A DNA stretch of 64,000 nt from Roseofilum reptotaenium CS-1145 (GTDB lineage: Bacteria; Cyanobacteriota; Cyanobacteriia; Cyanobacteriales; Desertifilaceae), in NCBI RefSeq assembly GCF_028330985.1, contig NZ_JAQMUE010000021.1, positions 1-64,000 of the forward strand, read 5' to 3'. The notes beneath the pieces were generated by a model. It did no database searches. It was not told the DNA's origin and saw nothing but the letters and a program-made list of their open reading frames with translations. This document shows positions 1-64,000 of the stretch, one piece after another. The stretch's first letter is position 1; the number at the start of each line of letters is the position of its first letter. The position numbers and the translations under genes were made by a program.

Positions 1-53
1 TCAACTCAATGGTCGCGATCGCATAACCATAGCATCAGATTAGAGGGTTACTT

Positions 54-82
54 GCCCAAAAAATCCCTGAGATTTTTTGGGC
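54..82. repeat. Perfect 11-bp inverted repeat (hairpin)
   Basis: GCCCAAAAAAT at 54-64 is perfectly complementary to ATTTTTTGGGC at 72-82, with a 7-nt loop. It could be a bidirectional terminator for a gene left of the window. No T run follows the stem on either strand, so the terminator role is inferred. Confidence 0.5.
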
Positions 83-160
83 ATCTTAAAGGCTCAAAGC
101 CAAGCGTAGCCTTAGATTAAAGCCTGTTGTCACCCCCTGAGGTCCTACAGAGTTTATTAA

Positions 161-466
161 AAACGAATTGGGATAACCCATCGTGTAAGTGAGGCAATTC
201 ATCAAGCTGGAGCTTGGATTACCGACTTTCACCTGTACTCAAATCTCCTGATCTGCATCAACTTCCAGGTTCCGATCGCTAATTTGAGCAGACTTGCTGT
301 AACGCTACAGGAAACAGGTTTGCAGTTGAGCCAAGAGAGCTTGGAGCAGCTTATGCCTGCTCATGACTCAACGCTGAAAGAGCAAGAGCTAGTCGGGACA
401 TTACAAATTACCTTTGTACACAACGAACCTGACTTACGCCGAGATATACCTGCTGTTCCAGGGTAA
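161..466 (+). pseudogene. 5'-damaged conserved cyanobacterial small protein
   Basis: The frame is open from just after a TAA at 158-160 to the stop at 466. The peptide looks like a real conserved protein: it passes through HRVSEAIHQAGAW, DFHLYSNLLICINFQVP, ETGLQLS and LQITFVHNEPDLRR, and ends in AVPG. It resembles a small cyanobacterial hypothetical protein with an ACT-like layout, which I recall but could not check. The frame has no ATG or GTG. The only usual start is a TTG at 284, inside the conserved part and after the best-conserved stretch, while ATT at 167 would be non-canonical. The simplest reading is loss of the N-terminus by mutation, leaving a remnant. A rare start codon or a sequencing error are alternatives. 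Confidence 0.5.
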
Positions 467-580
467 AGATTGGGGTAACCACATCTAAACATCGAAACAT
501 TCAGACGAGCATTATCCCAGTAGGATTTCTCACAACTGAAGAAGCACTGCATCAATTTATTTGGGAAAGAATCGTTTCAT

Positions 581-608
581 AAAAAGAAAGGGTAAAACTC
601 AGTTTTAC
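581..608 (-). terminator. Rho-independent terminator of the kinase gene
   Basis: GTAAAAC (592-598) and GTTTTAC (602-608) form a 7-bp stem with a 3-nt loop. Read on the minus strand it lies 7 nt past the stop of the kinase gene and is followed by a T-rich tract (complement of 581-591). The stem is AT-rich and therefore weak. Confidence 0.5.
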
Positions 609-615
609 TCAGATC

Positions 616-1992
616 TTATTCCCCACCCTCGATTCCCAAATAGAGCCAGTCTTGGATTTCATGGGTGAGCCAAGCCGCTTCATTGGGACTTAACGCTCCT
701 GCGATCGCATAAGTATATTCCCCAGTCGGATTTTGGCAATGGAGTTTCACCATCGTGGCAGAATTTTCATGATGAATAAATACCCCCATTAACTGCTCGG
801 ACACCCCGGTATGAGTGAGGTAACTGTAACCCAAAACTTTCTTTTCAATCTTAAAACTATTTTTCTCAAACGTCACTTCAATTTCAGTCGCTGAAAATAA
901 TAAAATCAGGGTAACAATCGCCAAAAAGCCAACCAGCAAAACGATCGGATTCTGAAGCAAACTGAGAATACTGATAAACAGCGATCGTATAATCATCAAG
1001 CAGAGTAGAACGATGGCAGTAGTTCTCAACGTATTGCGCTGAAATCTAGAGGGAACCTCTAACTTTAAGGTAGTGGGCGATCGCCAAATATAAATCAGTG
1101 TATTGTCCGGTTTCGGGACATGGCGAAACTTAGTACTCTGGGCTGTTTCGATCGCTACTGGTTGGTTATAGAGCTGATCGAAAGCTTCCTGGGCACTGCT
1201 AAACCGCTTCTCTAGGGCTGGATCGGTCATTTTCTCGATCCAAGTGATTAAATAGGGATTAAGTGTCGAGCGATCGCGAAACTGGATGCGATTTTCCCGA
1301 TGGGGCAGATCCACCGGAGGAACCCCAGTCGCTACATGAATCAACGTTGCCCCCAATGCATACAGATCGGATGCGGCAACCGCACGTCCCCAAAACTGTT
1401 CCAACGGTGCATAACCACTTGTCCCCACCACCGTAAACGTTACTCCAGTTACCGCTGCTTGGGATTGTACTGCACCAAAATCGACTAAGTATACTTCCCG
1501 ATCTTCACCAAGAATAATATTACTGGGCTTAATATCGCGATGTAGCACTGGGGGACTTAGGCGGTGTAAATAGATTAAAATTTTCAGAACCGAAGCTGCA
1601 ATTTCCTTCACTTCCTCTTCCGAAAAACGCGCCCCATTCTCCAACTGCTCCTGCAACGACACCCCTGGGATATACTCCTGCACCAACCCAAACCAAGGAA
1701 CTCCTCCCCCCATCTGTTGATCCAAAGAGAAATAATCCCGATATTCAGGAATACAAGGATGATCGAGCGCTTGCAAAACCTGCGCTTCCCGCTCAAACAA
1801 CTTCAGCTCATCCCATGGCATCTGGGGATTAAACGCCAACAACTTAAGGGTTACCGGTTCATTCACCCTTAAATCGGTTGCCAGCCAAGTTTGCCGACCT
1901 GCTGCCGTCCGCCCCAATTTCCGGTGTAACTGGTATTCTAGAGGTTGGGAAGAAGTTGATTGAACCGATAAAACTTGTTCCGGTTGTAACAT
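616..1992 (-). CDS. Membrane-anchored serine/threonine protein kinase
   Basis: A Hanks-type kinase of 458 aa. The kinase domain covers about residues 20-275: a degenerate glycine loop (LGRTAAGRQTW), a candidate ATP-binding Lys50, the catalytic loop HRDIKPSN at 151-158, DFG at 171-173 and an APLEQ version of the APE motif. Two membrane helices follow at about 323-345 and 348-367, then an unrecognised tail of about 90 residues that is probably on the cytosolic face. The start at 1992 gives the MLQPEQVL opening usual for this cyanobacterial group. An upstream in-frame start at 2154 would add 54 residues of non-conserved sequence. No Shine-Dalgarno sequence is evident. The substrate is unknown. 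The gene is divergent from the peroxiredoxin gene. Confidence 0.88.
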   Translation of the reverse strand: MLQPEQVLSVQSTSSQPLEYQLHRKLGRTAAGRQTWLATDLRVNEPVTLKLLAFNPQMPWDELKLFEREAQVLQALDHPCIPEYRDYFSLDQQMGGGVPWFGLVQEYIPGVSLQEQLENGARFSEEEVKEIAASVLKILIYLHRLSPPVLHRDIKPSNIILGEDREVYLVDFGAVQSQAAVTGVTFTVVGTSGYAPLEQFWGRAVAASDLYALGATLIHVATGVPPVDLPHRENRIQFRDRSTLNPYLITWIEKMTDPALEKRFSSAQEAFDQLYNQPVAIETAQSTKFRHVPKPDNTLIYIWRSPTTLKLEVPSRFQRNTLRTTAIVLLCLMIIRSLFISILSLLQNPIVLLVGFLAIVTLILLFSATEIEVTFEKNSFKIEKKVLGYSYLTHTGVSEQLMGVFIHHENSATMVKLHCQNPTGEYTYAIAGALSPNEAAWLTHEIQDWLYLGIEGGE

Positions 1993-2213
1993 TAGGAGGG
2001 GGAAGTAGTGAATGAGGGAATGGGGAAATTTTTCATTGAATTTAGACCTAATGTAGATTATAGCGCTACCTGCTGGGCGTTGACAGGGAAAGAAAGAAAG
2101 CAGCTTATTGGGATTTGAGTAGCCAGCGATCCTAAAACTTCTAGAATTTCTCACCCTAGATTAATTTTAATCTAGTATTCTAGACAAGATAGTGAGTTAA
2201 TCAAGGGATATTT

Positions 2214-2873
2214 ATGGGTTTAACCGAACATTTAAATAAGACATCCCAAGCTGTTTTTGCTGACCTCTCTGCAAGCATTAAAGCCAGATTCAAGGAAGCA
2301 ACTGAAGAATTACAGAACTCTGGGATTATCGAGCAAGCCTGTCAAAACGGAGACTTAGCTCCTGACTTCTCCTTACCGAATACAATGGGGAAAACCATCA
2401 CCCTTAGTGAGTTACTTAAAGTCGGGCCAGTGATCATTTCCTTCTATCGAGGGAAATGGTGTACGTTTTGCAACCTAGAATTACAAGCTTTCCAGCGCAT
2501 CTCTCCCAACTTAAAAGATCTAGGAACTACTCTCGTTGCCATTTCACCTCAAACTTTTGATCATTCATCTGGCACAGTTGACCAAAATCAACTCATATTT
2601 GATGTTCTCAGCGATCGCGGTAATGCCATCGCTCGAAGCTATGGTTTAGTCTTTCGCTTACCAGAATCTCTCCGAGTCCTCTATCAAAGCTTTGACATCG
2701 ATCTTCCCGCTTACAATGGTGATGAAACCTTTGAATTACCTATTCCAGCAACCTACATTATTAGTCAAGATGGTAAAGTTGCTCTATCTTTTATCAATGC
2801 AGATTACACTCAACGCCTTGACCCTCGGGACATTATGAAAACGTTACGCTCTCTTAAAAATGGGCAATCTTAA
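2214..2873 (+). CDS. AhpC/TSA-family peroxiredoxin-like protein
   Basis: 219 aa with a thioredoxin-fold AhpC/TSA domain from about residue 45. APDFSLPN opens the domain, and FYRGKWCTFCNLEL carries Cys83 and Cys86 in a CxxC arrangement at the position of the peroxidatic cysteine. IPATYIISQDGKV near residue 180 is the family's C-terminal cis-Pro/strand region. Such proteins reduce peroxides with thiol donors in the cytoplasm. The first 40 residues are a helical extension common in the larger 'peroxiredoxin-like' group. It is transcribed alone, away from the kinase gene. The donor and peroxide preference cannot be read from sequence. Confidence 0.85.
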   Translation: MGLTEHLNKTSQAVFADLSASIKARFKEATEELQNSGIIEQACQNGDLAPDFSLPNTMGKTITLSELLKVGPVIISFYRGKWCTFCNLELQAFQRISPNLKDLGTTLVAISPQTFDHSSGTVDQNQLIFDVLSDRGNAIARSYGLVFRLPESLRVLYQSFDIDLPAYNGDETFELPIPATYIISQDGKVALSFINADYTQRLDPRDIMKTLRSLKNGQS

Positions 2874-2971
2874 AGAAAAAGACAATTGACCCATTACCGA
2901 TAAACTGTTACCAGTGAGTAGCACTTTAAAGGTAGACTTGAGAGCGGAAAATTTTATTCCAGGGAGTTCCC

Positions 2972-3379
2972 ATGAAAGCAACAGGACATTGCCAGTGTGG
3001 TGCAGTTACCTACTCGGCCGAAGGGATAGAAACAGATGTTCATAGTTGTCACTGCAACATCTGTGTACGATGGACAGGTGGCCCTGCATTTGCTGTGAGT
3101 GTTGGTCAAGTCACATTTGAAGGAGAGGAAAATATCAGTCGATTTGATTCATCAGAATGGGCCGAGCGAGGATTTTGTCGTCGTTGTGGGACTCATCTTT
3201 TCTATCGTTTGAAAGAGGCAGATCAATATATGCTTTGGATGGGCACGTTTGATGATTCAACCCAATTCAATCTGGCCGGAGAAATCTTCATTGACCAAAA
3301 GCCCCACTTCTATGATTTAGCAGGCGATCACCCACGACTAACCGGTGAAGAATTTATGGCTTCAATCATGAACAATTAA
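2972..3379 (+). CDS. GFA/CENP-V-family zinc protein
   Basis: 135 aa and matches the GFA (glutathione-dependent formaldehyde-activating enzyme-like) fold. The expected cysteine sets are present: CQCG near residues 7-10, CHCNIC at 26-31 and CRRCG at 69-73, which in the family bind two zinc ions. The name should not be taken as function, because most GFA-fold proteins have no proven formaldehyde activity. An AGGGAG ribosome-binding site lies just before the ATG. It is a probable monocistronic gene between the peroxiredoxin and RNase Z. Confidence 0.85.
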   Translation: MKATGHCQCGAVTYSAEGIETDVHSCHCNICVRWTGGPAFAVSVGQVTFEGEENISRFDSSEWAERGFCRRCGTHLFYRLKEADQYMLWMGTFDDSTQFNLAGEIFIDQKPHFYDLAGDHPRLTGEEFMASIMNN

Positions 3380-3462
3380 ATTGATAAAGTTACAGGGAAA
3401 TGAAACCCACTTGAATACCTCTTCGATTAAAATAGAGAAAGCAGTCCCCCTGATACCCTAGC

Positions 3463-4404
3463 GTGCAAATAACTTTTCTTGGAACTAGCTCCGGTGTCCC
3501 TACGCGATCGCGTAATGTTTCGGCGATCGCCCTTCGTCTTCCTCAAAAGTCTGAACTCTGGCTCTTTGACTGCGGAGAAGGGACTCAGCACCAATTCCAA
3601 CGCAGCGATCTCAAAGTTAGCCAACTTCGGCGAATCTTCGTGACTCACATGCATGGCGATCACATCTTTGGCCTGATGGGTTTACTTGCCAGTTGTGGGT
3701 TAGCCGGAAGCATGGAACAAATCGATATTTATGGCCCTCCCAAACTGAGCGAATACCTGCAAGGATGTATCCGCTATTCCCAAACCCACTTTTCCTATCC
3801 AGTTAAGGTGCATACTGTAGAACCCGGTGTAATTTATGAAGATGCAGAATATCGCGTCATCTGCGGCCCCTTAAAACATAAAGTTCCCGCCTTTGGCTAT
3901 CGAGTGCAAGAAAAAGACCGTCCAGGACGCTTTGATGTTGCTCGCGCTCAGTCTCTTGGCATTCCGCCCGGCCCCCTCTATGGCAAGCTGAAAAAAGGAG
4001 AATGGATTACGCTCCCTGACGGGCGCAAAATTCACGGTGCGAAACTTTGTGGCCCCACTCAAGTGGGCAGAAGTTTTGTGTATTGCACCGATACTATCTT
4101 TTGTGAAGGAGCAGTAGACTTAGCCCAAAATGCTGATTTACTAGTACATGAATCTACCTTTGCCCATCAAGATGCCCAACTCGCCTACGATCGCCTCCAT
4201 TCTACTTCTACTATGGCCGCTCAAGTTGCCCTAGCTGCCAAAGTTAAGCAACTCATGCTCACCCATTTTAGTCCCCGATATGCCCCAGGCAACGCCCTAC
4301 AACTGGAAGATTTATTAACTGAAGCACGGGCAATTTTTCCCGAAACGGATATGGCCCATGATTTTCTTAGTTATGAAATTGCTCGCCAAATCTCCAATCA
4401 TTAA
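3463..4404 (+). CDS. rnz: Ribonuclease Z (tRNA 3' endonuclease)
   Basis: 313 aa metallo-beta-lactamase-fold endonuclease that trims the 3' trailer of tRNA precursors. The zinc motif HMHGDH is at residues 62-67. The family N-terminus (LGTSSGVPT followed by DCGEGTQ) is intact, and the later metal ligands lie in the TDT region, in LLVHESTF and in MLTHFSPRY. The length is standard for the short bacterial form. Translation starts at a GTG (3463), which gives the expected MQITFLGT opening; no ATG in this frame lies before the conserved region. It looks monocistronic. Confidence 0.95.
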
Positions 4405-4533
4405 AAATCATAAAGAGATTGCAGAAAAATACCCAATATCCCTCACAATAGGAGAATGAAGCAAAAGACTCAAGTATTTATACTTAACCTGTGTTATTAC
4501 GACCCTGTACCGATAAGATAAAAGGTGTGGATT

Positions 4534-4755
4534 ATGATGCCAACTCTGCAATACTCAATCACCATGATTAAAGATGAAGCCCGTCATTTAGTTGATGTGG
4601 GTTCCGTCGAGAGGTTACAGCCGATTTACAGTTTGTGCCGTTATATTCCCAGTCGAGAATGGGAATCTGTAGAATTAGAATTAGAAAACCACGGATATTT
4701 ACTGCGCGATCGCATTGTTGATTTACTGGGCAGAGAAGACTGGAGAGAAGACTAA
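4534..4755 (+). CDS. DUF4327-family small protein
   Basis: A 73-aa acidic cytosolic protein recognised as DUF4327, a family largely limited to cyanobacteria with no assigned function. Visible landmarks are LQYSITMIKDEARHLVD, YIPSREW and the C-terminal LLRDRIVDLLGREDW. I chose the ATG at 4534 because AAAGG lies about 6 bases upstream. A GTG at 4525 and the adjacent ATG at 4537 are alternatives. A shorter-motif relative of the same size is at 53733. It is followed by the glgA terminator on the opposite strand, so the two genes converge. Confidence 0.8.
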   Translation: MMPTLQYSITMIKDEARHLVDVGSVERLQPIYSLCRYIPSREWESVELELENHGYLLRDRIVDLLGREDWRED

Positions 4756-4892
4756 CTAGATTTGAGGCAAGGGGTAAAAGCAAGAGAGAAAAGGAAAAAC
4801 AGCTTTTACCCTTTCCTTTCTTAAGCTTTGGTGAATGACAAGCTTTCAACAGAAAGGGTAAAACATCTCCTGCTGTTCCCCTTAACTCCATG

Positions 4893-4930
4893 AAAAAGAG
4901 ACTCTTCTGAATTGCATCAGAGAGTCTCTT
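4893..4930 (-). terminator. Strong terminator of glgA
   Basis: AAGAGACTC (4896-4904) pairs with GAGTCTCTT (4922-4930). TTCTGA/TCAGA extends the stem inward with one bulge around a small loop. Read on the minus strand, the stem is followed at once by a T run (complement of 4893-4897) and lies about 20 nt past the glgA stop. Confidence 0.85.
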
Positions 4931-4950
4931 CGTTCTCAGGAAACAAAAAA

Positions 4951-6426
4951 CTATAAACTGGTACTCCCAGCAGAAGGCTTCGGTTCTTCTGCTGCCGTTT
5001 CTTTTGTTTCTTCTTCTTCCTGTGGTTTAGGAGCTGGAGGAGGCGGAGGAGGAGCATCCGGGAAGATTTCCTCATAGATCTTGATATACTGATCTGCTGA
5101 AAGATCCCAACTATAATTTTGGCGCATCGCTCGCTGTTGCAGTTTTTTCCAATATTCCTTATATCGGAAGCCTTCCATCGCCTTAATCATAGAGCTAAAC
5201 AAATCTAGGGGTTCGTAGCGATCGAAGCAATACCCAGTTCCTAACTCTTTCGCCGGATCGTGGAAGCTCACCGTATCCACTAAACCGCCGGTACGACGCA
5301 CAATGGGAATGCAACCATAACGCATCGCTAACATTTGGCTAATGCCACAAGGCTCAAACCGAGACGGCATCAAGAACGCATCACATCCGGCATAAATGCG
5401 TCGAGCTAGGGCATCATTATAGAGCAACTGAACCGAAACCCGTCCTCGATAGCGGGAAGCCAAATCCCACATTTGCGTTTCATAATAGCGATCGCCCGTT
5501 CCCAACAACACAAACTGGGCATCCGTATACGCCATAAACCGATCCAGAATTTGCAGCGCCAGATCGATCCCCTTCTGCTCAACTAACCGGGTAACCATCC
5601 CAATTAAAAACGCCCCTTTATTAACTTCCAATCCAATTTCTTCCTGTAAAGAAACCTTATTTATCGGGCGTTTTTCCAACGTATCTGCATTAAAATTCTG
5701 ATACAGATATCTGTCCGTTTGTGGATTATAACTCTCTGTATCAATACCATTCAAAATACCGATACTTTTACCGCTCACATAAGAAAGTAAACCCTCTAAA
5801 TTTTCACCATATTCTGAGGTTTTAATCTGTTCCGAATAAGTTGGCGAAACCGTCGTCACCTTATTAGCAAATTGCACGGCTGCTGCCATAGTATTATGGC
5901 CTTCCATATACCAAGGACACCAAGTAATCTGGTCTAAATACCAACGCCAAGGACCTTGATAGGCCAAATTATGAATCGTAAACACAGTATTAATATCTGG
6001 TGTTTCATGCAACCACACCGGCAACATGCCCGCGTGCCAATCATGGCAATGGACAATACTGGGTCGCCAATAATTCCAAGCAAACTCAGCAGCCGCATTC
6101 GCAAATAACGTAAACCTCCATCCTTCATCTTCGCCAAAATAGACATTGCGCCCCGAAAAAGAAGGATGGCCAAACAAATAGAGCGGCACATCAGATTTAG
6201 GTAAAAAAGCCTGATAAATTTCAAAATCTTGGAACATTGCTGTTCCTTTCCAAACCGGTTCTTCCGGGATATCTATTTTATCCGGTAAAAAACCATAATA
6301 GGGCATGAAAACCCGCACATCATGACCCTTTTTTCGTAAGACTTTGGGCAGTGCACCAACGACATCACCCATACCACCCACTTTAGCCAATGGTGCTGCT
6401 TCTGCGGCAACAAATAAAATCTTCAT
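4951..6426 (-). CDS. glgA: Glycogen synthase (ADP-glucose)
   Basis: 491 aa GT5-family glycosyltransferase that elongates alpha-1,4-glucan from ADP-glucose. The ADP-glucose motif is KVGGMGDVV at residues 15-23. The GT-B C-terminal half shows the donor-site stretch PSRFEPCGISQM, then RRTGGLVDTV. The enzymatic part ends near residue 455. It is followed by a low-complexity tail rich in proline then glutamate (six prolines in a row, then EEEE), which is not part of the catalytic fold and looks disordered. It starts at ATG 6426 and has a strong terminator just downstream. It is monocistronic, and no other glycogen gene is nearby. Confidence 0.96.
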   Translation of the reverse strand: MKILFVAAEAAPLAKVGGMGDVVGALPKVLRKKGHDVRVFMPYYGFLPDKIDIPEEPVWKGTAMFQDFEIYQAFLPKSDVPLYLFGHPSFSGRNVYFGEDEGWRFTLFANAAAEFAWNYWRPSIVHCHDWHAGMLPVWLHETPDINTVFTIHNLAYQGPWRWYLDQITWCPWYMEGHNTMAAAVQFANKVTTVSPTYSEQIKTSEYGENLEGLLSYVSGKSIGILNGIDTESYNPQTDRYLYQNFNADTLEKRPINKVSLQEEIGLEVNKGAFLIGMVTRLVEQKGIDLALQILDRFMAYTDAQFVLLGTGDRYYETQMWDLASRYRGRVSVQLLYNDALARRIYAGCDAFLMPSRFEPCGISQMLAMRYGCIPIVRRTGGLVDTVSFHDPAKELGTGYCFDRYEPLDLFSSMIKAMEGFRYKEYWKKLQQRAMRQNYSWDLSADQYIKIYEEIFPDAPPPPPPAPKPQEEEETKETAAEEPKPSAGSTSL

Positions 6427-6597
6427 GTTTGCGATTAGTTCTGTAACATCTTGTCAAGGGGACGTGAAATAAGAGTAATTCTGAGATAGACTTACCGGAT
6501 CTAGAGTACCGCAGGCTGTGACCAAAACCAATGGGGTCATAGGTAATAGGTAATGGCAGAGGGGTAATGGGCTGGCAAGCTTAATTTTGGGCGTAAG

Positions 6598-6663
6598 AGT
6601 GTAGGTTGGGTTGAGGAACGACACCCAACACCAATTCAACCTACACTACTCACTGTAGGTTGG
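6598..6663. repeat. Nested inverted repeats with GTAGGTTG units, abutting the recA stop
   Basis: AGTGTAGGTTG (6598-6608) is the exact reverse complement of CAACCTACACT (6637-6647). Inside it, GTTGGGT (6605-6611) pairs with ACCCAAC (6623-6629). A third unit, TGTAGGTTGG (6654-6663), can also pair with the middle unit. The block ends at the base before the recA stop codon, so it lies in the recA 3' UTR and could terminate that transcript. It resembles GTAGGTTGGGTT-type interspersed repeats of cyanobacteria (recalled, not searched). Confidence 0.7.
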
Positions 6664-7785
6664 CTACAATTCTAACTCCTCCTCTTCAAGCTCAACGTTG
6701 AGATCGGGTAAATCACCACCATTAGTCAATCCATTAACGTCCTCCTCACTGACTGGGGTTACGGAGTTAGCAGAAACCACCGCTCCCATATCGAGTTTCT
6801 GGCGTACCTGATTTTCCACCCCTTGAGTAAACGGAAGATTCTCCTGCATATACTGAATGGTATTATCTCGTCCTTGGCCAATATTATTACCATCTTTACT
6901 GTACCAAGCACCTTTTTTGGTAATCACTCCAGTCTCTTCGGCAATATCCAAAAGACAGCCCATAGAGGAGATACCTTTACCAAAAATAATATCAAATTCG
7001 GCAATCCGGAAGGGAGGAGCAACCTTGTTTTTAGCTACTTTCACTTTCGCCCGAATCCCGTATTCTTCTGAACCTTTTTTCAAAGTTTGGATACGGCGGA
7101 TATCGAGACGAACAGAGGCATAGAACTTGAGGGCATTACCGCCAGTAGTGGTTTCAGGATTGCCATAAACGACACCAATTTTTTGCCGCAGTTGGTTGAG
7201 AAAGATCACGGTACAGCCTGATTTGCCAATATTACCCGTGATTTTACGCATAGCTTGGCTCATCAATCGGGCTTGGGCACCCATGGGCGCATCTCCCATA
7301 TCGCCTTCAATTTCTGAGCGGGGGACTAAAGCTGCTACAGAGTCTACGACTACAATATCAACCGCAGCCGATCGCACCAACTGATCGACTACCTCTAGAG
7401 CCATTTCTCCCGTATCGGGCTGGGAAACGAGCAAGTTTTCAATATCAACACCCAAAACTGAGGCATAGGTGGGATCTAGGGCATGTTCGGCATCCACAAA
7501 GGCGGCTACACCTCCCCCTTTCTGGACTTCAGAAATGGCATGGAGTGCTAAGGTGGTTTTCCCAGAACTTTCTGGGCCGTAGATTTCAATCACTCGCCCT
7601 TTGGGTAACCCTCCCCCTAGGGCTAAATCTAGGGTGAGTGCCCCTGTAGGAATGGTTTCGACTTTCATCCGCCCCACATCACCCAGGCGCATGATTGCAC
7701 CTTTACCAAAACTACGCTCAATCTGGGTGAGAACGGCTTTCAGGGCTTTCTGCTTATCGGAATTTTCGCTGGTTTTTGCAGGCAT
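6664..7785 (-). CDS. recA: Recombinase RecA
   Basis: 373 aa strand-exchange and LexA-coprotease ATPase of homologous recombination. Walker [10 protein letters not shown] is at residues 70-78. [12 protein letters not shown] is the Walker B region, [10 protein letters not shown] and the L2 region with [10 protein letters not shown] are intact, and the acidic C-terminal tail (ELEEEELEL) is present. Length is normal, so there is no intein. It starts at ATG 7785 and appears monocistronic. No convincing LexA-type operator was seen in the upstream 125 bp. The 3' end runs straight into a nested inverted repeat. Confidence 0.98.
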
Positions 7786-7910
7786 AGGTTTGTGTTGACG
7801 TAAAGTTCATCATTGATTCCTATTGTAGACAAATCTCACTCCGAAAGCAGACATGATTTTTAATTTTTAATTTTTAACGGGTCACTGAGCGTAGCCGAAG
7901 TGTTAATTGA

Positions 7911-9089
7911 TTACGACTGGGATAGGCGCTTGACCTCTTGCCCACCCAGCAATTGGTCGGCTTCTCGGAGAAGATCGGGAATAATATCGGCATGGGGACT
8001 GTTGGCTAAACAGGGAGCCAGGTCAACCTTGAGGTTATGGGCTTTATTGCCGGGAAACCAGTGACTGCCATTACCGAGCAGGTTATAGCGCATTTTGGCA
8101 TACTCGACTAAATCGTAGGCTAGGGCCAGATTCCTGAGCCAGAGAATGGTATGAATATTGATCTGGTTGGGAGTAGCTTCAGGAGTCGGCAGGCCAACAT
8201 GCCACGTTTTGTACCAATTTTCCCCGAAAGTGGCGATCGCCGCTTCTTGCAAACGACTCAGAATAGGTGTTAAGACTTCATCCGCCCGATCTAAAAGGGA
8301 TAATACCTTTAGATGCTCGTCAAAATCACTCGGACAGGCTGCACCTAAACTCAGAGTATGGACTTGGGGATGACTCAGACAAAACAGGTCATTAAACACC
8401 ATCGGACTTAGAGGAGCGCAAAGATCTACCAGTTTTTGCGGCGGTTTATAGAGTTGTCCTCCTTTATCCGAAGGACTAATGATAAACACTCCCACATCAT
8501 GCCTTTGAGCCGCTTCAATAGCCGGCCAGTTGCGTTGATTAATGTAGTACCAATGGAGGTTTACATAATCAAATTCACCCGTTTCAATCGCTTGGGTAAT
8601 GATATCCGTGGGGCCGTGAGTAGAGAAGCCAATAAAGCGAATTCTGCCCTGTTTTTGGTACTCGCGAGCCACATCTAAACAGCCTCCAGGACGAACAGTT
8701 TGATGGATAATCTCTTGAGTATTAATTCCGTGAATGCCTAACAGATCGATGGTATCGAGTTGCAGGTTCTGGAGGGAAGTTTCAAGGTTTTGGCGAAAGA
8801 CTTCGGGGTCGGCTTGGGGAGAAACCTTGGTTTGGATAATGAACCGATCGCGGGGCAATTTCGGTAAAATCTGACCCAATTGTAGCTCTGATGTGCCATA
8901 TCCCCTAGCCGTTTCGATATGGGTAATTCCCAGGTCTAAGCCACGGCGAATGGTTGCTTCTAGATTTTTCTGATTATCTTCTGGAATCTCCGATAGAGCC
9001 TTATCTTGCCACTTGTATTGATAGCGCATTCCTCCACAGGAGAAGATAGGCATCGGGAGATCGGTTCTGCCAAATCGTCGATACTGCAT
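7911..9089 (-). CDS. Aldo/keto reductase
   Basis: 392 aa NAD(P)H-dependent oxidoreductase with a TIM-barrel AKR domain over about residues 1-270 and a helical C-terminal extension of about 110 residues. The catalytic tetrad region is visible: Tyr64 in RGYGTSE, Lys88 in IIQTKVS and the His of LLGIHG. The usual Asp of the DTA motif is replaced by Glu59 (HIETARGYG). The large AKR group with such extensions sometimes carries an iron-sulfur motif, but I see no Cys cluster here. The substrate is unknown. It is divergent from the DUF2325 gene. Confidence 0.88.
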   Translation of the reverse strand: MQYRRFGRTDLPMPIFSCGGMRYQYKWQDKALSEIPEDNQKNLEATIRRGLDLGITHIETARGYGTSELQLGQILPKLPRDRFIIQTKVSPQADPEVFRQNLETSLQNLQLDTIDLLGIHGINTQEIIHQTVRPGGCLDVAREYQKQGRIRFIGFSTHGPTDIITQAIETGEFDYVNLHWYYINQRNWPAIEAAQRHDVGVFIISPSDKGGQLYKPPQKLVDLCAPLSPMVFNDLFCLSHPQVHTLSLGAACPSDFDEHLKVLSLLDRADEVLTPILSRLQEAAIATFGENWYKTWHVGLPTPEATPNQINIHTILWLRNLALAYDLVEYAKMRYNLLGNGSHWFPGNKAHNLKVDLAPCLANSPHADIIPDLLREADQLLGGQEVKRLSQS

Positions 9090-9363
9090 GATTGATGGGG
9101 TTGATCGGATTCAGAGGGTCTGGGAAAATGGAGCGATCGCCTTCATCGTGAACCAACACTCCTTTTCTCCAAATTTTACCCACTCCCCAGTCATCCTAAC
9201 ACTGATCGCCAGAAGACATAAACAGTTAAAGCTAACTTACCAGTCTGACCGCAATCAACGATAAGATCATAAGATAAACTTAATGTCTCTTTTGGATGGT
9301 TACGGCGCAGGTTGGACACATCTAAGGCAGACTCCAGTAACGTTTACCTATCTTCAATCGATC

Positions 9364-10407
9364 ATGAATATGGATATCTCAGAATTAGATCATTTAGAAA
9401 ACTCAGTTCAAGACTTATTATCAGCAGCTAAACTTGAACTTGAAGCCACCCGTTTAGAGCAACAACGGGATGAACAGGTTCAATCTGCTGTGGCCGAAAT
9501 TGAAAAACGACTGAAACCTTTATTAGCAGATGTAGAAAAAACCCTCACTGACTTTGATAATTTCAGTTTAGGTGATAGTGTTACCCGACAAAAGTTAGAA
9601 GAAAAAGCTGCTGATTTACGTCAACAACTCGAAGAAGCTCCTATTTTAGCTGCCCAAGTGGCCGATCGCCAACTCATTCTAAATGAAGAACGCTTACTCG
9701 ATGAACAGTTAGCCGAGCAAACTTATCGCTGGCGGCAAGAATTAAAAGCTGATTTGCTCGATATGATTGCCGAACAAGAAGACTTTTATAGTGCTACCGA
9801 TGCAGCCGTTGCCATTCGCCCCTATATTCAAGACCTCAAAGCCATTCAAGGACTAGATGAAGTGGTTGAAGCTCTCATCCATCAAATCAATTTATATAGC
9901 AAAGAAGGGCCCGTCGCTCGGTTGCGAGGCAGCCATGACCAAACCCTAAATTTTATCTACGATAAAGCCATGGAAAACCGAGCTAGGGTAGAATTACCTC
10001 GTAATGTTCAGCCCAAAACTCGCCATCGGGTATCGGAAAAACAACCGAATCCCTACATGCTTTTGGAGGGGAAAGTTGTGGTATTTGGAGGTCATGATAA
10101 ATTAGCAACAGCCGTCAAGAATCGTCTGCGAGCATCTAAGGTGGACTTAAATTGGTGTACAGCTCAAGATGGCTTACAAATGGCTCAACAAATGGAAAGT
10201 CATATCGCCAGTGCTGATTTAGTTTTAATTATTACGGGTTATGCGAGCCATGCTCTAACGGAAAAAGCTATGCAAGCTGCTCAAAATGTCGAGCTTACCC
10301 CAGAAATGATTAATACAACAGGGATGACCAAGGTGTTGGAAAGAATTGAGATAGCTTTAAAATCAAGACTTTTAGCTCGTCGATTAAATAATTCTACTAA
10401 ATCCTAG
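9364..10407 (+). CDS. Coiled-coil protein with C-terminal DUF2325 domain
   Basis: About 347 aa. Residues 10-230 are highly charged and helical, rich in Glu, Gln and Leu, with predicted coiled-coil character. A C-terminal domain from about residue 245 starts VVVFGGHDKLATAVKNRL and continues through SADLVLIITGYASHAL, which matches the DUF2325 Rossmann-like fold. Function is unknown; it may be a scaffold or regulatory protein. The start is placed at ATG 9364 (MNMDISEL). An in-frame ATG at 9283 would add 27 residues of unlike composition and cannot be excluded. It is transcribed alone, divergent from the aldo/keto reductase. Confidence 0.75.
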   Translation: MNMDISELDHLENSVQDLLSAAKLELEATRLEQQRDEQVQSAVAEIEKRLKPLLADVEKTLTDFDNFSLGDSVTRQKLEEKAADLRQQLEEAPILAAQVADRQLILNEERLLDEQLAEQTYRWRQELKADLLDMIAEQEDFYSATDAAVAIRPYIQDLKAIQGLDEVVEALIHQINLYSKEGPVARLRGSHDQTLNFIYDKAMENRARVELPRNVQPKTRHRVSEKQPNPYMLLEGKVVVFGGHDKLATAVKNRLRASKVDLNWCTAQDGLQMAQQMESHIASADLVLIITGYASHALTEKAMQAAQNVELTPEMINTTGMTKVLERIEIALKSRLLARRLNNSTKS

Positions 10408-10560
10408 TTTTTAGGGCATTGTGCGCTGGTAATGGGTGATTATTTCCTATTGCCTAGCGCTTCGTACTATACAAGTTAACCTTCTAAAACTTGCGCTCAA
10501 CGCTTGACTCTATATTTTGGCCTATTGTAAGCTGATTTTAATGTGAAGGTAATAATAAAA

Positions 10561-10851
10561 ATGGCCTCAGAAGAACAGAAAACAACGGGTGCAGATGCAG
10601 TGGATGTGGCGATCGCCCAAGGAATTGATTTAGATGGCAGTCCCATTCCCTCAGCCAAGTTAGAGTTATATCATAACGTTATGGGTTTGGAAGCTAATCG
10701 CCAACGCAGTGGAGTCAGTAATACGATGCGATCGCGCATTGTTCGCATTGGAGCCAAGCATTTACCTCAAGATGAACTCAATAAAAAGTTACTCGATGCA
10801 GACTTTGCCCCATTAAAGGATAAAGAAATCCGCTTTTATTACGGAGGTTGA
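10561..10851 (+). CDS. DUF4090-like small conserved cyanobacterial protein
   Basis: A soluble 96-aa protein. Recognisable conserved blocks are IDLDGSPIP, ANRQRSGVSNTMRSR and RIGAKHLPQDELN, with the C-terminal ADFAPLKDKEI ending in FYYGG. I recall these blocks from DUF4090, a family confined to cyanobacteria and without known function. I take ATG 10561 (MASEEQ) as the start; AAGG lies 12 nt before it, and the in-frame GTG at 10543 adds only six atypical residues. A copy of the 73-bp dispersed repeat starts 5 bp after the stop codon and must lie in the 3' UTR. Confidence 0.78.
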   Translation: MASEEQKTTGADAVDVAIAQGIDLDGSPIPSAKLELYHNVMGLEANRQRSGVSNTMRSRIVRIGAKHLPQDELNKKLLDADFAPLKDKEIRFYYGG

Positions 10852-10855
10852 ATCT

Positions 10856-10930
10856 TATATAGTGTTTCTCTCTTCTATGAGGTACAGCTTGAAACCTTAG
10901 AACCTAAGCCATACAAGCTATTCCCTATTC
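10856..10930 (+). repeat. Dispersed 73-bp repeat, copy A
   Basis: Aligns almost without gaps to 23285-23357 and 38717-38788. Shared blocks are TATATAG, TCTCTCTTCT, GTACAGCTTG and CCTTAGAACCTAAGC, running into the TTCCCTA heptamer. It contains a nested stem: AGCTTG (10886-10891) with CAAGCT (10914-10919), and CTTAG (10896-10900) with CTAAG (10904-10908). Confidence 0.8.
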
Positions 10931-10932
10931 CC

Positions 10933-10947
10933 TAGCGCGAAGCGCTA
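10933..10947. repeat. Mini-hairpin TAGCGC-GAA-GCGCTA
   Basis: Perfect 6-bp stem with a GAA loop, directly preceded by TTCCCTA heptamers. The same 23-bp string of heptamer plus hairpin occurs at 25019-25041, an inverted copy with one mismatch is at 47433-47453, and a decayed one is near 10455-10470. Confidence 0.7.
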
Positions 10948-11068
10948 TAGAACCCATTGAGGATATTTTTAACCAGTGGTTAATCTTTAGGATCTGTCCA
11001 ACGGGTTGAGTACGGTATTTTGTAGCGATTTAACTCTATCAAAAATATCTCAAAGGGTTTAAACCAAT

Positions 11069-12241
11069 CTAAGGATGGGCTAAACCTTTTAACACGTTGC
11101 CTTTCTCCTGTTCGCTTAATCCCTTCCCCTGGATTAATACCTTAAACCCACCTAAACCTAGGGGATCGATTAACTGGTGTAAGGCATCTCGACGGCTGAA
11201 CAGTTCAGTAATAGAAAGGGAACTTTCGGATAAGGCTGCCAGGCGATCGCCGAGTCCGAGCGCCATTAAAAACAACCCTTGATCTGTAAACCCTAATGGC
11301 TCTAGTCCCCAGCGTTTGCCCTCCTGCTCTAGGCTGGTAAAATCAACGTGGGCCGTGATATCTTGATAGCCGATATTAATATAGGGGCAATCGTGGCGAT
11401 GGTGGCGCGTATAACATTGTAGCGTTCCCATTGTGCGCCCGGGTTGATAATATCGTTGGGCCGTATATCCGTAATCAATCGCGATCGCATAACCGCGCTC
11501 TAAGTGGCTGGCGATCGCCTCTAGCCAGTCTAGCATCGCTAAATTCACTTCCGTGCGATAGCCCTCTGGATAGGCATCCGAGCATAAATCAATGCCCAAA
11601 TGCTCAAAATATTGAGCTAATTTTTGAGTAGATAACTCCCCTAAAACTTCCACCACATTGTCTTGATTGTCCAGGGTAACAAACACTTCTTGCAGCTTCT
11701 CCCCAGAACGCACGACTAAATGTACCGGAAACGCATCGACTAATTCATTAGAAAAAAAACAGCCCTGAATCGAATCTAAATCTGCCCAGTTGCACCAATG
11801 AACTCGCGGTTTTTCCTCTAACCAAGGCGCTAAATTTTGTTTCTGTATCTGCCTTAATCCCGGAGATTTTTCCACAATCCGATAATCGAGACTCTGAAAA
11901 AAATCGACATCGTAGGTTTCTAACTCCCTTAAGACATCGGCCGCCATGTATCCGGTTCCTGCGCCCATTTCTACCACTGAAAAGGGAGTGGGACAGCGCA
12001 AAATCTGCCACATTTGCACCCATTGACGGGCCAAAAGCTGGGCAAAATCTGCTCCTAGACTGGCCGAAGTGAAGTAATCGCCAGATTTGCCAATTTCCGT
12101 CTGATAGGTACTGTAATAGCCAAATTCAGGGTGATATAGCACCGATTCCATATATTGAGCAAAGGTAATTTTGCCCCCTGGCGATCGCCTAATTCGATCC
12201 TTGAGCCATCGATACAACTGGGGATGATTCTGCTCCTTCAT
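11069..12241 (-). CDS. MidA/NDUFAF7-type class I SAM-dependent methyltransferase
   Basis: 390 aa of the DUF185 (Methyltransf_28) family, whose mitochondrial member NDUFAF7/MidA methylates an arginine of a complex I subunit. The N-terminal family signature is present (YMESVLYHPEFGYYS, then GDYFTSASLG). The SAM-binding motif is VVEMGAGTGYM near residue 95. Substrate in bacteria is not settled; a role in NDH-1 assembly is only inference from the eukaryotic homologue. It starts 6 nt after the hisD stop, so the two genes are almost certainly cotranscribed. Confidence 0.85.
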   Translation of the reverse strand: MKEQNHPQLYRWLKDRIRRSPGGKITFAQYMESVLYHPEFGYYSTYQTEIGKSGDYFTSASLGADFAQLLARQWVQMWQILRCPTPFSVVEMGAGTGYMAADVLRELETYDVDFFQSLDYRIVEKSPGLRQIQKQNLAPWLEEKPRVHWCNWADLDSIQGCFFSNELVDAFPVHLVVRSGEKLQEVFVTLDNQDNVVEVLGELSTQKLAQYFEHLGIDLCSDAYPEGYRTEVNLAMLDWLEAIASHLERGYAIAIDYGYTAQRYYQPGRTMGTLQCYTRHHRHDCPYINIGYQDITAHVDFTSLEQEGKRWGLEPLGFTDQGLFLMALGLGDRLAALSESSLSITELFSRRDALHQLIDPLGLGGFKVLIQGKGLSEQEKGNVLKGLAHP

Positions 12242-12247
12242 AACGCC

Positions 12248-13555
12248 CTAATCTTGCTCTGGAGAAGAGGTTCTCACCCGTACAGAATGGGCATGGGAGG
12301 GCAACCCTTCTGCATCAGCCAAAGTGATAATGGCACTGGCCATTTTATTTAAGGCAGTGGGGGAATATTGAATTAAGCTTGAATGTTTCATAAAGGTTTC
12401 TACCCCCAAGGCTGAGGCATAGCGAGCCGCTCCTGAAGTCGGTAGAGTATGATTGGGCCCGGCTAAATAATCTCCCACTGCTTCTGGAGTCGAATAGCCG
12501 AGGAAAATTGCTCCAGCATGGCGAATTTGAGGCAGCAGATCCCAGGGTTCAGCTACTTCCAGTTCTAAATGTTCAGGGGCAAACAAATTAGAGAGTTCTA
12601 CGGCTTCGTCTAAAGACTCGACGACCACAATTAACCCATAATGGGCGATCGCCTTTTCCGTCAGAATTTGTCGCGGATGGTTAATGAGCTGTTGCTCCAC
12701 TTCCGTAGCCACCTGTCTAGCTAACGTGCGGTCAGTCGTGATTAAAATTGCCGCCGCCATCGGGTCATGTTCTGCTTGGGCCAACAAATCTGTGGCCACA
12801 TGCACCGGGTTCGCCTCACTATCGGCAATCACCAGCACTTCCGAGGGGCCCGCCAACGAATCAATTCCCACGACCCCATAGACCATTTTCTTGGCCAGCG
12901 TCACATAAATATTTCCCGGCCCCGTAATTAAATCTACCTTGGGAACTGTTTGTGTACCATAGGCTAAGGCGGCGATCGCCTGAGCGCCTCCGATCCGATA
13001 AATCTCATCCACCCCAGCCAACTGAGCAGCGACCAGCACGGCTGGACTAATGCCTTGATTAGACCCAGGTGGCGTACACATGACAATTCGGGGGACACCG
13101 GCAACCTTAGCTGGGATTGCATTCATCAACACCGTACTCGGATAAGCGGCCCGTCCTCCCGGAATATAAATTCCCGCCCGGTCAACCGGGGTATAATGCT
13201 TGCCCAACACCACTTCATGTTCCCCAAAATGGACCCAAGACTTAGGAGCGCGTTGGCGATGAAATGCTTCAATTTGACGACTGGCCAACTCAATGGCATC
13301 CAACAACGGTTTATCCACTTGCTGATAGGCTGCCTCTAATTCCAGGGCACTGACGCGCAACTGACTCACCTCGAGTCGTTGGCCATCAAACTCTTCCGTA
13401 TAGTCCAAAAGGGCCCCGTCGCCGTTGCGCCTTACGGTTTGCAGCACCTGCTGAACCGTCGCCTCTTTATGAACCATTTCCTCATCAAAGGTGCGATCGC
13501 AAATCCGCCGTAATTCTGCTTTTGCTTCAGATCGCTGGCTAATAATTCTCAGCAT
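12248..13555 (-). CDS. hisD: Histidinol dehydrogenase
   Basis: 435 aa zinc enzyme that performs the last two oxidations of histidine synthesis, from L-histidinol to L-histidine with NAD+. Family landmarks in order are YIPGGRAAYPSTVLM, GGAQAIAALAYGT, DLITGPGNIYV, GPSEVLVIAD, LLAQAEHDP and the C-terminal GPNHTLPT. Length is normal. It heads a two-gene unit with the methyltransferase. It starts at ATG 13555 and is divergent from the rpsT cluster, with about 235 bp between them. Confidence 0.97.
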   Translation of the reverse strand: MLRIISQRSEAKAELRRICDRTFDEEMVHKEATVQQVLQTVRRNGDGALLDYTEEFDGQRLEVSQLRVSALELEAAYQQVDKPLLDAIELASRQIEAFHRQRAPKSWVHFGEHEVVLGKHYTPVDRAGIYIPGGRAAYPSTVLMNAIPAKVAGVPRIVMCTPPGSNQGISPAVLVAAQLAGVDEIYRIGGAQAIAALAYGTQTVPKVDLITGPGNIYVTLAKKMVYGVVGIDSLAGPSEVLVIADSEANPVHVATDLLAQAEHDPMAAAILITTDRTLARQVATEVEQQLINHPRQILTEKAIAHYGLIVVVESLDEAVELSNLFAPEHLELEVAEPWDLLPQIRHAGAIFLGYSTPEAVGDYLAGPNHTLPTSGAARYASALGVETFMKHSSLIQYSPTALNKMASAIITLADAEGLPSHAHSVRVRTSSPEQD

Positions 13556-13709
13556 AGGTTAGATTGATTGCCACGTTAAGTCTCCCCATTGACGCAACCC
13601 AGACTCCAGAAGCAACCCAAGGGTTTCACCCCCTTAATCCAGGTCATCGTCATCTTATAGCTTAACGTGGATTTGACGGGTCGGGTAAGATCCAACTGAG
13701 CAGAATAAA

Positions 13710-13718
13710 TGCTATACT
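13710..13718 (+). promoter_or_regulatory. Extended -10 promoter candidate for rpsT
   Basis: TGC-TATACT (TATACT at 13713-13718) fits an extended -10 box. No good -35 lies at 17 nt. The resulting leader would be about 65 nt and contains a short hairpin (TCGGG/CCCGA, about 13745-13759). Confidence 0.4.
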
Positions 13719-13791
13719 CGAATGTCTGACACTTAATCTTAATATCGGGTCTATCCCGAATACTGTTACTGTTACCCCAAGTTTAAACACC

Positions 13792-14091
13792 GTGCCTAAC
13801 ATCAAGTCTGCTATCAAGCGCGTTCAAATTGCTGAACGTAATCGTCTCCGGAATAAAGCCTATAAATCTGCGGTAAGGACTCTGATGAAAAAATTCTTTA
13901 CCGCCGTTGAAGAGCAAAGCGCCAGCCCTAGCCCAGAAAAAGCGCAGGAAATTCAAACCCTGATGAATCAAGCGTACAGCAAAATTGATAAATCGGTAAA
14001 ACGAGGCGTACTTCACCGGAACACTGGGTCTCGTCGTAAAGCCCGTCTAGCCAAAGCGCTGAAAAAACTGGAAACTCCAGCGGCCTCCTGA
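13792..14091 (+). CDS. rpsT: 30S ribosomal protein S20
   Basis: 99 aa basic ribosomal protein that binds 16S rRNA in the body of the small subunit. It opens [17 protein letters not shown] and continues with [11 protein letters not shown], the standard S20 N-terminus; [16 protein letters not shown] is the conserved C-terminal part. The start is GTG 13792, as no ATG precedes the conserved sequence. It begins the rpsT-tatD-rpoB-rpoC2 run. A long-looped 10-bp inverted repeat (14118-14127 with 14157-14166) follows the stop and might reduce read-through to tatD. Confidence 0.97.
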
Positions 14092-14317
14092 AGCCTTTCC
14101 CATTCTAATCCCCTGTCAGTTTGGGGTAACTTCATCTCCTAACCCACCGTCAATTCACCCCAAACTCCTTCCCCCTGGGTCATCAGCCCAAGATTGTCCT
14201 CCTGAAAATTTGGGACCGATCGCCAGGATTCGGTTAATGATCGAGAGTTGGGTAAAGCGGTTTCGGCTATTGCTGACCCTTGAGAGTGCTTGTTAAACCC
14301 TGAAATTTGGGAGAATC

Positions 14318-15100
14318 ATGCAGTTAATCGATACCCATGTACACATCAACTTTGATGTGTACAATCAAGAAAGAGACGATATAAGAAACCGATGGTCTAC
14401 AGCCGAAGTGGTTCAATTGATCCATTCCTGTGTGACCCCCAAGGAATTTGAAAGTATCCAAACCTTAGCCCACCAGTATGAGGAACTCTATTTTGCCGTT
14501 GGTTTCCATCCCCTAGAGAGCCAGGATTGGGTTCCAGAAATAGGGGAGCAAATTTTAAATTTAGCCCAAAGCGATCCCAAAGTGGTGGCGATCGGGGAAA
14601 CAGGCTTAGATTTTTACAAAGCGAGTAACCGAAAGCAACAACAGCAGGCCCTAGGGGCGCAACTGGAAATTGCCTATAAACTGGATTTACCCGTGATTAT
14701 TCACTGTCGGGATGCAGCAGCCCCCTTAGCTGAATACCTGAGAAAATTTTACCAAACCCATGGAGAACTCAAAGGGGTGATGCATTGTTGGGGAGGAACA
14801 CCAGAAGAAACCCAATGGTTTTTAGACCTAGGGTTTTATATTAGCTTTAGTGGCACAGTCACCTTTAAAAAAGCCACTCAAATTCAAGAATCCTGTCAAA
14901 TGGTGCCCAGCGATCGCCTCCTGATCGAAACCGACTGTCCCTTCCTAGCTCCTGTCCCCAAACGAGGCAAACGGAATGAACCGGCTTATGTTCGCTATGT
15001 GGCAGAGGCGATCGCCTCCCTGCGAGACATCCCCTTAGAAACCCTAGCACTCTCAACTACCCAAAACGCCCAAACCCTCTTTCAACTGCCCACGTTGTAG
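14318..15100 (+). CDS. tatD: TatD-family metal-dependent DNase
   Basis: 260 aa TIM-barrel hydrolase of the amidohydrolase superfamily; TatD proteins are 3'-5' exonucleases linked to DNA repair and RNA quality control. Metal ligands are visible: HVH at 7-9 after IDT, the Glu of IGETGLDFY, the His of IIHCRDA, the His of MHCWGG and the Asp of ETDCPFL. It lies between rpsT and rpoB. The first codons contain a strong perfect hairpin (14338-14363), unusual for a coding sequence. Confidence 0.95.
14338..14363 (+). promoter_or_regulatory. Perfect 11-bp hairpin at the start of tatD
   Basis: TGTACACATCA (14338-14348) pairs with TGATGTGTACA (14353-14363) around a 4-nt loop. It begins 20 nt after the ATG, inside the ribosome footprint zone, and spans codons for the metal-binding HVH motif. 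A role in limiting translation is inference. Confidence 0.4.
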
Positions 15101-15188
15101 ATGGGGGTATCGGAAGATAGAGGGACACACAGACGTGAAGACGCAAAGACGCGTGGAGGAGAGGACACGCAGACACGGAAAAATTGAT

Positions 15189-15216
15189 TCCCTATTCCCT
15201 ATTCCCTATTCCCTAA
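15189..15216. repeat. TTCCCTA heptamer array, four perfect copies
   Basis: Four tandem TTCCCTA units between tatD and rpoB. Related arrays of TTCCCTA, TTCCCCA and TTGCCTA lie at 18610-18670, 25006-25024, 38780-38801 and 53510-53551, all intergenic. Confidence 0.9.
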
Positions 15217-15246
15217 ATTTGCCTAGCTAATTACCCACTCTTGATA

Positions 15247-18200
15247 ATGAATCAGATTACCGAAACTTCCACCCAGTTTACCCTACCCGATCTGGTCGAA
15301 ATCCAACGCTCAAGCTTTCGCTGGTTTCTAGAAGAAGGATTAATTGAAGAACTCGATAGCTTCTCTCCCATCTCTGACTATACCGGAAAACTCGAACTTC
15401 ATTTTATTGGCAAAAACTATAAACTTAAACGTCCCAAATACGAAGTAGACGAAGCCAAACGCCGGGACGCAACCTATGCCGTGCAAATGTATGTGCCCAC
15501 CCGCCTGATCAACAAAGAAACTGGAGAAATTAAAGAACAAGAAGTCTTCATTGGCGAACTGCCCTTAATGACCGATCGCGGAACCTTCATTATTAACGGG
15601 GCAGAACGGGTCATTGTCAACCAAATTGTCCGGTCTCCAGGAGTCTACTACAAATCCGAAACCGACAAAAACGGCCGTCGCACCTACAACGCCTCCCTAA
15701 TTCCCAACCGAGGCGCATGGCTCAAATTTGAAACCGACAAAAACGGCCTCGTTTGGGTAAGAATCGATAAAACCCGCAAACTCTCCGCTCAAGTCCTACT
15801 GAAAGCCCTAGGCATGAGTACGGGTGAAATCTTGGAAGGTCTGCGTCACCCTGACTACTTCCAAAAAACCATCGAAAAAGAAGGAGACTTCTCCGACGAA
15901 GAAGCCCTACTCGAACTCTACCGCAAACTGCGCCCTGGAGAACCTCCTACTGTCAACGGTGGACAACAACTCCTAGAGTCCAGATTCTTTGACCCCAAGC
16001 GCTATGATCTCGGCAAAGTAGGGCGTTATAAACTGAACCGAAAACTGGGCTTAACTGTCCCCGCCAGCATCAGAGTTCTCACCCCCAAAGACATCATGTC
16101 TGCCATCAACTACCTGATTAACCTTGAATTCGATCTCGGTAGTATTGATGACATCGATCATTTGGGGAACCGGCGGATTCGCTCCGTAGGAGAACTTCTA
16201 CAAAATCAAGTCAGAGTGGGATTAAATCGCCTAGAACGTATCATTCGCGAACGGATGACTGTTTCTGACTCTGACTCCCTGACCCCCACCTCCCTGGTCA
16301 ATCCGAAGCCGCTTGTAGCTGCGATCAAAGAGTTCTTCGGCTCTTCCCAGCTCTCCCAATTCATGGATCAAACCAACCCCCTAGCAGAACTGACCCACAA
16401 ACGGCGCTTAAGCGCCCTAGGGCCAGGAGGACTCACCCGCGAACGAGCGGGCTTTGCAGTACGGGATATTCACCCCTCCCACTACGGTCGCATCTGCCCG
16501 ATTGAAACCCCAGAAGGACCAAACGCGGGATTGATCGGTTCCTTGGCCACTCACGCCAAGGTCAACGAATTCGGCTTTATTGCGACCCCCTACTATCCTG
16601 TAGAAAACGGATATGTACGCCGAGACCTAACTCCCCTCTTCATGACGGCTGATGAAGAAGACGACCTCCAGGTAGCTCCCGGAGACATTTCTTGCGATGA
16701 AGAGGGCAAAATTTTAGGGGAGATTATTCCCGTGCGCTATCGCCAGGAATTTACTACTGCTGCCCCCACCCAGGTAGACTATGTAGCCGTTTCTCCCGTA
16801 CAGATTATCTCGGTGGCAACCTCCTTAATTCCGTTCCTGGAACATGATGACGCGAACCGTGCCCTGATGGGATCGAACATGCAACGGCAAGCTGTCCCCC
16901 TACTCCGGCCAGAACGACCCTTAGTGGGGACAGGTCTGGAACCCCAAGCTGCCCGCGACTCCGGCATGGTAATTGTCTCCAAGACCAATGGTGTCGTTAG
17001 CTTTGTAGACGCAACCAAGATTCAGGTCACTTCCGATCCAGAAACATCGGAGGAGGGTTCAGAAGGAGCGATTCCCCAGATCGTTGAATATCAGTTGCAA
17101 AAATATCAACGGTCAAACCAAGATACCTGTTTATCTCAGCGTCCCATTGTTTATGAAGGCGATCGCGTTTTAGTCGGTCAAATTCTGGCTGACGGCAGTG
17201 CCACAGAAGGGGGAGAGTTGGCCCTAGGTCAAAATATCCTAGTAGCCTACATGCCTTGGGAAGGCTACAACTACGAGGACGCAATCCTGATTTCCGAGCG
17301 TCTGGTTTCCGAAGATCTGTATACATCCATCCACGTAGAAAAATACGAAATTGAAGCTAGGCAAACTAAACTCGGCCCCGAAGAAATCACCCGCGAAATT
17401 CCCAACGTCGGTGAAGATTCCCTGCGCAACTTAGACGAAGGTGGCATCATCCGTAAAGGTGCTTGGGTAGAATCTGGGGATATCCTCGTCGGTAAAGTGA
17501 CTCCTAAGGGAGAATCCGATCAACCCCCAGAAGAAAAACTCCTCCGAGCCATTTTCGGTGAAAAAGCCCGGGATGTGCGGGATAACTCCCTGCGAGTTCC
17601 CAATGGTGAAAAGGGGCGCGTGGTAGACGTGCGTATCTTTACCCGCGAAGAAGGGGATGAACTGCCCCCTGGAGCCAATATGGTCGTCCGTGTCTATGTG
17701 GCCCAAAAACGGAAGATCCAAGTGGGCGATAAGATGGCAGGACGACATGGGAATAAGGGGATTATTTCCCGGATTTTGCCCCTTGAAGATATGCCCTATC
17801 TGCCCGATGGCACGCCCGTGGATATCGTCTTAAATCCCCTAGGGGTTCCCTCCCGGATGAATGTGGGTCAAGTATTTGAGTGTCTGTTGGGATGGGCAGG
17901 TGAAAACCTAGAGCGACGGTTTAAGCTCCAACCCTTTGATGAAATGCACAGCCGGGAAATGTCTAGGGCGACAGTACATAACAAACTCAAAGAAGCTGCC
18001 CATTACACGGGTAAAGAGTGGCTCTATGACCCCAAAAATGCAGGCAAAATCCAGTTGTTTGACGGTCGCACAGGTGAGGCCTTTGACCGCCCGATTACGG
18101 TGGGTAAAGCTTATATGCTGAAATTGGTTCACTTAGTAGATGACAAGATCCATGCTCGCTCAACTGGCCCTTACTCCTTGGTAACTCAACAGCCTTTGGG

Positions 18201-18570
18201 TGGAAAAGCCCAACAGGGTGGACAACGGTTCGGAGAAATGGAAGTTTGGGCGCTTGAGGCCTTCGGTGCCGCCTATACCTTGCAAGAGTTATTGACCGTC
18301 AAATCTGATGATATGCAAGGCCGAAATGAGGCTCTCAATGCCATCGTTAAAGGTAAAGCCATTCCCCGACCGGGAACGCCAGAATCGTTTAAGGTGCTGA
18401 TGCGAGAATTGCAATCCCTCTGTTTAGACATTGGGGTGCATAAAGTCGAAACTCGTGAAGATGGAGATTCCAGTGATGTGGAAATCGACTTGATGCAAGA
18501 AGGAACCGGCCGGCGATCGCCCAATCGACCGACCTATGAATCGATTTCTACTGACTTCTCTGACCAATAA
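15247..18570 (+). CDS. rpoB: RNA polymerase beta subunit
   Basis: About 1107 aa, the catalytic beta subunit of RNA polymerase and the rifampicin target. Family landmarks: the rifampicin region around [20 protein letters not shown] and [13 protein letters not shown], then [43 protein letters not shown] and the C-terminal [18 protein letters not shown]. The length is that of the cyanobacterial and plastid form, which lacks the large insertions of enterobacteria. I start at ATG 15247; a TTG two codons upstream is less likely. rpoC2 follows after 101 bp of heptamer repeats. Confidence 0.99.
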
Positions 18571-18609
18571 GTGCTTCACGCAGCAGAAGGGGAATGGGTC
18601 ATAGAGGAA

Positions 18610-18670
18610 TTCCCCATTCCCCATTCCCTATTCCCCATTCCCTATTTCCTATTCCCCATTCCCTAATTCC
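18610..18670. repeat. Degenerate heptamer array between rpoB and rpoC2
   Basis: About eight units of TTCCCCA, TTCCCTA and TTTCCTA fill the spacer and stop at the rpoC2 start codon. The array happens to be open in the rpoC2 frame, so automatic start calling would add a false repetitive N-terminus. Confidence 0.9.
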
Positions 18671-18671
18671 C

Positions 18672-21600
18672 ATGATCTTCAAAAATCGCGTTATTGATAA
18701 AGGCCAACTGAAAAAACTGATTGCTGCTGCATTTACCCAATACGGTAGCGCTCGAACTTCCCAAATGGCAGACCGGCTCAAAAATCTGGGCTTTCGCTTT
18801 GCCACTCGTGCTGGAGTCAGTATCAGTGTAGATGATTTGCAGATTCCTCCATCCAAACAAGAATTACTCGAAGCTGCTGAAGAACAAATCCGCGAAATTG
18901 AATTGCGCTATTCTAAGGGTGAAATTACAGAAGTAGAACGATTTCAACGGGTAATTGATACCTGGAACTCCACCAGTGAAGCCCTCAAGGATGAAGTGGT
19001 CCGCTATTTTAAAGCGACTAATCCCCTGAATAGCGTGTATATGATGGCGTTTTCTGGGGCACGGGGGAATATTTCCCAGGTGCGTCAGTTGGTGGGAATG
19101 CGGGGGCTGATGGCCGATCCCCAGGGGGAAATTATTTCCTTGCCCATTAAAACCAATTTCCGGGAAGGGTTAACAGTAACCGAGTATATTATTTCCTCCT
19201 ATGGAGCCAGAAAAGGTCTGGTGGATACGGCGCTCCGGACGGCAGATAGTGGATATTTAACCCGGCGCTTGGTGGATGTGTCCCAAGATGTGATTATTCG
19301 GGAACTCGACTGCGGAACAGCCCGGGGAATTACGGTTGAAGCCATGTGTGAGGGTGATCGCACCCTGATTCCCCTAGCCGATCGCCTGTTGGGTCGCTCT
19401 TTGGCTGAAGATGTGGTCTCGGAAACCGGGGAGTTGGTGGCCAAGCGCAATGATTGGCTCAGTGAAGAGCTAGCCAAAGCAGTGGCCCAACACCGGAAAA
19501 CGGTCAAAGTGCGATCGCCTCTGACCTGCGAAGCGGCGCGCTCGGTTTGCCAGGCGTGCTACGGCTGGAGTTTGGCCCACCATGCCCCAGTGGATTTAGG
19601 GGAAGCAGTGGGGATTATTGCCGCCCAGTCGATTGGCGAACCGGGGACCCAGCTCACGATGAGGACATTCCATACGGGGGGCGTATTCTCTGGGGCAGCC
19701 CGGGATATCCTGGCTCCGACGGGGGGCAAAATCAACTATGCCGAAGTCAAAACCCGTAAGGTTAAAAGCAAACAGGGCCAAGAAATTCGGGTAGAAACAG
19801 GAGGGGTGCTGGAGCTGATTGTGGATGTGGAAATTCGGGAGTTGGAGGCGGGCCAAACCCAGCAGAGTGGGGGTGCTCTTGACCAGAAGAAAAAACACAA
19901 TATCCACAAAATTCCCATCAGTGCGGGGTCTCGTCTGCTGGTCGAAGATGGGCAGATGATTAAACCCGGGACGATTATTGCCAATACGCCTCCTTCGAGG
20001 GCAGCGAGCCGTTCGACGGAGCGGGCAACGAAGGATGTGAGTACGGATATTGCCGGAGAAGTCTGTTTTGAAGGCATCATCCCGGAAGAAAAACGCGATC
20101 GCCAAGGGGCAACGACGGTGATTGCCCGGACAGGCGGCCTGATTTGGGTCTTATCTGGGGAAGTCTATAACCTGCCCTCGGATGCCAAACCAGTGGTCAA
20201 AAACCAAGACCAGGTGCGATCGCTCGATGTCCTGGCCATGAGTACCATCACCACCAAACATGGGGGACTTGTGCGGCTGCCCGATGGCCCGGAAGGGCGG
20301 GAAGTGGAAATTATCACCGCCCAAGTCACTTTAGACCAGGCAACGGTGACAATTAAAGACAAAGGCAGCAAGGAAATCTACTTAATCACGACCCGCGAGG
20401 GCGAGCAGTTTTCCCTGCTGGCCACCCCGGGAAGTAAAGTGACCTCTGGCCAAGTCGTTGCCGAACTGATTGACCAGAGCTATCGCACCCTGACAGGGGG
20501 AACGGTCCGTTATGCGGGCATTGAAACGAAACGGCGCAGCGGCACGAGCAAATACGGACAAGAGGTGGTGAAAGGGGGAACCCTACTCTGGATTCCGGAA
20601 GAGTCCCACGAAGTGAACAAGGATATTTCCCTGCTGATGGTCGAAGATGGGCAATATGTAGAAGCGGGAACAGAGGTGGTCAAAGATATCTTCTGCCAAA
20701 CCTCTGGGATTGTGACGGTGGTGCAGAAAAACGACATTCTGCGGGAAATCATCATTAAACCGGGAGAACTCCATCTGATTACGGACCCGGAACAGATGCC
20801 CGCGGAAGGCATCGTCCGTCCCCCAGAAAGGGTGATGGGCCAAGAAGTCGAGCAGCTCTGCACCCTAGAGATTGTCCAAACCCCAGAAGGGATGGGTGCC
20901 CTGTTGCGCCCGGTGGCGGAGTACCCCGTCTCGGATAATCCTCCGGGGCCGTCTACTTCGACAGGGGAAAAAGATTTGATTCAACTGCGCACGGCGCAAC
21001 GGTTGCCCTACAAGGATGGCGAGCGGATTAAGTCGGTTCAAGGGGTAGACTTGGTGCGCACCCATTTAATCCTGGAGATTAACCCAGACTATGCGGGCGA
21101 AACCTCGAGTGCGGGAGCGAGTTCTTTGCAGGGCTTAGAATTGGTGGCCGACATTGAACTGGTGCCGGCTCCGGAGTTGAACGAAACGACGGAAGAGGGA
21201 GAGGTGATTGAAGTGATGCGCCTCCAGTTGGTGATTCTAGAGTCTCTATTGATTCGCCGGGAAGGAATAGCAGACCTGACCCAAGGACAAATCCGGACGC
21301 AACTGTTGGTGGCCGATGGGGCCCAAGTTGGGGCTGGGGATGTGATTGCTTCAACGGAGATTCTGTGTAATTCCCCAGGGGAAATTGCTGGGCTTCGGGA
21401 TGAGGATGAGCAGGTGCGGCGGTTGCTGGTGGTTCGAGGGAGCGATCGCCGAACCCTAGATCTGCAAGAGCAAATCGACCAGCTCCAAGTGAAGGAAGGA
21501 GACCTACTGGTGGCGGGAGAGGAGGTTGCGCCGGGCATTCGGCTTCCAGAGTCGAGCAAGGTTGAATTTATTGACCCCACCGACAAAACTCTAGTCCTGC

Positions 21601-22883
21601 GTTCTGCCCGTCCCTACCGAGTTTCTCCAGGTGCGGTGTTGCACCTGGGAGACGGGGGACTGGTCCAACGGGGGGATAAGTTGGTTCTGTTGGTCTTCGA
21701 GCGGGCGAAGACGGGGGATATTATTCAAGGTCTGCCCCGGATTGAAGAACTGCTGGAGGCGCGCAAACCGAAGGAAGCCTGTGTCTTAGCCCGTCGTCCT
21801 GGAGAAATCCAAACGGTGGAAGGGGAAGATGACGTGCGAGCCATCCGGGTGGTGGAAATTGATGGGACTTTGACCACGTATACGCTGCTGCCGGGCCAGA
21901 GCTTGATGGTGGTAGAAGGAGAACGGGTGGAAGCGGGAGGCCCGATTTCTGATGGTCAACAAAATCCCCACGAACTGCTCGAGATTAAGTTTGGCTGGTA
22001 TTTGGAGCAGGGAATGTCCCATTACGAAGCGGCGATGGCGGCTTTGGCTGAGGTGCAACAGTTTTTGGTGGATGCGGTGCAAGGGGTTTATCAGTCCCAA
22101 GGGATTGATATTGCGGACAAACATATTGAGGTGATTGTTCGGCAGATGACTTCTAAGGTGCGCCTAGATGATGGGGGAGATACGACGATGTTGCCTGGGG
22201 AGCTGATGGAGTTGTACCAAGTAGAGCAAGTGAACGAGGCGATGTCGATTACCGGGGGCGCGCCGGCTAAGTATACGCCGGTGTTGCTGGGGATTACGAA
22301 GGCTTCGCTGAATACAGATAGCTTCATCAGTGCGGCGAGTTTCCAGGAGACGACGCGGGTGCTGACGGAGGCGGCGATCGAGGGTAAGTCGGACTGGTTG
22401 AGGGGCTTGAAGGAAAATGTGATTATCGGGCGCTTAATTCCGGCAGGAACTGGGTTTAATGCCTATGAGGATGGGTTTAGGGGCCAAATTGCCCCGGATT
22501 ATGATACGAGGGGGGATCTCGATGACGAAATTGTGGGATCGGGTCTATCAGACAGCTTCTTGCCTGGCCATGGATATTCGGGTGGGTCTGATGATTCCGA
22601 ATATGGGGTAAGGTCTGATGAGTTTTCTGCTCCGACTGGCCGGAATATGTCATATCCGATGTTTGATAATTCAGAGTCGGATGTGGATGATTTGCAGGAT
22701 TTGGTGGTCGATGACCGCACAGCCTACCGTTTAGATCCAAAATCGAGCGCCCAGAAGGCAGGGACTAAAAAGGGCAAAACCCCGAAAGGAAAGGCAAAAA
22801 AGGCCGAGCCGGCGATCGATATGGATTTAGATTTGGAGGAGGAAGAGCTAATCTATGATCCAATGGAGGATGATCAGGATTAG
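18672..22883 (+). CDS. rpoC2: RNA polymerase beta'' subunit (cyanobacterial RpoC2)
   Basis: About 1403 aa, equivalent to the C-terminal part of bacterial beta'. In cyanobacteria and plastids beta' is split into RpoC1 (gamma) and RpoC2. It begins [16 protein letters not shown] and continues with [20 protein letters not shown] and [19 protein letters not shown], the trigger-loop and bridge-helix region. A long cyanobacteria-type insertion with many beta repeats fills the middle, and [15 protein letters not shown] and the C-terminal QNVII-like region ([15 protein letters not shown]) are present. The last 120 residues are low complexity, with a Lys-rich then acidic tail. No rpoC1 lies between this gene and rpoB. 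Two hairpins follow the stop. Confidence 0.98.
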
Positions 22884-22942
22884 CTAGAGCGCTTGGCGCT
22901 CTAGAAAAGGCAGTAGGGGCTTGCATCTTGTTTGCCCCTACT
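22884..22942 (+). terminator. Double-hairpin terminator region of rpoC2
   Basis: CTAGAGCGC/GCGCTCTAG (22884-22904) is a perfect 9-bp stem with a TTG loop right after the stop. AGTAGGGGC (22912-22920) then pairs with GCCCCTACT (22934-22942). The T-richness after the second stem is modest. The second stem belongs to the GTAGGGGC repeat family. Confidence 0.7.
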
Positions 22943-23011
22943 TGTTGTCCTCAGATCATTTCTCTATGAAGATTCACGTTCACAAGAGACTGGGGCCTTT
23001 TGCTTTGCCCT

Positions 23012-23182
23012 TTAATTTAATCCTAACCAACTTAGAACACCCTGTCCGGTGACGTATTCAATGACTAGAGTAACGCTAAAACCGACCATGGCGGCTCGAC
23101 CATTGAGGCGCTCGGCATAATCGTTAAATCCGAGTTTGGGTTGAGGGAGTTTGGGGGATACAGTGGGTTTGAGTTCAGCCAT
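23012..23182 (-). CDS. High-light-inducible protein (one-helix Hlip/SCP)
   Basis: A 56-aa thylakoid protein with a single membrane helix. The chlorophyll-binding signature ERLNGRAAMVGF at residues 24-35 identifies a high-light-inducible (small CAB-like) protein; the helix runs to about residue 45. A Pro/Lys-rich segment precedes it on the stromal side. Family members bind chlorophyll and carotenoid, protect photosystem II assembly and respond to strong light. It is convergent with rpoC2. A perfect TATAAT lies 50 bp upstream of the ATG. Confidence 0.93.
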   Translation of the reverse strand: MAELKPTVSPKLPQPKLGFNDYAERLNGRAAMVGFSVTLVIEYVTGQGVLSWLGLN

Positions 23183-23231
23183 AATTGAGGATAAAAGTCG
23201 TTAAAGTTTACAATTCTTAATATTTCCCCTA

Positions 23232-23237
23232 ATTATA
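23232..23237 (-). promoter_or_regulatory. -10 box of the high-light-inducible gene
   Basis: Perfect TATAAT on the minus strand, 50 bp upstream of the ATG. No -35 match at 17 nt and no clear HLR1 pair, so light control is not shown by sequence. Confidence 0.35.
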
Positions 23238-23284
23238 ATGCCATTTGAGTCCTTTCTGCTCAGTCAGGAATACCCTAGAGCAGT

Positions 23285-23357
23285 TATATAGCACGTCTCT
23301 CTTCTGGAGGAGTACAGCTTGAAACCTTAGACCCTAAGCAATACAGGCTATTCCCTA
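23285..23357 (+). repeat. Dispersed 73-bp repeat, copy B
   Basis: Same block order as copy A with one inserted base. The inner stem CTTAG/CTAAG is kept. The outer stem is AGCTTG against CAGGCT, where the A-to-G change still pairs as a U-G wobble. Lies about 140 bp before ald. Confidence 0.8.
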
Positions 23358-23497
23358 GGGAATAGGGAGTAGGAAAGGCAGAAAGCCTCTAGATCCCTGA
23401 TCGCCTCGTAGTCAGCTAATTTGCCCCACTTACCCATTTTTAATTTTTAATTGATATAAGCTGGATCTAGAGGGATTTCAGCATGAAGAGGTAATTG

Positions 23498-24586
23498 ATG
23501 GATATCGGAGTTCCTAAAGAACGGAAAGATCAAGAATTTCGGGTGGGACTCACCCCTAGTAGTGTACGGGTGTTGACTGAACGGGGTCATCAGGTCTTTG
23601 TGGAAACTGGAGCAGGTGACGGGGCTGGGTTCATAGATGGAGATTACTTAGATGTGGGGGCAAAGATTGTCCCTTCTCCAGATCTGGCATGGGATCAGGA
23701 GTTGGTAGTAAAGGTAAAGGAACCGTTAGCTTCTGAGTATGGGTTTTTGACTTCTGGAAAGTTATTGTTTACTTATCTACATTTGGCGGCCGATCGCCCC
23801 TTAACGGAAAAATTAATAAAATCGGGGACATTGGCGATTGCCTATGAAACCGTAGAATTACCCGATGGTCGCCTACCCCTGCTCACGCCCATGAGCGTTA
23901 TTGCTGGCCGGCTATCTGTGCAGTTTGGGGCCCGTTTCTTAGAGCGACAACAGGGGGGGCGAGGAGTTCTATTAGGCGGTATTCCAGGAGTTAGTCCCGG
24001 ACAAGTAGTCATTCTTGGCGGCGGTGTCGTTGGTACAGAAGCCGCCCGCATTGCCATAGGAATGGGAGCCAAAGTCCAAATTCTAGATATTAATGTGGAG
24101 CGCCTGGCAGAGCTAGAAACCCTATTTGGTTCCAGAGTGGAATTGCTCTATAGTAATTCGGCCCAAATTGAACGAGTGGTTCCCGAGGCAGATCTGCTTG
24201 TTGGGGCTGTATTAGTCTTAGGTCGTCGTGCCCCTCAATTGGTTGCCCGCAGTTTAGTGGGGAGAATGAAACCTGGTTCGGTGCTGATTGATGTTTCCGT
24301 TGATCAAGGGGGATGTATCGAAACCCTGCACCCCACTTCCCACACCCAACCCATCTATATAGAGGAAGGGGTTGTCCATTATGGTGTCCCCAATATGCCA
24401 GGAGCCGTACCTTGGACAGCAACCCAAGCCTTGAATAATGCCACGCTGCCCTATGTGTTGCAATTAGCCCATGCGGGAGTCGGCGCTCTGAAGCAAAATC
24501 CTGCTTTGGCCAAGGGAGTGAATATCAAGAATAATCATATTGTCCATCCAGCCATTCATGACTGCTTTCCAGATTTGGTGACTTGA
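23498..24586 (+). CDS. ald: Alanine dehydrogenase
   Basis: 362 aa NAD-dependent enzyme that interconverts L-alanine and pyruvate plus ammonia. It opens IGVPKERKDQEFRVGLTPSSV, the Ald/PNT N-terminal signature. The pyruvate-binding KVKEP and TYLHLAADR follow, the Rossmann motif is ILGGGVVGTEAARIA near residue 170, and the C-terminal catalytic region reads YGVPNMPGAVPWTATQALN. Start at ATG 23498 with AGAGG about 7 nt before it; the TTG one codon upstream is less likely. It is monocistronic, with psbY 170 bp downstream. Confidence 0.96.
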   Translation: MDIGVPKERKDQEFRVGLTPSSVRVLTERGHQVFVETGAGDGAGFIDGDYLDVGAKIVPSPDLAWDQELVVKVKEPLASEYGFLTSGKLLFTYLHLAADRPLTEKLIKSGTLAIAYETVELPDGRLPLLTPMSVIAGRLSVQFGARFLERQQGGRGVLLGGIPGVSPGQVVILGGGVVGTEAARIAIGMGAKVQILDINVERLAELETLFGSRVELLYSNSAQIERVVPEADLLVGAVLVLGRRAPQLVARSLVGRMKPGSVLIDVSVDQGGCIETLHPTSHTQPIYIEEGVVHYGVPNMPGAVPWTATQALNNATLPYVLQLAHAGVGALKQNPALAKGVNIKNNHIVHPAIHDCFPDLVT

Positions 24587-24759
24587 GGAATTGAGAGTAT
24601 ACCAGGAAGAATGGGAGTCGGTTATGCCCCGTCTTCATGTACTTCCTGAAGAATCTGCGTCTCTTTAGAGCATAGAATGTCAAAAGCGTCTCACTTTGCG
24701 GTACAACTAGAAGTAAGATAAACCGATAAAAAACTTTACTGAATCTGGAGGAAAAAACT

Positions 24760-24882
24760 ATGGATTGGCGTGTAGTCATTGTTTTACTACCGATCGCTAT
24801 AGCTGGAGGATGGGCCCTTTTCAATATTGGTGCAGCCGCTTTAAATCAGATTCAGAACTTGTTAAACAACGAGGAAGCGTAG
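24760..24882 (+). CDS. psbY: Photosystem II protein PsbY
   Basis: A 40-aa single-helix thylakoid protein: an [11 protein letters not shown] start, then a hydrophobic helix to about residue 27, then a short soluble end with NEEA. The MDWRV opening and the GAAALNQIQ stretch match cyanobacterial PsbY (Ycf32), a peripheral subunit near cytochrome b559. GGAGG at 24747-24751 is a strong ribosome-binding site 8 nt before the ATG. It is followed by a clear hairpin terminator, so it is its own transcription unit or the end of the ald unit. Confidence 0.9.
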
Positions 24883-24914
24883 ATTGCCACAATCAGGTAA
24901 ATCCCTGATGTGCT

Positions 24915-24939
24915 GGGGGGCTAGATCTCCTAGCCCCCT
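24915..24939 (+). terminator. Terminator of psbY
   Basis: GGGGGCTAG (24916-24924) pairs perfectly with CTAGCCCCC (24930-24938) around ATCTC. It is followed by the T-rich stretch TAATTGTTGGTT, 33 nt after the psbY stop. Confidence 0.85.
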
Positions 24940-25024
24940 AATTGTTGGTTCTATGGAATCGATATCTTTCGTGATAGCCAATGGTGATCCAATTCTCCGA
25001 CCTTATTCCCTATTACCTATTCCC

Positions 25025-25039
25025 TAGCGCGAAGCGCTA
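25025..25039. repeat. Mini-hairpin TAGCGC-GAA-GCGCTA upstream of rsmG
   Basis: Identical to 10933-10947 and again joined to the TTCCCTA heptamer. It lies 13 nt before the rsmG ATG, so it would place a GC stem next to the ribosome-binding region. Confidence 0.7.
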
Positions 25040-25052
25040 TAACTTGTGACAA

Positions 25053-25817
25053 ATGGAGATTTTGCAATCCATTCCTCCCTTACCTCCTTCTCTGGAGATT
25101 TGGCAACAAACGATGAGTTGGCAACCTACCCCCAGCCAATTAGATCAATTCCAGCAGCTCTATGGCTTAATTTTAGCGGGGAATCGTCACATGAATTTAA
25201 CCCGCATTACTGAGCCAACCGAGTTTTGGGAAAAGCATTTATGGGATTCTATTCGCCCTCTGGCGTTTGGTCTATCTTCCCCTCAACCGCAAGATTTACC
25301 GCTCCAACCGTGGACTACGGATCGACCCCTGCGAGGTCTGGATATTGGCACTGGGGGAGGATTTCCTGGATTTCCGGTGGCGTTTAGTTTAGGAGCAATT
25401 TATCCGCAATTAGAGTTAACGTTGCTCGATAGTACGCAAAAGAAGATCCTGTTTTTAGAAGAGGCGATCGCCACCCTAAAGTTACCCGATATTAGGGCTA
25501 CTGTGGGCAGAGCTGAACAGATTCATCACCAACCCGACTATTATCAACAGTATGATTTTTGTTTAATCCGAGCTGTAGCCAACGCTGAAGTCTGTGTACA
25601 GTATGCCTTTCCCTTTTTGAAACCAGGGGGTCTGGTCATTTTATATCGGGGGCGCTGGACTCAGGACGAGGAAAAAATCCTCAACCAAACCCTACGCAGT
25701 TTAAGAGGAAATTTAATCTGGATAGATGCCTTTATCACTCCACTCAGTCAAGCCACGCGACACTGTATTTATGTGCGAAAGGAATGTTTACCATTACCGG
25801 TTACCCGTTCCCTATAA
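25053..25817 (+). CDS. rsmG: 16S rRNA (guanine-527-N7)-methyltransferase
   Basis: 254 aa SAM-dependent methyltransferase (GidB) that modifies G527 of 16S rRNA; loss gives low-level streptomycin resistance in other bacteria. Landmarks: GNRHMNLTRITEPTEFWEKHLWDS, the SAM motif GLDIGTGGGFPGFPVA, LLDSTQKKILFLEE and the C-terminal RAVANAEV followed by KPGGLVILYRGR. Length is normal for the cyanobacterial form. Its last 6 bp overlap the end of the convergent permease gene. Confidence 0.95.
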   Translation: MEILQSIPPLPPSLEIWQQTMSWQPTPSQLDQFQQLYGLILAGNRHMNLTRITEPTEFWEKHLWDSIRPLAFGLSSPQPQDLPLQPWTTDRPLRGLDIGTGGGFPGFPVAFSLGAIYPQLELTLLDSTQKKILFLEEAIATLKLPDIRATVGRAEQIHHQPDYYQQYDFCLIRAVANAEVCVQYAFPFLKPGGLVILYRGRWTQDEEKILNQTLRSLRGNLIWIDAFITPLSQATRHCIYVRKECLPLPVTRSL

Positions 25818-27593
25818 ACCATAGATAAAGTTAATCAATAAGGGAACTGTAAACATCATTAAGATACTTAAAGGTGCGCCCACTTTGGTAAAGTCAAAAA
25901 ACTTATAGCCTCCTGGACTATACACCATGGCATTCGTTTGATATCCAATCGGAGTCATAAAACTATTGGAAGCAGCAAAAACAACCGCATACATAAAAGC
26001 ATAGGGGTTCAAGTCTAGGGTTTTAGCGACTTCCACAGCAATGGGTAACATTAGAATGACGGAGGCATTATTAGAAAGAATTTCAGTAAGCAGGGAAGTG
26101 ATAATAAAGAAAAAGAACAGTATCCAATAACCCGAAAAATTTCCTCCTAAATGGATTAAGTTTTGAGCCAACCATTGAGTTGCACCAGATTTATTCATCG
26201 CTATACCTAGGGGAATTAAACCGGCTAAGAGGAAAATGACATCCCAGCGCACAGACCCATAAATTTCCCCTGGTTTTAAACATCCCGTCATAATCATTAA
26301 CACTACACCAGTTAAAGAACTGACCAAGATCGGCAAGATATTAAAAGCGGCTAACAAAATCACTCCGGTTGTAATTCCTAGAGCTGTCTTTGCTTTTTGT
26401 CGCCTTGAAATATCTACAGGTTTTTCTTCTAAAACCAGTAACTCACGGGTCGTTTGTAAACCCAAGAAACTCTGTCTTGGCCCTTGAATTAATAACAAAT
26501 CCCCAAATTTCAATCGGATTTTACCAAGTCGTCCTTGGACGAATTCTGCACCTCTTCTAATGGCTAATACGGTCGCATTGTAGCGTTGTCTAAATCGCAA
26601 TTCTTTTAAGGTAGTTCCAATCAATCTTGAATTCGATAAAATTAGAACTTCTGCAATTTTTTCTTCTCCTGAAGCGATGACTTTTTCTATGGGTTGTTCT
26701 TGAAATTTGACATCGGCTAAAATTTCTAGTCCCCTGGATTCTCGAATTTTGAGTAATTCGTCTCGACTGCTCCGAATCACGAGAATATCACCGGCATTTA
26801 GAACTTTATCCCCTAGAGGTTGGGAAAAGCGCTGTTTATCACGAATAATTTCGAGTACATCTAAGTCAAATTTACGCTGAATTTTGGTTCTTTGTAACGT
26901 CTTACCAATTAAGCTCGATCGCGGACTAATGACGACTTCACTGACATAGTCTTTAAGGTTATAATCTTCTCCTACAAGGTGAGTTTGATGATCGGGGAGT
27001 AATTTGGGCGCGACCAAAGCTAAATAGGTGAGGCCAATAATAAATACTAATATTCCCAATTTGGTAAACTGAAAGACTGAAAATTCACCATAGCCAAGTT
27101 GAGCCGATACACCACTGGCGAGAATATTGGTTGATGTGCCGATTAAGGTGAGCAATCCGCCTAAAATTGTGGAATAAGATAAGGGAATGAGTAACTTACT
27201 GGGTGAAATTTTTTGGCGTTTACTCCATTCTTCAATAATCGGCAAAAAAATGGCTACAATTGCGGTATTATTAATGAATCCTGAGATAGGCCCGACAATT
27301 GAACCCATGACGAAAACTTGCTGAGAGGGATGATTTCCTGCCCAACGGATTATCCGGTTCCGGACAACTTGAATCACACCGGTTTTGGTGATTCCTGCAC
27401 TGAGGATAAACATGGCCATAACGGTGATTGTGGCAGGATTACTAAAGCCAGAAATCCCTTCTTCAGGAGTGACCAGTCCCAGTAACATTAAAGCAATGGC
27501 AATGGAGAGAGCGGTAATATCGGCAGGTAGCCATTCTGTAATGAAAGAAATTAAACCAAGAACAACAACAGTCAGCGTGAGAATAATGGGCAT
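25812..27593 (-). CDS. SLC13-type permease with two TrkA_C domains
   Basis: 593 aa integral membrane transporter of the DASS/SLC13 superfamily (divalent anion/Na+ symporters; some cyanobacterial members import sulfate). The N-terminal half has about five helices, with the family signature NNTAIVAIFLP. A cytosolic insert over about residues 205-385 contains two TrkA_C-like nucleotide-sensing domains (LQRTKIQRKFDLDVLEIIR and LKELRFRQRYNATVLAIRR). The C-terminal half has about six helices, with LSNNASVILMLPI. This domain order is typical. The substrate cannot be assigned. It overlaps rsmG by 6 bp tail to tail. Confidence 0.88.
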   Translation of the reverse strand: MPIILTLTVVVLGLISFITEWLPADITALSIAIALMLLGLVTPEEGISGFSNPATITVMAMFILSAGITKTGVIQVVRNRIIRWAGNHPSQQVFVMGSIVGPISGFINNTAIVAIFLPIIEEWSKRQKISPSKLLIPLSYSTILGGLLTLIGTSTNILASGVSAQLGYGEFSVFQFTKLGILVFIIGLTYLALVAPKLLPDHQTHLVGEDYNLKDYVSEVVISPRSSLIGKTLQRTKIQRKFDLDVLEIIRDKQRFSQPLGDKVLNAGDILVIRSSRDELLKIRESRGLEILADVKFQEQPIEKVIASGEEKIAEVLILSNSRLIGTTLKELRFRQRYNATVLAIRRGAEFVQGRLGKIRLKFGDLLLIQGPRQSFLGLQTTRELLVLEEKPVDISRRQKAKTALGITTGVILLAAFNILPILVSSLTGVVLMIMTGCLKPGEIYGSVRWDVIFLLAGLIPLGIAMNKSGATQWLAQNLIHLGGNFSGYWILFFFFIITSLLTEILSNNASVILMLPIAVEVAKTLDLNPYAFMYAVVFAASNSFMTPIGYQTNAMVYSPGGYKFFDFTKVGAPLSILMMFTVPLLINFIYGL

Positions 27594-27655
27594 AGTTGGG
27601 GATTAGTGATTTAGAACAGAGAACGAGATGCTTTTCCCTGTTGATTGTTGAGTGT

Positions 27656-28048
27656 TTAAGGACTGGGGAGTTGAAGTTGTTGTAAGTTGGTGAGGTGTTC
27701 GGGGCAAAGGGTGGCAACGCCAGCAACCATGACTTTGCTACTGAATCCAGCAACGGCTTGTGCTTGTGTTTCGGTAACGCCTTGTGCAGCGAGTTGTTGA
27801 GCTACCGTGTTGATATGTTCTTGGAGGGTTTGTCCAGAGTTTAAGGCGCTGCATGTTTGTTGGGCTAATTCTAGGGCTTTTTCTTGTCCGATCGCCTGAT
27901 AAGCTTGTTGTTCGAGGGGCGTTAATAAGGTGGGAAGGAAGTCTTCAAAACTGGCAGGGGTAAGGGGAAGTTGAGCTAATGCAGGGGAGGTGAGACTAAC
28001 CAGGAGGGAGGTTAGGCTGAGACAGGAGAGTTTGGAGATTAAGGACAT
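27656..28048 (-). CDS. Secreted small protein, DUF732-like
   Basis: 130 aa with a Sec signal peptide: basic start, a hydrophobic core of Leu/Ser/Thr and a cleavage-like SPALA before QLP near residue 26. The mature part is helical and holds two cysteines, one in QTCSALNSGQ and one in ATLCPEHL, spaced as in DUF732 proteins. It is probably periplasmic or in the thylakoid lumen. Function is unknown. It precedes the SLC13 permease on the same strand, 62 bp away, and could be in its operon. Confidence 0.7.
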   Translation of the reverse strand: MSLISKLSCLSLTSLLVSLTSPALAQLPLTPASFEDFLPTLLTPLEQQAYQAIGQEKALELAQQTCSALNSGQTLQEHINTVAQQLAAQGVTETQAQAVAGFSSKVMVAGVATLCPEHLTNLQQLQLPSP

Positions 28049-28105
28049 GGGTCACGAGTTATTGATCAGATTTTTCCTAGTTTAGCAATTGCATCAGGAA
28101 TTGCC

Positions 28106-30112
28106 CTAGGGTTCGAGTTCCTCAAACGTGACTTGGCGTAAGTTGGGGGGAACGATCAGGCGGCGGAAACTGGTTTTATGGCTTTCCCGCTGACCGATCA
28201 GTTCGACGGCGATCGCCTCAAATTGGATTTCCATGGCTCCTTTGGGGACAGTAAAGTTAAACAGAATACTGCGACGATCTCGACCATCCGGAACCAGATC
28301 GACGATCCAGCGCGGTTCTTCTAAGAGGGTACGGGTTTGGGCATCTACTAACCAGTATTTAATGTGGATATGGGGCGATCGCGTGGCTAAAGAGGCTTTA
28401 ATGGGAATAATTTCTTCAGCGATCCAGTCCCGCTCTGGTGCTTCTAAGAGGGGAGTCGGTAAAGGAGGTGGAAAAGATAGGGCTTCTGGTTCAGATGATT
28501 CTTCTGGAGTCTCAGATCCAATATCTGCCTGGGTGTAGCTCCGATCTAAGACAATTTCTTGGGACTCTTCTGCTGGCGCGAGGAGCAAGGGAAAACTGGC
28601 GGTACCTTCTAAACTATGGGTAGAGTCCTCTTCGACTAACTCGCCTTCAATCACATTATCTTCTTCAAAGTCTGCCGCGATCGCCTCTTCTTCTTCTGAG
28701 TTGGTATTACCTTCTACCCAATCTTCTGCTTCTTTAGCTAGATCGTTGAGTCGCTCGCTAAATTTATCTTGCAGATGTAGGGAGTGAAATGCTTCATCTA
28801 CGGGGGAAGGGGGAGAGGGTTCTGGGAGTTCGGGCGTTTCTTCCTGGGCTTGGTGGTTGAGATTCAGGGGGGGTAAGGTGAGATTGAGCTTCGGTTTGGG
28901 GAGTTCAGATGAAGGTGGAAGCTGGGGTAAATCGCGATCGGGAGGGGGTTGGATGCCTTGGAGTGAGGGTAATTGCAGATATTTGACTTTGGGAGAGTCA
29001 GAGGGGGGAAACAGTTGGGGAGGAAGGGAAGGGGATGCGGACGCTTTCCAGGGTTGATCGGTCTCTGGTGGGGACTCTTTAGCGATGTTGAATAGGTCGA
29101 GGTTGACAGTGGGAGGGTTGACAGCCGGAGGCGGAGGGATGGAATCGCTCGTTAGAGGGAAGGGCAGAATGGACGGTTTGCTGGTTTCCTCCGTATCTCG
29201 TCGATCGGTAATGGCCTCCATGAGTTGTTGCAAACCGGTAGTAATACTAAATTGGGTTTCGGTGAGGGGGGTTGGCGGAGTTTGGGGGCCTTGAGCGGGA
29301 AGAGCTGGAGTTGACCAGGAGTCAAAGAGTTGAGCTTGTCCGAGGATAAAACACAGGGAGGTTAAGGGAGGTAAGTTAAAGCTGTATTCAAAGGGAACGG
29401 GTAGGCTTTGCACAATAAGCTGGTGTTTAAGTGCTTGGAGAATTTCCAGGTTTTGGGGGTTTTGCAGAGTAATGGCCAGTTGCAGGCCGATGGGTTGGGG
29501 AAAGGTTTGGGGGCGATCGCTGCGTAACTGCCCTGTTATGGTAATGGGAGTGTTGCTGGTTTGCACATACATGGTGCGATCGAGAATGAGTTCTAAAGAG
29601 GACAGATCCAGGTTTTCCCAGGATGATGAGGAGCCTAAAACTGGAGTCGGTTTGGGTCGTTCTGGGGGAGGAGGAACGTCAAAGAAGCTACTATCATAGG
29701 CTTCGGGTTTTTCGGATTCTTTGAGTTCTTGGGGCGCTTCGGATTCTATCTCTTCTTCTACTTCATCTGGTTCTGGATCTAGACATAACGATTCTAGGGA
29801 AACTTGATAGCTTTGGGGAGGTTGGTCTGGAGGATGGGCAATACAAGTAATTTCCCACAGTCCTGGTTTCAGGTAAGTGTAGGGAAAGACGACCATCAGG
29901 CCTTCTTTGTTGGTGTGGTGCTGACGAGTTTGAACTTGGGGAGGGGAGGAGGGTTGCAATTGGTAGCTGAGGTGAATGGCGATCGCCGTTTGCGGATAGT
30001 TAGAGCGCAGGACTAGACGATATTGTCCCTCTAAAACTTCTACACTAGGGGGTTCTAGGGGTAACCAGGCGCGATCGCCGTCTTTTTGAATGAGAAATTC
30101 CCAGGCTTTCAT
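28106..30112 (-). CDS. Large proline-rich acidic protein of unknown function
   Basis: 668 aa, not recognised. The first 110 residues look like a compact beta-rich domain (MKAWEFLIQKDGDRAWLPLE, then YRLVLRSNYP). A second beta-rich block lies at about 165-265 (LDRTMYVQTSNTPITITGQL). Residues 290-560 are low complexity, rich in Pro, Ser and Glu with repeated PPP and LPPL motifs, so probably disordered. The last 100 residues fold again (SPHIHIKYWLVDAQTRTL, then FEAIAVELIGQRESHKTSF). No signal peptide or membrane helix was seen. The layout suggests a scaffold or adaptor, but that is inference. Confidence 0.65.
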   Translation of the reverse strand: MKAWEFLIQKDGDRAWLPLEPPSVEVLEGQYRLVLRSNYPQTAIAIHLSYQLQPSSPPQVQTRQHHTNKEGLMVVFPYTYLKPGLWEITCIAHPPDQPPQSYQVSLESLCLDPEPDEVEEEIESEAPQELKESEKPEAYDSSFFDVPPPPERPKPTPVLGSSSSWENLDLSSLELILDRTMYVQTSNTPITITGQLRSDRPQTFPQPIGLQLAITLQNPQNLEILQALKHQLIVQSLPVPFEYSFNLPPLTSLCFILGQAQLFDSWSTPALPAQGPQTPPTPLTETQFSITTGLQQLMEAITDRRDTEETSKPSILPFPLTSDSIPPPPAVNPPTVNLDLFNIAKESPPETDQPWKASASPSLPPQLFPPSDSPKVKYLQLPSLQGIQPPPDRDLPQLPPSSELPKPKLNLTLPPLNLNHQAQEETPELPEPSPPSPVDEAFHSLHLQDKFSERLNDLAKEAEDWVEGNTNSEEEEAIAADFEEDNVIEGELVEEDSTHSLEGTASFPLLLAPAEESQEIVLDRSYTQADIGSETPEESSEPEALSFPPPLPTPLLEAPERDWIAEEIIPIKASLATRSPHIHIKYWLVDAQTRTLLEEPRWIVDLVPDGRDRRSILFNFTVPKGAMEIQFEAIAVELIGQRESHKTSFRRLIVPPNLRQVTFEELEP

Positions 30113-30225
30113 ATGTGCTGGTTTGCAGGTGTGCCCATCACGGTTGCTTAATTAGGTCTCATCCTAACCTAATTGGGGTCTGTTGGGCGATCAGATACAG
30201 CCTGTTTTTTACCTCAACCCAGGTT

Positions 30226-30253
30226 GTAGGGGCGAAAAATCTTTCGCTCCTAC
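30226..30253. repeat. GTAGGGGCGAAA inverted repeat, probable serA terminator
   Basis: GTAGGGGCGAAA (30226-30237) pairs with TTTCGCTCCTAC (30242-30253), with one G-T pair. It lies 13 bp past the serA stop on the minus strand. Same family as 58348-58375 and the second rpoC2 hairpin. Confidence 0.7.
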
Positions 30254-30265
30254 AGTCCCTAAAGG

Positions 30266-31846
30266 CTACAACATCACTGTATTGGCATCCCGAATTCCAG
30301 CAACCTTGAGAATCTCCTCTAAAATCCCCTCGGGTAAGGGATCGTCAATCGTCAGTACCATGACCGCATCGCCACGCACGATTTGCCGTCCGACTTGCAT
30401 ACTGGCAATATTGACATTAAAACTACCCAACAAAGAGCCAATTTTACCAATGATCCCTGGCATATCTCGGTGACGGGTAAACAGCATATGCTGATTGGGT
30501 GGCACGTTAATCGGAAATCCATCAACCATAGTAATCCGAATTTCGCCATCACCCAGGAGTGTACCGGTGACTTCATGTTCTTCTGAGGGACCTTTTGCTT
30601 GCAACAACAGAGACCCCTTATAATCGCAGATACTGGCATCACGGGTTTCAATCACGCGAATGCCTCGCTCTTGAGCTTCGATAGAGGCATTCACATAATT
30701 AACACGCTCCCGCAGCGCTCGTGAGAGCAAACCCTTGAGTGCGGCAATGACAATGGGTTGGCTTTGGTTATTGGCCAGTTCCCCTTGTAGGTGAATATTG
30801 AGGCTTTCTACGCGATCGCCCACAAGCTGACTAACCAGATTACCCAACGTTTCCGCCAATTGCAAATAGGGGCGCAACTGTTCCAATGCATCCGGATGTA
30901 GTCCGGGAATATTCACTGCCGAGCGTGCAGGCAGTCCCAGAAGCACATCCCGAATTTGTTCAGCCACATCAACCGCGACATTGACCTGGGCTTCCGTCGT
31001 GGAAGCGCCTAGATGAGGGGTTAAAATCACCTCTTTACCTAATTCCGTCAAAGGAGATTCACCCAGGGGTTCACTGGCATATACATCAAGGGCTGCACCA
31101 GCAATTTGACCATTCTTCAAGGCTTCAGCTAAGGCCGCTTCATCAATAATTCCCCCTCTAGCACAGTTAATAATCCGGGCAGTGGGTTTCATTTTTGCCA
31201 AAGACTCGGCATTGATTAAATTGGCCGTTTCTGGAGTTTTGGGAATGTGGAGGGTAATGTAATCGGATTCTTGCATGAGAACATCCATATCCACCAGCCG
31301 ACAGCCCAATTGATCCGCCCGTTCTGCGGAGATAAAGGGATCGAAGGCAATGAGCTTCATTCCCATCGCTTTAGCGGCTGCGGCTACATGGGAGCCAATT
31401 TTGCCTAAGCCAACAATTCCTAGGGTTTTCTTATAGACTTCAGTGCCGACAAACTTTTTGCGCTCCCACTGGCCATTTTTCACAGACTGGTTAGCATCGG
31501 GAATATGACGGGACAGGGATAGCATTAAGGCCAGGGCCTGTTCAGCAGCGGCGATCGTATTGCCTTCTGGTGAATTAACGACGATAATCCCTTTGCGGGT
31601 AGCAGCGGGAACATCTACATTATCAACCCCAACCCCGGCACGACCGATGATTTTCAGTTGTACACCTGCTTCGATGATGTCTGCGGTGACACGGGTTCCT
31701 GAGCGAATCATGAGGGCATCGTATTCCGGAACGATTTTCATGAGTTCTTCAACCGGAAGGCCAGTTTTGATGTCAACTTGAGCAACTTGAGATAGGATAT
31801 CAATTCCAGCTTGATCGATAGGATCGCAAACGAGAACTTTAGGCAT
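30266..31846 (-). CDS. serA: D-3-phosphoglycerate dehydrogenase
   Basis: 526 aa NAD-dependent enzyme opening the phosphorylated serine pathway. Domains in order are the substrate/NAD-binding pair at about 1-310 (LKIIGRAGVGVDNVDV, the Rossmann motif GIVGLGKIGSHVA, the catalytic Arg in NCARGGIIDE and the His of TPHLGAST), an intervening domain, and a C-terminal ACT domain from about 450 (MPGIIGKIGSLLG) for serine feedback. This is the long form typical of cyanobacteria. It starts at ATG 31846 and stands alone. Confidence 0.96.
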   Translation of the reverse strand: MPKVLVCDPIDQAGIDILSQVAQVDIKTGLPVEELMKIVPEYDALMIRSGTRVTADIIEAGVQLKIIGRAGVGVDNVDVPAATRKGIIVVNSPEGNTIAAAEQALALMLSLSRHIPDANQSVKNGQWERKKFVGTEVYKKTLGIVGLGKIGSHVAAAAKAMGMKLIAFDPFISAERADQLGCRLVDMDVLMQESDYITLHIPKTPETANLINAESLAKMKPTARIINCARGGIIDEAALAEALKNGQIAGAALDVYASEPLGESPLTELGKEVILTPHLGASTTEAQVNVAVDVAEQIRDVLLGLPARSAVNIPGLHPDALEQLRPYLQLAETLGNLVSQLVGDRVESLNIHLQGELANNQSQPIVIAALKGLLSRALRERVNYVNASIEAQERGIRVIETRDASICDYKGSLLLQAKGPSEEHEVTGTLLGDGEIRITMVDGFPINVPPNQHMLFTRHRDMPGIIGKIGSLLGSFNVNIASMQVGRQIVRGDAVMVLTIDDPLPEGILEEILKVAGIRDANTVML

Positions 31847-32085
31847 GATCAGGGGAGAATAACGAACACTTGATAACGGCAGAGCACGTTGCTCTCCCGC
31901 CGTTTTAGCTAACCGTAGGCTATTGTACCCCTAAACCTGGCCTAAACATGAGCAATAGGGAGGGAGACACAAAGCAAACCGATCCAGGGAGAGTCCACAA
32001 CCCTGGAGAAACAACGGGCTGATATCAATGAGATAATCAACTTTAACCTTAATTCCCCACTCATTACTCATTACTTAATTCCCCA

Positions 32086-33603
32086 ATGACCATCTTCGAC
32101 GAACTCGATCGCCACCCGCACCAACTCTTCGTACAAAAAACCCAAATGGGAGAAAGCCAAGCCTATTTGGCCTCTGTGACCCTCGAATGGGTCTCTAATC
32201 GGGTTCGTTTTGCCTACCAACTGCCTCTGTTTCAACAAAAATTCGACCCCCAAACTCACAATCCCATCCGGGATGCTGAAACCATTGAACAACTGCAACA
32301 GCGCCCCCTCGACTGGTCCCGCCAAGCCCCCTTAGCCCAATATCTCGCTGTCCGTCCCAACCACAAATTTCCTCCCCTCCTCGCCGTGATTGACGCTCCT
32401 TGGGTCGAAGAACCCTACGCTCCAGAATGGGATGGAGATCTCGCCACTGAGTCAGCCGCCCAATTTACTCCCCTGAACCGCGAGCAAACTCTGGGATTGC
32501 TTAACCTCGATCCCAGTTTCTCGCTCTTTGCCCTCGACGGCCAACATCGGCTCATGGGTATCCAAGGCCTGATGGAACTGATCCGTAGTGGTTCCCTACC
32601 CAAATATAAGAAAAACAAAAAGCCTACTGGCTCGAGCATCACGGCCGAAGATCTCTACCAGCACTACCCCATCACCCCCAGTCAACTACAAAGCCTGGGG
32701 CAAGAAACCATCGGTCTAGAAATTATTCCCGCCGTTCTCCCTGGCGAAACCCGCGACCAAGCTAGGAGTCGCATCCGCTCTATTTTTGTCCATGTCAACC
32801 TGATGGCGGTGCGCCTCAGTGCTGGTCAACTGGCGCTTTTGAATGAAGATGATGGATTTTCTATTGTTGCCCGTCGTATTGCTGTTAAACACTCCCTGCT
32901 GAAAGCAGATGGCGATCGTCACCCTAGAGTTAATTTCGACAGCGCCACTGTCTCGACCAAATCCACCGTTCTCACCACTCTCCCCGCCCTCAAAGATATG
33001 GCTCAAGCCTATCTTCAGCATCCTTATCCCCACTGGAACCCTACTGAAAAAGGATTGATTCCCCTACGCCCGGAAGATGAAGAACTCGAAGAAGCTATGG
33101 CCACTTTTTCTACCCTCTTTGACCATCTTGCCACTCTGCCCAGCTACCAAGCCTTAGAAATGGGAACGTTGAGTACCGACCTACGCCGGTTTAGCTTTGA
33201 AAGCCATGATGGTGCAGGTCATATGTTGTTTCGCCCTGTAGGTCAAATTGCCCTCGTGCGCGCGATCGGTATCCTCGTGTACCAGCACCACCTCAGCCTC
33301 ACCCGCATCTTCAGCCAACTTTGCACTTACGATACTCAAGGCGGTTTCAGTCACATGGATCATCCTGAATCCCTCTGGTATGGCATCCTTTTCAACCCCA
33401 CCAAAAAACGCATCCAAGTCTCTGGCCGCGAGATCGCGACTCGCCTCCTCATCCACCTGATCGCCGACACTCCCGACTCCTTAGAACGGGCCCAACTGCG
33501 CCAAGAACTGGCCAACTCCCGCATGTTCCAAGACAAAGCCCTCAACTTCGAGGGTAAATTTGTTCACCCGCGCCACCTTACTTTACCGGAGCCATTAGGG
33601 TAA
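32086..33603 (+). CDS. DGQHR-domain protein (DndB-like)
   Basis: 505 aa with the diagnostic DGQHR motif at residues 151-155, in the context FALDGQHRLMGI. That fold is shared by DndB, the regulator of DNA phosphorothioation, and by ParB-like DGQHR proteins found in defence and mobile loci. Further matches to the fold are EIIPAVLPGETRDQARSRIRSIFVHVN and the alternating charged helices after it. No dndA, C, D or E is present in the window, so a phosphorothioation role is not supported here. It converges on the broken RloB gene. Probable functions are transcriptional regulation or a defence role. Confidence 0.75.
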   Translation: MTIFDELDRHPHQLFVQKTQMGESQAYLASVTLEWVSNRVRFAYQLPLFQQKFDPQTHNPIRDAETIEQLQQRPLDWSRQAPLAQYLAVRPNHKFPPLLAVIDAPWVEEPYAPEWDGDLATESAAQFTPLNREQTLGLLNLDPSFSLFALDGQHRLMGIQGLMELIRSGSLPKYKKNKKPTGSSITAEDLYQHYPITPSQLQSLGQETIGLEIIPAVLPGETRDQARSRIRSIFVHVNLMAVRLSAGQLALLNEDDGFSIVARRIAVKHSLLKADGDRHPRVNFDSATVSTKSTVLTTLPALKDMAQAYLQHPYPHWNPTEKGLIPLRPEDEELEEAMATFSTLFDHLATLPSYQALEMGTLSTDLRRFSFESHDGAGHMLFRPVGQIALVRAIGILVYQHHLSLTRIFSQLCTYDTQGGFSHMDHPESLWYGILFNPTKKRIQVSGREIATRLLIHLIADTPDSLERAQLRQELANSRMFQDKALNFEGKFVHPRHLTLPEPLG

Positions 33604-33676
33604 TGAGGCAATGAGGAATAGGCGATCGCTGTGTGTCCCTAGAAAACATTCATCACATCATTTTCGCCCTTTTCAA

Positions 33677-34279
33677 CTACTCAACCAATAAATGAACTTT
33701 GGTTAAGGGGTTATTGGAGTCATTGTCCTCTTGCTCTTTCATTAACCGTTTCGTATGTTGAATAGCCCTCTCCTGTTCTTTTCGGAGATGCTTATAATAA
33801 TCTCACCCTTTTTCATCTGTATAAGATTCATTACGCTTAAGAATATCCTTATTCTTAAATATTCTGTCCAATTTTTGGTACACCTGATCGCTGGTCAATG
33901 GACGACTCGTATACTCAAAATGTAGTAAAAACCATAAATCAAAACAGGGAACTGAGAAGATCTGTTCATCATCTCTAGCCATTTTACACGCTATCTCAAA
34001 TTCTGGGCGATCGCCATCAAATACGCAATAGAGGCGATCGGGTTTTTCTTTCTCTTGCAATCGCTTCCCTTCTTGCACCACTTTTCTTGCATCACCACTC
34101 TTTCCTCTAGACGCTGGAACTACTTTAATCTTAGTTGTCACTAATTGCAGTTCCTCTTTCAGAGATTGAAAATATTGATATTCTGTCTCACCCTCTACCA
34201 CAATAAGAAAATAGTCTTTCGGCTTTCGAGCGCCCTGCTTACGTCTCAATTCATTCTTCGATTTTCCTTTATGTGGCAT
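33677..34279 (-). pseudogene. RloB/AbiLii-like TOPRIM protein, interrupted by in-frame TGA
   Basis: The first 158 codons encode an RloB-family protein: a basic start, a TOPRIM-like glutamate in VVEGETEYQYF and a DxD in CVFDGDRPEF, then FDLWFLLHFEY. A TGA at 33803-33805 stops the frame. The same frame then continues for 42 more codons (DYYKHLRKEQERAI, then NNPLTKVHLLVE) to a TAG at 33677. That continuation matches the usual C-terminus and total length (about 200 aa) of RloB, so this is a single gene with a nonsense mutation, not a short natural form. It follows RloA by 2 nt. A sequencing error or natural stop read-through are the alternatives. Confidence 0.8.
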
Positions 34280-34281
34280 GA

Positions 34282-35532
34282 TTAAATTTTCAGACCTCCT
34301 ACAAATGGAATCGCACCATAGCGACCGAGTAAATAACCTCTTTGTAACGATTCATCTTCACGGGGACGAAATTCTAATAGTGAATATAAATGCGTCTTTT
34401 GTCGCTTTTTTTCCGTAAACCAAATTTGATCTTGGCGAAACAAATCTCGATCTAAAAGGGTGGTATCATGGGTTGTAAAAATCAACTGAGCATGGTGGGG
34501 ATTCGTCTCTGGAGTATGGAACATTTCTACCAAACTACGAGCTAAAGTAGGATGAAGGCTTCTTTCGAGTTCATCAATGACGATCACCTTGCCCTCTTGT
34601 AACGCTTCAATCCATACTCCCCCTAATTCAAACAGTCTTTGTGTCCCATCAGACTCATCATCGATCAACAAACTTTGTGGAATATTATGAGTAGAAGTGC
34701 CTTTTTCATAGGTCTTATGGGCAAAAACAATTTTTCCGTCTTCAAAATTAATATGATCGATTTCATTATTAGATTGATTCAGTAATTTAAAAATCTTACT
34801 GTGAAAATTTGGATCGGACATGCATTTATTAGCCGTATATGCTCGATGGTTGTCTTTAGACTCCAGCGTTGTGATCACATTTAAATTCGTCTTGAACCAA
34901 TTAAACACCTCTAGCAGTTGAGGATGATTATTTTGAGCTGCATGGGATAAAAACAATGAATTGGGGCGCACTAAATTCTTGATTCGTTGCTTTTCACCTT
35001 TTAAGCTGGGGAACGACCATTCATACCCACGATCTCTAGGCCTCAAATCTTTATTGTCAATATTATGTTTGCGAGTAAACCAAGTTTGCACTCGTTGTTT
35101 CGGGTAAGCAATTAACCATTCTTCAATTACATGAGTTTTGTATAAAATCACTCCATATTCATAGCGAATCTTATTCTGAATAAATATAATTTTTAATTCT
35201 GTAATACTGCTGGAGTATAGAATATGGAGGGTCGGTTTCATTTCATATTCCAGAACAAAAAACTGAACATCAAATTCATCTCCTTCTTGCATTCGACTGG
35301 CGGAATTGATGACAATATTTTGAAAGGTTTTCAGAGCGCGAACTAAATTACTTTTTCCCGACGCATTCGGCCCATAAATTGTTGTACTCTTGAGCAAGTG
35401 TAGATCCTTAGAATTGGGTGCGGCAAACGTATGGCTTTCCCAGAACCGATCCACATCTTCAGAAGCCACCAGACTTAAAGTTTGACATTCATTAATTGAG
35501 CGATAGTTGGTAACACTAAACTCGATTAGCAT
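34282..35532 (-). CDS. RloA/AbiLi-like SMC-type ATPase
   Basis: 416 aa ABC/SMC-like AAA ATPase. Walker A is GPNASGKSN at 54-62. The signature region reads ESDGTQRLFELGG, Walker B is VIVIDELERSLHP, and the H-switch is TTHDTTLL. The C-terminal LGRYGAIPFVG is typical of RloA/AbiL-type partners. The start MLIEFSVTNYRSI is the family start. In known systems (AbiL of lactococci, rlo genes in restriction loci) this ATPase works with the RloB nuclease-like partner in phage defence. Here the ATPase is intact while the adjoining RloB has an internal stop, so the system is probably disabled or recently broken. Confidence 0.85.
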   Translation of the reverse strand: MLIEFSVTNYRSINECQTLSLVASEDVDRFWESHTFAAPNSKDLHLLKSTTIYGPNASGKSNLVRALKTFQNIVINSASRMQEGDEFDVQFFVLEYEMKPTLHILYSSSITELKIIFIQNKIRYEYGVILYKTHVIEEWLIAYPKQRVQTWFTRKHNIDNKDLRPRDRGYEWSFPSLKGEKQRIKNLVRPNSLFLSHAAQNNHPQLLEVFNWFKTNLNVITTLESKDNHRAYTANKCMSDPNFHSKIFKLLNQSNNEIDHINFEDGKIVFAHKTYEKGTSTHNIPQSLLIDDESDGTQRLFELGGVWIEALQEGKVIVIDELERSLHPTLARSLVEMFHTPETNPHHAQLIFTTHDTTLLDRDLFRQDQIWFTEKKRQKTHLYSLLEFRPREDESLQRGYLLGRYGAIPFVGGLKI

Positions 35533-35574
35533 AAAAATTGATTAATTTCCTGATTTGATTATAAATCCTAAACT

Positions 35575-37806
35575 TCAAAATGCAACATCGTTCTGAGATT
35601 GTGAATCAGAAGTGGTGCTAAATCCTCGTTGAGAATTCCATTGAATGGCTCTATCTCTTCCGGTTAAAAACACTTGGGTATTTATGGCTGTCAATGCGGA
35701 TAAAATGGCTGGATCGAGATCCTCAGAAAGAGAGATCGCCACCTTTGGCTGTATTTTTTCTATCACCTCTCCCGCTAACCCCCGACCAGACCAAATCAAC
35801 ACTGTCTCATGACCCTGAGAACTACACCAGGACTGCACCTCACAAAAATTCTCTGTGAAACCACTCCCTTTTAACACCAGCCAACGTTGGTTTTCTAACT
35901 GAAATTCCAAAACTTGTGGATCTAAACTCAAGCCTTTAATGCTCAAGGTTTTCCACTTTAAACCCTGATTTACCTGTAAGACTTGATAGGTGTTTACCTC
36001 CTCCTCAATCTTCTGCTCTACCTGGGTTGTGGGGTCACCAATCTGGTAAAATCGGCGTATGGGTAATGTGTCCAAAATCTTTAACCACCCCTGTATCGCG
36101 CGCTCTTGTCTAGTAAGCATTATTCCAGCATCCAATTGATTCACCCCTTGGGATTGGAAAAATGGAATTAGGGTATACTGAGCTACTCCAAAATCTGGAG
36201 TATTCACCAACACCACTTTACCTCGATTCTGAATCGCTACTGTTGGGGGACGAGTCGCAAACACCGTCACCTGAGACCTATACTGTTGACTGTACCATAA
36301 GGGAATCACCACCACGGCGATCGCCAAACTAATCCCCATTCCCAGTAGCATCTTCTTCCCCTTAATTCCGATCCTGTCCTTGAGCCAAAACAACCCAAAT
36401 ACACCATACAGCACGAGCAACTGAACCACCGAAATTTTACCCACTGCCACCGAATTACCCGGTAGCTCAGTAAACCCCTCAATAATCGCCAGAAACGCGA
36501 CTGTGGGATAATAGAGAACACTAGAGACCAAGCTCCCTAAAAATGGCCAAATCAAAGCAACACAAGCTGAAACCATTCCCCCCAGTGTCAGAACTATGAC
36601 TAAGAGTAGAGTGACCAAGTTAACTAAAGTTCCATAGGGAGGCAGTACGCCAAAATGATACAACTGTAGGGGAAACGTCCAGAGAAATGCACTGATAGGA
36701 ACGGCCAACCCAGAGGCGATCGCTGGTGGCATATAATCTAACATTTCCATCAACACGGGAACGGTCATAACTAACCCTAATGTCGCCAAAAAACTTAACT
36801 GAAATCCTAAATCTTGAATCCACAATGGGTTAACCAAAAGCAAGAGTGTTCCCGTCAATAATAATGAACCTAAAATATTTACTCGACGGTCTAACAACTT
36901 CCCTAAAACAACCCCAAACCCCATTAACGAAGCTCGCAACACCGAAGGTGCAAATCCCGTTAAAGCACTATAGAGAATTAGGATGGTCACACCCGCCCGA
37001 AACTGGATGCGCTTGGATAATTCTTGCGTTAACGTTAACACTAACCCCAATAGCAGAGACACATGAAACCCAGAGGCTGCCAAAACATGAGCAAGTCCCA
37101 CCTGAATAAACTTATCCCGAATATCAAAGGGTAAATCTACAGCTCGACGACCCAGCACCATGGAACTGATGACTACACCTTGAGGTACATCTAACCCCTG
37201 CACTAGGGAACGTACAATTCGCTGACGCATCCACCACAAGCCCCAGGAAGCCTGATTAGACTCAAATTTGAGAGTTTCGGCACTCAGGCCAATAAACATC
37301 CCCTGACGAGCTAAATAGTGCCGGAAATTAAACCCTCCAGGGATACTTGCGGGTTGCGGTTCATACAGTCTTCCCCTCACTTCTACTTGATAACCGGGAT
37401 GTAATCCTGTGGCTTGCAATAAGGGAGCCGTAGTGTAAGCATTGATCTGAACCGGCTGGTCTTCAATTTGACTAATGTTAAGTTTAAACTGAATACGGTG
37501 CGATCGCGTCAACCGAGGTTCACTGAGTACCTTTCCCTGCACCATCACCGGTTGACCCATCCAAGCACTTAGGTCTATTCCTGGGGGTTGGGGAGTGCGA
37601 ACATGAAAATAAAAACTGGCTAGAAATCCCACAATTCCCACCAGTAACCATATCCCAGACTTGGGCCCCATCCGCCAATATCGGGGAAGCGTCAATGCGG
37701 CGATCGCTCCCAACACCAGCATGGCATAATTTCCACCAGGAACCGGAACCAGCAGCAATCCCACAATATAAGCCAGACACAACAGTACACCGCTCGTCCT
37801 GGACAT
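35575..37806 (-). CDS. comEC: ComEC/Rec2-family DNA channel protein with degenerate C-terminal domain
   Basis: 743 aa polytopic membrane protein of natural transformation, which carries single-stranded DNA across the inner membrane. Order of domains: two N-terminal helices, an OB-like DUF4131 domain (VMVQGKVLSEPR), then the Competence domain with about nine helices (GLAHVLAASGFHVSLLLG, then SALTGFAPSVLRASLMG) and a C-terminal metallo-beta-lactamase-like domain. In that last domain the metal motif HxHxDH is missing; the matching segment reads GIMLTRQERAIQGW. The start at 37806 (MSRTSG) was preferred to 37881 because the extra 25 residues are not typical. comEA is not nearby. Confidence 0.85.
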   Translation of the reverse strand: MSRTSGVLLCLAYIVGLLLVPVPGGNYAMLVLGAIAALTLPRYWRMGPKSGIWLLVGIVGFLASFYFHVRTPQPPGIDLSAWMGQPVMVQGKVLSEPRLTRSHRIQFKLNISQIEDQPVQINAYTTAPLLQATGLHPGYQVEVRGRLYEPQPASIPGGFNFRHYLARQGMFIGLSAETLKFESNQASWGLWWMRQRIVRSLVQGLDVPQGVVISSMVLGRRAVDLPFDIRDKFIQVGLAHVLAASGFHVSLLLGLVLTLTQELSKRIQFRAGVTILILYSALTGFAPSVLRASLMGFGVVLGKLLDRRVNILGSLLLTGTLLLLVNPLWIQDLGFQLSFLATLGLVMTVPVLMEMLDYMPPAIASGLAVPISAFLWTFPLQLYHFGVLPPYGTLVNLVTLLLVIVLTLGGMVSACVALIWPFLGSLVSSVLYYPTVAFLAIIEGFTELPGNSVAVGKISVVQLLVLYGVFGLFWLKDRIGIKGKKMLLGMGISLAIAVVVIPLWYSQQYRSQVTVFATRPPTVAIQNRGKVVLVNTPDFGVAQYTLIPFFQSQGVNQLDAGIMLTRQERAIQGWLKILDTLPIRRFYQIGDPTTQVEQKIEEEVNTYQVLQVNQGLKWKTLSIKGLSLDPQVLEFQLENQRWLVLKGSGFTENFCEVQSWCSSQGHETVLIWSGRGLAGEVIEKIQPKVAISLSEDLDPAILSALTAINTQVFLTGRDRAIQWNSQRGFSTTSDSQSQNDVAF

Positions 37807-37948
37807 GACTAACCGTAAAGATAGAAACACATCAAAAACGGTTGAAGCCCAATAGACCCCAACGCCTACACTATATCTCAATTGAAGAGAATTGAAGGAA
37901 GGTATGAGTTATAATAAGGATTTATAGAGATTAAATTTTAAGTCTTTC

Positions 37949-38377
37949 ATGGCGGCAAAAGATTATTTTCACGATACGGTTAAAATAGCCTTGGTTAAAG
38001 AAGAATGGGACATTACTCACGATCCTCTTTACTTAGATTTTGACAGTGCTCGTATTCAAATCGATCTTGCTGGAGAAAAGCTAATTGCCGCAGAACGAGG
38101 TCTAGAAAAAATTGCTGTTGAGGTAAAAAGTTTTCTTGCCCCATCAACGATTTATGAATTTCATTTGGCCATTGGTCAATGTTTTAGCTATCGAGTAGCG
38201 TTAAGAAAACAAGAGCCAGAACGAACACTTTATCTAGCCATTCCGTTATTCACCTATCAAGAGTTTTTTTGTCGTCCTTTTGCTCAAACCACTCTTGAAG
38301 AAGCACAATTAGAAATTTTGGTTTTCGATCCGAATCAACAGGTAATTGTACAATGGAAAGAACAGAGAAAAAATTAG
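37949..38377 (+). CDS. xisH: XisH-family protein (fdxN element excision controlling factor)
   Basis: 142 aa with the XisH signature: AAKDYFHDTVKIALVKEEW, THDPL, IDLAGEKLIAAERG and IAVEVKSFLAPS. The Asp before AGEKL and the E-x-K of VEVKSF resemble a PD-(D/E)xK nuclease core, the fold reported for XisH. XisH with XisI controls excision of the fdxN element in heterocystous Anabaena, yet the pair is spread far beyond strains having that element, so its general role is open. The 3' end overlaps xisI by 25 bp. There is no nif gene or excisase in the window. Confidence 0.9.
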   Translation: MAAKDYFHDTVKIALVKEEWDITHDPLYLDFDSARIQIDLAGEKLIAAERGLEKIAVEVKSFLAPSTIYEFHLAIGQCFSYRVALRKQEPERTLYLAIPLFTYQEFFCRPFAQTTLEEAQLEILVFDPNQQVIVQWKEQRKN

Positions 38378-38700
38378 AGTATTATCGCCAAAGTATTGAA
38401 AAAATACTCAATCATTATGGTTCGGCACAACCGGCTAATGGTGAGATTGAAGTGTATACATTTTTTGACCACCAGCAGGATCATTACCAAGTTTTTCATG
38501 CAGGCTGGAATCGCCACATGCGTATTTTTGGCCCCCTGATTCATATTGATATTCTCAATCATAAAATATGGATTCAACATGATGGTACAGAAGTAGGAAT
38601 TGCCAATGAGTTAGTTGACTTAGGGATACCGAAAGAAGAGATTGTTTTAGCTTATCATGCGCCATTTATGCGGCAATATGATGGGTTTGCTGTGAACTGA
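38353..38700 (+). CDS. xisI: XisI-family protein
   Basis: 115 aa, the invariable partner of XisH. Recognised by the helix KLEYYRQSIEKIL, YQVFHAGWNRHMRIFGPLIH, KIWIQHDGTEVGIANELVDLGIP and the ending EIVLAYHAP. The start ATG 38353 lies inside the end of xisH; the 25-bp overlap implies coupled translation. The stop is followed after 16 bp by copy C of the 73-bp repeat. The tight pairing with a nuclease-fold partner resembles a toxin-antitoxin or restriction-like arrangement, but this is inference. Confidence 0.9.
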   Translation: MERTEKKLEYYRQSIEKILNHYGSAQPANGEIEVYTFFDHQQDHYQVFHAGWNRHMRIFGPLIHIDILNHKIWIQHDGTEVGIANELVDLGIPKEEIVLAYHAPFMRQYDGFAVN

Positions 38701-38716
38701 CTCCATTTCTGTCGAT

Positions 38717-38801
38717 GCTATAGCATTTCTCTCTTCTATGAAGTACAGCTCGAAGCCTTAGAACTTAAGCTATACAAACTATTGCCTATTGCCTATTCCC
38801 T
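38717..38801 (+). repeat. Dispersed 73-bp repeat, copy C, plus heptamers
   Basis: Aligns to copies A and B through TATAG, TTTCTCTCTTCTATGA, GTACAGCT and CCTTAGAACTTAAGC. The inner stem is now CTTA/TAAG and the outer stem has decayed (AGCTCG against CAAACT). It runs into ATTGCCTATTGCCTATTCCC. It separates xisI from the convergent mrdA. Confidence 0.75.
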
Positions 38802-38802
38802 C

Positions 38803-40596
38803 TTACTGTGAATTACGCTTTTTCTTTAATTCAAAATAAGCTTGCATTACCTGACGTACTTTCGGCGCAGCAAACTTACCGCCACCTCCTCCAGAGTTTT
38901 CCCCAAAGGCAACAATCACCACTTCTGGATTATCCAACGGAGCATATCCCCCGTACCAAGCATGGGATAAACGGGGGGGATCTTCAGCCGTTCCTGTTTT
39001 ACCTGCATTAACCGGTAAAGAAAGACTATTCATTACCGTTCCCGTACCCGCATTAACCACTCGACGTAATCCCGTTTGCAAAATTTCAACGGTAATCGGA
39101 CTCAGGCCTAAAGACTCGCGCCAAATATGATCGTCTCCCTCTTGTTTCACCAAATGAGGTTTAACTAAATCCCCACCATTAGCCACCACTGCAAACATCA
39201 TAGCCACCTGCAGAGGAGAAGACAATAAAAACCCTTGGCCAATAGACATATTTACCGTATCCCCGACAAACCATTCGTACCCAATATTTTCCCGCTTCCA
39301 AGCATCATCGGCGACTAAACCTGCCGCTTCTTCTCGGTGTAGTTCAATTCCAGTTTTGCGCCCAAATCCAAATCTTCGCGTCCAATCAATCAAGATTTCT
39401 CCGCCAATTCCTTGGGCAATTTGATAGAAGAACGTATCACTACTCCAAGCCATAGCTCCAGTAAAATCTAAAGGCCCAAAACCAACCCGGTTCCAGTCCC
39501 AAAACTTGATTCCTCCCACTTGAATATAGGGGTAAGTTCCCAAAACCGTGTGGGGAGAGTAGATCCCGGATTCAATGGCTGCTGCGGTGGTCACAATCTT
39601 GAACGTAGAAGCAGGGGGAAAGCCTTGCAGTGCCCGGTTGACAAAGGGATGGTCTTTTCCTTGTAGTTCTTTCCATTGTGCCTCACTAATTCGCCCAGAG
39701 AAGATGTTGGGGTCAAATTTGGGATTACTGGCCATGGCTAAGACTTCGCCATTTTGGGGATTCATGGCCACAATCGCCCCTTTCGTATTCCCTAGAGCTG
39801 CTTCTGCTGCCATTTGCAGGTCTAAGTCCAGGGTCAAACGGATATCATCACCAGATTTAGCTGCTTTATGATCGAGAATGCGTACCACTTGCCCTTTGCT
39901 GTCTACTTCTACCTCTCGACCTCCCCATCCCCCGCGTAGTTCTTTTTCTAGGGCCGCTTCAATCCCCATTTGTCCAATAATGTCACCGAGACGATAGCCT
40001 TGATTTTCCTCTTTCTCTAAGTCTTCTTCGTTGACTTCTCCGGTATATCCTAAAACATGAGATGCGACCTCTTTATACGGATATTCCCGCGCTGCTTCTA
40101 CATCTACTTCTATCCCTTCTAACTCCCGGCTATATTCAGCCAGGGCAGTCACTTCTTCGGGAGTGAGTCCTCTGGCAATCCGTAGGAGGTAGGGAGAGGT
40201 ATATTCTGCTTGATCCAGACGGCTTTGGATTTCTGATTCAGGAATGTTGAGGATTTCTGAGAGTCGTTGGAGGGTGGTGGGCCATTCAGTTTTACGACTA
40301 GCCAGGGGCCAAAGATAGACGGAGTGAGAAAGACTACTACCGGCAAGAATTTTGCCATGGCGATCTAGAATCTTACCGCGTCCGGGATGTTTGGGAATCA
40401 CCCGAATGCGGTTATTTTTAGCTTCTTGTTCGTAGGTTGTCCCTTGAAGCAGTTGCAGATGTACTAACCGAGTCCCAATCCCTCCAACCAAGCCCAGAGT
40501 AATCAACAGTAGGAGGATTAACCCTTGGTAGTTACGCCCAATGGTACGCTCTGTAGTGTGGGTCGTGGGAATAGGACGGGACTTGGTTAAGAGCAT
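38803..40596 (-). CDS. mrdA: Penicillin-binding protein 2 (peptidoglycan transpeptidase)
   Basis: 597 aa class B PBP that cross-links peptidoglycan during cell elongation. One N-terminal membrane helix lies at about 24-43. The PBP dimer domain follows (RGKILDRHGKILA through YPYKEVASHVLGYTGEV). The transpeptidase motifs are S330-T-F-K333, S-S-D near 385-387 in place of SxN, and KTG near residue 541. The presence of the DRHG and GYTGEV segments favours PBP2 over PBP3. It starts at ATG 40596 and is divergent from ffh; RodA is not next to it here. Confidence 0.93.
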   Translation of the reverse strand: MLLTKSRPIPTTHTTERTIGRNYQGLILLLLITLGLVGGIGTRLVHLQLLQGTTYEQEAKNNRIRVIPKHPGRGKILDRHGKILAGSSLSHSVYLWPLASRKTEWPTTLQRLSEILNIPESEIQSRLDQAEYTSPYLLRIARGLTPEEVTALAEYSRELEGIEVDVEAAREYPYKEVASHVLGYTGEVNEEDLEKEENQGYRLGDIIGQMGIEAALEKELRGGWGGREVEVDSKGQVVRILDHKAAKSGDDIRLTLDLDLQMAAEAALGNTKGAIVAMNPQNGEVLAMASNPKFDPNIFSGRISEAQWKELQGKDHPFVNRALQGFPPASTFKIVTTAAAIESGIYSPHTVLGTYPYIQVGGIKFWDWNRVGFGPLDFTGAMAWSSDTFFYQIAQGIGGEILIDWTRRFGFGRKTGIELHREEAAGLVADDAWKRENIGYEWFVGDTVNMSIGQGFLLSSPLQVAMMFAVVANGGDLVKPHLVKQEGDDHIWRESLGLSPITVEILQTGLRRVVNAGTGTVMNSLSLPVNAGKTGTAEDPPRLSHAWYGGYAPLDNPEVVIVAFGENSGGGGGKFAAPKVRQVMQAYFELKKKRNSQ

Positions 40597-40696
40597 ATAG
40601 TTTGATCTAAGGTGACGGGGTTAAGATACGAAGCACCAAAATTGTAGAGCAATTTTACTGAAATTCAAAGATTTTTTACAGTTGTCTAAGTTTAGA

Positions 40697-40725
40697 TTGA
40701 CAAATCATAAAGAAAATAGTATGAA
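40697..40725 (+). promoter_or_regulatory. Sigma-70-type promoter candidate for ffh
   Basis: Perfect TTGACA (40697-40702), a 17-nt spacer and TATGAA (40720-40725), about 143 bp upstream of the ffh ATG. The mrdA/ffh gap also holds a 7-bp hairpin AAAATTG/CAATTTT at 40638-40656. Confidence 0.5.
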
Positions 40726-40867
40726 AATCGCCTTTGATTCGGTTAAATGTTGCACTCGATTGCGAGCCAACCAAACCCTCCGCTAAAATGCTCTCAGGTC
40801 AGCTATGGCCGCATTGCGTTTCCATCGCGCCTACAATACTTAACCTGAGTCAATAGATTATTAGTCT

Positions 40868-42295
40868 ATGTTTGATGCCCTTGCCGATCGCCTAGAGTCT
40901 GCCTGGAAAAGCCTCCGGGGACAAGATAAAATTAGTCAGAGCAACATTAAAGAAGCCCTGCGGGAAGTCCGTCGCGCCTTATTGGAAGCGGATGTAAATC
41001 TGCAAGTGGTGAAGAATTTTATTGCTGAGGTCGAATCAAGGGCCCAAGGGGCGGAAGTGGTGAGCGGGGTGCGCCCGGATCAGCAGTTTATCAAGATTGT
41101 TCATGATGAGCTTGTGGCAGTGATGGGGGGAGAGAATGCACCCCTAGCCCAGGTGGAAAAGGCTCCGACGGTGGTACTGATGGCGGGGTTGCAAGGAACA
41201 GGGAAAACGACGGCTTCGGCAAAGTTGGCGCTGTATTTGCGCAAACAAGAGCGCTCTTGTCAGTTGGTAGCCACAGATGTGTATCGTCCGGCGGCGATCG
41301 ATCAGTTGATTACCCTGGGAAAACAAATTGATGTGCCGGTGTTTGAGCTGGGGTCGGATGCGAATCCGGTGGAGATTGCCCGGCAAGGGGTGGAGAAAGC
41401 GAAGGCTGAGGGGATTGACACCGTTATTATTGATACGGCGGGTCGGCTGCAAATTGATGCCGATATGATGGCCGAATTGGCAGACATTAAGGCCGCTGTC
41501 AACCCCCATGAGACGCTGTTGGTGGTGGATGCGATGATGGGTCAGGAGGCAGCAAATCTGACTCATACGTTCCATGAACAGATTGGCATCACGGGGGCTA
41601 TCCTGACGAAAATGGATGGGGATAGTCGCGGGGGTGCAGCGCTCTCGGTGCGGCGTATTTCCGGGCAACCGATTAAATTTATTGGGGTTGGGGAGAAGGT
41701 CGAGGCTCTACAACCGTTTTATCCAGATCGGATGGCTTCTCGGATTTTGGGCATGGGCGATGTGCTGACCCTGGTGGAGAAGGCCCAGGAAGAGGTGGAT
41801 TTAGCCGATGCAGCCAAGATGCAGGAAAAGATCCTTTCGGCCCAGTTTGATTTTACCGATTTCCTCAAGCAGACGCGGCTGATGAAAAGTATGGGGTCTC
41901 TGGGGGGTCTGATGAAGATGATTCCAGGGATGGGTAAGTTGAATGCGGATCAGTTGGAACAGGGTGAGGTGCAGTTGAAGCGATCGGAGGCGATGATTGG
42001 TTCAATGACAACGGAGGAACGTAAGAATCCCGATTTGTTGTCGAGTTCTCCGAGTCGTCGGTGGCGGATTGCGAAAGGGTCTGGCCATTCGGAAAAAGAT
42101 GTGAGTAAGCTGGTGAGTGATTTCCAAAAGATGCGATCGATGATGCAACAGATGGGGCAAGGCCAGTTTCCGGGGTTACCCGCAGGATTCCCTGGAGGCG
42201 GGGGCGGCCGGCCTCCTGCTCCTGGTTGGCAAGGCTATGGTGGAGCGCCCAAGAAGAAGAAGAAAAAGAAGAAGAAGGGATTTGGACAGTTGTAG
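40868..42295 (+). CDS. ffh: Signal recognition particle protein Ffh
   Basis: 475 aa GTPase that binds signal sequences on ribosomes and 4.5S RNA and delivers nascent chains to FtsY. N domain about 1-85; G domain with GLQGTGKTT at 107-115, DTAGRLQID, TKMDGDSRGGAALS and GVGEKVE; Met-rich M domain from about 325 (MKSMGSLGGLMKMIPGMG, then MRSMMQQM). The C-terminus ends with a Gly/Pro stretch and a run of nine lysines, longer than usual. It starts at ATG 40868. rpsP follows 174 bp downstream. Confidence 0.97.
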   Translation: MFDALADRLESAWKSLRGQDKISQSNIKEALREVRRALLEADVNLQVVKNFIAEVESRAQGAEVVSGVRPDQQFIKIVHDELVAVMGGENAPLAQVEKAPTVVLMAGLQGTGKTTASAKLALYLRKQERSCQLVATDVYRPAAIDQLITLGKQIDVPVFELGSDANPVEIARQGVEKAKAEGIDTVIIDTAGRLQIDADMMAELADIKAAVNPHETLLVVDAMMGQEAANLTHTFHEQIGITGAILTKMDGDSRGGAALSVRRISGQPIKFIGVGEKVEALQPFYPDRMASRILGMGDVLTLVEKAQEEVDLADAAKMQEKILSAQFDFTDFLKQTRLMKSMGSLGGLMKMIPGMGKLNADQLEQGEVQLKRSEAMIGSMTTEERKNPDLLSSSPSRRWRIAKGSGHSEKDVSKLVSDFQKMRSMMQQMGQGQFPGLPAGFPGGGGGRPPAPGWQGYGGAPKKKKKKKKKGFGQL

Positions 42296-42469
42296 TAGCT
42301 TGGCCAGCTTAAAAAGGTGAACATGAGATGAGGGGGATGAACCACAGAGACACGGAGGTACGGAGAGGATTTGTATTCTGAATTGTTAATTATGGGTGTA
42401 GCGGTGAAAAAATGGTAAGATTAGGAGTTTAGTGTCTAAAATCGAAAAGCATACTGCTGAAGGAAAGCG

Positions 42470-42733
42470 ATGATCAAGTTACGATTGAAACGATTTGGCA
42501 AAAAACGGGAAGTGAGCTATCGGATTGTGGCGATGCCCAGTACGACTCGTCGGGAAGCTCGTCCTTTGGAAGAGTTGGGATTTTATAATCCAAGAACGGA
42601 TGAGACTCGCCTTGATGTGCCGGGAATTGTACGGCGCTTAAAACAAGGCGCTCAACCGACTGATACTGTGCGTAACATCCTTGAAAAAGCGAATGTCTTT
42701 GAACAACTCAAAGCAACAACCCCCGAAAACTAA
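42470..42733 (+). CDS. rpsP: 30S ribosomal protein S16
   Basis: 87 aa. It opens [20 protein letters not shown] and continues with [15 protein letters not shown] and [22 protein letters not shown], the full S16 sequence. It stabilises the 16S rRNA 5' domain. AGGAAAG before the ATG serves as the ribosome-binding site. It leads the rpsP-KH-phoH run typical of cyanobacteria. Its last 41 bp may overlap the start of the KH gene. Confidence 0.97.
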
Positions 42734-43139
42734 TGAGGTGACCCCACAATCGACTTTACCAACGCCAGATTATTTGGAGTTGGTGCGGATGCTGATTCAT
42801 CCGTTTCTAGAGTTTCCAGAGGAGTTGAAGCTCGATTGTGAGAGGTCTACGAGTAAACCTCTGGTCTGGATACGAGTGGCGTTTTCGCCGAAGGATAAGG
42901 CGAAGGTCTATGGCCGAGGTGGCCGCAATATAGAAGCGATCCGAACGGTGCTGTCTACGGCAGCTCAAGCGGCTGGACAGTCGGCTTATTTGGATGTGTA
43001 TGGTGGGTTCCATGTGTCTGACGATCGCCATGAACGCCATGGGACTCATGAAGAGGTTCGAGTTCGAGAGAGTCGAGATAAACCACGAAGGAGATCGCGA
43101 CCTGAACCGCGTCGAGTTCAAGGGCCTTATCGCCAATGA
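42693..43139 (+). CDS. KH-domain RNA-binding protein (KhpA-like)
   Basis: About 148 aa. The KH type II core includes [13 protein letters not shown], the signature [14 protein letters not shown] and [13 protein letters not shown]. It matches the KhpA family, small RNA chaperones often encoded beside rpsP. A basic, Arg-rich unstructured tail of about 40 residues ([10 protein letters not shown]) is added at the C-terminus. ATG 42693 gives 41 bp of overlap with rpsP in another frame; GTG 42738, just past the rpsP stop, is a plausible start that trims 15 non-conserved residues. The phoH gene follows after 43 bp. Confidence 0.87.
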
Positions 43140-43182
43140 GAACTAGACGACTTCCTAGGGGTTGCTCCAATTGTGGTGAATT

Positions 43183-44145
43183 ATGAGCAATGAACCAGTA
43201 ATCATTGAACTGCCCAGTCCCGATAGTGCGATCGCATTATCGGGAGTCCAGGGCGAAAATCTGAAAATCCTCAGTAGACAAACGGGAGCAACTGTGGTGC
43301 TGAGGGGGCAGGAGTTGCTGATTTCGGGTACAGCGAAGCAAGTAGAGTTGTGTTCGGCTTTGGTGCGATCGCTCGAAGAGTTCTGGGGTAAAGGCAAGTT
43401 GCTCTCTGGTGTCGATGTCCTCACGGCCCGTCATGCTCTGGATACGGGGCGAGAGGATGAACATCAGGATTTGAAGAAAAATGTCCTCGCTCGTACCCGT
43501 CGTGGCGAGGAGATTCGGGCGAAAACCTTTGCCCAGAAGCGTTATGTGGAGTCAGTTCGGACTGAGGATCTGACGTTTTGTATTGGCCCGGCCGGAACGG
43601 GAAAAACTTATTTGGCGGCAGTTCTGGCGGTTAGAGCGCTACTGGATAACCAGTATGAGCGGTTGATTCTAACTCGTCCAGCAGTAGAAGCGGGGGAAAA
43701 GTTGGGGTTTTTACCTGGAGATCTCCAACAGAAGGTCAACCCGTTTCTACGCCCGCTTTATGATGCCCTCTATGAGTTTATCGAGCCGGAGAAAATTGCC
43801 AGTTTGATGGAGCGAGGGGTGATTGAAGTGGCTCCATTGGCGTATATGCGGGGTCGGAGTTTGAATAATTCGTTTATTATTGTCGATGAGGCTCAGAATA
43901 CGACTCCGGCGCAGATGAAAATGGTGTTAACGCGGTTGGGGTTTCGATCGCGGATGGTGGTGACGGGGGATGTAACGCAAACCGATTTACCAGGGAATCA
44001 GCGATCGGGGTTGGCGGTGGCAGAAGATATTTTAAGGAATGTGGACGGAGTGGGATTTTGTAAATTGACCCAAGCGGATGTGGTGCGTCATCCTTTGGTA
44101 CAAAGGATTGTCACGGCTTATGAGCGCTATGAAAAGGCTCTTTAA
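43183..44145 (+). CDS. phoH: PhoH-family RNA-associated ATPase
   Basis: 320 aa. An N-terminal KH-like segment (VQGENLKILSRQTGATVVLRG) is followed by the PhoH P-loop domain: Walker A GPAGTGKTY at 135-143, RPAVEAGEKLGFLPGDLQQKV, MRGRSLNNSFIIVDEAQN as Walker B and VVTGDVTQTDLPG. PhoH-like (PhoL) proteins are linked to rRNA processing and RNA helicase activity; a phosphate role is not supported by sequence. It is in the ffh-rpsP-KH run. The 3' end overlaps the next gene by 17 bp. Confidence 0.93.
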   Translation: MSNEPVIIELPSPDSAIALSGVQGENLKILSRQTGATVVLRGQELLISGTAKQVELCSALVRSLEEFWGKGKLLSGVDVLTARHALDTGREDEHQDLKKNVLARTRRGEEIRAKTFAQKRYVESVRTEDLTFCIGPAGTGKTYLAAVLAVRALLDNQYERLILTRPAVEAGEKLGFLPGDLQQKVNPFLRPLYDALYEFIEPEKIASLMERGVIEVAPLAYMRGRSLNNSFIIVDEAQNTTPAQMKMVLTRLGFRSRMVVTGDVTQTDLPGNQRSGLAVAEDILRNVDGVGFCKLTQADVVRHPLVQRIVTAYERYEKAL

Positions 44146-44929
44146 GGGGATAGCGATCGCCGTTTTAACCATGATGGTATGGGCGATCGCCTGTCCAGTT
44201 TGGGCAGGGCCTTTAGGCGATCGCCTGCAACAGTTTCCCCATTGGGACAGCAAACCCCCTGTAATGGCAGCCACAGGCGATTTGGTTTATCCTGACTGGA
44301 TGGAAGGCACTTGGGAAGTGACCAGTACCTTAGAAGACATGGTTGCCCCGTTAGCCCCCGATTTAGTCACCCCTGGTTTTGAAGGAAATCGGCAATATTT
44401 GCATCAACCCATCGAGTTTGAGGTGCGGTTTCAACCCGCGAGTGAATGGGTATTGCCGTTTCAGGGAGATTCGGGTTGGTCGTGGGGGAAAACGCTAAAT
44501 CAGATTCTCAACCCTATTGTGGCGGATCGGGAATTTAATGGCTCCCATATTGCTAGTGCTTATTTAGGTGACGGGGGGTTGCGATCGGTTAAGGTCGATC
44601 CTGACGATCCCAATCGGCAAATTATTCGCTTTGCTTCCGATCGCCAATTAATCTCTCTGGTCACTGGACGAGCGACAGAAGCCCCCAATGAAAACGACTT
44701 TATCAGTACAGAAGTGGCTCAACAAGTATTTCGTAGCCAGGGACAGATTTACTTAAACGAAGTTGAAACCACCACAGCTTATCATCGATTGAGTGAAACA
44801 GGTGAGGTTGAAGCCGAGCAAGTTACCGCCATTTATCTCTCACCCCAAGACCCCAACTATTTCCGCGCCTTCTCCACCCCAGTGGCGTTATACCGTTATC
44901 AGTTACTGTTATCGCTTATCGATCAATAG
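44129..44929 (+). CDS. Secreted conserved protein, DUF6816-like
   Basis: About 266 aa with a clear signal peptide: MKRLFKG, a hydrophobic core, then PVWAGPLG with cleavage near residue 26. The mature part is rich in aromatic and beta-type segments, with GDLVYPDWMEGTWEVTSTL (lipocalin-like start), EVRFQPASEWVLPF and IRFASDRQLISLV. The beginning recalls lipocalin-like lumen proteins of cyanobacteria and plastids annotated DUF6816; this match is from memory. ATG 44129 was chosen because it yields the signal peptide; it sits inside the end of phoH with 17 bp of overlap, so translation may be coupled. Confidence 0.75.
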   Translation: MKRLFKGIAIAVLTMMVWAIACPVWAGPLGDRLQQFPHWDSKPPVMAATGDLVYPDWMEGTWEVTSTLEDMVAPLAPDLVTPGFEGNRQYLHQPIEFEVRFQPASEWVLPFQGDSGWSWGKTLNQILNPIVADREFNGSHIASAYLGDGGLRSVKVDPDDPNRQIIRFASDRQLISLVTGRATEAPNENDFISTEVAQQVFRSQGQIYLNEVETTTAYHRLSETGEVEAEQVTAIYLSPQDPNYFRAFSTPVALYRYQLLLSLIDQ

Positions 44930-44971
44930 AGTTCGCTGTGTAATGATCGAAATGGAATTTTCCTCCTAATT

Positions 44972-46054
44972 TTACGCGATCGCAGAGACTTGAGGACGGG
45001 CAAAAATCATCCGTCCTGCCGAAGTTTGCAGGGCACCCGTAACGACCACACGCAATTCGACCCCGATATACTGTCCCCCTTCTTCCACAACGACCATCGT
45101 GCCATCGTCCAAATATCCGACTCCCTGTTGTGGTTCCCGACCTTGCTTAATAATTTTTAAGTCCAGATCGTCACCGGGCAAATAAGCCGGACGCATAGCC
45201 TGGGCGAGATCGTTAATATTGAGGACAGACACCTCCTGTAAACTGGCAACCTGATTCAAATTGTAATCATTGGTGAGCAATGTGCCGTTAATTTCTTGCG
45301 CTAAATGCACCAACTTAGCATCTACAGTCGCAATCTCTTCATAATCGGCTGGGTGGATAGCAATTTTATCGGGATAAGTTTCGCGAATGCGGTTGAGAAT
45401 TTCTAAGCCCCGACGACCCCGAATCCGCTTTTGATCGTTGCCCGCATCCGCCACCAGTTGCAGTTCTTGTAAGACAAATTGAGGCACAAGAAGTTGCCCT
45501 TCAATGAATTTTGTAGCGAGTAACTCTTCCAGGCGACCATCAATAATACAACTGGTATCCACAATTTTTGTAGTGGCGGGTTTGAGGGTCCCCTCAGCCA
45601 GTAATAGGCTTTCCATACTATGGGGGTTAATCAGTCGTAAAAAGGACCGCCCATGGGTATCTGCGAGGGAAATCCCGGAGAAGGCAAACAGGATACTGCC
45701 TAATACGGCAACCAAGGGTTTAATGAAGCCAAATTCTTTGGGAATGGGTAGCAGGAACAGGGGCGCTAACATCAGGTTAGCGACTAATAGACCTACGACT
45801 AAACCAATGGAACGGGTCAGGAGGACTTCTACCGGCATTTGTCGCACTTGGGCTTCTAAACGGCGATAGGAGGTTTGCACAAATAAGCCAACTGCTCCCA
45901 TAATGAGGGCAGCAAATCCAGCGGTGACCGATCGCAGACCATCTTGATTACTCACTTGGTCTAACACTGGGGTCGGAAGCAATTCTACGCCGTAGAAACC
46001 GATACCGATTCCTGCTAGGATAAAGGATATGATAATAATTGCGTCAATCATCAT
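44972..46054 (-). CDS. PIN-TRAM membrane protein (YacL-like putative RNase)
   Basis: 360 aa. Four membrane helices fill residues 1-130. They are followed by a PIN nuclease domain at about 160-290, with acidic residues in IVDTSCIIDGRL, VLQELQLVAD and LLTNDYNLNQVA, and a C-terminal TRAM RNA-binding domain (QGVGYLDDGTMVVVEEG). The order is that of the YacL/PIN-TRAM family found in Firmicutes and cyanobacteria. The activity is inferred from fold. It is convergent with the secreted protein gene and divergent from hemW. Confidence 0.9.
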   Translation of the reverse strand: MMIDAIIIISFILAGIGIGFYGVELLPTPVLDQVSNQDGLRSVTAGFAALIMGAVGLFVQTSYRRLEAQVRQMPVEVLLTRSIGLVVGLLVANLMLAPLFLLPIPKEFGFIKPLVAVLGSILFAFSGISLADTHGRSFLRLINPHSMESLLLAEGTLKPATTKIVDTSCIIDGRLEELLATKFIEGQLLVPQFVLQELQLVADAGNDQKRIRGRRGLEILNRIRETYPDKIAIHPADYEEIATVDAKLVHLAQEINGTLLTNDYNLNQVASLQEVSVLNINDLAQAMRPAYLPGDDLDLKIIKQGREPQQGVGYLDDGTMVVVEEGGQYIGVELRVVVTGALQTSAGRMIFARPQVSAIA

Positions 46055-46207
46055 TTGACCTGATTGGGAACGAATAAATATTGAGGGGTCTGAATTAACC
46101 CCCTAAACTCATTGCCATAAAGGATAGAGATAACCCATATTATAAGAGATCGATACACAAGGCTGTCGATCCATAAGACGGCAAACCGAACTGGGGTGAA
46201 AGGTCTC

Positions 46208-47434
46208 ATGGAGCATCAAGAACAATCTTTAGTTATTCCCCGTTCAGCTTATCTTCACATTCCCTTTTGTCGTCGTCGCTGCTTCTACTGTGATTTTGCC
46301 ATTTCTGTGGTCGGCGATCGCCGTTGGGGAGACAATTCCCCAGCCATTTCTCACTATATCGAGGTCTTAAGTTCTGAAATTGAACAGACTCCTCCTCGCG
46401 GTTCATCCTTAGAGACGGTGTTTTTTGGGGGGGGAACCCCATCCTTGCTCAGTGTCAGTCAACTCGAGCAACTGTTAAACACCCTCGAACGCCACTTTGG
46501 GTTAACCTCCACTGCCGAAATTTCCATGGAAATTGACCCTGGAACTTTCGATCTCAAGAAGTTACAAGGTTTTCTTGCTCTAGGAGTCAATCGGATTAGT
46601 TTAGGGGTACAGTCCTTTGATAACCAACTTTTAAAACTGTGTGGGCGATCGCATACTGTCAACGAAATTTATCAGGCGATCGGTTGGCTTCATCAAGCAC
46701 AAGTCGATAACTTCAGTATAGACCTGATCTCTGGTTTACCCGAGCAGACCTCTGAACAATGGCAAAAAACCCTACAAATCGCCCTCGATATTTCCCCGCC
46801 CCACCTCTCCATCTATGACCTAATTATCGAACCAATGACTGTCTTTGAGCGGCGCTATGAAGCAGGAAAACTAATCCTTCCCAGCGATGACAGCAGTGCC
46901 CAATTTTATCGCTTAACTTCCCAAATCTTAAGGCAAGCTGGTTACGATCACTATGAAATTTCCAACTATGCTCGCCCTGGATATCATTGTCGCCATAACC
47001 GTGTCTATTGGCACAACCAGTCCTACTACGGGTGGGGGATGGGAGCTGCTAGTTACATTGATGGTATCCGATTTATTCGACCCCGCACCCGAAAAACTTA
47101 CTATCAATGGCTGCAAGATGGGGGAGTGATGGACACTCCTCCTCTCTCGTCCACCGAAGAGTTTCTAGAAACTCTGATGCTCGGTCTTCGGCTTGCAGAA
47201 GGTCTATCTTTAAAGACCTTAACCCATCAATTTGGTTATCCTCCTTTGCAACAGTTGAGTCCAAGTTGGTATCCCTACTATCAACAAGGATGGATTAACC
47301 TCAACACCCCGAATGGACAACCTTGGCTTCCTGGACAGCCCTTACCTTCAACAGGTCAGATCTCTCTAAGCGATCCAGAAGGCTTCCTCTTTTCTAACAC
47401 AGTTTTAGCTGAGATGTTCCAAGTGTTTAGTTAA
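46208..47434 (+). CDS. hemW: Radical SAM heme chaperone HemW
   Basis: About 408 aa. The radical SAM cluster site CRRRCFYC (CxxxCxxC) follows YLHIPF near residue 20. FFGGGTPSLL, MEIDPGTF, RISLGVQSFDNQLL and the C-terminal HemN_C domain with NRVYWHNQSYYGWGMGAASY follow. HemW inserts heme into respiratory proteins and lacks coproporphyrinogen oxidase activity, which distinguishes it from HemN; the short N-terminus fits HemW. Start ATG 46208 is preceded by AAAGG; the in-frame GTG at 46196 is less likely. Confidence 0.92.
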   Translation: MEHQEQSLVIPRSAYLHIPFCRRRCFYCDFAISVVGDRRWGDNSPAISHYIEVLSSEIEQTPPRGSSLETVFFGGGTPSLLSVSQLEQLLNTLERHFGLTSTAEISMEIDPGTFDLKKLQGFLALGVNRISLGVQSFDNQLLKLCGRSHTVNEIYQAIGWLHQAQVDNFSIDLISGLPEQTSEQWQKTLQIALDISPPHLSIYDLIIEPMTVFERRYEAGKLILPSDDSSAQFYRLTSQILRQAGYDHYEISNYARPGYHCRHNRVYWHNQSYYGWGMGAASYIDGIRFIRPRTRKTYYQWLQDGGVMDTPPLSSTEEFLETLMLGLRLAEGLSLKTLTHQFGYPPLQQLSPSWYPYYQQGWINLNTPNGQPWLPGQPLPSTGQISLSDPEGFLFSNTVLAEMFQVFS

Positions 47435-47453
47435 GCACTTCGCGCTAGGGAAT
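47433..47453 (-). repeat. Inverted copy of the heptamer plus mini-hairpin module
   Basis: Read on the minus strand: ATTCCCTAGCGCGAAGTGCT, the same module as at 10927-10949 with one stem mismatch. It sits directly at the hemW stop codon, between convergent hemW and glmU. Confidence 0.6.
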
Positions 47454-47532
47454 GGGGAATAGGAAAAAAAGGCAAGAGGCAAGAAGCAAGAGAAAATCTC
47501 TATGTCTCCCTATCTCCCTATCCCCCTATCTC

Positions 47533-48894
47533 CTAATCCTGAGAAACCTCTTTCGGTCGCCATCCGGGACGCACTTTTTGGGGAGCGCGGGCGACAACTA
47601 GAGCATCATTTTCTACATCTTTGGTGACCACCGATCCGGCTCCAATGGTGACATCTTCACCGATGGTAATGGGAGCGACTAGGACACTATTAGAACCGGT
47701 TTTCGTGCGATCGCCAATCACCGTTTTATGCTTCTGGTAGCCATCATAATTGGCGGTAATCGTGCCTGCCCCCACATTCACCTGTTGACCGAGTTGGGAA
47801 TCCCCAAGATAGGACAAATGAGCTACATTCGTGCGATCGCCCACTTGGGACTTCTTGATCTCCACAAAATTACCCACCCGACAACCCGCTCCAATTTCGG
47901 CCTGCCCTCTTAGATGAGCATAGGGGCCAATTCTCGTACTAGATTTTACCCAACTATCACTAATCACCGAATAGAGAATCGTCACCTGTTCCCCAATCTC
48001 ACTATTCTCTATCAAACTCCCTGGCCCAATCCGACACGCCGACCCAATCACCGTGTTTCCACGAAGGTGAGTTTGCGGTTCAATCACCACATCCGAACCA
48101 ATTTGTACCGTATCATCAATGGTAATACTATCGGGATCGATCAACGTTACCCCCGCCTTCATCCACTCCTCTTTAATCCGGTCTTGTAGAATCTGATGGG
48201 CTGTTGCCAACTGTTTGCGGTCATTAATCCCTAAAATCTCCTGGTAATCCTCCACATCCAAGGTCATCACCCGGTCTAAATAATTGACCGCATCGGTTAA
48301 ATAATACTCTTGCTGGTCATTCTCTGACTTTAACTGGGGTAAAACCTCGGCCAGTTGCGGCCAATTAAAGCAATAGACTCCCGCATTAATCCGCCGATTT
48401 TGTCGTTGAGCTGTCGTACAATCGCGGTCTTCGACAATTTGTTGTAGTAGATTATCGCTATCCGAAAAAACTCGCCCATACCCTTTGGGATGGGGATGCT
48501 GGGCGGTTAAAATCGTCGCTCCATTGCCTTCGCTCTTATGGGTTGCCAGTAAATGACTAATCGTTTCTGGTCGTAATAGGGGCACATCCCCATTAAGCAC
48601 CAGTAAATCCCCGGTGAATCCTTCTAAATAGGGGAGAATCTGCTGAACTGCATGACCGGTTCCCAATTGTTGACTTTGGGTGACAAACTCCAATCCCGGT
48701 AAATCCGTCAGAGATTCCTGAACCAGATCCCCCCGATATCCCACAATCACCAACTGACGCACGGGAGAAATGAGGTGACAACTCTCAAGTACTCGTTGAA
48801 CTAAAGAACGTCCTCCTAGGGGATGCAAGACTTTGGGTAACTCCGATTTCATCCGGGTTCCCCGTCCTGCCGCTAAGATTGCTACTGCTACCAT
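47533..48894 (-). CDS. glmU: Bifunctional GlcN-1-P acetyltransferase / UDP-GlcNAc pyrophosphorylase
   Basis: 453 aa enzyme making UDP-GlcNAc for peptidoglycan and glycans. The N-terminal pyrophosphorylase has [20 protein letters not shown] and [10 protein letters not shown]. From about residue 250 a left-handed beta-helix of hexapeptide repeats forms the acetyltransferase ([46 protein letters not shown]). Both halves look active. glmS, the upstream step, is 2.6 kb away on the other strand. It is convergent with hemW. Confidence 0.96.
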
Positions 48895-49601
<707 letters not shown>

Positions 49602-49660
49602 AAGCGGATTCATTAATGCCTTGCCCTTGGGTTCATCCTGAATCTTGAGGCCAAGTTTCA

Positions 49661-49688
49661 AGGGGGAGTTGTTCAACTCCCTCTTTTT
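49661..49688 (+). terminator. Terminator of psaC
   Basis: GGGAGTTG (49664-49671) pairs with CAACTCCC (49674-49681) around two Ts, followed by TCTTTTT. Classic intrinsic terminator 60 nt after the psaC stop. Confidence 0.92.
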
Positions 49689-49741
49689 GGTAAGTCGAAA
49701 ACTAAAATAACTTATTATTAAATATTGAGCTATATCGACCC

Positions 49742-50347
49742 ATGACTTACACCCAAGCCAAACTTCTCAGCTTTGAGGAATTTATCACCCAATACGGCGA
49801 TAATACTCGCTACGAACTTATTGATGGAGAACTCAGAGACATGGAACCCACAGGGCCTCATGAAGCAGTTGCGGGGTGTATTGTAGGAAGAATCTATGTG
49901 GAGATTTTTCGTTCCCATCTCAATTGGTTGATTCCAAAAACTGGTTTGATAAAACCTCTTTACGCTGAAGCTACGGCTTTACGTCCTGATGTTATTGTTT
50001 TAGATCGAGATGAATTGAGCAAAGAACCCCTTTGGGAAAAAGAACCGGTTATTTGTAATGGAAGTACTGTTTGCCTTGTTGCTGAAGTGGTGAGTACCAA
50101 CTGGCAAGATGATTATGCGAGAAAGGTGGAAGAATATGCTTTTTTGAAAATTCCGGAATATTGGATTGTGGACTTTAGAGGTTTGGGTGGCTTACAATTT
50201 ATCGGCAATCCCAAACAACCGACTTTGACGATTTGCCAATTGGTAAACGGCGTTTATGAGCAGCAACAATATCGTTTGGGAGACTCAATTCATTCTTACC
50301 TGTTTCCTGAGTTACAACTCAAACTTGACGATATTATGCCAAGTTAA
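49742..50347 (+). CDS. Uma2-family (DUF820) putative endonuclease
   Basis: 201 aa PD-(D/E)xK-fold protein of the Uma2 family, hugely expanded in cyanobacteria. Landmarks: LLSFEEFITQYGDNTRYELI, DGELRDMEPTGPHE, ATALRPDVIVLDRDE (the Asp of the nuclease core), CLVAEVVSTNWQDDYARK (the E of the core and the following K) and YAFLKIPEYWIVDFRG. All core residues appear present, so it may be active. Cellular role is unknown. It sits at the edge of a decayed accessory segment. Confidence 0.88.
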   Translation: MTYTQAKLLSFEEFITQYGDNTRYELIDGELRDMEPTGPHEAVAGCIVGRIYVEIFRSHLNWLIPKTGLIKPLYAEATALRPDVIVLDRDELSKEPLWEKEPVICNGSTVCLVAEVVSTNWQDDYARKVEEYAFLKIPEYWIVDFRGLGGLQFIGNPKQPTLTICQLVNGVYEQQQYRLGDSIHSYLFPELQLKLDDIMPS

Positions 50348-50388
50348 AACTCTGCATATGAATTGGGGATTCTGAAGGGAAGGTTAAC

Positions 50389-50520
50389 ATGACCGAGAGG
50401 CTGATCTCACTGCCGATGGAAAAAATTGCTGAATTTCGCCAAAAGTTGAATGTGACAGAGCCTGCCTTATTCGGCTCCATTCTACGGCATGATTTTAATG
50501 CCAATATAGGGGATGTGCGA
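50389..50520 (+). pseudogene. Remnant of an MNT-type nucleotidyltransferase (antitoxin-like)
   Basis: The frame starts LISLPMEKIAEFRQKLNV, then ALFGSILRHDFNAN, the beginning of a minimal nucleotidyltransferase with the GSxLR signature. The following catalytic DxD block is missing, and the sequence turns into an unrelated Arg- and Pro-rich reading. Such proteins pair with HEPN toxins as antitoxins. Here only about 45 residues remain. Confidence 0.7.
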
Positions 50521-50597
50521 CGATCGCAAAGATTTAGAAGAAGACATCCAGTCTTTACCACAGTTTGTACCGCTTGTACCGCGCCCCCCTCCCCCCT

Positions 50598-50678
50598 ATG
50601 TTTGGCTGCGATCACGATCACATTACTCTCTCTGATGATTTTGATGCGACCTTAGATGAGTTTCAGGATTATAGCTAA
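50598..50678 (+). pseudogene. Remnant of a Phd-type antitoxin (C-terminal end)
   Basis: A short frame ending ITLSDDFDATLDEFQDYS, which matches the C-terminal tail of Phd/YefM antitoxins that precede VapC toxins. The stop TAA overlaps the next ATG (TAATG), the usual coupling in such pairs. The DNA-binding N-terminus is gone. Confidence 0.65.
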
Positions 50679-50793
50679 TGCGCTTCCTGCTGGATACTCA
50701 TGCCTTACTGTGGTTTTTACCGGAAGTGCCAATTTAAGCGATCTCGTCCGCAACTGGATGGAAGATCCTCAACATCACAAGCCGATTCGTACG
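50678..50793 (+). pseudogene. Frameshifted remnant of a PIN-domain (VapC-like) toxin
   Basis: It begins MRFLLDTHALLWF, the start of a VapC-type PIN nuclease with its first catalytic Asp. A shift at the T run near 50712 moves the match to the next frame, which continues TGSANLSDLVRNWMEDPQHHK as in PIN toxins. In the first frame it stops at 50737. The rest of the gene is replaced by transposase-like sequence. Confidence 0.65.
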
Positions 50794-50925
50794 ATTAAGG
50801 CTCATAGTCGCCCTGCCCGTAGTTTGTTTCGCTATGGTTTTGACCTCCTACGCCGCTTTTTCATTGACCCGCTCTCTTTTTCTGACTCTCTCTTTCAGCC
50901 CATACAACTTTTGTCCTGTACTTAG
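50790..50925 (+). mobile_element. C-terminal fragment of an IS4-type transposase
   Basis: The peptide RSLFRYGFDLLRR, ending LLSCT before the TAG at 50925, resembles the C-terminal end of IS4-family transposases common in cyanobacteria (recalled). No terminal inverted repeats or catalytic DDE region remain, so it is a scar of a former insertion. Confidence 0.55.
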
Positions 50926-51381
50926 GAAAAGAATATCTCTAGTGACTTAACTCTTTGGCGAGAGTATGCCGATCGCGACTTTCAACGGTTCCAAAAACAA
51001 ATTGAAGCCAACTTAACCTATCTACGTGAAGGTTCACAACTCCTCGACAGTGCGATCGCCACCATTCGCGGTTTAGTCGAGATCGAACAAGCAGAGAGCG
51101 ATCGCATCTTACAACAGCAAAACGAAGATCTACTAGACGATATTCAAGCTTTGGGGTTTGCGGTCGGTGTAGGCGCAATTTTAGCCTCAACATCCGGTTT
51201 AATTATACAGCCATGGGATTCCCAAAACCGTGACAATATAACCGATATTCAGCTGATTCATCCCTTTTTAGTGGCATTTTTGGGCAGTATAGCGCTGGCA
51301 CTGTCGGCCTTTTGCTGGATGAGACGCTTGCTAAAGAATAAACGAAACCGAAACCGTAAAAAATCAGACTCAATAAAATGA
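50926..51381 (+). pseudogene. 5'-truncated membrane protein
   Basis: Open frame directly after the transposase stop with no start codon of its own before TTG 51151. It reads as a real protein: charged helix WREYADRDFQRFQKQIEANL, coiled segment LREGSQLLDSAIATIRGLVE, then two membrane helices (FAVGVGAILASTSGLI and FLVAFLGSIALALSAF) and a basic tail. The N-terminus was probably lost to the insertion. Family is not recognised. Confidence 0.6.
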
Positions 51382-51543
51382 GGATTGGCGATCTCCGGAA
51401 AAATTCTGCCGAACCATCCGATGAATGAACGAATCCCACGAAGAAACTGTTAGCATAAACAGCTAAGGGGAACAGGGTGGCCCTAGTTCTCCGTCTACAA
51501 CCCCCCAGTTTCGTAATCAATACAACTCGGAGTAATCGATTCA

Positions 51544-53463
51544 ATGTGTGGAATTGTTGGCTACATTGGCACTCAAGAAGCTCAGGATATTCTCCTTTCT
51601 GGATTAGAGAAGCTGGAATATCGAGGTTATGATTCGGCAGGCGTTGCCATGATTTCTGAAGGCGAACTGCACGCCATCAAAGCTAAAGGAAAGTTGTATA
51701 ATTTGCGCGATAAGCTCAGGGGAGTTGAAGACAAGGCGCGGTTGGGAATTGGCCATACTCGATGGGCGACTCATGGTAAACCGGAGGAGTATAATGCTCA
51801 TCCCCATACGAATAAACAGGAAACGGTGGCGGTGGTGCAAAATGGAATTGTGGAAAATTATCGGGAACTGCGAGAAGAATTGAAGGCAAAAGGTCATGAG
51901 TTTGTTTCCGATACAGACACTGAGGTGATTCCCCATCTGATTTCTGACTATTTATCGAGTAATCCCAGTTCTTTCCTAGAAGCTGTGAGGCAAACGGTGA
52001 ACCGGTTAGAGGGGGCATTTGCCCTTGCCGTTATTTCGACCCAATTTCCCGATGAACTGATTGTAGTTCGCCAACAAGCTCCCCTGGTGATTGGATTTGG
52101 TCAAGGGGAATTTTTCTGCGCCTCCGATACCCCTGCTCTGGTTTCCCATACCCATATTATTCTGCCCTTAGATAACGGAGAAATGGCTCGTCTGACTCCC
52201 CTGGGAGTTGAAGTTTATGATTTCCGGGGAGAGCGACGGGTTAAATACCCCCAAACCCTGAACTGGAATCCCAGCAGCGCCGAAAAACAAGGATTTCGCC
52301 ACTTTATGCTCAAAGAAATTTATGAGCAACCAACGGTTCTGCGAACCCAACTTGATGCCTATTTTGACCCCGAATGGTATCTCCAACCCCAGGATAAAAC
52401 CCGTTCTAGCCAGTCTTCCCTGTCTGTCTCCTCCCAGGGACTGGTGCAACTCAATTTGCCTAAGAGCTTGTATGAAAACTTAGAGCAAATTTATATTGTG
52501 GCTTGTGGAACCAGTTGGCACGCGGCGTTAGTTGGAAAGCATTTGCTAGAGCAGTGGGCGGGTATTCCGACTTGTGTTCAATATGCCTCGGAGTTTCGCT
52601 ACTCTCCCCCTCCTTTAACAGCCAATACGTTAACGATTGGGGTTACTCAGTCAGGAGAAACGGCGGATACTCTGGCAGCTTTAGGGATGGAACAAGAGCG
52701 GCGCAAGGCCCACCCTTTAAGTGCCTATCAACCCCGAATGCTGGGCATTACAAATCGGCCGGAAAGTTCGTTGGGTCGGTTGATTCCTTATATTATTAAT
52801 ACCCATGCCAATTTAGAGGTGGGAGTGGCAGCAACGAAAACGTTTAGTGCTCAGGTGATGGCGTTTTATGCTTTGGCGTTGGATTTAGCCGATCGCCGTC
52901 AGTCCCTGAAACCGGAGGTTATCGAGAGTATCATCAAGAAGTTACGGGAATTACCAGCGCTGATTGAGAGGCTGATTGAAGAGCAGGATCGTTATATTGG
53001 TGAGTTGGCCCATCAGTTTAATGAAACGAGCGATTTTATCTTTTTGGGTCGGGGGATCAATTTTCCTATTGCCTTAGAAGGGGCATTGAAGCTCAAAGAA
53101 ATCAGTTATATTCATGCAGAGGGCTATCCGGCTGGTGAAATGAAACATGGCCCTATTGCCCTGTTAGATGCAAAAGTGCCTGTTGTGGCGATCGCTACTC
53201 CTGGAGATCTCTATGAAAAAGTGCTCTCCAATGCCCAAGAAGCCAAAGCCAGAGATGCTCGTTTAATTGGAGTGACCCCTAAAAACTCCCTCGAAGCTCA
53301 GGATATTTTCAACCAAATCTTAGCCATTCCTACGGTCGATGAGTTTCTCTCTCCTTTGGTTACAGTGATTCCTCTCCAGTTACTGGCTTACCACATTGCT
53401 GCCCTTAGAGGTCTTGATGTCGATCAACCTCGCAATCTGGCTAAGTCGGTGACCGTAGAGTAG
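51544..53463 (+). CDS. glmS: Glutamine-fructose-6-phosphate transaminase
   Basis: 639 aa enzyme making glucosamine-6-phosphate, the entry to UDP-GlcNAc. Cys2 (MCGIVGYIG) is the nucleophile of the N-terminal glutaminase domain; GHTRWATHG and NGIVENYREL follow. Two SIS isomerase domains cover about 310-639 (ACGTSWHAAL, GVTQSGETADTLAAL, ATKTFSAQV, FLGRGINFPIALEGALKLKEISYIHAEG split across the second domain). It ends LAKSVTVE as expected. No glmS ribozyme was looked for beyond a glance and none is known in cyanobacteria. Confidence 0.97.
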   Translation: MCGIVGYIGTQEAQDILLSGLEKLEYRGYDSAGVAMISEGELHAIKAKGKLYNLRDKLRGVEDKARLGIGHTRWATHGKPEEYNAHPHTNKQETVAVVQNGIVENYRELREELKAKGHEFVSDTDTEVIPHLISDYLSSNPSSFLEAVRQTVNRLEGAFALAVISTQFPDELIVVRQQAPLVIGFGQGEFFCASDTPALVSHTHIILPLDNGEMARLTPLGVEVYDFRGERRVKYPQTLNWNPSSAEKQGFRHFMLKEIYEQPTVLRTQLDAYFDPEWYLQPQDKTRSSQSSLSVSSQGLVQLNLPKSLYENLEQIYIVACGTSWHAALVGKHLLEQWAGIPTCVQYASEFRYSPPPLTANTLTIGVTQSGETADTLAALGMEQERRKAHPLSAYQPRMLGITNRPESSLGRLIPYIINTHANLEVGVAATKTFSAQVMAFYALALDLADRRQSLKPEVIESIIKKLRELPALIERLIEEQDRYIGELAHQFNETSDFIFLGRGINFPIALEGALKLKEISYIHAEGYPAGEMKHGPIALLDAKVPVVAIATPGDLYEKVLSNAQEAKARDARLIGVTPKNSLEAQDIFNQILAIPTVDEFLSPLVTVIPLQLLAYHIAALRGLDVDQPRNLAKSVTVE

Positions 53464-53509
53464 GCGGATAAGGGGAGACGCGGGGGCATGGGGACACGGG
53501 GATAGCTGA

Positions 53510-53551
53510 TTACCTATTTCCTGTTACCTATTGCCTATTGCCTATTGCCTC
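53510..53551. repeat. TTGCCTA/TTACCTA heptamer array after glmS
   Basis: Successive 7-bp units TTACCTA, TTGCCTA, TTGCCTA and TTGCCTC, a variant of the TTCCCTA arrays elsewhere in the window. Confidence 0.85.
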
Positions 53552-53732
53552 ACGGATAAAAAAAACTTTTCGATGCAAGTCTTCCCTTTCCTAGCGTGTT
53601 ATGCTATTGTGAGGAAGTAACAAGAAAAATAATTCCTAGCTGTTCTTGTTCTCTAATTCTGCAGAATCCTCACGAGAAACCTAACTCGCCACTAGGAAAG
53701 TACACATAGAAAAGATTTGACAAACTTCAAAT

Positions 53733-53963
53733 ATGAATCAAGGTTGTATGAAACAACAGGTTGTTCACCCAATGTTTAAACTGCAAACCAAAGTGAAATC
53801 ATTGGTTGATTCTAATATCCTAAAACCGACAGATGGCATTTGGAAAATGGCATTTTTGTATGGCGATCAGTGGAAATATTGGAAAAAAGAATTGAAAGCC
53901 TATGACTTCTCTATGCAAGACCCGGTGAGTGAACTCCTAGCTGTAGAAGAATGGGAAGACTAA
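53733..53963 (+). CDS. DUF4327-like small protein
   Basis: 76 aa. It shares size, layout and the closing pattern (LLAVEEWED here, LLGREDWRED in the protein at 4534), plus a matching middle with VKSLVDSNILKPTDGIW aligned to ARHLVDVGSVERLQPIY. I therefore call it a divergent DUF4327 paralogue. Cytosolic, acidic C-terminus, function unknown. Start ATG 53733; an inner ATG (53748) is possible. It stands alone between glmS and the convergent kinase gene. Confidence 0.65.
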   Translation: MNQGCMKQQVVHPMFKLQTKVKSLVDSNILKPTDGIWKMAFLYGDQWKYWKKELKAYDFSMQDPVSELLAVEEWED

Positions 53964-54024
53964 TGCAACGCTAAGGGCCAAGAACCCATTGTCAAAAAAA
54001 TAAGTTTCAAACCCCAAAACTCCT

Positions 54025-55260
54025 TTATCCCGTAATAGCTGAAAGTGCAGAGTCTAAAGCTTGCGCTAATCTTTCAGCATTGGGAAATCGATCGCGGGGT
54101 TTAGGAGCTGTTGTCTTTTCAATCACATCCCGCAGAGGTGGAGCGATCGCTTCCACAGACTGCAAATCTAAACGATAGGAGAGATCTCGGCGACGTTTAT
54201 AATACTTAAGCGGCTGTTCTCCAGTTAGTAAAAACACAAGTGTCGGCCCGATCGCATATAAATCTGATTGGGTTACTGGTTGTCCTCGATCCTGCTCCGG
54301 GGCACTATAGCCCTCTGCTCCAATCCGAGTTCCCAAGGGCGTTCCAATCTCCTTAACTGCTCCAAAATCAATCACCACAATCTGACGATCTAAGCGACGT
54401 AGCAATAGATTCGCCGGTTTAATATCCCGATGCACAATCGGGGGTGATTGGCTATGCAAATAACCCAAAATCTGGCAGGTTTGAATCATCAACTCAATGG
54501 CAACTGGTGCAGAAAACGGCCCCTGTTGATAGAGCAAGCGCTCTAAGTCCTCACCATGGATTAACTCCATCGCCAAATACTTTTTACCCTCCTCAATAAA
54601 CGAATCAAAAAAGCGAGGAATTCCGGGATAGTTCAACCCCTTCAGGGTGCGAGCTTCCCGGTCAAACAACTCCCTAGCCTTGGCAATGCGGGCTAAATCA
54701 GAATTCATCTCCTTAAGTACGATTAACGGAGATGAACTTTTTTTCGATGGAGGAGGATAGGCTAAATAGGTTGTTCCCATACCCCCTTGACCTAAAATTC
54801 GCAAAATCCGATAATCCCGCACTTGTTTTTCAACATGCAAGGGTTGACCACAATGGATACAAAACAAATTATTCGGAGCATTGCCTTCATGGGTGCATCC
54901 TGATGTAGTTGGAGGGGGAGCAATTGTCTGATTCAGAAAGGTAAGCTCTAAAGTTGGCCCCCCAGCAGCTAACTGGATCAGACTTTTGCTCTCGATTATC
55001 ATTTGGGAGATAGCTTGATGGTTCACCAGCGTGCCATTTGTGCCTCGGTTAGTGACTTTCCAGGCGATCGTTTCATCCGTCTGATGTGAAATGGGTTCTA
55101 ACTCCAAATGATACCGAGACACCAAATCATTAGAAAGCACCACTTCATTATCCTGGGCCCGGCCAATACGAACTTTCCCTTGAGGAGGAAATTTCCAGCT
55201 TTGCAGTGGCTCTCCTTTCTTCGGATCTAATAGAGTGAGGGCGATCGTCCCTTGTATCAT
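54025..55260 (-). CDS. FHA-domain serine/threonine protein kinase
   Basis: About 411 aa. An N-terminal FHA phosphothreonine-binding domain (about 10-115: VRIGRAQDNEVVLSNDLVSRYHLEL, split over the loops, then NRGTNGTLVNHQ) is joined to a small Cys-rich zinc ribbon (C-x8-CIHCGQPL) and then a kinase domain from about 150. The kinase has LGQGGMGTTYLAY, LKEMN with the ATP lysine, HRDIKPAN, VIDFGAV and YSAPEQ. It starts at ATG 55260; a TTG five codons earlier is in frame. It follows the PP2C phosphatase by 41 nt on the same strand, a classical kinase-phosphatase pair. Confidence 0.92.
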   Translation of the reverse strand: MIQGTIALTLLDPKKGEPLQSWKFPPQGKVRIGRAQDNEVVLSNDLVSRYHLELEPISHQTDETIAWKVTNRGTNGTLVNHQAISQMIIESKSLIQLAAGGPTLELTFLNQTIAPPPTTSGCTHEGNAPNNLFCIHCGQPLHVEKQVRDYRILRILGQGGMGTTYLAYPPPSKKSSSPLIVLKEMNSDLARIAKARELFDREARTLKGLNYPGIPRFFDSFIEEGKKYLAMELIHGEDLERLLYQQGPFSAPVAIELMIQTCQILGYLHSQSPPIVHRDIKPANLLLRRLDRQIVVIDFGAVKEIGTPLGTRIGAEGYSAPEQDRGQPVTQSDLYAIGPTLVFLLTGEQPLKYYKRRRDLSYRLDLQSVEAIAPPLRDVIEKTTAPKPRDRFPNAERLAQALDSALSAITG

Positions 55261-55301
55261 CTTGACGTATCTCAAACAGTATAGAACAACTCAATATTGA
55301 C

Positions 55302-56885
55302 TTAACGGCTTAATCCTCCTAAATTAGGGCGCACCTTGGCCCGAACTAGAACCACTGTAATATTGTCATGACCATTATGTTCGTTAGCCAAATCGATTAA
55401 ATCACTCACTCCCCGCTCCAGATTGGCACGAGAACTCATCAGAGGTTCAATATGCGTCCCCACATGCTTTTCTACTAAATCATTATCCGTAAGTCCATCG
55501 GAGCTTAACAGCAATAGACTATCTTGATTGAGTTCAAAACAATAAATATCCGGTTTGACAAAATCGTTGTGGCGTGGACCTAATGCTTGAGTTAATTGAT
55601 AGGCATCGGGACGAGCAAAGGCTAATTCGGGTTCTAATCCGCGCTTAATTTCCCGTTGGGCAACATCATGGTCTTGAGTCAGTACGCTTAACCCCTGTTT
55701 TCGACTAAACATATATAATCGACTATCACCCACATGGGCAACAGCCACATGAACGTCTTGAATTAAAACCAAAACCAAGGTAGTCCCCATTCGTCCACTT
55801 CCGGTACGACTTTGGGATTGATTAATGTCATAGATGGCTTCATTGGCTTGTAATATACCTTCTCTAATACATTCAGTCGAAGGTAAACGAGAGTCAGAAT
55901 CGGGTAAATCAAACCAATGGGTTTGAAAATACTCTTTGAGGGTGTTCACTCCAACCATACTGGCTTCTTCTCCACCCGCATGTCCACCCATCCCGTCACA
56001 GAGAATATACAAGCCTTTGGCATGAATGGTACGCCCAGTTTTATCTTCAATGCGTTCTAGTTGGGTATGAATCAGAAAACTATCTTCATTGTGGTCTCGT
56101 TGCATCCCCTTATCCGTTGCTCCTGCATAATCGAGGCTAAACAGTTGCATCGGTAAAACCACGGTGGGCATATCTTCAAAGGGGGCACCCGTGGAACTGG
56201 GAAACTGGGTAGGGGCAGATGGAGAAAATGCAGCAGGGTTATAGTCGTTGTAGTCAATAGGTTGGGTTTTGTCCTGATCGAGTTCTTCTTCAGAATAGAG
56301 GGGGGCAAGGCTTTCGGGATCACTGTCTAGGTCTAGGTCTGGATTGCCTTGTTCTTCAGCTAAAATGTCTTCTAGGCGATCGCGGAGTTGGTCAACGGCG
56401 GTCATTTTTTCCGCTTTCAGGTCTTGAAAGAGGGTGAGTAATGATCCCACTTGGGTCATATCTGATTGTTGAAAGAGTTTTTGCCACAGTTTACCTAACT
56501 CTTTAAGGGTGATTGCTTCTGGGTTGCCATCAGGATATAAGCATTTGAGGCACAGAATTTCATCTTCATCGAGCAGAAGGTTGTCTAGTTCTAGAAGGCT
56601 TTGGCGACAATGGACGATTTCGAGCTGTTCCCAGAGATCGAGCATCTCATGGAACATAAAGATAATTTGCTCTGAGGGCATGTTTTCTTCCCGCCACAGA
56701 TCTACCACTTTTTTCCAGTCTGAGCGGTCCTCGATCACTGTAACTGTCTTGTTTTCGTCTTCCAGCCAAGATTCCTGTAGGGAAGGGACACGATGGCGAT
56801 CCATTTCATTGAGTTGTGATTCTAGCGCTCGATAAATCTGGGCGAGTTCTGGAAGAATAACTTGTGCATTGGGTGAGATATCCAT
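55302..56885 (-). CDS. PP2C-type serine/threonine phosphatase
   Basis: About 527 aa. The N-terminal 250 residues form a helical region without a known family, rich in Leu and acidic residues (LEDILAEEQGNPDLDLDSD). The C-terminal PP2C domain runs from about 275: RDHNEDSFLI, LCDGMGGHAGGEEAS with metal-binding Asp, VAHVGDSRLYMFSR, LLLSSDGLTDND and GHDNITVVLVRA. All metal residues are present. I chose ATG 56885 (MDISPNAQ); an upstream start at 57062 would add 59 residues of unlike sequence. It heads the unit with the FHA kinase. Confidence 0.92.
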   Translation of the reverse strand: MDISPNAQVILPELAQIYRALESQLNEMDRHRVPSLQESWLEDENKTVTVIEDRSDWKKVVDLWREENMPSEQIIFMFHEMLDLWEQLEIVHCRQSLLELDNLLLDEDEILCLKCLYPDGNPEAITLKELGKLWQKLFQQSDMTQVGSLLTLFQDLKAEKMTAVDQLRDRLEDILAEEQGNPDLDLDSDPESLAPLYSEEELDQDKTQPIDYNDYNPAAFSPSAPTQFPSSTGAPFEDMPTVVLPMQLFSLDYAGATDKGMQRDHNEDSFLIHTQLERIEDKTGRTIHAKGLYILCDGMGGHAGGEEASMVGVNTLKEYFQTHWFDLPDSDSRLPSTECIREGILQANEAIYDINQSQSRTGSGRMGTTLVLVLIQDVHVAVAHVGDSRLYMFSRKQGLSVLTQDHDVAQREIKRGLEPELAFARPDAYQLTQALGPRHNDFVKPDIYCFELNQDSLLLLSSDGLTDNDLVEKHVGTHIEPLMSSRANLERGVSDLIDLANEHNGHDNITVVLVRAKVRPNLGGLSR

Positions 56886-57255
56886 AGGGTTGTTTAGGGT
56901 TAGTCTTGAGCTTGATTTGGGAGAATTGTTAATTAGTACGTCTGGAGATTCTGGGAATCCAGAATAGTGGCTTAAGAATAGATAACAATAATCAGGGAAG
57001 TTGGACAACCAGGTGGACGGTGGCGATCTGTGACTCATCGCTAATGCGATAAGGCTCGGCATCGCTGCGTGATAATGCTAGGCATCGCTACACAATCGAA
57101 TCGCACAATCTCTTGCACCTTTCAGGATAGCAGGTTAGATTTCCCATGGTCATTATATTGTCTCAGTTTGATGATTCAATGAAGAGCCGTTTAATTGTGT
57201 AACAAATTGCAAAAATGATGTCTGAGCTATCCGATCGCAATCTTAAGATAATTGG

Positions 57256-57264
57256 AAGGAGAGG
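57256..57264 (+). promoter_or_regulatory. Strong ribosome-binding site deciding a TTG start
   Basis: AAGGAGAGG lies 9 nt before TTG 57274. This supports TTG as the start of the EamA permease rather than ATG 57331, which has no such site. Confidence 0.65.
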
Positions 57265-57273
57265 ATTAAAAAA

Positions 57274-58320
57274 TTGACTCAACCTCCTTCCGCTACTCCT
57301 GTTACTCCAAGGATAACCCTTGCTAAGATCATGTCTGTTACCAGAGCCTTACCCTCAATTCAACCCCATTTACCTAAAATTCCTAAAATCAGTTCCACCG
57401 TATCTGCCCTATTAGCTGTCTTTTTGGCGATCGCTTCTTTATCCTTTGCTGCCATTTTCATTCGCTTGAGTGAACGAGAGTTGGGCCCATTTTCTACAAT
57501 TTTCAACCGGTTTTGGATTGCCTTTATCGTTTTGGGGGTCGTTTATGCCCTAGAACACTCAAAAAACAGCGATTCTCTAGATCCCAACCCAAACGTTGAA
57601 CCGCTCAATCGACGGGATGTGATGTTGTTAATCAGTGCAGGGGTGATGTTTTGGGGATGTTTGGCCTTTTGGGCTTGGTCTTTGACCCTAACCGGTGTAG
57701 CCAATTCTACCATTTTACATAACCTAACGCCTTTATTTACAACTCTGGGGGCTTGGATCATTTTCCGTGAGTCCTTTGATCGGCCATTTTTAATGGGCTT
57801 ACTCATTGCTCTGATTGGGGCGATCGCCCTGGGACTCGATGATTTCCAAGTCGGCGCTGAACATCTGAATGGAGATATTGCTGCCCTATTATCGGCTGTC
57901 TTTTCTGCTGCTAATTTAATGTTAATTGAAACTCTACGCCACAAGTTTCCCGCTACGGTAATCTTAATGTGGTGCTGTGGTGTTGGCGCAATTCTCTCCC
58001 TGCCGGTTGTCTTGCTGGCTGAAGACCAACTCTTTCCGATTACGGTCTCTGGATGGCTCTCTGTGATTGCCTTAGCGGTGGTTTGTCAAGTGGTGGGACA
58101 AGGATTACAAGCCTATAGTCTCAAGCGTCTGTCTTCGGGTTTAGTGGGAATTTTCCTGTTACTCGATCCGGTTTTTGCGGCGATGATTGCTTGGATTGTT
58201 TTTGCCGAAGGATTGACGTTGATTAATATGATGGCTTTTGCTACGGTTTTAGGGGGAATTTATCTAGCCAAATCGAGTCAATATAGCGATCGCATCCTTA
58301 GTGAAGAGTCGTCTACCTAG
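57274..58320 (+). CDS. EamA-family (drug/metabolite superfamily) permease
   Basis: 348 aa membrane transporter with ten helices in two EamA repeats. The first repeat starts near residue 48 (AVFLAIASLSFAAIFIRLSERELGP) and includes STILHNLTPLFTTLGAWIIFRE. The second starts near 205 (GDIAALLSAVFSAANLMLIETLR) and ends GGIYLAKSSQ. A 45-residue Pro-rich cytosolic N-terminus precedes helix 1. Substrate unknown. Start at TTG 57274 is supported by a strong ribosome-binding site; ATG 57331 would shorten it by 19 residues. Confidence 0.9.
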   Translation: MTQPPSATPVTPRITLAKIMSVTRALPSIQPHLPKIPKISSTVSALLAVFLAIASLSFAAIFIRLSERELGPFSTIFNRFWIAFIVLGVVYALEHSKNSDSLDPNPNVEPLNRRDVMLLISAGVMFWGCLAFWAWSLTLTGVANSTILHNLTPLFTTLGAWIIFRESFDRPFLMGLLIALIGAIALGLDDFQVGAEHLNGDIAALLSAVFSAANLMLIETLRHKFPATVILMWCCGVGAILSLPVVLLAEDQLFPITVSGWLSVIALAVVCQVVGQGLQAYSLKRLSSGLVGIFLLLDPVFAAMIAWIVFAEGLTLINMMAFATVLGGIYLAKSSQYSDRILSEESST

Positions 58321-58347
58321 AACGGTTGGGTTAATCGGCATCCATCT

Positions 58348-58375
58348 GTAGGGGCGAAGGGTTTTTCGCCCCTAC
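58348..58375 (+). repeat. GTAGGGGCGAA inverted repeat, probable terminator
   Basis: GTAGGGGCGAA (58348-58358) pairs perfectly with TTCGCCCCTAC (58365-58375), 27 bp after the EamA stop. Same family as 30226-30253 and 22912-22942. Confidence 0.75.
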
Positions 58376-58456
58376 TCGATCAACGATAGTATCATGGTGA
58401 GTTAAGTTTCCGGTTATATCATTTCTGAATTTTTAATTGATATTAGGTCTACAGTC

Positions 58457-59131
58457 ATGAGTTCCCATATCCTGGTCATTGAAGATGAAGAAAAACTCGC
58501 TCGTTTTGTGGAGTTAGAACTGCAATACGAAGGATACCAGGTCAGTGTTGCGGGGGATGGGTTGACAGGATTAACTCGTATTCGAGAGTTGAAACCCGAT
58601 TTAGTGATTTTAGATTGGATGTTACCGGGGTTAAGTGGAATTGATTTATGTCGCCGTTTACGCCAAACTGGAGAGAATGTTCCAGTAATTTTGTTGACTG
58701 CAAAGGATGAAGTTGGCGATCGCGTTGCGGGATTGGATGCGGGTGCAGACGATTATCTGGTCAAACCTTTTAATATTGAGGAATTATTGGCCAGGATTCG
58801 GGTACAGATTCGCCGAGTGCAGAAATCGGAGCGCGAGTATTTAGCCTTTGAGGATCTGAGTTTAGATCGCAGGTCGCGGGAAGTCAAGCGCGGCGATCGG
58901 GCGATCGAGCTAACTGCCAAAGAATTTGATTTGTTAGAATATTTGCTGATGCATCCCCGCCAAGTTCTCACCCGCGACCAGATTTTAGAACAGGTTTGGG
59001 GCTATGATTTTATGGGCGACTCCAATATCATTGAAGTTTATATTCGTTATCTGCGCTTAAAGTTAGAAGCCAACGAAGAAAAACGATTAATTCAGACGGT
59101 GCGCGGTGTCGGCTATGTTTTGCGGGACTAG
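58457..59131 (+). CDS. OmpR-family response regulator
   Basis: 224 aa. Receiver domain 1-120 with the acidic pair EDE at 9-11, phospho-acceptor Asp53 in LVILDWMLPG, Thr81 in LLTAKDE and Lys103 in LVKPF. Winged-helix DNA-binding domain 130-224 (ELTAKEFDLLEYLLMHPRQVLTR, VEVYIRYLRLKLE-type recognition region, TVRGVGYVLRD). It resembles the manganese-response regulator ManR of Synechocystis in my memory, but no cognate kinase lies next to it and the assignment is not secure. It is convergent with the large kinase-phosphatase gene. Confidence 0.93.
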   Translation: MSSHILVIEDEEKLARFVELELQYEGYQVSVAGDGLTGLTRIRELKPDLVILDWMLPGLSGIDLCRRLRQTGENVPVILLTAKDEVGDRVAGLDAGADDYLVKPFNIEELLARIRVQIRRVQKSEREYLAFEDLSLDRRSREVKRGDRAIELTAKEFDLLEYLLMHPRQVLTRDQILEQVWGYDFMGDSNIIEVYIRYLRLKLEANEEKRLIQTVRGVGYVLRD

Positions 59132-59172
59132 ATTAGTTTATTCTCTAGTAGGTAAAACGTAATGCTCTAAGT

Positions 59173-62100
59173 TTACCGTTGTTTTAGTACGACCAAAGTA
59201 ATATCATCAAAGACTTTTTGTTGCCCAATAAACTGGCGTACCTCTTCAATAATCAAGTCACGAATTTGCATCGCTGAATGTTGCCGATACTGTTGTGCTA
59301 ATTGAGTTAATCGCTCTAACCCATACAGCTCATTCTCCATATTTTCCGCTTCTATAATGCCATCCGTGTATAAGAGAACAATATCATCTCGATTTAAGAT
59401 AATCTCTTGTTGAGCAACAAATTCACCAATCTCCAATTCCAAACCAATAGGAAACCCTAAATCTAGGGTATCGATCAATTCCAGTTCTCCATCGGCTCGA
59501 ACCACGATAATGTCTTCGTGTTGACCACTAACCTGAATCACGCCACATTCGTAATTTAGAATAGCTAAACTCATATTTTTGTCAGAGTTCATGCGTTGCA
59601 AGTTTTGATATAAGGTTTGATTAACTATTTCTAAAAAATGAATCGTATTGGTTTCCTGGATGTTTTCTAGAGTGCGAATAACCGTTTGCGCCATTAACAT
59701 TAACACTCCACTTTCTAAACCATGACCGGTTACGTCTCCGATACTAATTTTGATGCGATTGCCTTGCTTTAATACATCATAATAATCCCCTCCAACTTCA
59801 TCCGCAGGCTCCATAAATCCGGCAATATCCAAGTTTTCCACTACTTCTAATTCAGTTTTCTTAGGTAACACCATCTGTTGAATTTTTCTGGCAACATCCA
59901 CTTCTGAACTCAAACGGAGATTTTCGGAAGTTAATTGTTCATTTAATGTTTTAATTTCTGCGTTAGCTAAAGCCAGTTCAGCAGTTCGCGTTTCTACTTT
60001 TTCCTCTAAATTACGGTATAAATACGCATTTTCTAGGGCGATCGCCGCTTGTCCTGAAAGAACCTGTAGTGTATTTACTCTATCATCAGTAAAAGCCCCT
60101 ACCGTTAAGTTGTTCTCCAGATAAACCATACTAATTAATTTACCCTGATTGACTAAGGGAATACAGAGAATTGATTGAGGTTGATTGATTTTAATATAAG
60201 TATCTCGAGTAAAGTTACCAGAATGAGAAGCATCATTTAAAACTAAATTTTCCTGCGTTCTAGCAACATAGTTCACGATCGCATGACAAACCGTATTAGA
60301 CTCTGCTACGGGTTGATTCTGAAGGGCTATAATCTCCTCAGAATCAACACTTCCTGATGCTTCAATCACTAAATCATCTTCATTAACAACGATCAAACAT
60401 CCAGTTTGTGCCCCCGCATTTTGCAGGATAATATGCATTAACTCTACTAGCAATCTATCTAAGACAATTTGTCCAGAAATAACTCGATTAGCTTTAAAGA
60501 TTGTATCAAAGTCTAAGACCTGTCCGTAAGTTTCGGTAGTATCTCTTGAGGTAATGTTGTGGGAAGGAGAGCTATTGTACAGCGTGGGGAAATCGTTCTC
60601 GAGGGCAGCGATTTTTGCCAAGGCTCCCCAGCGATCGTAACCATAGATCGCATCGAGCAAATACTGCTGGGCAATTTTTTCCCGTCCCAAGGTCCGATAA
60701 AACTCAGAGGCACGTTCGGCTGCAATGCCCGTCTCTGCCAAAAAGCCGTTGGACTGGGCAGTGGCGATCGCGCGATCGTAATAGTCCATTGCCTCTAGCG
60801 CTCGCCCTTGAATGCGTGCCTGTTCGGCTAAGATCAATTCGTGCTTGCTTTGATAATTGTGAGGGGCGTGACTCGCCCAGTTAGCGATTTGAGCCGTATT
60901 GGTTTGAATGGACTCCCAAGTCGTTGTCTGTTCTTCTGGCGGTAAACCTGAATAAATGGCTAACTGCACCAAAGTTTCATAAAAAACATAGCCTCCAGCG
61001 AGCATAGAAGCATAGGCTGATGTTTGGTATTGGGATGCGATCGCCATCTTGGCCTTAGCAGTTTGCCAATCTTTCATCAGGTAAGCCAGCATCACCTCAG
61101 CAAAATAGACAAAAAACAGCAACATGCGATTTTGCGAGGCTTCGAGGTATCCTACCTCCTCACGGCTGAGATATTCCCCCTCAAGGATCTGCACATCTGG
61201 TACTTTGCCTCGCAAGTTTTGGGTCAACTGCCGCCAAGTTTTGGCAGGATACCAGCCATGCTCCTGTTTCGTTTTTGCCAGCAGTTCCACATAAGTCTGT
61301 TGCGCCACCTCCACATCCGGGAGTCTCATCCCCGTGAGCATCATGTAGCCGCACGACCACATCGCACAATAGGCTGCATAAACCAAATCTCCAGTTTCGA
61401 GACCCATATTTACTTTCTGCTCTAGGGACTTAATCGTCCGGTGATGTGCTTCTTTCCAATGTCCCACGAAGGAGCTAAAGAGCATATGAACTTTGCACTT
61501 GAGAGTAGCAGAAGGATATTGCTCCAGGATACGCATAGAAATTTGTCCGGATTGATAGCCCAAGGCAATGTCATTGAGGGGCCCGCAAAGGATCAGACCA
61601 TACATCCCATAGGCATATGCTGCCAGCGAGGAGTGACCAAATTCCAAACAGAGGTTCACCATCTCGAAGACAGTAAAGAGCAACAGATCCGGGCGGGCTT
61701 GGTAAATGGGGCCAGAAATAATACTTAGAATTTGAAGTACGGCTAATTGCTGGCGTTCGCACATTTCAGGATAATCCGCCAATTCATCCAACTGGGGCAG
61801 GGGTCTCGCTAATTGCAACTTTGCCAGATTGGTCTCCAGAGGGTAGCCCAATAATTCCAACACTGGCAGTGCAGTCTCGATCGCCTCCAGCATCTGGTTT
61901 TGGGCAATGAAAAACTGGATTTTAACCTCGTAAATTTTGACTTGATCAAGCAGAGTTCGGGAGCGATCGAGAACGATCTCCGAAAGGGCTTGTGCAGTTT
62001 CAAACTGTATTAGCAGATATTCTACTTCAACCGCTTCGGTATAGAGTTGCAAGGTCAAGTCGTACTCACTTTGCCACGCATCCTCTGGCAGCAAGTTCCG

Positions 62101-64000
62101 TCCTGTCGTGAGATATTCGATCGCCGAGTCATAGGCTGTGGCAGCTTTAGCCTTGCATCCGGTCTGCAAGTTGAGTTGCGCCAAATCGAGCCGCTCGCTG
62201 GGTTCGACAATCAGAGCAGCGCCGATATTAAGCGGGTTAACAATGTCAAAGACACGCTCGTCTAACTCTTCTGGCAAAATGCTTTGCCAAAGTAAGCGAC
62301 CCACCTTGAGATGAACCTGTTGCTTTTCTGCCTCGGGAATCAGAGAATAGGCTGCCTGTTGAACGCGATCGTGCAAAAACTTGTAGTCAATTTGTAAAGT
62401 TTCGCAGTCCTCGACGACTTGCGGAATTTTATAGGTATCGCTCAAGGGAACGACTAATCCAGACTGAAGTGCTGCCCACAAATCGGCAGCAACGATCTGG
62501 GCGGGTTGTTCACTGACAATTGCCAGTATTTTCAAATCGAACCGATTGCCCACGCAGGCCGCCAACTGCAAAACCTTTTGTGTAGCTGTGGGTAATTTTT
62601 GGATTTCCTCCACCATCAAATCCACAACATTTTCGGTAATTTCAATATCGAGTAAATGTTTTGTGCTCCATTGCCATTCACCCATTTGTAGATTAAATTT
62701 AATGACTTCTTCAACATAGAGGTATTTAAAAAGCCGCGTTAAGAAAAAGGGATTACCTTGGGTTTTCCGGACGAGTAATTGGGTGAGGGTTTCAATTTCG
62801 GATCGCTCCATCTGTAGAGTATCGCCGACCAACTCAGTAATGTGGGTCGGGTTTAGCGCTTTGAGAACGATGGTTTCTAGGGCTGTCCCCCTCTCCTGAA
62901 TCTCCTCGAGCATTCGCATTAAGGGATGGGTTGCACTCACCTCGTTGTCCCGATAAGCGCCCAACATCAGTAGATATTGCCCGTCAGAATCCGTAACGAG
63001 TAGTTCAATTAATTGCAACGATGCGACATCTGCCCATTGCAAGTCATCCAAAAACATGACAAGAGGATGCTGTTTGCGAGTAAATACGCCAATAAACGCC
63101 CGAAAAACGAGATTAAAGCGGTTCTGGGCTTCAGAAGCAGACAAGATCGGCAAAGCTGGTTGGGGGCCGACGATGGACTCCACTTCCGGAATCACATCCA
63201 CGATCGCTTGACCATTTTTCCCCAGGGCAGTTGTTAGTTTTTCGCGCCAAGTGGCAACTTGCTGATCCGTTTCTGCGAGCAGTTGGCGCACCAGTTCTCG
63301 AAAGGCTTGAATCAACGAAGAATAGGGCTTATTGCGCTGCAACTGGTCGAACTTGCCGCTAATGAAATAGCCTCGCTGCCTTACAATGGGCTTGTGAACC
63401 TCATTGATCAGGGCAGATTTGCCAATTCCCGAATAGCCTGCCACCAGCATCATTTCGGTAGTACCTTGGCTAACGCGATCGAAGGCCGCCAGCAATTGCC
63501 GCACTTCTGATTCGCGACCGTAGAGCTTTTGCGGGATCGAGAAGGTTCCTCGTCGGTCTTGTTGAGCTAGTATAAAGGGGCGCACGGTTTGACTTTCCCG
63601 CCATTGCTGCCAGCAGATTTCCAGATCCGCTTTGATGCCATAGGCACTCTGATATCGATCTTCAGCAGTTTTGGCCATGAGTTTTGCGATCGCACCCGAA
63701 AGGATTTCGGGAATTTGAGGATTTACACTATTAAGGGGCTGGGGAGTTTTGGCCAGATGGCAATGTATCAGTTCCATCGGATCGTTGGATTTGAAGGGAA
63801 GCTGTCCCGCAAGCAGTTCGTAAAGGGTAATCCCCAAGGAATAAAAATCGGTGCGATAATCGATCGCCCGGTTCATCCGACCCGTTTGTTCGGGAGAGAT
63901 ATGGGTGAGGGTTCCTTCGAGAAGATTGGAATTGCTTATAGTCGCCGATTCCTTAGACAAGCGCGAGGCAATGGAAAAATCAGTCAGTTTTAACTGTTGG
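59173..64000 (-). CDS. Partial giant protein: Ser/Thr kinase - AAA ATPase - GAF - SpoIIE phosphatase
   Basis: Over 1600 residues are visible and the 5' end is beyond the right edge. At the window edge the frame is in the kinase domain: LTDFSIASRL replaces DFG by DFS, followed by GTLTHISPEQTGRMN. Next comes an AAA-type ATPase module with Walker A VAGYSGIGKSAL and Walker B PLVMFLDDLQWAD, a long helical (TPR-like) region, a GAF domain around MVYLENNLTVGAFTDDRV, a coiled linker and a C-terminal SpoIIE/PP2C phosphatase (GGDYYDV, IGDVTGHGLESGVLM, LLYTDGIIEAEN, VFDDITLVVLK). Related cyanobacterial proteins usually end in a histidine kinase instead. A TTG near 63960 is inside the kinase domain and is not the start. 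Confidence 0.9.
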   Translation of the reverse strand, partial: QQLKLTDFSIASRLSKESATISNSNLLEGTLTHISPEQTGRMNRAIDYRTDFYSLGITLYELLAGQLPFKSNDPMELIHCHLAKTPQPLNSVNPQIPEILSGAIAKLMAKTAEDRYQSAYGIKADLEICWQQWRESQTVRPFILAQQDRRGTFSIPQKLYGRESEVRQLLAAFDRVSQGTTEMMLVAGYSGIGKSALINEVHKPIVRQRGYFISGKFDQLQRNKPYSSLIQAFRELVRQLLAETDQQVATWREKLTTALGKNGQAIVDVIPEVESIVGPQPALPILSASEAQNRFNLVFRAFIGVFTRKQHPLVMFLDDLQWADVASLQLIELLVTDSDGQYLLMLGAYRDNEVSATHPLMRMLEEIQERGTALETIVLKALNPTHITELVGDTLQMERSEIETLTQLLVRKTQGNPFFLTRLFKYLYVEEVIKFNLQMGEWQWSTKHLLDIEITENVVDLMVEEIQKLPTATQKVLQLAACVGNRFDLKILAIVSEQPAQIVAADLWAALQSGLVVPLSDTYKIPQVVEDCETLQIDYKFLHDRVQQAAYSLIPEAEKQQVHLKVGRLLWQSILPEELDERVFDIVNPLNIGAALIVEPSERLDLAQLNLQTGCKAKAATAYDSAIEYLTTGRNLLPEDAWQSEYDLTLQLYTEAVEVEYLLIQFETAQALSEIVLDRSRTLLDQVKIYEVKIQFFIAQNQMLEAIETALPVLELLGYPLETNLAKLQLARPLPQLDELADYPEMCERQQLAVLQILSIISGPIYQARPDLLLFTVFEMVNLCLEFGHSSLAAYAYGMYGLILCGPLNDIALGYQSGQISMRILEQYPSATLKCKVHMLFSSFVGHWKEAHHRTIKSLEQKVNMGLETGDLVYAAYCAMWSCGYMMLTGMRLPDVEVAQQTYVELLAKTKQEHGWYPAKTWRQLTQNLRGKVPDVQILEGEYLSREEVGYLEASQNRMLLFFVYFAEVMLAYLMKDWQTAKAKMAIASQYQTSAYASMLAGGYVFYETLVQLAIYSGLPPEEQTTTWESIQTNTAQIANWASHAPHNYQSKHELILAEQARIQGRALEAMDYYDRAIATAQSNGFLAETGIAAERASEFYRTLGREKIAQQYLLDAIYGYDRWGALAKIAALENDFPTLYNSSPSHNITSRDTTETYGQVLDFDTIFKANRVISGQIVLDRLLVELMHIILQNAGAQTGCLIVVNEDDLVIEASGSVDSEEIIALQNQPVAESNTVCHAIVNYVARTQENLVLNDASHSGNFTRDTYIKINQPQSILCIPLVNQGKLISMVYLENNLTVGAFTDDRVNTLQVLSGQAAIALENAYLYRNLEEKVETRTAELALANAEIKTLNEQLTSENLRLSSEVDVARKIQQMVLPKKTELEVVENLDIAGFMEPADEVGGDYYDVLKQGNRIKISIGDVTGHGLESGVLMLMAQTVIRTLENIQETNTIHFLEIVNQTLYQNLQRMNSDKNMSLAILNYECGVIQVSGQHEDIIVVRADGELELIDTLDLGFPIGLELEIGEFVAQQEIILNRDDIVLLYTDGIIEAENMENELYGLERLTQLAQQYRQHSAMQIRDLIIEEVRQFIGQQKVFDDITLVVLKQR

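Follow-up and report, generated by a model that had tools for sequence, protein, structure and literature searches.

Short gene-less repeats of Roseofilum genomes that are very probably IS630-type MITEs

Nezha elements insert at TA and are kin to the IS630 elements. They have been named as MITEs of cyanobacteria (cited in PMC10969869), and ISY100 of Synechocystis, which carries 24-bp inverted repeats and inserts into TA with duplication of the TA, encodes a transposase that on its own can move a mini-element in which 30 bp of each end are kept (PMC2170065). A cyanobacterium is among the organisms in which repeats of another sort, the G-rich heptamers, are over-represented in non-coding DNA (PMC4692102). 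The repeat described here was noticed in three copies within a window of 64,000 nucleotides, i.e., the whole stretch of Roseofilum reptotaenium CS-1145 DNA that was analysed, and it is very probably a gene-less MITE of about 85-129 bp for which an IS630/Tc1-mariner transposase, acting in trans, would provide the mobility. No description of the element was found in the titles and abstract openings listed from the open-licence PubMed Central literature on cyanobacterial MITEs, heptamer repeats, Roseofilum repeats or transposons and IS630 MITEs, and four letter strings taken from it are absent from the open-licence papers of that archive; within those papers, the original statement that the repeat is undescribed stands uncontradicted.

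Architecture of the element and its copies in the window

The unit opens with TATAGCG and closes with CGCTATA, and of the first 30 loci, 29 have it at a length of 92-113 bp (at the remaining one, L015, the right tip was not found); over the genome copies the full-length element ranges from about 85 to 129 bp, or from 86 to 130 over the first 60 model matches with one flanking base included. Its left end reads TATAGCG..TTCTC..GAGGTACAG and is followed by a core of nested stems, an internal array of TTGCCTA/TTCCCTA heptamers and, as the right tip, the hairpin GCGCGAAGCGCTATA. The terminal inverted repeats, TATAGCGnTTC and GAAGCGCTATA, extend for about 11 bp, further inward of which the left and right ends diverge, and the outer TATAG and CTATA occur together in 32 of the top 36 fetched copies and, of the 49 that follow, in 12. 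At three loci (L010, L019 and L027) the loop of the right tip is found in inverted form, with GCGCTTCGCGC in place of GCGCGAAGCGC.

The three related copies reported in the window by the sequence-only reading (Table 1) are real, lie on the plus strand and can be aligned over the length that it gave, and their placement relative to genes was also described correctly: copies A and C begin 6 and 18 bp, respectively, past the ends of ORFs, and copy B lies upstream of an ORF. The length of 73 bp proved too short, copy A being complete at 92 bp (10858-10949), and the view that the copies run into or end at heptamers has to be amended, since the heptamers sit inside the element and the terminal hairpin comes after them. 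As had been noted, the inner stem of 5 bp is present in all three copies (with a G-U pair in copy C), and the outer stem of 6 bp has a wobble in copy B and two broken pairs in copy C. A 34-nt pattern of the core, allowing up to three mismatches, matches the window twice (copies A and B; 0.00 matches expected in shuffles); copy C has more than three mismatches to this pattern and yet is matched by the covariance model (78.1 bits).

Elsewhere in the window there are right-end modules, consisting of heptamers and a hairpin tip, at 25002-25042 and, in decayed form, at 10440-10470, neither with a recognisable core of this family, as well as free (TTCCCTA)n and (TTGCCTA)n arrays at about 15185-15215 and 53520-53550, to which no hairpin is attached. 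A G-quadruplex role for the heptamers was considered and abandoned because many copies have GGCAATA rather than GGGAATA.

Table 1. Features of the three copies in the window
Feature	Position	Strand	Basis
Copy A, complete MITE of the young subfamily (TATAGTG...GCGCTATA), 92 bp	10858..10949	+	covariance model, 116.3 bits, E 5.0e-26
Copy A, left terminal repeat, 30 bp	10858..10887	+	matches IS630 terminal repeats; family consensus 24/30 to each end of the C67 element
Copy A, nested stem-loop core AGCTTG..CTTAG..CTAAG..CAAGCT	10886..10919	+	pattern and folding
Copy A, heptamer array of two TTCCCTA units, inside the element	10921..10934	+	sequence
Copy A, right tip hairpin TAGCGCGAAGCGCTATA	10933..10949 (C21)	+	sequence
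Copy B, diverged MITE of the older subfamily, right tip lost	23287..23377	+	covariance model, 68.4 bits, E 2.2e-13
Copy B, segment of ~172 bp with duplicated TA, missing from three relatives	23287..23458	+	orthologous sites with one TA
Copy C, diverged MITE, ends in heptamers, right tip lost	38719..38798	+	covariance model, 78.1 bits, E 5.8e-16

Copy number, genomic context and folding

A 39-nt pattern of the core, again with up to three mismatches, has 42 matches in the genome (19 forward and 23 reverse), and its reversed control has none. The covariance model, which was built from 28 copies, gives at least 113 matches at E<=0.01 and at least 91 at E<=5.4e-6 among the 150 that were scored of 3,387 first-look candidates, one chimeric locus being counted on both strands; the weakest matches include a second MITE family. 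Over their first 66 nt, the top 30 fetched copies (one older, 29 young) differ on average by 4.4%, and one subfamily has spread recently. The sequence-only reading had expected many intergenic matches with compensatory changes; the matches are many and lie mostly outside ORFs, and the measures of compensatory change are not raised. It had also named a total of only three copies together with a lack of covariation as the outcome that would tell against it: the first half of this is wrong, the copies being many, and the second half is what was found.

A search of 59 genomes was carried out with stricter filters, at most 67 candidates being scored per genome and a match being taken as E<=1e-5. 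Matches occur in five of these genomes, namely the own genome (at least 67), G001 (45), G005 (15), G002 (5) and G004 (2), and at that threshold there are none in G003, the sixth genome of the same genus, or in the 53 others. It appears that, among the genomes searched, the element is confined to the genus Roseofilum. A 27-nt pattern compared with named genome contigs was found in UBA2566 (four stretches) and in Roseofilum halophilum BLCC-M91 (one); the plasmid collection yielded no match to the element, and nowhere in the viral contigs is the 27-nt core pattern matched exactly. Four Lactobacillus phage records resemble 48 nt of copy A (83%, E 5e-4), the likeness falling under annotated genes, and were taken as chance.

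The sequence-only reading had left open whether the repeat is a small non-autonomous element or an RNA of 3' untranslated regions. A structured RNA of the latter kind (terminator, stabiliser or attenuator) that is kept by selection is very unlikely. Two of the window copies do closely follow stop codons, and copy A has a more stable fold than its shuffled versions (z -3.39), but copies B (z -1.09) and C (z +1.09) do not. In an alignment of 76 distinct copies that was itself fitted to the structure, 89.3% of cells are paired against a shuffled mean of 88.6, a value attained by 1 of 500 shuffles, and the covariation score of 0.093 tops those of all slid versions (next 0.084). Against the shuffles, however, this score has little to set it apart (0.090, with 85 of 500 reaching it), and the same is true of pairs changed on both sides (5 versus 3.4; 96 of 500), compensatory cells (7 versus 5.1; 111 of 500) and pair types (16 versus 14.5; 119 of 500). 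The genomic context also argues against such an RNA: 69 of the top 75 matches could be placed relative to mechanically called ORFs, their flanks being long enough, and 67 of these lie outside ORFs of at least 100 aa and two inside, the contexts being convergent (17), divergent (15), tandem on the same strand (14), tandem on the opposite strand (13) or undetermined (8). Rfam has no match at gathering score in the window; a mir-190 match near copy A (minus strand, E 0.12, in a scan of 10700-11100 at E<=10) is below the gathering score and was taken as chance. With copies in every gene context, no orientation bias and no clear covariation, a 3'-UTR RNA is not supported, and it is the mobile-element half of the proposal that is upheld, by the copies, inverted tips, TA, empty sites and IS630 termini. 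The nested stem-loop would most simply be a property of the founder DNA, copied along with the element, rather than a selected RNA.

Empty sites, the TA target and IS630 partners

From the flanks of young copies, 18 constructs were made in which the element is left out and one TA remains, and 14 of them were compared with five relatives. G001 is the closest of these (93.8-97.0% identity over the joined-flank pieces). There, six constructs out of 14 can be aligned through the junction with a single TA (L007, L008, L018, L019, L020 and L027; at L008 and L020 this TA belongs to a TA run), one site is occupied (L026) and seven are without an informative alignment. Other relatives have empty sites as well: G005 at L018 and L019, G004 at L019 and L026, and G002 at L026; in the two genomes that are empty at L026 the target is TG. 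Two constructs were not counted, namely L006, with a cross-junction match of 123 nt in G005 (88%) and another on C61 of G001 (86%) that looks like repeated sequence, and L017, for which the match in G001 extends only about 12 nt beyond the junction. Several further sites gave less clean comparisons, which counts against the reading: at C98:7923, G001 is without the element and sequence around it, some 465 bp in all; C98:3328 is occupied in G001, and the other relatives differ there by more than the element; C20:7388 of G001 corresponds to different sequence in the own genome; and at C74:19099 and C74:22515 one flank is not conserved in each case.

Among the window copies, the filled and empty evidence consists of copy B, for which G002, G004 and G005 keep both flanks with one TA between them, G001 is occupied and G003 cannot be aligned. 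The stretch missing from the three relatives exceeds the length of the MITE by about 80 bp, which counts against a simple MITE insertion at this locus. The additional sequence (23378-23458), missing along with copy B at the three empty sites, ends in repeats of the TTTTTAATT type. As judged from these aligned sites, the element inserts at TA with duplication of the TA, and its copies are present or absent between close relatives.

The right-end terminal hairpin and the internal stem-loop might call to mind palindromic elements of the REP/REPIN or PATE kind, which a Y1 (IS200/IS605) enzyme mobilises and which leave the target unduplicated. This is highly improbable, since insertion at one TA, followed by its duplication, accounts for each of the six clean empty sites in G001, and since the terminal repeat is one shared with a DDE element of the IS630 type. 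More improbable still is a passive repeat arising from slippage or recombination of heptamer arrays. The length of the array does differ among copies and, at the shared site L026, between the own genome and G001, but arrays account for the right part only, and slippage was rejected for the unit as a whole because slippage does not give a unit whose ends are fixed, whose targets are TA and for which exact empty sites exist.

The own genome has 15 matches to DDE_3, 11 of them above the curated cut-off, and a search for inverted ends around its IS630 genes led to one element of 1,022 bp (G000:C67:40603-41624, in L033), whose DDE_3 (PF13358) match scores 111.6 bits in the genome search. The ends of this C67 element, TATAGCCTTTCTCGAATTAATGAGGTACAG and TATAGCGTTTCTCAAATAGATGAGGTACAA, agree with one another at 25 of 30 positions and each with the left end of the MITE, TATAGCGTTTCTCTCTTCTATGAGGTACAG, at 24 of 30, so that the repeat is very probably an IS630-type MITE. 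When all 6,874 TA-anchored 30-mers of the window were compared on both strands, the two best scores were 29 and 28, the values of copies A and C, and no other exceeded 18. The likeness to IS630 termini extends to one end, because the right end of the MITE agrees with the C67 ends at just 13-14 of 30 positions. The transposase of the C67 element matches PF13358 in its C-terminal part (93.9 bits, above cut-off) and the NCBI IS630 model at 83.3 bits (below the cut-off of 100). Over its first 66 aa there is no Pfam match and only a weak one to the IS630 model, its frame has two in-frame stops, and a single copy of the element was found in the genome. It has no match at E<=1e-10 in G002, G004 and G005, and in G001 and G003 its matches are at 28-46% identity only. 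Since this transposase is broken, the enzyme that now acts is one that we infer. Such an enzyme would bind the left end via the ATGAGGTACAG box, act on both TATAGCG tips, excise the element and paste it into a TA.

The IS630 at C101 was considered as a partner and dropped once the C67 element proved to carry the GAGGTACA box; this C101 element (L137:1312-1982) has 19-bp palindromes, TATAGCGCTGCGCGCTATA, at both ends and a transposase ORF of just 202 aa. It is quite possible that the MITE is moved by another IS630 of the genome, such as the two-ORF element at C103:79188-80216, and that the C67 element is merely a dead cousin. The C103 element has overlapping ORFs of 133 and 201 aa with no stops, and its right end, TACAGCGCTTTGCGCTGTTATGAGGGACAG, combines a TAYAGCG tip with a ATGAGGGACAG box. 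It is also tied to a second MITE family (TACAGCGCTTTGCGCTGCTATGAGGGACAGTATTG...), which has a hairpin-type left end sharing 31 of 32 positions with the C103 right end and, at its own right, the same heptamer-hairpin end as the first family. The two MITE families thus have one right end in common, but at its left end the present family is like the C67 element and unlike the hairpin-type tip of C103.

One copy of the second family (C98:4543-4650; L176:3544-3651) is empty in G001 with one TA; further copies are at L131, L132, L130 and L083, and there are many in G001 and G005. One intergenic region holds a second-family MITE in G001 (L213, C209:3131-3242) and a first-family MITE in the own genome (L177:8516-8615, C74:22515), apparently through independent insertions. 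Another short repeat, ACCATTTCTCTATGATGATGCGC, is found at about 2488-2540 of L138 and about 6560 of L176 and may be a third small element.

The right end itself, read inward, consists of TATAGCGCTTCGCGCTAGG followed by heptamers of the GCAATAG type, and the box found at the left end of the MITE is replaced there by hairpin and heptamers. Among related IS630 elements, the end on the C-terminal side has a TAYAGCG-like tip followed by an ATGAGG.ACAG-like box in most of 14 rows. The C67 element has its ATGAGGTACA box at both ends, and the C103 element has its box at one end and only a weak version, TTGGTATACAG, at the other. A chimeric copy at C68:52680 carries the right-end module on both sides. 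The shared right end, with its GCGC hairpin tip and an array that grows and shrinks, might be a portable and self-evolving end that is swapped between elements and works at least as well as the original one, which we regard as rather unlikely; this reading was marked down because IS ends in the group can themselves be unequal.

Comparison with known elements

The element accounts for a good number of the intergenic repeats of Roseofilum, and its copies can serve as insertion markers in the comparison of strains. It also advises caution against taking such folding repeats for RNAs, and, should the right end common to the two families prove a genuine alternative transposon end, it would offer a simple test of how much inequality of its ends an IS630 element tolerates.

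The repeat belongs to a known kind of element, within which it forms a new family with an unusual right end that bears repeats. As is the case for Nezha, it is a gene-less cyanobacterial element in many copies; its unequal ends and internal heptamer array would set it apart from Nezha. With ISY100 it shares the IS630/Tc1-mariner family and a duplicated TA target, but ISY100 is autonomous and has two similar ends, whereas the present element is gene-less and one of its ends differs (PMC2170065). The BrickBuilt MITE of Porphyromonas gingivalis is likewise intergenic and built around an internal tandem-repeat array of variable length; it has units of 23 bp, ends like those of the IS5-family ISPg1/ISPg4 and 19 copies, in contrast to the 7-bp units, IS630-type end and larger copy number found here (PMC4596501). 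The MITEs of Anabaena sp. 90 are also cyanobacterial, 77-541 bp long and mostly intergenic (132 of 147), but they are reported to have no similarity to the IS ends of their own genome, whereas here a matching IS was found (PMC3542288). The G-rich heptamers GGGAATC and GGGGA(C/T)T resemble the internal array in being 7-base tandem repeats that vary in number; their unit sequence is another one, the portion of the text that deals with them makes no tie to a transposon, and the GGCAATA form of the present element has two Gs (PMC4692102).
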